A DNA stretch of 15,692 bases from Candidatus Desantisbacteria bacterium CG1_02_38_46 (GTDB lineage: Bacteria; Desantisbacteria; UBA1551; UBA1559): NCBI GenBank assembly GCA_001871015.1, contig MNUO01000121.1, positions 1 to 15,692 on the forward strand, in the 5' to 3' direction. The stretch's first letter is position 1. Each line of letters begins with the position of its first letter. This document shows, in pieces, positions 1 to 15,692 of the stretch. Below the pieces are notes generated by a model that was not told where the DNA came from, ran no database searches, and saw only the letters and a list, made by a program, of their open reading frames with translations. The translations under genes and the position numbers were made by a program.

Positions 1-447
1 TTTTCCATAAATGGTATAGACTGTGGAATCGAAATCGAATAAAAGGCTGGTGTGAAGCGAAGGCAAACAAAACATCTTTAATCTTAATTGATCGTGTACT
101 TTGTTGATTCCATGAATTGTTTTGGGTTCGATGCGCTTCAGAAAACGTCTTAGGCTGCTTGAATACGGGTAAGATTTTAAACCGACAATCTGTTGGAAAG
201 AACCATTGCCCTGGAGAATTTTCGTTTTGCTTAAGCGATGAATGCCTGCGATTAGTGCGTAAATAATGGCTAAGACCATTTCTGTAGGATGATAACAACT
301 GGAACGCTGGCAGAAGGAAACTTTTTTCTGTAAATACCACTTGAGTCTGAGTTTTTTGCAAAACCAGTGAATTAGAAAGATTCCACCAAAGTGGGTAAGG
401 TGCTTTTCTCCGACGATAATTTGAATTTTTCTGAGTCCTTTTGGCAT
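1..447 (-). CDS. IS1380-type transposase, N-terminal part (cut by window edge)
   Basis: Reading the minus strand from the ATG at 447 gives 149 uninterrupted codons that reach base 1 still open, so only the N-terminal part of the gene is visible. The protein has the features of IS1380-family DDE transposases: an early LTHFGG motif near residue 19, a basic helical stretch, and the LLFDFDSTVYTIYGK region, where DFDST carries the first catalytic aspartate. The remaining catalytic residues lie outside the window, so it cannot be said whether the element is intact. It is the only gene on the minus strand and is divergent from gpmA. Family assignment rests on recognising these motifs. The exact element and its terminal repeats are not identified. 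Confidence 0.82.
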   Translation of the reverse strand, partial: MPKGLRKIQIIVGEKHLTHFGGIFLIHWFCKKLRLKWYLQKKVSFCQRSSCYHPTEMVLAIIYALIAGIHRLSKTKILQGNGSFQQIVGLKSYPYSSSLRRFLKRIEPKTIHGINKVHDQLRLKMFCLPSLHTSLLFDFDSTVYTIYGK

Positions 448-468
448 CGTACACAACCTGCACTATTA

Positions 469-487
469 GGACGGGTTCTGCCCGACC
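469..487. repeat. GC-rich hairpin in the transposase 5' leader
   Basis: GGACGGG-TTCTG-CCCGACC forms a 7-base stem with one mismatch and a 5-base loop, GC-rich in an AT-rich setting. It lies between the transposase promoter and its start codon, so it would be in the mRNA leader. It could be a structure that lowers transposase translation or part of the insertion-sequence end. The sequence does not decide between these. Confidence 0.35.
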
Positions 488-502
488 ACTTTTATAATCA
501 AT

Positions 503-531
503 ATTATAGCACATTTCCGTCGGAAATACAA
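503..531 (-). promoter_or_regulatory. Promoter of the transposase gene
   Basis: On the minus strand, TTGTAT (531-526) is followed after exactly 17 bases by TATAAT (508-503), a perfect -10 box with a good -35 box. It lies about 55 bases upstream of the transposase ATG and points toward it. No other gene lies that way, so this is most likely the transposase promoter. Confidence 0.6.
513..527. repeat. Perfect palindrome inside the transposase promoter
   Basis: ATTTCCG-T-CGGAAAT is a perfect 7-base inverted repeat around one central base. It fills most of the -35/-10 spacer and overlaps the -35 box of the minus-strand promoter. The central spacing is too short for an RNA hairpin of the full stem, so a DNA-binding (operator-like) role is more plausible than a terminator. 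No binding protein can be named. Confidence 0.4.
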
Positions 532-619
532 GTTTTTTGTTCATTTTATTTTACCTGATTCACGCTTTATATAGGATATACTAAATTTAAGAATAAATCA
601 GGAAGTATAACCAGTTATT

Positions 620-625
620 GGGGGG
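620..625 (+). promoter_or_regulatory. Shine-Dalgarno deciding the gpmA start
   Basis: A GGGGGG run directly abuts the ATG at 626 but lies 6 bases before the ATG at 632. Normal spacing therefore favours the second ATG, giving a protein that begins [12 protein letters not shown], as is usual in the family. Confidence 0.55.
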
Positions 626-631
626 ATGGGC

Positions 632-1378
632 ATGATAAAACTTGTACTTTTAAGACACGGCGAAAGCGAGTGGAATAAAGAAAACAGATTTACTGGCTGG
701 ACAGATGTTGATTTGTCGGAAAAAGGTATTCAGGAGGCAAAAAAAGCAGGCGATGTATTAAAATCTGAAGGTTTTATTTTCGATGTTGCTTTTACTTCTG
801 TGTTAAAAAGAGCAATCAGAACTTTGTGGATTGTTCTGGATGAAATGGACTTAATGTGGATACCTGTATATAATTCCTGGAGGTTAAACGAAAGGCATTA
901 CGGTGCACTGCAAGGGTTGAATAAGTCAGAAATGGCAGAGAAATTCGGTGAGGAACAGGTGCTTATCTGGAGGAGAAGTTATGACATACAGCCTCCGGCA
1001 TTAGAAAAAACAGACGAAAGATATCCGGGTAATGACCCGAGGTACAAAGACCTGGACGAAAAAGGCATCCCGCTTACCGAATGTCTTAAGGATACTGTTG
1101 CCAGATTTCTCCCATACTGGCATGAGAATATAGCACCCGTGGTAAAATCTGGTAAAAAAGTGATTATTGCAGCACATGGCAATAGCTTGAGAGCACTGGT
1201 AAAATATCTTGACAATGTTCCTGATGATAAAATAGTAAGTTTAAATATTCCAACAGGCATACCACTGGTTTACGAGCTTGACGAAGACTTAAAACCAATA
1301 AAGAATTATTATTTAGGTGACCCTGAAGAAGTGAAAAAAGCAATGGAGTCAGTTGCAAGACAGGGGAAGGCCAAATGA
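632..1378 (+). CDS. gpmA: 2,3-bisphosphoglycerate-dependent phosphoglycerate mutase
   Basis: Cytosolic glycolytic enzyme that interconverts 3-phosphoglycerate and 2-phosphoglycerate through a phosphohistidine intermediate. The histidine-phosphatase signature [10 protein letters not shown] is at the N-terminus, with the phospho-accepting His at residue 9. The [10 protein letters not shown] segment carries the acidic catalytic Glu near residue 87, and [14 protein letters not shown] holds the second catalytic His near residue 182. At 248 residues it has the full length of the dPGM family. The ATG at 632 is preferred over 626 on ribosome-site spacing. The gene overlaps the next one by four bases (ATGA), so the two are probably translationally coupled. 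A weak -10-like TATACT lies at 577-582, without a good -35. No damage to the active site is visible. Confidence 0.96.
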
Positions 1379-2751
1379 CAGTCAACGAGCAGGAAAAACC
1401 AAAGACTATTCTGGAATGTTCTTTGAGTTATTCCCTTGGCGATGAAAGTGGACAGAAAACAGCAGGCGGAGAGGCAAGGGCAAAACTTGACAGGGATTAT
1501 TTTTCAATATTGCCGCAACTCGCCGACCCATTGCTTTTTTCTTTCCGGGATATTCTGGAAATTACTGAGGAAGATTATAAAATAAATCTTATTTTAACTT
1601 CAAAAGAAAAATTGACTCTTTACAATTTAGGGTATCACTTTGAGGATTTTTCCAGGGTTCTTTTCAAATTGCGCAATGAGATGCTTATTAAAGATATGCT
1701 TATGGATGAAAAACTCAAGAAATCCATCCCAGATGCTGAGTTTTTACATAGCAATGAGAATGCGGTTGAGAAACAGAAGGGAAAATGCGAGGTGCGTTTG
1801 TATGAAACAGCATTGATAATTGTTCCTGAAAAAGGAGAAATCACAAGGATTCCTTACAGCGATATTTTGGAAATTAACGGGGAAGATTATACAATTAGCC
1901 TTTTGACAGAGTCCCGGGAAAAAATTATCTTTTCCAAAATGGGAAGGGAATTTGACCCTTTCAAGAAGGTGCTTTCTGATGCAATAAACCAGCTGTCTCT
2001 AAAGATTCAGATTTCAATCAAAGAATTGCTGCCGCAGGCAGACCCATCTGTGTTAAGAAAAGCCGGAAGACTGATGCGGGAAGGCAGGGCAGCGAAAAAA
2101 TGCGAGATTGAATCGATTTCATCTGAATTGTGGAAAGCCCTGGAAAAGAAATTAGAGATCGCGGGAATGAAAGAGGAATATGAGTTTTTGAAATCTTTAT
2201 CCCGGCAGGAAAAAATCTGCATCGGTTTTAAAAGAGGACTTTTAGGCGATCTAACAGGAGAGTATATCTGGTTTTTAGTTCCTGTATACAGTACAAATTC
2301 ACAAGAACCAGGCAATGCAGTTGCAATGGAGGCAGCATCAGAAGAAGACAGCGGAAAAGCAACATATTTTTTCAGGATGGTATCTAGAAAAGACTACAGG
2401 AATTCCAGAAATATTGAAGACCTTGATTTAGAATCAGACAATTTTATCAAAAAAATAAATCGCTGCATGATTACTATAAACTTCAGGAGGGAACCCGTGT
2501 ATCTTACTGATGAAAAACTTGAAGAGCCCCAGTATTCAAAGTATAAATTTTCCATCCGTAGACTACCAGAACTTCAGTTCCTCAGAGATTTTTTTATTGG
2601 CAGGGTAATTCATGCTTCGCCACAGCAATGGAAAAAGGATGCAGAAGATTTACTTAGATTCAACATAAACACTGAAGATGAAAAAGCGAGATGGGAAAAA
2701 GTCCGAAGCCCCGATGTGCATCGGGGTTCGGACTCCATCGGAGGAGGCTAA
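1375..2751 (+). CDS. Unnamed protein with tandem PH-like units
   Basis: I recognise no named function. The 458 residues begin with two related units. Residues about 30-110 and 140-215 share the pattern (R/S)DILEI..EDY.I.L...S(K/R)EK.......G..F..F..VL, which suggests an internal duplication of a PH- or GRAM-like beta fold. The rest is mixed alpha/beta and soluble, with no signal peptide or membrane segment. The gene starts in an ATGA overlap with gpmA and is followed by two zinc-ribbon genes, so the three may form one functional unit. The last about 15 residues ([15 protein letters not shown]) are encoded by a palindromic DNA element and by the next gene's ribosome site. They look like an appended tail rather than family sequence. 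A cytosolic scaffold or sensor role is only a guess. Confidence 0.8.
2700..2734. repeat. Palindromic element overlapping a gene's 3' end
   Basis: AGTCCGAAGCCCCGAT (2700-2715), a GTGC loop and ATCGGGGTTCGGACT (2720-2734) form a 15-pair stem broken by one bulged G. It lies inside the last codons of the 458-residue gene and just before the next ribosome site. No T-run follows, so it is not a standard terminator. It looks like a small mobile palindromic (REP-like) element, though other copies cannot be checked here. Confidence 0.6.
2740..2747 (+). promoter_or_regulatory. Shine-Dalgarno fixing the start of the first zinc-ribbon gene
   Basis: GGAGGAGG lies 6 bases before the ATG at 2754. This places the start downstream of the palindrome rather than at the in-frame ATG at 2691, which would add 21 residues coded by the palindrome. 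The site lies within the last codons of the preceding gene and can pair weakly with CTCC at 2733-2736. Confidence 0.7.
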
Positions 2752-2753
2752 AA

Positions 2754-3077
2754 ATGCCCGGATACAAGCATCCATGCCGATATTGTGAGGGATTAATTGA
2801 GAAAGATTCCAATTTTTGCCCTTTATGCGGCAAAGTAAATCCGCTGGGGCCGTTGAGATGCCCTAAATGCCGCAATCCCATAAAAGATGACTGGAAGAAA
2901 TGCAGCAACTGCGGATTAATTCTTGAAACTATTTGTCCGAAATGCGGAAAGCAAACATTTTTTGGCGATTACTGCCAGAATTGCGATGCTCGTCTGACAG
3001 TCACTTGTTCAAAATGCAAAACCGAACAACCACCAATCGGGGATAAATGCATAAAATGCGGTAAATCTTTAAAATAA
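2754..3077 (+). CDS. Small protein with four zinc ribbons
   Basis: A 107-residue protein built almost wholly from CxxC knuckles. Eight pairs occur at residues 8/11, 22/25, 36/39, 50/53, 61/64, 74/77, 85/88 and 99/102, enough for four double-knuckle (rubredoxin-like) zinc ribbons. It has no signal peptide or membrane segment, so it should be cytosolic. Such arrays usually mediate protein or nucleic-acid contacts, and no enzymatic domain is present. The start is set by the strong ribosome site at 2740-2747. The gene lies 2 bases after the 458-residue gene and shortly before another zinc-ribbon gene, which suggests a shared role. The specific function is unknown. Confidence 0.85.
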   Translation: MPGYKHPCRYCEGLIEKDSNFCPLCGKVNPLGPLRCPKCRNPIKDDWKKCSNCGLILETICPKCGKQTFFGDYCQNCDARLTVTCSKCKTEQPPIGDKCIKCGKSLK

Positions 3078-3141
3078 GAACCCTCGCTTCGCTCAGAACC
3101 TTGTTTCTCGGGAGTAAATGTCGATAAAAAGTCAAAATAAA

Positions 3142-3167
3142 GCCCTTTGATAAATAGGGCGGGGAGG
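3142..3167 (+). promoter_or_regulatory. Short hairpin abutting a strong Shine-Dalgarno
   Basis: GCCCT (3142-3146) and AGGGC (3156-3160) can pair, and the stem touches GGGGAGG (3161-3167), the ribosome site 5 bases before the ATG at 3173. The hairpin could modulate access to the site, but the stem is only 5 pairs. Confidence 0.35.
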
Positions 3168-3172
3168 AAAAG

Positions 3173-3838
3173 ATGGCACTACAACCATTCACCAGAAACT
3201 TTGCGGACAACAGTACAGAAGCGGGATTTCAGTTTACATTTTTCTGCGACATCTGCAATGATGGTTATAAAACCAAGTTTATTGAATCCAGGACTTACAA
3301 GAAAAAAAGTTTTTTAAGCGGTCTGGGAAAAGCCGTATCCTTAGGGGCAACAATTCTTGGAAAATCTAATATCGGCTATCAGATCTCGAGGGGTTCAGAC
3401 ATTCTTTCCGAGCGTTTTCAGGGAATGACGCCGGAGTGGCATAAAGAGCATGAATCAGCTTTTGAATTTGCGCAGAATGAAGCCAAAGAACATTTTCGCC
3501 GCTGTCCCAAATGTACCAAATATGTCTGCGAAAACGACTGGAATGAACAGGCAACTCTTTGCATAGGATGTGCTCCCAGAGAATCGGTGGAAGTTGCATC
3601 TGCCAGGGCAGAAAAGATGGTAGAAGACATAAAAGCAAAAGCTGCAGGCACCACTGTCTTTACCGGAGAAGTTGACAGAAGACAAACAATTTGTCCCGAG
3701 TGTGGCAAGCCCGCAGGAGAAGGCAAGTTCTGCAATAACTGCGGTGCAACTCTCGGTTTAATTAAGTGTCCTAAGTGCGGAGCACAGAGTCCTGCCGAAA
3801 CAAAGTTCTGCGGCGAGTGCGGCACAAAGTTTGAGTAA
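3173..3838 (+). CDS. Zinc-ribbon protein with N-terminal Cys-rich module
   Basis: A 221-residue probable cytosolic protein with three parts. Residues 20-135 hold an unusual zinc module with Cys pairs at 25/28, 111/114 and 130/133, interrupted by a glycine-rich, mildly hydrophobic stretch (about 47-70) that could be a helix packing segment. A helical linker (about 138-160) follows. The C-terminal double zinc ribbon has Cys pairs at 174/177, 187/190, 199/202 and 213/216. It has no transmembrane segment of convincing length and no catalytic motif. Proteins of this shape occur in many bacteria as uncharacterised zinc-ribbon proteins. It has a good ribosome site and follows the four-ribbon gene by 95 bases, so it probably belongs to the same group. 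Confidence 0.85.
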   Translation: MALQPFTRNFADNSTEAGFQFTFFCDICNDGYKTKFIESRTYKKKSFLSGLGKAVSLGATILGKSNIGYQISRGSDILSERFQGMTPEWHKEHESAFEFAQNEAKEHFRRCPKCTKYVCENDWNEQATLCIGCAPRESVEVASARAEKMVEDIKAKAAGTTVFTGEVDRRQTICPECGKPAGEGKFCNNCGATLGLIKCPKCGAQSPAETKFCGECGTKFE

Positions 3839-3849
3839 AAAGGGGACGC

Positions 3850-3954
3850 TTCTACTTTGTGCGCTCCAGAGCGGGCGAATATCTGGGCTGTCTTGAAGTC
3901 AGCCAGGATATTGCTGACATAAAAAAGATTGAGGGAGAAAAAAGATTGCTGTAA
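3850..3954 (+). pseudogene. C-terminal remnant of a DUF438/PAS sensor-type gene
   Basis: A short stretch without a start codon translates as FYFVRSRAGEYLGCLEVS followed by QDIADIKKIEGEKRLL and a TAA stop. It closely resembles the end of the PAS domain that closes DUF438-type proteins (pattern FFAVRDE.GEYLGTLEVTQDIT.I..LEGEKRLL, from memory of the family). Everything before it is missing, since the zinc-ribbon stop lies only 11 bases upstream. This is best read as the tail of a deleted gene, marking a rearrangement joint between the zinc-ribbon block and the defence block. A full copy elsewhere in the genome cannot be excluded. Confidence 0.65.
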
Positions 3955-4011
3955 TAATTTTGGGAGCCACGGATACATACGGATAAATTGTAGAATTAAA
4001 TAGGTGAAGAA

Positions 4012-4362
4012 ATGCTTGTACAAAAAATTAATTTCAAAAACGAAAAAGATCTCCAGGTAATCATATTACAAGAAAAGATAAAAGGAACTCCTGATATAGA
4101 AATTGGCAAGAAATATGGGGTTACCTATAGGTATATTGAGCGGCTTATTACAAAATCACAAGGAATTAATATCAGTACACTGAATATTTCTAAAAAAATA
4201 AAGACACTTTATCCGAAAGATTTTAAAGAAGAACAAACAACAGTCTGGAGTTTTAAGTCGCGGGGTAGTTGGGCAACTCACAGCGGAGAATATAGAGGCA
4301 ACTGGTCGCCTTATGCAAATATAATCCAATATAATAACTCTAATGAAGGAAATTTATCATGA
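4012..4362 (+). CDS. DNA methyltransferase N-terminal fragment (truncated)
   Basis: The 116 residues look like the start of an N4/N6-type DNA methyltransferase. A helix-turn-helix-like segment (IGKKYGVTYRYIERLI, about 32-47) precedes EEQTTVWSF and then RGSWATHSGEYRGNWSPY (about 84-101), a signature that normally stands just before the AdoMet-binding FxGxG motif. The reading frame ends about 15 residues later, so both the AdoMet motif and the DPPY/NPPY catalytic motif are absent. It cannot methylate DNA as it stands. It overlaps the downstream endonuclease gene by ATGA, so it may persist because the endonuclease is translated through it. A purely regulatory use of the helix-turn-helix part is possible. 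It starts at ATG with a GGTGAAG-like site upstream. Confidence 0.68.
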   Translation: MLVQKINFKNEKDLQVIILQEKIKGTPDIEIGKKYGVTYRYIERLITKSQGINISTLNISKKIKTLYPKDFKEEQTTVWSFKSRGSWATHSGEYRGNWSPYANIIQYNNSNEGNLS

Positions 4363-5132
4363 AAGAGGATAAATTCACTTGGAAGGATATTGTAAGAAAT
4401 GTTTTATTAGAATTAGGTGGTCAAGGCCATCTTTCTGAAATCAATAAGATAGTGGAAGGATATCCTGGGGCAAAAATTAAGATTGAAAGTAATCCAACTT
4501 GGCAAGCCACAATAAGAAGGGTTGCAAGGCAATACAAAATTTTTGAACCTTTAGGGAAAGGTGTTTACAAGTTATTAGAAGAAGTCCCTATAAAAGCTGA
4601 ACTACAAGAATTTACGGAAGAACCAGAAATTGATCATGGAATTGCTCAGGGAATGTTATTGACGCTGGGGAAAATTTATGGTTATGAAACTTATGCACCT
4701 CTGCATGACCAAACAATCAGGAACTTCCAGAGGAAGCCATTAAGAGACTTTGTTAGTGTAGCTAACTGCACCGATATTTTCAAAGGTCCTAATTTGTCAA
4801 AGATTAGAGAAATAGATGCACTATGGTTTGATGAAGATGATTACGGGTTGTTTCCAATTTATGCTTTTGAAGTGGAAGAAACAACAAGAGTAAAATCTGG
4901 ACTGGATAGATTATTAAAGATACCAAGGAGATTCCCCACCAGATTTTTTATTATAGGATCAAGCACAAAAGAAAAAGATTTATTCAATCAATATATAAAT
5001 CAAACACCATTCAGAAACTTTAAAGATAAATTTTTGTTTAGACTTTACAAAGAGTTAAAAGAACTTTACAGCTCTGCGTTGATACATAATGACTATCGAG
5101 AACAATTTGGAATCATTGAAAGGGGAAAGTAG
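4359..5132 (+). CDS. HARE-HTH type restriction endonuclease
   Basis: A 257-residue protein with an N-terminal HARE-HTH winged-helix domain (about 5-73: FTWKDIVRNVLLELGGQGHL and then NPTWQATIRRV), a DNA-binding module common in restriction systems. A probable PD-(D/E)XK nuclease core follows. Asp153 in IREIDALWF and the pair Glu171/Glu173 in YAFEVEETT are in the right spacing and strand context for the metal-binding residues. The usual lysine is replaced in the visible ExE motif, as in some restriction families. It probably cuts DNA at a specific site in the cytoplasm. Its neighbour is the stub of a methyltransferase of the sort that normally protects the host, so protection must come from elsewhere or the nuclease may be inactive. 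The start is fixed by the ATGA overlap. Confidence 0.72.
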   Translation: MKEDKFTWKDIVRNVLLELGGQGHLSEINKIVEGYPGAKIKIESNPTWQATIRRVARQYKIFEPLGKGVYKLLEEVPIKAELQEFTEEPEIDHGIAQGMLLTLGKIYGYETYAPLHDQTIRNFQRKPLRDFVSVANCTDIFKGPNLSKIREIDALWFDEDDYGLFPIYAFEVEETTRVKSGLDRLLKIPRRFPTRFFIIGSSTKEKDLFNQYINQTPFRNFKDKFLFRLYKELKELYSSALIHNDYREQFGIIERGK

Positions 5133-5137
5133 AGGTT

Positions 5138-5401
5138 ATGATCAAAATAATTATTGATTCCAAATATCACCGGGACCAATTTGATGATTGGCTTGCAGGT
5201 GGCAGGTTTGAACTTAAGGGTAAAACTTACTATTGGTCAGCACGAAATAGCAATCTTGGTTTTGGCTGGGAAATTGAACCTGTCTCGGAAGAGGATTGGA
5301 ATATGATTCCATAGGAAGAATTTAGCAAGATTTTGGAAACCATTGAAGGTTGTCTTGTAGAGCATAAAACAGAATACAATATTACATTTAGCAATAAGTA
5401 A
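5138..5401 (+). pseudogene. Small unnamed gene broken by an in-frame TAG
   Basis: The ATG at 5138 opens a 58-codon frame (MIKIIIDSKYHRDQFDDWLA at the start) that ends at TAG 5312-5314. The same frame then continues for 28 more codons (EEFSKILETIEGCLVEHKTE and on) to a TAA at 5399-5401. Both halves look like real protein. A one-base change (for example CAG to TAG) would explain the break and restore an 86- to 87-residue protein. It lies 5 bases after the endonuclease gene and 14 before the next small gene, in the same operon. I recognise no family. Alternatives are a genuine 58-residue protein or amber readthrough, but TAG is a normal stop for other genes here. Confidence 0.5.
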
Positions 5402-5405
5402 AATC

Positions 5406-5411
5406 AGGAGG
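5406..5411 (+). promoter_or_regulatory. Shine-Dalgarno for the GTG-started small gene
   Basis: A perfect AGGAGG lies 4 bases before the GTG at 5416. No in-frame ATG lies close by, which supports GTG as the start. Confidence 0.6.
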
Positions 5412-5415
5412 ATTT

Positions 5416-5688
5416 GTGAGATCTTATATATTTATAACCCAAGAGGGATTTACTTATCAACCTGACAGGATATCACCCGACCCAGATATTGAAAATTGTC
5501 AGGTTGTTGGTTTTGCGAAAGGGAATAACGAAAAAGAAGCATTTAAAAATCTTATCAAAGAAAATCAGTGTCTATTAGATTCAAATTTTGATGAAGTTAT
5601 GTGTGTAGAATTAAAAAACGAAGATTATTATGATAAGTCTAAATATTTTCATTTGAATGATTATAAAAACAAAATACTTAATAATTGA
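5416..5688 (+). CDS. Small acidic unnamed protein
   Basis: 90 residues from a GTG start behind a perfect AGGAGG site. It opens with an RSYIFITQEGFTYQP strand and then PDIENCQVVGFAKGNNEKEA, and appears to form a small alpha/beta fold resembling uncharacterised proteins that accompany accessory genes. It has no signal peptide, membrane segment or clear catalytic motif. Its overall charge is acidic and its codons are strongly AT-rich, like the DGQHR gene 35 bases downstream. Being in the same transcriptional unit, it might be a partner or immunity-type protein for that gene or for the endonuclease, but nothing in the sequence proves this. Confidence 0.65.
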   Translation: MRSYIFITQEGFTYQPDRISPDPDIENCQVVGFAKGNNEKEAFKNLIKENQCLLDSNFDEVMCVELKNEDYYDKSKYFHLNDYKNKILNN

Positions 5689-5723
5689 ACGCTGCTACTA
5701 TTTTTATAAAGGAGGCGTAGGAT

Positions 5724-7727
5724 ATGGATGAAATTGAAGAGGAATCTATTCAGAAGAGAGCAGCAAGGTTTGAAGGAAGAATTAGGCAGTTACTTAATAA
5801 AATGGAGTTTAAGGATGTAAATGGAGGCCCAGCTTTTAAAATAGGTGGAATGCAGATCGATGTTTGTGGTGGTCATGAGAATACTCTTCTAGTAATAGAA
5901 TGTTATGCCCCTACAAAAATTAAAAGTTCTATAAGAGAAAAACTTAAGGGATTTAAGGGTAGTATTCCTTCTATTCAAACCGGTATTAGGAAACACGAGA
6001 TTTATGAAAAATATTCTAAGGTTAAGTATATACTCGCTGCAAAAAACATACTATTGAATGAAGAAAACAGTAAACTTGCCAAGGAATCTCCTCCGATTGA
6101 AATATGGTGGGAAGAATTTGTTGATTATTATGAGCATCTTTCAAGAACAATAAAAAAATATGCCAAATATAATTTACTTGGAGAAATGGGGATTTTGCCT
6201 CGAGTAGAAAATCAAATTAAAATACCGGCCTTTAAGATAGAATTAAGAAATAATGTTGCTTATTTATTTTTTATAGATCCAAGGAGGCTTCTTGAAGCTT
6301 CTTATGTTGCAAGAAGAGAAGTGGGCAAAGAAAAATATTACCAAAGGATATTGAAAAAGAAAAGAATCAAAGAAATAACCGATTTTGTTAATAAGAAAGG
6401 AGGGTTTTTCCCAAATAATATAATTATTTCTTTAAATGAAAAATCAAAATTTACACCTTTCAAAGAAATAGAAAGAGAAACTCAAGACTGTTGGTTAAAA
6501 GGAATGGAATTTGGGATCTTATCATTCCCATTTACTTATAGAAGTTGCTGGATAATTGATGGGCAACACAGATTATATGCTTTTTCCGACAGTACAGTAG
6601 ATTCTAAAATTCCTGTTGTTGCTTTTGATAAGTTAGACACAAATAAACAAGCAAAGTTATTTATAGATATAAATGCAGAGCAAAAGACTGTAGATTCTGA
6701 TCTTATATGGGACCTTCAAGGAGAAATGAGACCAACGGATGAAGAAGGTATTATATCCCGAATTGTTAAAAAATTAAACGAAGAAGACCCGTTCAAGAAC
6801 AAAATATATATTCCCTTTTACGGTAAAAAGAAACCAGGGCAATTAAAGCTTTCAGGAATGTGTATTAGTATAAAGAGAAATAGATTAGTTGAAAGCGTGA
6901 CAGCAGGAAACATAAAAAATCTTTTGTACGATGATGATTCAAATAAAATAGTTGAGAAAGTATCTAAAGCGCTATCCGCTTATTTTTCTATTATTAATAA
7001 TAAATACGCAGAAAATGAAAAAAAGGGCTTCTTTTTCCATAATACAGGAGTTAGCGTAATGATTATTATTTTTGAAAGAATAATGTCAGCATTTTCTCAA
7101 TATAGATCTAATATGCCGATTCCATCCGATATAGATAAATATTTAGGCATTACTCTTTCTTACACAAAAGATAACTACAAAGATTTGAAAGAGCTAAGAC
7201 TTAAATGTACGAGTGAGGGTGGTAAAAGCGGAGTTGCTGAGGAATTTGTAGAAGCAATTAACGAGAAAAAAGATCCTTCTTTGCTTACTCTATTTGCTAA
7301 AAGCCAGCCTATGGAATATGAAAAAGAAATTATTAATTTAGAAATTAACTTGAGGGATCTAATTAAAAATAAATTAGAGATGTTATCACAAAATTGGTAC
7401 ACAGAAAGAGTTCCATCTAATGTGTATAATAGGGCATCAGAAAAAGCAAAACAGGAAGATAGAGATTTTTTTGAGTTTTTTACACTGGGAGATTGTAAAG
7501 TGATAATAGAGAGAAAGGATAATTGGAATCAGATTTTTAAAGATATTTTTATTGGAGAAGATAAATTTACTTCAGACAATCTTTTTTGGGGAGGATTTGA
7601 TTTAATTTTAAAATTTAGAAATCCAAAAATGCACGGAAGAGGTAAAGATTGGGATACATCGCAAAAAGATATGTTAAAATCCTCAATAAATATAATGATG
7701 AGATGTATTGATAAGTGTTCCGATTAA
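5724..7727 (+). CDS. PD-(D/E)XK-like / DGQHR / HEPN fusion protein
   Basis: The 667 residues show three regions. Residues 10-110 resemble a restriction-nuclease fold, with Asp46 (IDVCGG) and Glu59 (LVIECYA). The lysine expected two residues after the Glu is Tyr61, so this domain may be inactive. Residues about 165-450 form a DGQHR domain: WIIDGQHRLYAFS at 276-288, then LFIDINAEQKTVDSDL at 312-327, as in DndB/DpdB-like proteins tied to DNA modification and defence. The C-terminal region from about 535 has the helical pattern of Swt1/DUF4145-like HEPN domains, ending in RNPKMHG (Arg632, His637), the Rx4-6H RNase motif. The gene has an AAAGGAGG site 8 bases before the ATG and is notably AT-rich. 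A defence role is inferred from domains and neighbours. The DGQHR call is firm and the two flanking domains are less so. Confidence 0.8.
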   Translation: MDEIEEESIQKRAARFEGRIRQLLNKMEFKDVNGGPAFKIGGMQIDVCGGHENTLLVIECYAPTKIKSSIREKLKGFKGSIPSIQTGIRKHEIYEKYSKVKYILAAKNILLNEENSKLAKESPPIEIWWEEFVDYYEHLSRTIKKYAKYNLLGEMGILPRVENQIKIPAFKIELRNNVAYLFFIDPRRLLEASYVARREVGKEKYYQRILKKKRIKEITDFVNKKGGFFPNNIIISLNEKSKFTPFKEIERETQDCWLKGMEFGILSFPFTYRSCWIIDGQHRLYAFSDSTVDSKIPVVAFDKLDTNKQAKLFIDINAEQKTVDSDLIWDLQGEMRPTDEEGIISRIVKKLNEEDPFKNKIYIPFYGKKKPGQLKLSGMCISIKRNRLVESVTAGNIKNLLYDDDSNKIVEKVSKALSAYFSIINNKYAENEKKGFFFHNTGVSVMIIIFERIMSAFSQYRSNMPIPSDIDKYLGITLSYTKDNYKDLKELRLKCTSEGGKSGVAEEFVEAINEKKDPSLLTLFAKSQPMEYEKEIINLEINLRDLIKNKLEMLSQNWYTERVPSNVYNRASEKAKQEDRDFFEFFTLGDCKVIIERKDNWNQIFKDIFIGEDKFTSDNLFWGGFDLILKFRNPKMHGRGKDWDTSQKDMLKSSINIMMRCIDKCSD

Positions 7728-7746
7728 ATTCAATATAGGATAAAAA

Positions 7747-9189
7747 ATGGAAGAGGATTTGATTAAGGAGAGAAAGAAGAAACTTGAGGAGCTGAAGGCG
7801 ATGGGAGTGGAGCCATTCGGCAGAAGGTTTTCACCCACCCATAGCGCTGCTGACATAATTGAAAAATATGGCGAAAAGCAATTTGCAGAAAATGAAGAAT
7901 CGGCAGAAGACGTTTCTGTTGCGGGCAGAATTATGCTTGTCCGCGGGCACGGAAAGGCAGCTTTCGCCCATTTGCAGGATAGAAGTGGAAAAATTCAAAT
8001 CTATATTCGTCTGGATATAATTGGTGAAGATGGATTCAAAATCTATGAGAAGGTTGACCTTGGTGATTTTATTGGTGTCGTAGGCAGTATATTCCGCACC
8101 CGCACAGGCGAGTTGACAATAAAGGTTAAGAAATTATGTTTTCTTACTAAAGCCATGCGTCCACTTCCTGAAAAATGGCACGGGTTAAAAGATGTTGAGA
8201 CCAGATTCAGGCAGCGATACCTTGATTTTATCTCTAATCCAGAAGTCAGAAAAATCTTTTCTCTGCGGGCTAAAGTTATAAAATATATCCGCGAGTTCCT
8301 CGATGGTAAGGGTTATAGTGAAGTTGAGACTCCAATGCTGCATCAAATTGCAGGTGGAGCAGCTGCAAAGCCATTCAAGACTTTTCATAATGCGCTTGGT
8401 ATGGATTTGTATCTTCGCATTGCACCTGAATTATATCTTAAGCGTCTCATCGTTGCAGGAATGGAAAAGGTCTATGAAATAAACCGCAGTTTCAGAAACG
8501 AAGGTATTTCCACGCGACACAATCCTGAATTCACGATGTTAGAAGTTTATACTGCATATGCAGATTATAATGATGTGATGGATTTGACAGAGGGGTTGAT
8601 TAAGGATGCTGCAGAAAAGACCCTTGGCAGGAAAAAAATAATTTTTGGTGAAAATGAGCTCAATCTGGAATCTCCCTGGAAAAGAACTCCTTATTATGAG
8701 ATTCTTAAAGAATTTACTCAAAAAGATTTTATCAAGATGAATGAAGAAGAATCGAGAAGATATGCAAAAGAATTAAATGTAAATGTTGATGAGTGTAAGA
8801 ACAAAGATGAAATTGTCAATCAGATTTTTGAAAAAATTGTACAGCCAAAATTGATTCAGCCGGCATTTGTGATTGATTATCCTGTAAGCACTTCTCCTCT
8901 GGCAAAGTCAAAGCCAGATAATCCCGACCTCGTTGAGCGTTTTGAGTTATTCATCGGTGGCGAGGAGATTGCCAACGCCTATTCAGAATTGAATGACCCC
9001 ATAGAACAAAGAAAGAGATTTGAAGAGCAAGGTGGAACGATTGACGAAGATTTCGTCCGGGCACTTGAACACGGAATGCCACCGACTGGTGGACTTGGTA
9101 TTGGCGTAGACAGGCTGGTTATGGTTTTTGCAAATGTTTTATCAATTCGGGAAGTAATACTTTTTCCACAATTAAAACCAGAGAAATAA
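7747..9189 (+). CDS. lysS: Lysine-tRNA ligase, class II
   Basis: Charges tRNA-Lys with lysine in the cytosol. The 480 residues show the full class II layout. An N-terminal OB-fold anticodon-binding domain spans about 55-135 (VAGRIMLVRGHGKAAFAHLQ). Motif 1 lies around 178-200 (GYSEVETPML). Motif 2 is FRNEGISTRHNPEFTMLE at 249-266. A lysine-pocket region, FELFIGGEEIANAYSELNDP, follows near 399-418, and motif 3 is GGLGIGVDRLVMV at 448-460. The C-terminus ends right after LFPQLKP, as usual. An AGGA site lies 6 bases before the ATG. The gene begins only 19 bases after the defence-type DGQHR gene with no clear promoter between, so it may be read from that transcript or from a promoter inside it. 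Its base composition is more balanced than that of the upstream gene. Confidence 0.97.
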   Translation: MEEDLIKERKKKLEELKAMGVEPFGRRFSPTHSAADIIEKYGEKQFAENEESAEDVSVAGRIMLVRGHGKAAFAHLQDRSGKIQIYIRLDIIGEDGFKIYEKVDLGDFIGVVGSIFRTRTGELTIKVKKLCFLTKAMRPLPEKWHGLKDVETRFRQRYLDFISNPEVRKIFSLRAKVIKYIREFLDGKGYSEVETPMLHQIAGGAAAKPFKTFHNALGMDLYLRIAPELYLKRLIVAGMEKVYEINRSFRNEGISTRHNPEFTMLEVYTAYADYNDVMDLTEGLIKDAAEKTLGRKKIIFGENELNLESPWKRTPYYEILKEFTQKDFIKMNEEESRRYAKELNVNVDECKNKDEIVNQIFEKIVQPKLIQPAFVIDYPVSTSPLAKSKPDNPDLVERFELFIGGEEIANAYSELNDPIEQRKRFEEQGGTIDEDFVRALEHGMPPTGGLGIGVDRLVMVFANVLSIREVILFPQLKPEK

Positions 9190-9190
9190 T

Positions 9191-9223
9191 CCCCCCATAA
9201 CTCCTCTTTAGTAAAGTGGGGCG
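9191..9223. repeat. C-run/G-run inverted element between lysS and the permease
   Basis: CCCCCC at 9191-9196 and GGGG at 9218-9221 flank a small perfect palindrome, CTTTA-G-TAAAG (about 9205-9215). No T-run follows, so it is a poor terminator. Its form (C-run, short middle, AGT.GGGGCG) resembles the insertion inside tsaD, and the two may be relatives of one repeat family. Confidence 0.35.
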
Positions 9224-9245
9224 AGAATGGTGGATTGGAGCATTT

Positions 9246-10430
9246 ATGAAATATACCTGGTTTGTTGTCTGGAGACACTTTCGCAAGAAAAAAGGATTCT
9301 TTGTTAATTTGAGTGCAACACTATCTGTTGGAGGTATAATCGTCGGTGTAACGGCGCTTAATATTACTCTGGCAGTGATGAGTGGTTTTGATGCGGATTT
9401 AAAAGATAAAATTCTCGGGTTGCAACCATACATTTTCGTATTCAATGAAAAATCGCCAATAAAGTATGAAGAAACAATTGAAAAAATTCGTGCATCGCGC
9501 GGCGTGCATAGTTTACACCTTACACCTTTAATCAATGGTCAGGGGATTATAAGAAGCGGTAATACCATTCTGGGTGTAGAGATTAAGGGTATAGACCCAA
9601 ATACGGAAGGCGAGGTTACCAGTTTTCCCAAGACAGTCAGAGAGGGAAAATTTTCCCTGGACAAAGGAGAAATGTTAATTGGAAAGGAGCTGGCAAAAGG
9701 GCTTGGAATAAAACTCTATGACAAATGCAATTTATTTTCCGGATTCTCACCGCAGACGAAAGAATTTAAAGTTGCAGGTATTTTTGACAGTGGGTTCTAT
9801 ACATTCGACAGGGGCATTGCATATATTTCGTTAAAAGATGCTGGAGAATTGTTCGGCCTTAAAACCGATGAGGTGACGACAATCGGAATAAAAATCAAAG
9901 ATATTTACCAGGCAAACAAAATTGCCTCAATAATTCAGGGTACTTTGAAATATCCGTATGTCGTGCGCAGCTGGGACCAGATGAACCGCAATCTTTTTTC
10001 AGCACTTAAGCTGGAAAAAATAACAATGTTTATATTATTGGGTTTAATTATACTGGTGGCTGGATTCGGTATTGCCAATACAATGGTTATGAGCGTGATG
10101 CAGAAAGTAAGGGAAATCGGAATTATCGAGGCGCTGGGTGCTACACCCAGAATGGTGAGGAATATTTTTGTATTTGAGGGAGCAGTGCTGGGATTAATTG
10201 GAGTTTCGATTGGAAGCGCTCTCGGATTTTTCTTATGCAAATTGTTACAAAAATATCAGTTTATAAAGCTACCCAGCGATGTCTATTATATTTCATCGTT
10301 ACCGGTAAAAATGCAAACGACTGATTTCTTCTCGATTGCCTTACTTGCTTTAGGAATTGTTATCATCTGCAGTATTTATCCGGCAATTTATGCTTCAAAA
10401 ATTATGCCGGCAGAGGCGATGCGCCAGTAA
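9246..10430 (+). CDS. LolC/LolE-family ABC transporter permease
   Basis: Inner-membrane subunit of the type that extracts lipoproteins for the outer membrane (LolCDE), or of a related MacB-type exporter. The 394 residues contain a first membrane helix at about 22-46 (ATLSVGGIIVGVTALNITLA), a large periplasmic MacB-like domain at about 55-250, and an FtsX domain with three helices at about 261-286, 312-333 and 362-382. The cytoplasmic coupling segment between helices 2 and 3, KVREIGIIEALGAT, contacts the ATPase. The ATG at 9246 is preferred, since GGAG lies 5 bases upstream. The earlier GTG at 9216 would add ten unlikely residues coded by a repeat. No ATPase gene (lolD) follows in this window, so the partner must lie elsewhere. 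Confidence 0.88.
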   Translation: MKYTWFVVWRHFRKKKGFFVNLSATLSVGGIIVGVTALNITLAVMSGFDADLKDKILGLQPYIFVFNEKSPIKYEETIEKIRASRGVHSLHLTPLINGQGIIRSGNTILGVEIKGIDPNTEGEVTSFPKTVREGKFSLDKGEMLIGKELAKGLGIKLYDKCNLFSGFSPQTKEFKVAGIFDSGFYTFDRGIAYISLKDAGELFGLKTDEVTTIGIKIKDIYQANKIASIIQGTLKYPYVVRSWDQMNRNLFSALKLEKITMFILLGLIILVAGFGIANTMVMSVMQKVREIGIIEALGATPRMVRNIFVFEGAVLGLIGVSIGSALGFFLCKLLQKYQFIKLPSDVYYISSLPVKMQTTDFFSIALLALGIVIICSIYPAIYASKIMPAEAMRQ

Positions 10431-10434
10431 AAAT

Positions 10435-10439
10435 GGAGG
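10435..10439 (+). promoter_or_regulatory. Shine-Dalgarno deciding the ilvE start
   Basis: GGAGG lies 5 bases before the ATG at 10445. The ATG at 10433 overlaps this site and has none of its own, so translation should start at 10445. Confidence 0.65.
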
Positions 10440-10444
10440 TAATA

Positions 10445-11317
10445 ATGGGCTTAAAAATTTATCTGGATGGAAAGCTGGTTAATGAAGATGAGGCGAGGAT
10501 TTCTGTTTTTGACCACGGATTATTGTATGGAGACGGAGTTTTTGAAGGAATCAGAGCATATAATGGACGGGTTTTTAAACTTGATGAGCATCTCCATCGG
10601 CTCTACGATAGTGCCCGGGCGATTATGCTCAAAATCCCGCTTGATAAAAAGGAAACGAAGAAAGCGGTTTTGATGACCCTTCGCGCAAATGGATTAAGTA
10701 ATGCTTATATTCGTCTTGTTGTTACAAGGGGGAAAGGTGATTTAGGGCTTGACCCCAAAAAGTGTCCAAAACCGACAGTATTTATCATTACACACAAAAT
10801 AACTCTGTATCCCAGGGAACTCTACTATAAAGGAATGGAGGTTATAACTGTTCCAACTATCCGCAATCTCGTTTCTGCTATTGACCCCCAGATAAAATCT
10901 TTAAATTACTTAAATAATATTCTGGCAAAAATTGAAGCGAATCTTGCAGGAATGCAGGAAGCAATTATGCTGAATAAAGACGGTTATGTAGTGGAGTGCA
11001 CAGGAGACAATATTTTTATAGTCAGAGACGGTGTCCTCTTTACTCCTCCTACATGGCTGGGCGTTCTTTCCGGGATAACGCGCAATACAGTGCTTGAATT
11101 AGCTATAAAGTTGAAAATCAAGACAAAAGAAGAAGTTTTTACCCGTTACGCACTTTACACTGCGGATGAGTGTTTTCTGACAGGCACCGCTGCAGAGATT
11201 ATCCCTGTTGTCAAAATAGATGACAGGGTTATCGGAGAGGGAATGCCTGGCAAGATAACTCTGCGTTTGATGAAGGAATTCAGGGTGCTGACAAAGAAGG
11301 AAGGCATACCGATATAA
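10445..11317 (+). CDS. ilvE: Branched-chain amino acid aminotransferase (class IV)
   Basis: PLP-dependent cytosolic enzyme that swaps the amino group between branched-chain amino acids and 2-oxoglutarate, the last step of Val/Leu/Ile synthesis. From the ATG at 10445 it has 290 residues, normal for the family. Visible hallmarks are FDHGLLYGDGVFEGIRAYNG near residues 22-41, the PLP-binding lysine (about 151) in QIKSLNYLNNILAK, the conserved VVECTGDNIFIV (about 182-193), and TWLGVLSGITRNTV near 203-216. ECFLTGTAAEIIPV closes the active site. D-amino-acid aminotransferase and aminodeoxychorismate lyase share this fold, but the motif set fits the branched-chain enzyme best. It follows the permease stop by 14 bases and is probably co-transcribed with it. 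Confidence 0.93.
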   Translation: MGLKIYLDGKLVNEDEARISVFDHGLLYGDGVFEGIRAYNGRVFKLDEHLHRLYDSARAIMLKIPLDKKETKKAVLMTLRANGLSNAYIRLVVTRGKGDLGLDPKKCPKPTVFIITHKITLYPRELYYKGMEVITVPTIRNLVSAIDPQIKSLNYLNNILAKIEANLAGMQEAIMLNKDGYVVECTGDNIFIVRDGVLFTPPTWLGVLSGITRNTVLELAIKLKIKTKEEVFTRYALYTADECFLTGTAAEIIPVVKIDDRVIGEGMPGKITLRLMKEFRVLTKKEGIPI

Positions 11318-11413
11318 TAAAGTGTCAGTCCAAGGAAGTAGAAAAACATTTGGTGAATTTAATGGTTGAGAGTTGCCGAAGCAACCCTGGCTGGTGCGAT
11401 TAAAGATAAAAAA

Positions 11414-12565
11414 ATGAAAAATAAAAAAAATCATAATAGTTTAATAGAAAAATCATCAAAACAATTTGTATCTCAATCTCTAAAAGGGTTACCCACTGGT
11501 TATAAAGAATTTCTTGAAAAACTTAAATTACGTATTCGTTCTGCTCAAATTAAAGCATCGCTTTCAGCCAATTTTGAGTTAATACAACTCTACTGGGATA
11601 TCGGATGTGAAGTTGTAGAACGACAACAAAAAGATGGCTGGGGGGCATCAGTTATTGAATATTTATCCGTAGACCTTCAGCGTGCATTTCCTGGGATGAA
11701 AGGTTTCTCTACGCGTAATATTTGGCGTATGAGAGCATTTTATCTGGCATATACTGGGGAAGTTAAAATTCTGCCACAGGTTGTGGCAGAATTAGATGGT
11801 AAAAATCTACCACGTTCTGTGGCAGGAATTCCCTGGGGTCACAATGCTGTTATTATTGAACAGGTAAAAGATCCTGTAGAGAGGATTTGGTATGCTCAAA
11901 AAATTCTTAAATATGGATGGTCGCGAGATATTTTAGTCCTGCAGATAGAAAATGATTTATACCATCGTCAGGGTAAAGCACTCACTAATTTTGATAAAAC
12001 ACTTCCACCATTGCAATCAGACCTTGCAAAACAAACACTCAAAGATCCTTATATTTTTGATTTTCTAACTTTAGATACAGAATCCAGAGAACAGGAGTTA
12101 GAAAAAGGACTTATTGACCATCTTACAAAATTTCTTCTTGAACTTGGAGTTGGATTTTCATTTGTTGGTAAACAGGTTCATTTTGAAGTTGGTGGAGAAG
12201 ATTTTTATATTGATTTGTTATTTTATCATCTTAAACTGCGTTGTTATATAGTTATAGAACTAAAGGCAGGGGCATTTAAACCAGAATATGCAGGTAAAAT
12301 GAATTTTTATCTTAATGCCGCAGATGATTTAATGCGTCATCCCGATGATAAACCAAGCATTGGTCTTTTATTATGTAAATCAAAAAATCGCCTTATTGTG
12401 GAATATGCATTGCGCGAAATAAAAAAGCCAATAGGTGTTGCTCGATGGACAACCAAGATTGTTAAGGCATTACCTGAAAATCTTAAAGAAAATCTTCCAA
12501 CTATTGAACAAATAGAAAAGGAATTAAAAGAAATTGGGAAAACGAAAAGGAGAAATAAGAGGTAG
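11414..12565 (+). CDS. DUF1016 (YhcG-type) PD-(D/E)XK nuclease
   Basis: The 383 residues match the widespread DUF1016 layout. A helical N-terminal domain (about 25-150) includes QLYWDIGCEVVERQ, WGASVIEYLSVDLQ and FSTRNIWRMRAFY, and continues to IPWGHN and IWYAQKILKYGWSRDIL. The C-terminal nuclease domain has Asp267 in FYIDLLFYH and Glu282/Lys284 in YIVIELKAG, a complete PD-(D/E)XK triad, followed by the conserved GKMNFYLNAADD. It probably acts on DNA, and such proteins are often carried by mobile or defence regions. The ATG at 11414 gives the usual Lys-rich N-terminus but has no good ribosome site. The in-frame TTG at 11366 would add 16 residues. It sits between ilvE and the deacetylase operon and looks like an insertion there. 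Confidence 0.9.
   Translation: MKNKKNHNSLIEKSSKQFVSQSLKGLPTGYKEFLEKLKLRIRSAQIKASLSANFELIQLYWDIGCEVVERQQKDGWGASVIEYLSVDLQRAFPGMKGFSTRNIWRMRAFYLAYTGEVKILPQVVAELDGKNLPRSVAGIPWGHNAVIIEQVKDPVERIWYAQKILKYGWSRDILVLQIENDLYHRQGKALTNFDKTLPPLQSDLAKQTLKDPYIFDFLTLDTESREQELEKGLIDHLTKFLLELGVGFSFVGKQVHFEVGGEDFYIDLLFYHLKLRCYIVIELKAGAFKPEYAGKMNFYLNAADDLMRHPDDKPSIGLLLCKSKNRLIVEYALREIKKPIGVARWTTKIVKALPENLKENLPTIEQIEKELKEIGKTKRRNKR
11767..11793. repeat. Perfect 11-base inverted repeat inside the DUF1016 gene
   Basis: AATTCTGCCAC (11767-11777), the 5-base spacer AGGTT and GTGGCAGAATT (11783-11793) pair perfectly. A third partial copy (TCTGTGGCAGGAATT) lies near 11817-11831. They encode the repeated peptide pattern LPQVVAEL / LPRSVAGI just before IPWGHN. 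The protein repeat is typical of the family, but the perfect DNA palindrome is more than coding needs. Confidence 0.5.
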
Positions 12566-12568
12566 AAG

Positions 12569-13630
12569 ATGAAGATTGGAAGATATATTTTAATTGCAAT
12601 TGTGGTGGGATTGGTGATTTTCTTCCTGGCGCGCTGGGCCAGGATTGATTATATGAAGAAATCGCTGGAACTGGAATCTGTTATTAACCAGAAATTACTT
12701 GAGATGGGTTTGAGTGAAAAAGACCTTCTGGAAACCTATAATGAGGAGAGAATACAGGGTAAGACGAAGTGGATTTATTTCACCAGGAAGTTCAGGGTAT
12801 CCAGAGACTTCTCTTTTGAAAAATGTAATAAACTTATCGAGATCGGCGTCCAGACAAAAGGAGGAAGGGTTATTTCTTCTAAGATAAATTCTGATGGGAA
12901 AAGACTCACTTTAACAATTGGCATAAGAAAGATTGTTACTCATCTGCTGCTCTTTGAGCGCACAATTGCCTTAGCAAGAATTGCCATTATTATTGATGAT
13001 TTTGGTTTTAATAAAGAGGCGATGAATGAATTTTTGCACATCAATTCTCCTATTACATTTTCAGTGCTACCCTATCTTAAATATTCAAAATTAGCAGCAG
13101 AACTTGCTCATCAATCTGGCAAAGAAGTAATGCTTCACCTTCCACTTCAGGGCGTGAGGAATGAACTTAATGTAAATGTCATTAAAATGTCGATGAGCAG
13201 GGACGAAATAGAAAAAAAAGTTGAAGATGGAATCAGAGGAATTCCTTATATAAATGGGGTGAATAACCATATGGGTTCGGTGGTTACTGCTGATACCAAG
13301 ATAATGAAAATAATTCTGAACAAAATAAAGGAAAATGGATTGTTTTTTGTTGATAGTTACACGACTGGAAGGTCCGTTGCTTATAATTTGGCAAAAGAAA
13401 TGGGGTTGAAAACAGGGAAACGCAAGGTTTTTCTTGATATGGAGAACTATGAAGATACCGCTTATATTAAAAAACAGCTCTGGCAACTTGTAAAAATTGC
13501 AAAAAGGGATGGAGAGGCAATTGGAATCGGGCATAATCGTACCTGGACTGCTTATGCATTAAGAGAAGAGCTTCCAAAACTTGAGGCAGAGGGTATTGAA
13601 TTGGTTTTTGCCTCACAGATTGTGAAATGA
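12569..13630 (+). CDS. Divergent polysaccharide deacetylase (YibQ-like)
   Basis: The 353 residues begin with a signal-anchor helix (about 6-23: YILIAIVVGLVIFFLARW), so the catalytic part should face the periplasm. A linker of about 100 residues precedes the deacetylase barrel. IAIIIDDFGF holds the paired metal-site Asp143/Asp144. MLHLPLQ (His190) and NNHMGS (His234) follow, then FVDSYTT, and GIGIGHNRTWTA near 318-328. This is the divergent polysaccharide deacetylase family, thought to act on cell-envelope glycans; the natural substrate is not known. An AGAGG site overlaps the upstream stop codon 6 bases before the ATG, and the gene's own stop overlaps the tsaD start (ATGA). Coupling to tsaD is clear, while its link with DUF1016 is probably only positional. 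Confidence 0.85.
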   Translation: MKIGRYILIAIVVGLVIFFLARWARIDYMKKSLELESVINQKLLEMGLSEKDLLETYNEERIQGKTKWIYFTRKFRVSRDFSFEKCNKLIEIGVQTKGGRVISSKINSDGKRLTLTIGIRKIVTHLLLFERTIALARIAIIIDDFGFNKEAMNEFLHINSPITFSVLPYLKYSKLAAELAHQSGKEVMLHLPLQGVRNELNVNVIKMSMSRDEIEKKVEDGIRGIPYINGVNNHMGSVVTADTKIMKIILNKIKENGLFFVDSYTTGRSVAYNLAKEMGLKTGKRKVFLDMENYEDTAYIKKQLWQLVKIAKRDGEAIGIGHNRTWTAYALREELPKLEAEGIELVFASQIVK

Positions 13631-14655
13631 TTATATTAGGAATTGAAACTTCGTGCGATGAAACAGCAGTTGCAATTGTTGAGGATGGCAAAAGAATTTT
13701 AGCCAATGGAGTTTCTTCTCAAGTGAAGTTTCATTCTAAGTATGGTGGTGTAATTCCAGAACTTGCATCCAGAAAGCAGATAGAGTTAATCAACCCAATT
13801 CTTGAGGAGGTACGAAGGCGCGCAAGAATTAAGTGGACTAGAATAGATGTTTTAGCAGTGACATCAAATCCTGGTCTTATCGGTTCATTGCTGGTGGGAA
13901 TCAGCACAGCAAAAGCATTTGCATATTTGTTTCATCTTCCGCTCTACGAGGTTGACCATGTTGAGGCTCATTTATATGCGAATTTCTTAGATAATTTAAG
14001 CAGAGCAAGCTCTGCCACTACCACCCCCCTTGAGTTGGGGCGGCGGGCAAGAAAGCAGGGGGGCGATACATTGGAAATGCCGTTTATAGGATTGGTTGTT
14101 TCAGGTGGACATACGAGTCTATTTTTAGTAAAAGGACATAAGGATATTGAACTCTTAGGTAAGACGCGAGATGATGCTGCAGGGGAGGCGTTTGACAAAG
14201 TTGCGAAATTGTTAGGGCTTCCATATCCAGGAGGTCCGCAGATAGAAAAATTGGCAAAAAGGGGAAATCCAGATAAGATTAAATTTCCTCGTCCTTACCT
14301 TCATGGTTCTTATGATTTCAGTTTCAGTGGATTAAAAACCGCAGTGGTTTATTATATAAGAGATAAGATATTAGATTTTAGAACCAGGATTAACAAGGCA
14401 GACATCGCTGCGTCGTTCCAGGAGGCGGTTGTCCAGACCCTGGTCTACAAGACGATAAAAACCGCAAGGGAAAAGGCAATTAATAGAATTGTGCTTGGAG
14501 GTGGAGTGATAGCGAACAAGAGGCTGCGCTCATTTTTCAGATCAGAAGCAGGAAAATATGGGATGAAATTGTCTGTTCCACCAATTAAATTTTGTCTTGA
14601 TAATGCAGCGATGGTTGCAGCAAGAGCATACTATTCAAAAAAGGTGTCAGGGTAA
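13627..14655 (+). CDS. tsaD: tRNA N6-threonylcarbamoyladenosine transferase, with in-frame insertion
   Basis: Transfers the threonylcarbamoyl group to A37 of ANN-decoding tRNAs, with TsaB and TsaE, in the cytosol. The 342 residues hold the ASKHA core: IETSCDETAVAIV at the N-terminus, the metal-binding HVEAH (His111, His115), VSGGHTSL near 158-165, DDAAGEAFDKVAKLLG near 182-197, SFSGLKTAV near 232-240, and GGGVIANKRLR with CLDNAAM (Asp325) near the end. Residues about 124-150 (SRASSATTTPLELGRRARKQ and on) interrupt the usual short link between the HLYA and VSGGHT segments. They are coded by a palindromic DNA element inserted in frame. The last residues KKVSG and the stop lie in another palindrome. 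Core motifs are intact, so activity is likely kept. The start overlaps the upstream gene by ATGA. Confidence 0.95.
   Translation: MIILGIETSCDETAVAIVEDGKRILANGVSSQVKFHSKYGGVIPELASRKQIELINPILEEVRRRARIKWTRIDVLAVTSNPGLIGSLLVGISTAKAFAYLFHLPLYEVDHVEAHLYANFLDNLSRASSATTTPLELGRRARKQGGDTLEMPFIGLVVSGGHTSLFLVKGHKDIELLGKTRDDAAGEAFDKVAKLLGLPYPGGPQIEKLAKRGNPDKIKFPRPYLHGSYDFSFSGLKTAVVYYIRDKILDFRTRINKADIAASFQEAVVQTLVYKTIKTAREKAINRIVLGGGVIANKRLRSFFRSEAGKYGMKLSVPPIKFCLDNAAMVAARAYYSKKVSG
14001..14063. repeat. Palindromic element inserted within tsaD
   Basis: The element combines a perfect small palindrome CAGAGC-AA-GCTCTG (14001-14014) with the outer arms CCCCCCT (14024-14030) and AGGGGGG (14057-14063). The stretch from the first arm to the last is 63 bases (21 codons), so the tsaD frame is kept. 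It is far more GC-rich than the gene around it and encodes a low-complexity, Ser/Thr/Arg-rich loop absent from typical TsaD proteins. It resembles known in-frame protein-coding palindromic elements. Confidence 0.6.
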
Positions 14656-14665
14656 GACCTGACAC
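14644..14665. repeat. Palindrome spanning the tsaD stop codon
   Basis: GTGTCAGG (14644-14651), the loop GTAAGA and CCTGACAC (14658-14665) form a perfect 8-pair hairpin. The tsaD stop TAA (14653-14655) lies in the loop. No T-run follows, so transcription may continue to the downstream gene. It may be a repeat element that reset the tsaD C-terminus. Confidence 0.55.
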
Positions 14666-14685
14666 AATAAAGAGAGGAGGGGAAA

Positions 14686-15333
14686 ATGCCATTTTTTTAT
14701 ACGAAACAGAACAAATTGCTTAAGATGCTTGAAAGATATCTTTTAAAAATAGAGGAAAGTATGGGAGGTTTTAAGAAAACAATAGAAGTTTATTTTGAAA
14801 AAGGCCTCTGTGAAAATTTTAGTGAACTTGTTGAAAAAGTTCACATTGCTGAATCTTCTGCTGATGATATTCGCAGAGAAATTGAGATTGAACTTTATGA
14901 GAAATCCTTAATTCCTGAATCGAGGGGCGATGTTTTAGGATTATTGGAAAATACAGATAGAGTTCCTGATAAAGCTCAGTCAGTTCTTTATCAGATTCAA
15001 ACTGAATTTTTGCAAATCCCTGAATTCTTAAAGGATGAATTTTCCCACCTCGTTAATATCAATTTTGATGCATTTAATGATCTTGCAAGAGCAATAAGAA
15101 AATTGTTTGAAAATATCAAAGAGGTGAAGGACATTACAAATGAAATTGATAAAAAAGAAAGTGCTTCTGACAGGTTAGAAAGGGGAGCTATTAAAAAAAT
15201 TTTTTCTTCAGATATTGATGTGGGTCAAAAGATACTTTTAAAAGAACTCGTGATTGAGATTGGCAGTATTTCTGACTTATCAGAAGAAGTTGGAGATAGA
15301 ATTAATATTATCGCAGCAAAAAGGATGGTTTAG
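14686..15333 (+). CDS. PhoU-like DUF47 protein (PiT accessory)
   Basis: A 215-residue, nearly all-helical cytosolic protein of the DUF47/TIGR00153 type. These proteins are related to PhoU and are usually encoded beside low-affinity phosphate (PiT) transporters, whose activity they are thought to control. Characteristic stretches are HIAESSADDIRREIEIELYE near residues 52-71, LLENTDRVPDKAQSVLYQIQ near 86-105, KKESASDRLERGAIKKIF near 156-173 and ISDLSEEVGDRINII near 195-209. An AGGAGG site (14675-14680) lies 5 bases before the ATG. Its stop TAG shares a base with the GTG start of the transporter gene, so the two are tightly coupled, matching the known gene pairing. Confidence 0.92.
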   Translation: MPFFYTKQNKLLKMLERYLLKIEESMGGFKKTIEVYFEKGLCENFSELVEKVHIAESSADDIRREIEIELYEKSLIPESRGDVLGLLENTDRVPDKAQSVLYQIQTEFLQIPEFLKDEFSHLVNINFDAFNDLARAIRKLFENIKEVKDITNEIDKKESASDRLERGAIKKIFSSDIDVGQKILLKELVIEIGSISDLSEEVGDRINIIAAKRMV

Positions 15334-15692
15334 TGAATTATCAAATATTGGGGGGAATATTTTTAGGATGGAGCCTGGGAGCAAATGATGCCGCTAATGT
15401 TTTTGGAACAGCTGTTTCTTCAAATATGGTCAGTTTTCGCAAAGCAACAATTCTTGTTGCTATTTTTGTCCTTTTAGGGGCAGTAATTAGTGGAATGCCA
15501 GGACTTAAAACACTTGGTAATTTAACTTCCCAGACATTAAATACCGCTTTTATTATTTCCTTAGCAGCAGGAATTACTGTGACATTAATGAGTGTATTTG
15601 GAATCCCTGTTTCTGTTTCACAGGCAGTTGTGGGAGCGATTATTGGACAGGGAATTCTCCAGGGGCAATTAAATTTTTCAGAATTGACTAAA
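15333..15692 (+). CDS. PiT-family inorganic phosphate transporter (3' end outside window)
   Basis: From a GTG that overlaps the previous stop by one base, 120 codons run open to the window edge. The protein is an inner-membrane, ion-coupled phosphate permease. It starts with a membrane helix bearing the PiT signature GWSLGANDAANVFGTAVSS (residues 13-31). Further hydrophobic helices follow at about 38-52 and 75-92, then the second conserved segment GIPVSVSQAVVGAIIG near 92-107. The GTG start has little ribosome site of its own and probably relies on coupling to the DUF47 gene. Sulfate permeases of the same superfamily exist, but the DUF47 partner favours phosphate. Confidence 0.93.
   Translation, partial: MNYQILGGIFLGWSLGANDAANVFGTAVSSNMVSFRKATILVAIFVLLGAVISGMPGLKTLGNLTSQTLNTAFIISLAAGITVTLMSVFGIPVSVSQAVVGAIIGQGILQGQLNFSELTK

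Follow-up and report, generated by a model that had tools for sequence, protein, structure and literature searches.

Among proteins with a DGQHR domain, DndB and DpdB work together with the dnd and dpd genes; to our knowledge, neither has the N- and C-terminal domains that flank DGQHR in the protein described here. The DGQHR domain has a signature of three motifs, a QR pair, DGQHR and FxxxN (PMC4619093). ParB-type domains bind CTP, ATP or GTP via a GxxR P motif, and ParB-like proteins cannot bind NTP without the arginine of this motif; a DndB-like protein binds ATP and GTP, and the NTP specificity of ParB-like domains is unpredictable from sequence (PMC12704722). In SspE, the DGQQR domain hydrolyses GTP on DNA sensing and licenses the C-terminal nuclease, and replacement of its arginine by alanine abolishes both (PMC13251355).

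HEPN domains have also been placed beside restriction genes. Table 1 of Anantharaman et al. 2013 (PMC3710099) lists a Swt1-like HEPN domain, graded "mostly active", fused to ParB in Saro_3948 of Novosphingobium aromaticivorans. The same paper lists an operon of the HEPN protein MAE_28990 with ParB and a DNA methylase, proposes that HEPN domains fused to restriction-modification DNases are PrrC-like suicide back-ups, and takes PrrC as the model for restriction-linked HEPN proteins. Since the ParB-HEPN fusion is tabulated there, proteins of this kind are already known from sequence analysis. HEPN is not mentioned in the GmrSD paper on DGQHR (PMC4619093) or in the ParB-CTPase survey of 2025 (PMC12704722), and the DefensePredictor 2026 text contains neither DGQHR nor ParB.

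The current work concerns a 667-residue DGQHR protein encoded in the window, a stretch of 15,692 nucleotides from Candidatus Desantisbacteria bacterium CG1_02_38_46. Like SspE, GmrSD and BrxU (DUF262 DGQQR NTPase with HNH), the protein has a ParB/Srx-type domain, a DGQ(Q/H)R motif and a fused C-terminal nuclease; however, its nuclease is HEPN, of the RNase kind, rather than HNH, an extra PD-(D/E)XK domain lies at its N-terminus, and phosphorothioation genes are lacking. With PrrC-PrrI, in which a HEPN anticodon nuclease guards a type I restriction-modification system, it shares a HEPN RNase-type domain under an NTP-binding domain and a tie to restriction genes, but PrrC uses an ABC ATPase, whereas here a DGQHR domain and a restriction endonuclease fold are joined in one chain. 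PD-lambda-5, a compact combination of restriction-modification and abortive infection (PMC9519451), likewise pairs a methyltransferase with an abortive function, and the methyltransferase of the present family matches PD-Lambda-5_B (E 4.2e-10); the DGQHR protein, however, has no match to the PD-lambda-5 models.

Membership in the Dnd, Dpd and GmrSD/SspE groups was ruled out by scores, motifs and gene content. Although the DGQHR domain is shared with DndB and DpdB, the protein reached 22.1 bits with DndB (TIGR03233), for which the equivalog cut-off is 328, and 92.3 bits with DpdB (NF041060), for which it is 300; the window contains no dpd genes. The motif is DGQHR and not DGQQR, and no DUF262 or HNH match was found in Pfam.

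Saro_3948 resembles the window protein in its ParB-type domain and Swt1-like HEPN domain with an active motif, and it comes from the same strain as a plasmid homologue in our set (L004, Novosphingobium pNL1). L004 is very probably Saro_3948, because it derives from the strain that bears the Saro tags; it is 25% identical to the window protein. For Saro_3948, however, the 2013 table names just ParB and HEPN, and the text consulted has no N-terminal PD-(D/E)XK domain, Dam-type partner or DNase loss. The suggestion of the preliminary description that the architecture may be undescribed therefore fails for the fusion of Swt1-like HEPN with ParB and, within the literature searched, stands for the three-domain form. 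Apparently new here are this three-domain architecture, the pairing with an adenine methyltransferase, and the loss of the DNase site with retention of HEPN, none of which was found described in a search that lay mostly outside the subscription literature.

Three-domain layout of the protein

The open reading frame was confirmed exactly at 5724-7727, with an ATG start and 667 codons for amino acids. Its features are as follows.

5724..7727, + strand: whole gene, 667 aa, PD-(D/E)XK-like, DGQHR and HEPN (open reading frame; families; AlphaFold2 model, pLDDT 88.8)
5748..6194, + strand: PD-(D/E)XK (Hjc/Card1/Mrr-like) domain, residues 9-157, probably catalytically dead here (Hjc and Card1_endonuc matches of relatives; VIA-align)
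5859..5906, + strand: active-site strand D46 ... E59-C60-Y61, with the D-ExK lysine changed to tyrosine (alignment of relatives)
6228..7085, + strand: DGQHR domain, ParB/sulfiredoxin fold of the NTP-binding kind, residues 169-454 (TIGR03187; structure match)
6558..6572, + strand: D279-G-Q-H-R283 signature, which fits the GxxR pattern of the P motif in ParB (invariant in 89 relatives)
7296..7724, + strand: Swt1-like HEPN domain, residues 525-667 (HEPN_Swt1 in relatives; domain model; VIA-align)
7617..7634, + strand: HEPN Rx4-6H motif, R632-NPKM-H637 (conservation in relatives)

When the protein was searched alone (Pfam, phmmer), the DGQHR domain was the sole significant match, and the assignment of the N- and C-terminal domains therefore required relatives. 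A three-sequence alignment of the window protein, L003 (Rhizobium plasmid) and L004 served as query. A genome set with one representative per species yielded 134 relatives, 80 loci of which were retained, and IMG/VR yielded 8 more. Most relatives are full-length (670-820 aa), and they are spread over many bacterial phyla and archaea. The full-length AlphaFold2 model has a mean pLDDT of 88.8. Foldseek gave no hit with E <0.001 for this model or for the C-terminal domain model, so the domain assignments rest on VIA-align matches, Pfam matches in relatives and motif conservation. Each of the three folds, PD-(D/E)XK, ParB/Noc and HEPN, was matched by VIA-align. A promoter scan stayed at chance level.

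The DGQHR core of the preliminary description is well borne out: TIGR03187 covers residues 169-454 with 149.6 bits (cut-off 58.85, E 1.5e-43), and PF14072 matches residues 168-325 (E 5.8e-13), its sole match in the source genome assembly. The signature motifs are Q207-R208, D279-R283 and F313-N317; they are near-invariant among relatives, and DGQHR itself is invariant. GQHR fits the GxxR P motif, and VIA-align matched model residues 171-321 to ParB (with CDP or CTP-gamma-S), Noc and PadC (Z 8.2-8.5). The core had been called DNA-sensing; what the model points to is a ParB-type fold of the NTP-binding kind, for which DNA sensing would follow by analogy.

The N-terminal segment of the window protein alone had no significant Pfam match. 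Among segments of relatives, Hjc was found in 29 of 43 and Card1 endonuclease (Card1_endonuc) in 26 of 43. Model residues 12-157 matched 1y88 (Z 12.8), EndoMS (9.5) and Cdn1, Can2 and Card1 (8.9-9.1) in VIA-align, and an hmmsearch of the N-terminal profile against PDB gave weak matches to Hjc, 1y88 and Can2 only. The nuclease-like N-terminus proposed earlier is thus right as to fold, but the active site is incomplete: D46 and E59 are present, and the catalytic lysine is replaced by Tyr61 (ECY). Lysine occupies this position in 68 of 89 aligned relatives, and D-ExK is intact in 67 of 87. Because the lysine is gone, the N-terminal DNase of the window copy is probably dead.

The C-terminal sequence RNPKMHG had been read as a HEPN motif, and conservation agrees. 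Across 89 aligned proteins, no position in the last 200 residues is better conserved than R632 (81/82) and H637 (81/81). The search itself did not favour the motif, because relatives were retrieved with N-terminal and DGQHR-core patterns only. Rx4-6H occurs in all 81 C-termini, against a mean of 25 and a maximum of 34 in 200 shuffles, which excludes chance; with later additions, all 87 relatives whose C-terminus is complete have it, including those in which the DNase site is damaged. HEPN_Swt1 (PF18731) matched 18 of 48 C-terminal segments of relatives (best 5.9e-7) and PADLOC PDC-M34B matched 28 of 48; the window segment alone had no HEPN match in Pfam at 0.1 and matched PDC-M34B with E 1.8e-4. 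Nothing on PDC-M34 was found in the literature searched, and an hmmsearch of the C-terminal profile against PDB returned nothing significant. The domain modelled alone reached pLDDT 92, and its nine best VIA-align matches were all HEPN proteins (Z 7.4-5.0, yeast Swt1 at the top; next match 4.1). These scores below 8 are modest for a helical domain, so the case for HEPN rests on the motif and the profiles as well; all three lines of evidence agree. The arrangement of Arg632 and His637 on paired helices, which the preliminary description had set as a test, was covered at the level of the fold.

Methyltransferase partners and the DNase site

A gene of about 280 aa recurs in 58 of 91 loci, mostly just downstream of the DGQHR-HEPN gene and with an overlap of a few bases. 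Its product is an adenine methyltransferase of the D12 type (PF02086, E down to 5e-59). When adjacency meant a D12 enzyme encoded on the same strand no more than 800 bp away, 54 of the 85 relatives suited to the tree had one. The closest solved structure to this enzyme is M.DpnII (DpnM; E 8.8e-46), and GATC is therefore its likely target. In the same place, MT-A70 is found in L039 and L055 and a divergent D12 enzyme in L077 and L084; this repeated exchange for another adenine methyltransferase indicates a working pair. With a Dam/DpnM-type methyltransferase adjacent in so many relatives, most of the family has the appearance of restriction-modification systems made up of two genes. As a rule of the family, then, the gene neighbours speak against the single-gene system that had been suggested.

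Domain content, motifs, gene neighbours and lysine loss are computed results, and the last two appear to go together. Where an adenine methyltransferase is adjacent, 50 of 56 relatives have an intact D-ExK; where none is, 15 of 32 do (Fisher p 2.7e-5, a value that ignores kinship).

Another group of relatives (L003, L004, L073, L085, L086 and others) adjoins a radical SAM protein, usually together with a GHKL-type ATPase, which in L003 is PF13589; a second DGQHR gene lies nearby in L003 and L004. In both of these loci (L003 7747-16504, L004 9788-20190), the conserved cluster consists of PD-(D/E)XK-DGQHR-HEPN, the second DGQHR protein, the radical SAM protein, the GHKL ATPase, a PIN-like protein and a further ATPase, and the lysine of the DNase site is missing from the DGQHR-HEPN protein. 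This cluster gives the impression of a system for DNA modification or defence that has not been described.

The window and its clade

In the tree, the window protein groups with L010, L012, L013 and L014 (100/98), then with L019 (100/100); L122 is a further archaeal relative with 34% identity to the window protein. The lysine is lost in L013 (T), L019 (D-C-A) and L122 (Q-C-R), and is kept in L010, L012, L014 and L015. No member of the clade has an adjacent adenine methyltransferase, and no D12 enzyme above the cut-off was found in the genomes of L010, L012, L013, L014 and L019. The source genome of the window has D12 matches elsewhere, the best with 62 bits. With 15 N6_N4 methyltransferase matches on an incomplete genome of 1.7 Mb it is unusually rich in such enzymes, and a distant partner is therefore possible.

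Upstream of the gene, the window contains the following features.

4012..4362, + strand: 116-aa open reading frame ending in an N-terminal fragment (about 45 residues) of a type II methyltransferase, the rest of which is missing (PADLOC MTase_II)
4359..5132, + strand: 257-aa gene resembling type II restriction endonucleases, with no intact methyltransferase next to it (PADLOC REase_II, E 1.8e-4; homologue in L010)
5138..5302, + strand: small open reading frame of about 54 aa (read from the sequence; no homologue in the fetched loci)
5416..5688, + strand: 90-aa open reading frame common to L013 (identity to the L013 frame)

Thus, at 4012-5132, a truncated type II methyltransferase is directly followed by an intact restriction endonuclease, whose expected partner enzyme has shrunk to this remnant. 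In the first frame, residues 59-103 match positions 2-46 of the 249 of MTase_II (E 2.4e-11). The adjacent cognate methyltransferase by which type II restriction-modification is recognised is absent from the window and present in the wider family (54/85). The same 257-aa endonuclease lies upstream in L010, also without a methyltransferase; the two copies are 74.5% identical, and the DGQHR proteins about 40%. In L010, the neighbour endonuclease is present and the D-ExK lysine is still kept. No relative of this endonuclease was found in PDB or IMG/VR, and plasmids gave distant relatives only.

Other restriction enzymes lie beside the gene elsewhere in the clade: DpnI adjoins L013 and L019, and a HaeIII-type endonuclease with a C5 methyltransferase adjoins L122. 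Of about eight clade members, five thus have restriction genes, of three enzyme kinds, next to DGQHR-HEPN; L012 and L014 have none. The 90-aa frame is 53% identical over 68 aa to L013 13041-13244, which lies beside the DGQHR-HEPN and DpnI genes.

The block from 4.0 to 7.7 kb has a G+C content of 30-34%, against 38-44% around it, and for this reason looks like an inserted cassette. It ends 20 bases before lysS. An empty site was sought at the lysS of a relative from the same order, which proved too distant to show one.

Matches to the window methyltransferase fragment also adjoin DGQHR-HEPN genes in Methanosarcinales/Methanoperedens (L021, L036, L059, L076), with several in L021, as if methyltransferase copies, broken time and again, had accumulated in these loci.

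Elsewhere in the window, a YhcG/DUF1016-type PD-(D/E)XK protein (PADLOC PDC-S02, E 2.8e-148) is encoded at 11366-12562, with ilvE on one side and a divergent gene resembling polysaccharide deacetylases on the other; it is likely a second defence gene.

Candidate function and further DGQHR pairs

The product of 5724-7727 appears to be a real, conserved, restriction-linked HEPN effector, with putative RNase activity and a presumed part in phage defence. On balance we lean towards reading the window gene as the effector of a restriction-type defence, in which an NTP-switched HEPN RNase would act as back-up to restriction. The DGQHR domain, with its ParB fold, would bind NTP and act as the switch that connects a DNA-engaging PD-(D/E)XK domain with the C-terminal RNase. 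In most relatives the protein would serve as a restriction partner, with the adjacent adenine methyltransferase marking self DNA, the PD-(D/E)XK domain cutting unmethylated DNA and HEPN forming the second line. By analogy with SspE, the NTP state may make the RNase activity of HEPN depend on the sensing of DNA: foreign or damaged DNA would be sensed, the switch would release the RNase, and cleavage of RNA would halt the cell before the phage spreads. In the window lineage, DNA cutting may have passed to a separate restriction enzyme, leaving the second line alone; with its DNase lysine lost and the HEPN site alone intact, the window copy would be a back-up guard in its source genome.

A broader proposal is more tentative, with chances a little short of even. 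An unnamed, widespread two-gene class of restriction-modification may exist, which combines an adenine methyltransferase with a chain of DNase, NTP switch and RNase; in some lineages the methyltransferase would have been lost first and the DNase next, and what persists would be an RNase that stands guard by itself beside unrelated restriction endonucleases (DpnI, HaeIII and others).

It is unlikely that the gene is an independent one-gene abortive infection system whose restriction neighbours reflect ordinary clustering in defence islands. L012 and L014 would fit such a gene, as would the variety of neighbouring enzymes among clade members and the unrelated YhcG-type nuclease in the same window. 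However, restriction genes adjoin it in the majority of the clade, and outside the clade the family is closely tied to the methyltransferase.

A plain restriction endonuclease, with DNA cleavage by PD-(D/E)XK as its output and HEPN as a non-catalytic dimerisation or RNA-binding module, seems quite unlikely. The adenine methyltransferase next to most relatives, the intact D-ExK in 50 of 56 of these and the overlaps of a few bases between the adjacent genes would all suit a simple restriction pair. Yet the arginine and histidine of HEPN are the most conserved C-terminal residues and are kept in 87 of 87 relatives, including those with a broken DNase site, and the window copy itself lacks both the lysine and the neighbouring adenine methyltransferase. 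It is very improbable that the protein regulates or assists DNA modification in the manner of DndB or DpdB instead of being an effector. The DGQHR domain is of that kind, and the L003/L004 neighbours (second DGQHR, radical SAM enzyme, ATPase) could form a modification pathway. However, the scores lie far under both family cut-offs, the window has no dnd or dpd genes, and besides DGQHR the protein carries two domains of nuclease type, in one of which the active-site motif is invariant.

If the reading as an NTP-switched HEPN back-up to restriction holds, one polypeptide would contain both layers of the theory that joins restriction-modification to abortive infection, cutting foreign DNA and, on failure, the cell's own RNA, with an NTP switch between them. 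Among natural variants, either the DNase lysine or the methyltransferase has gone, whereas the HEPN motif is always kept; the coupling of restriction and suicide, proposed long ago, thereby becomes directly testable by point mutants. A large number of proteins whose annotation says no more than "DGQHR domain-containing protein" would also gain a function from this reading.

Short DGQHR proteins of about 330 aa, each followed directly by a protein of about 300 aa, were also observed in L009 (427-4303), L006 (6007-7877) and L008 (5971-7900). The pair in L009 sits behind a methyltransferase and a NotI-type restriction endonuclease, and these genes are possibly a different DGQHR pair linked to restriction-modification.
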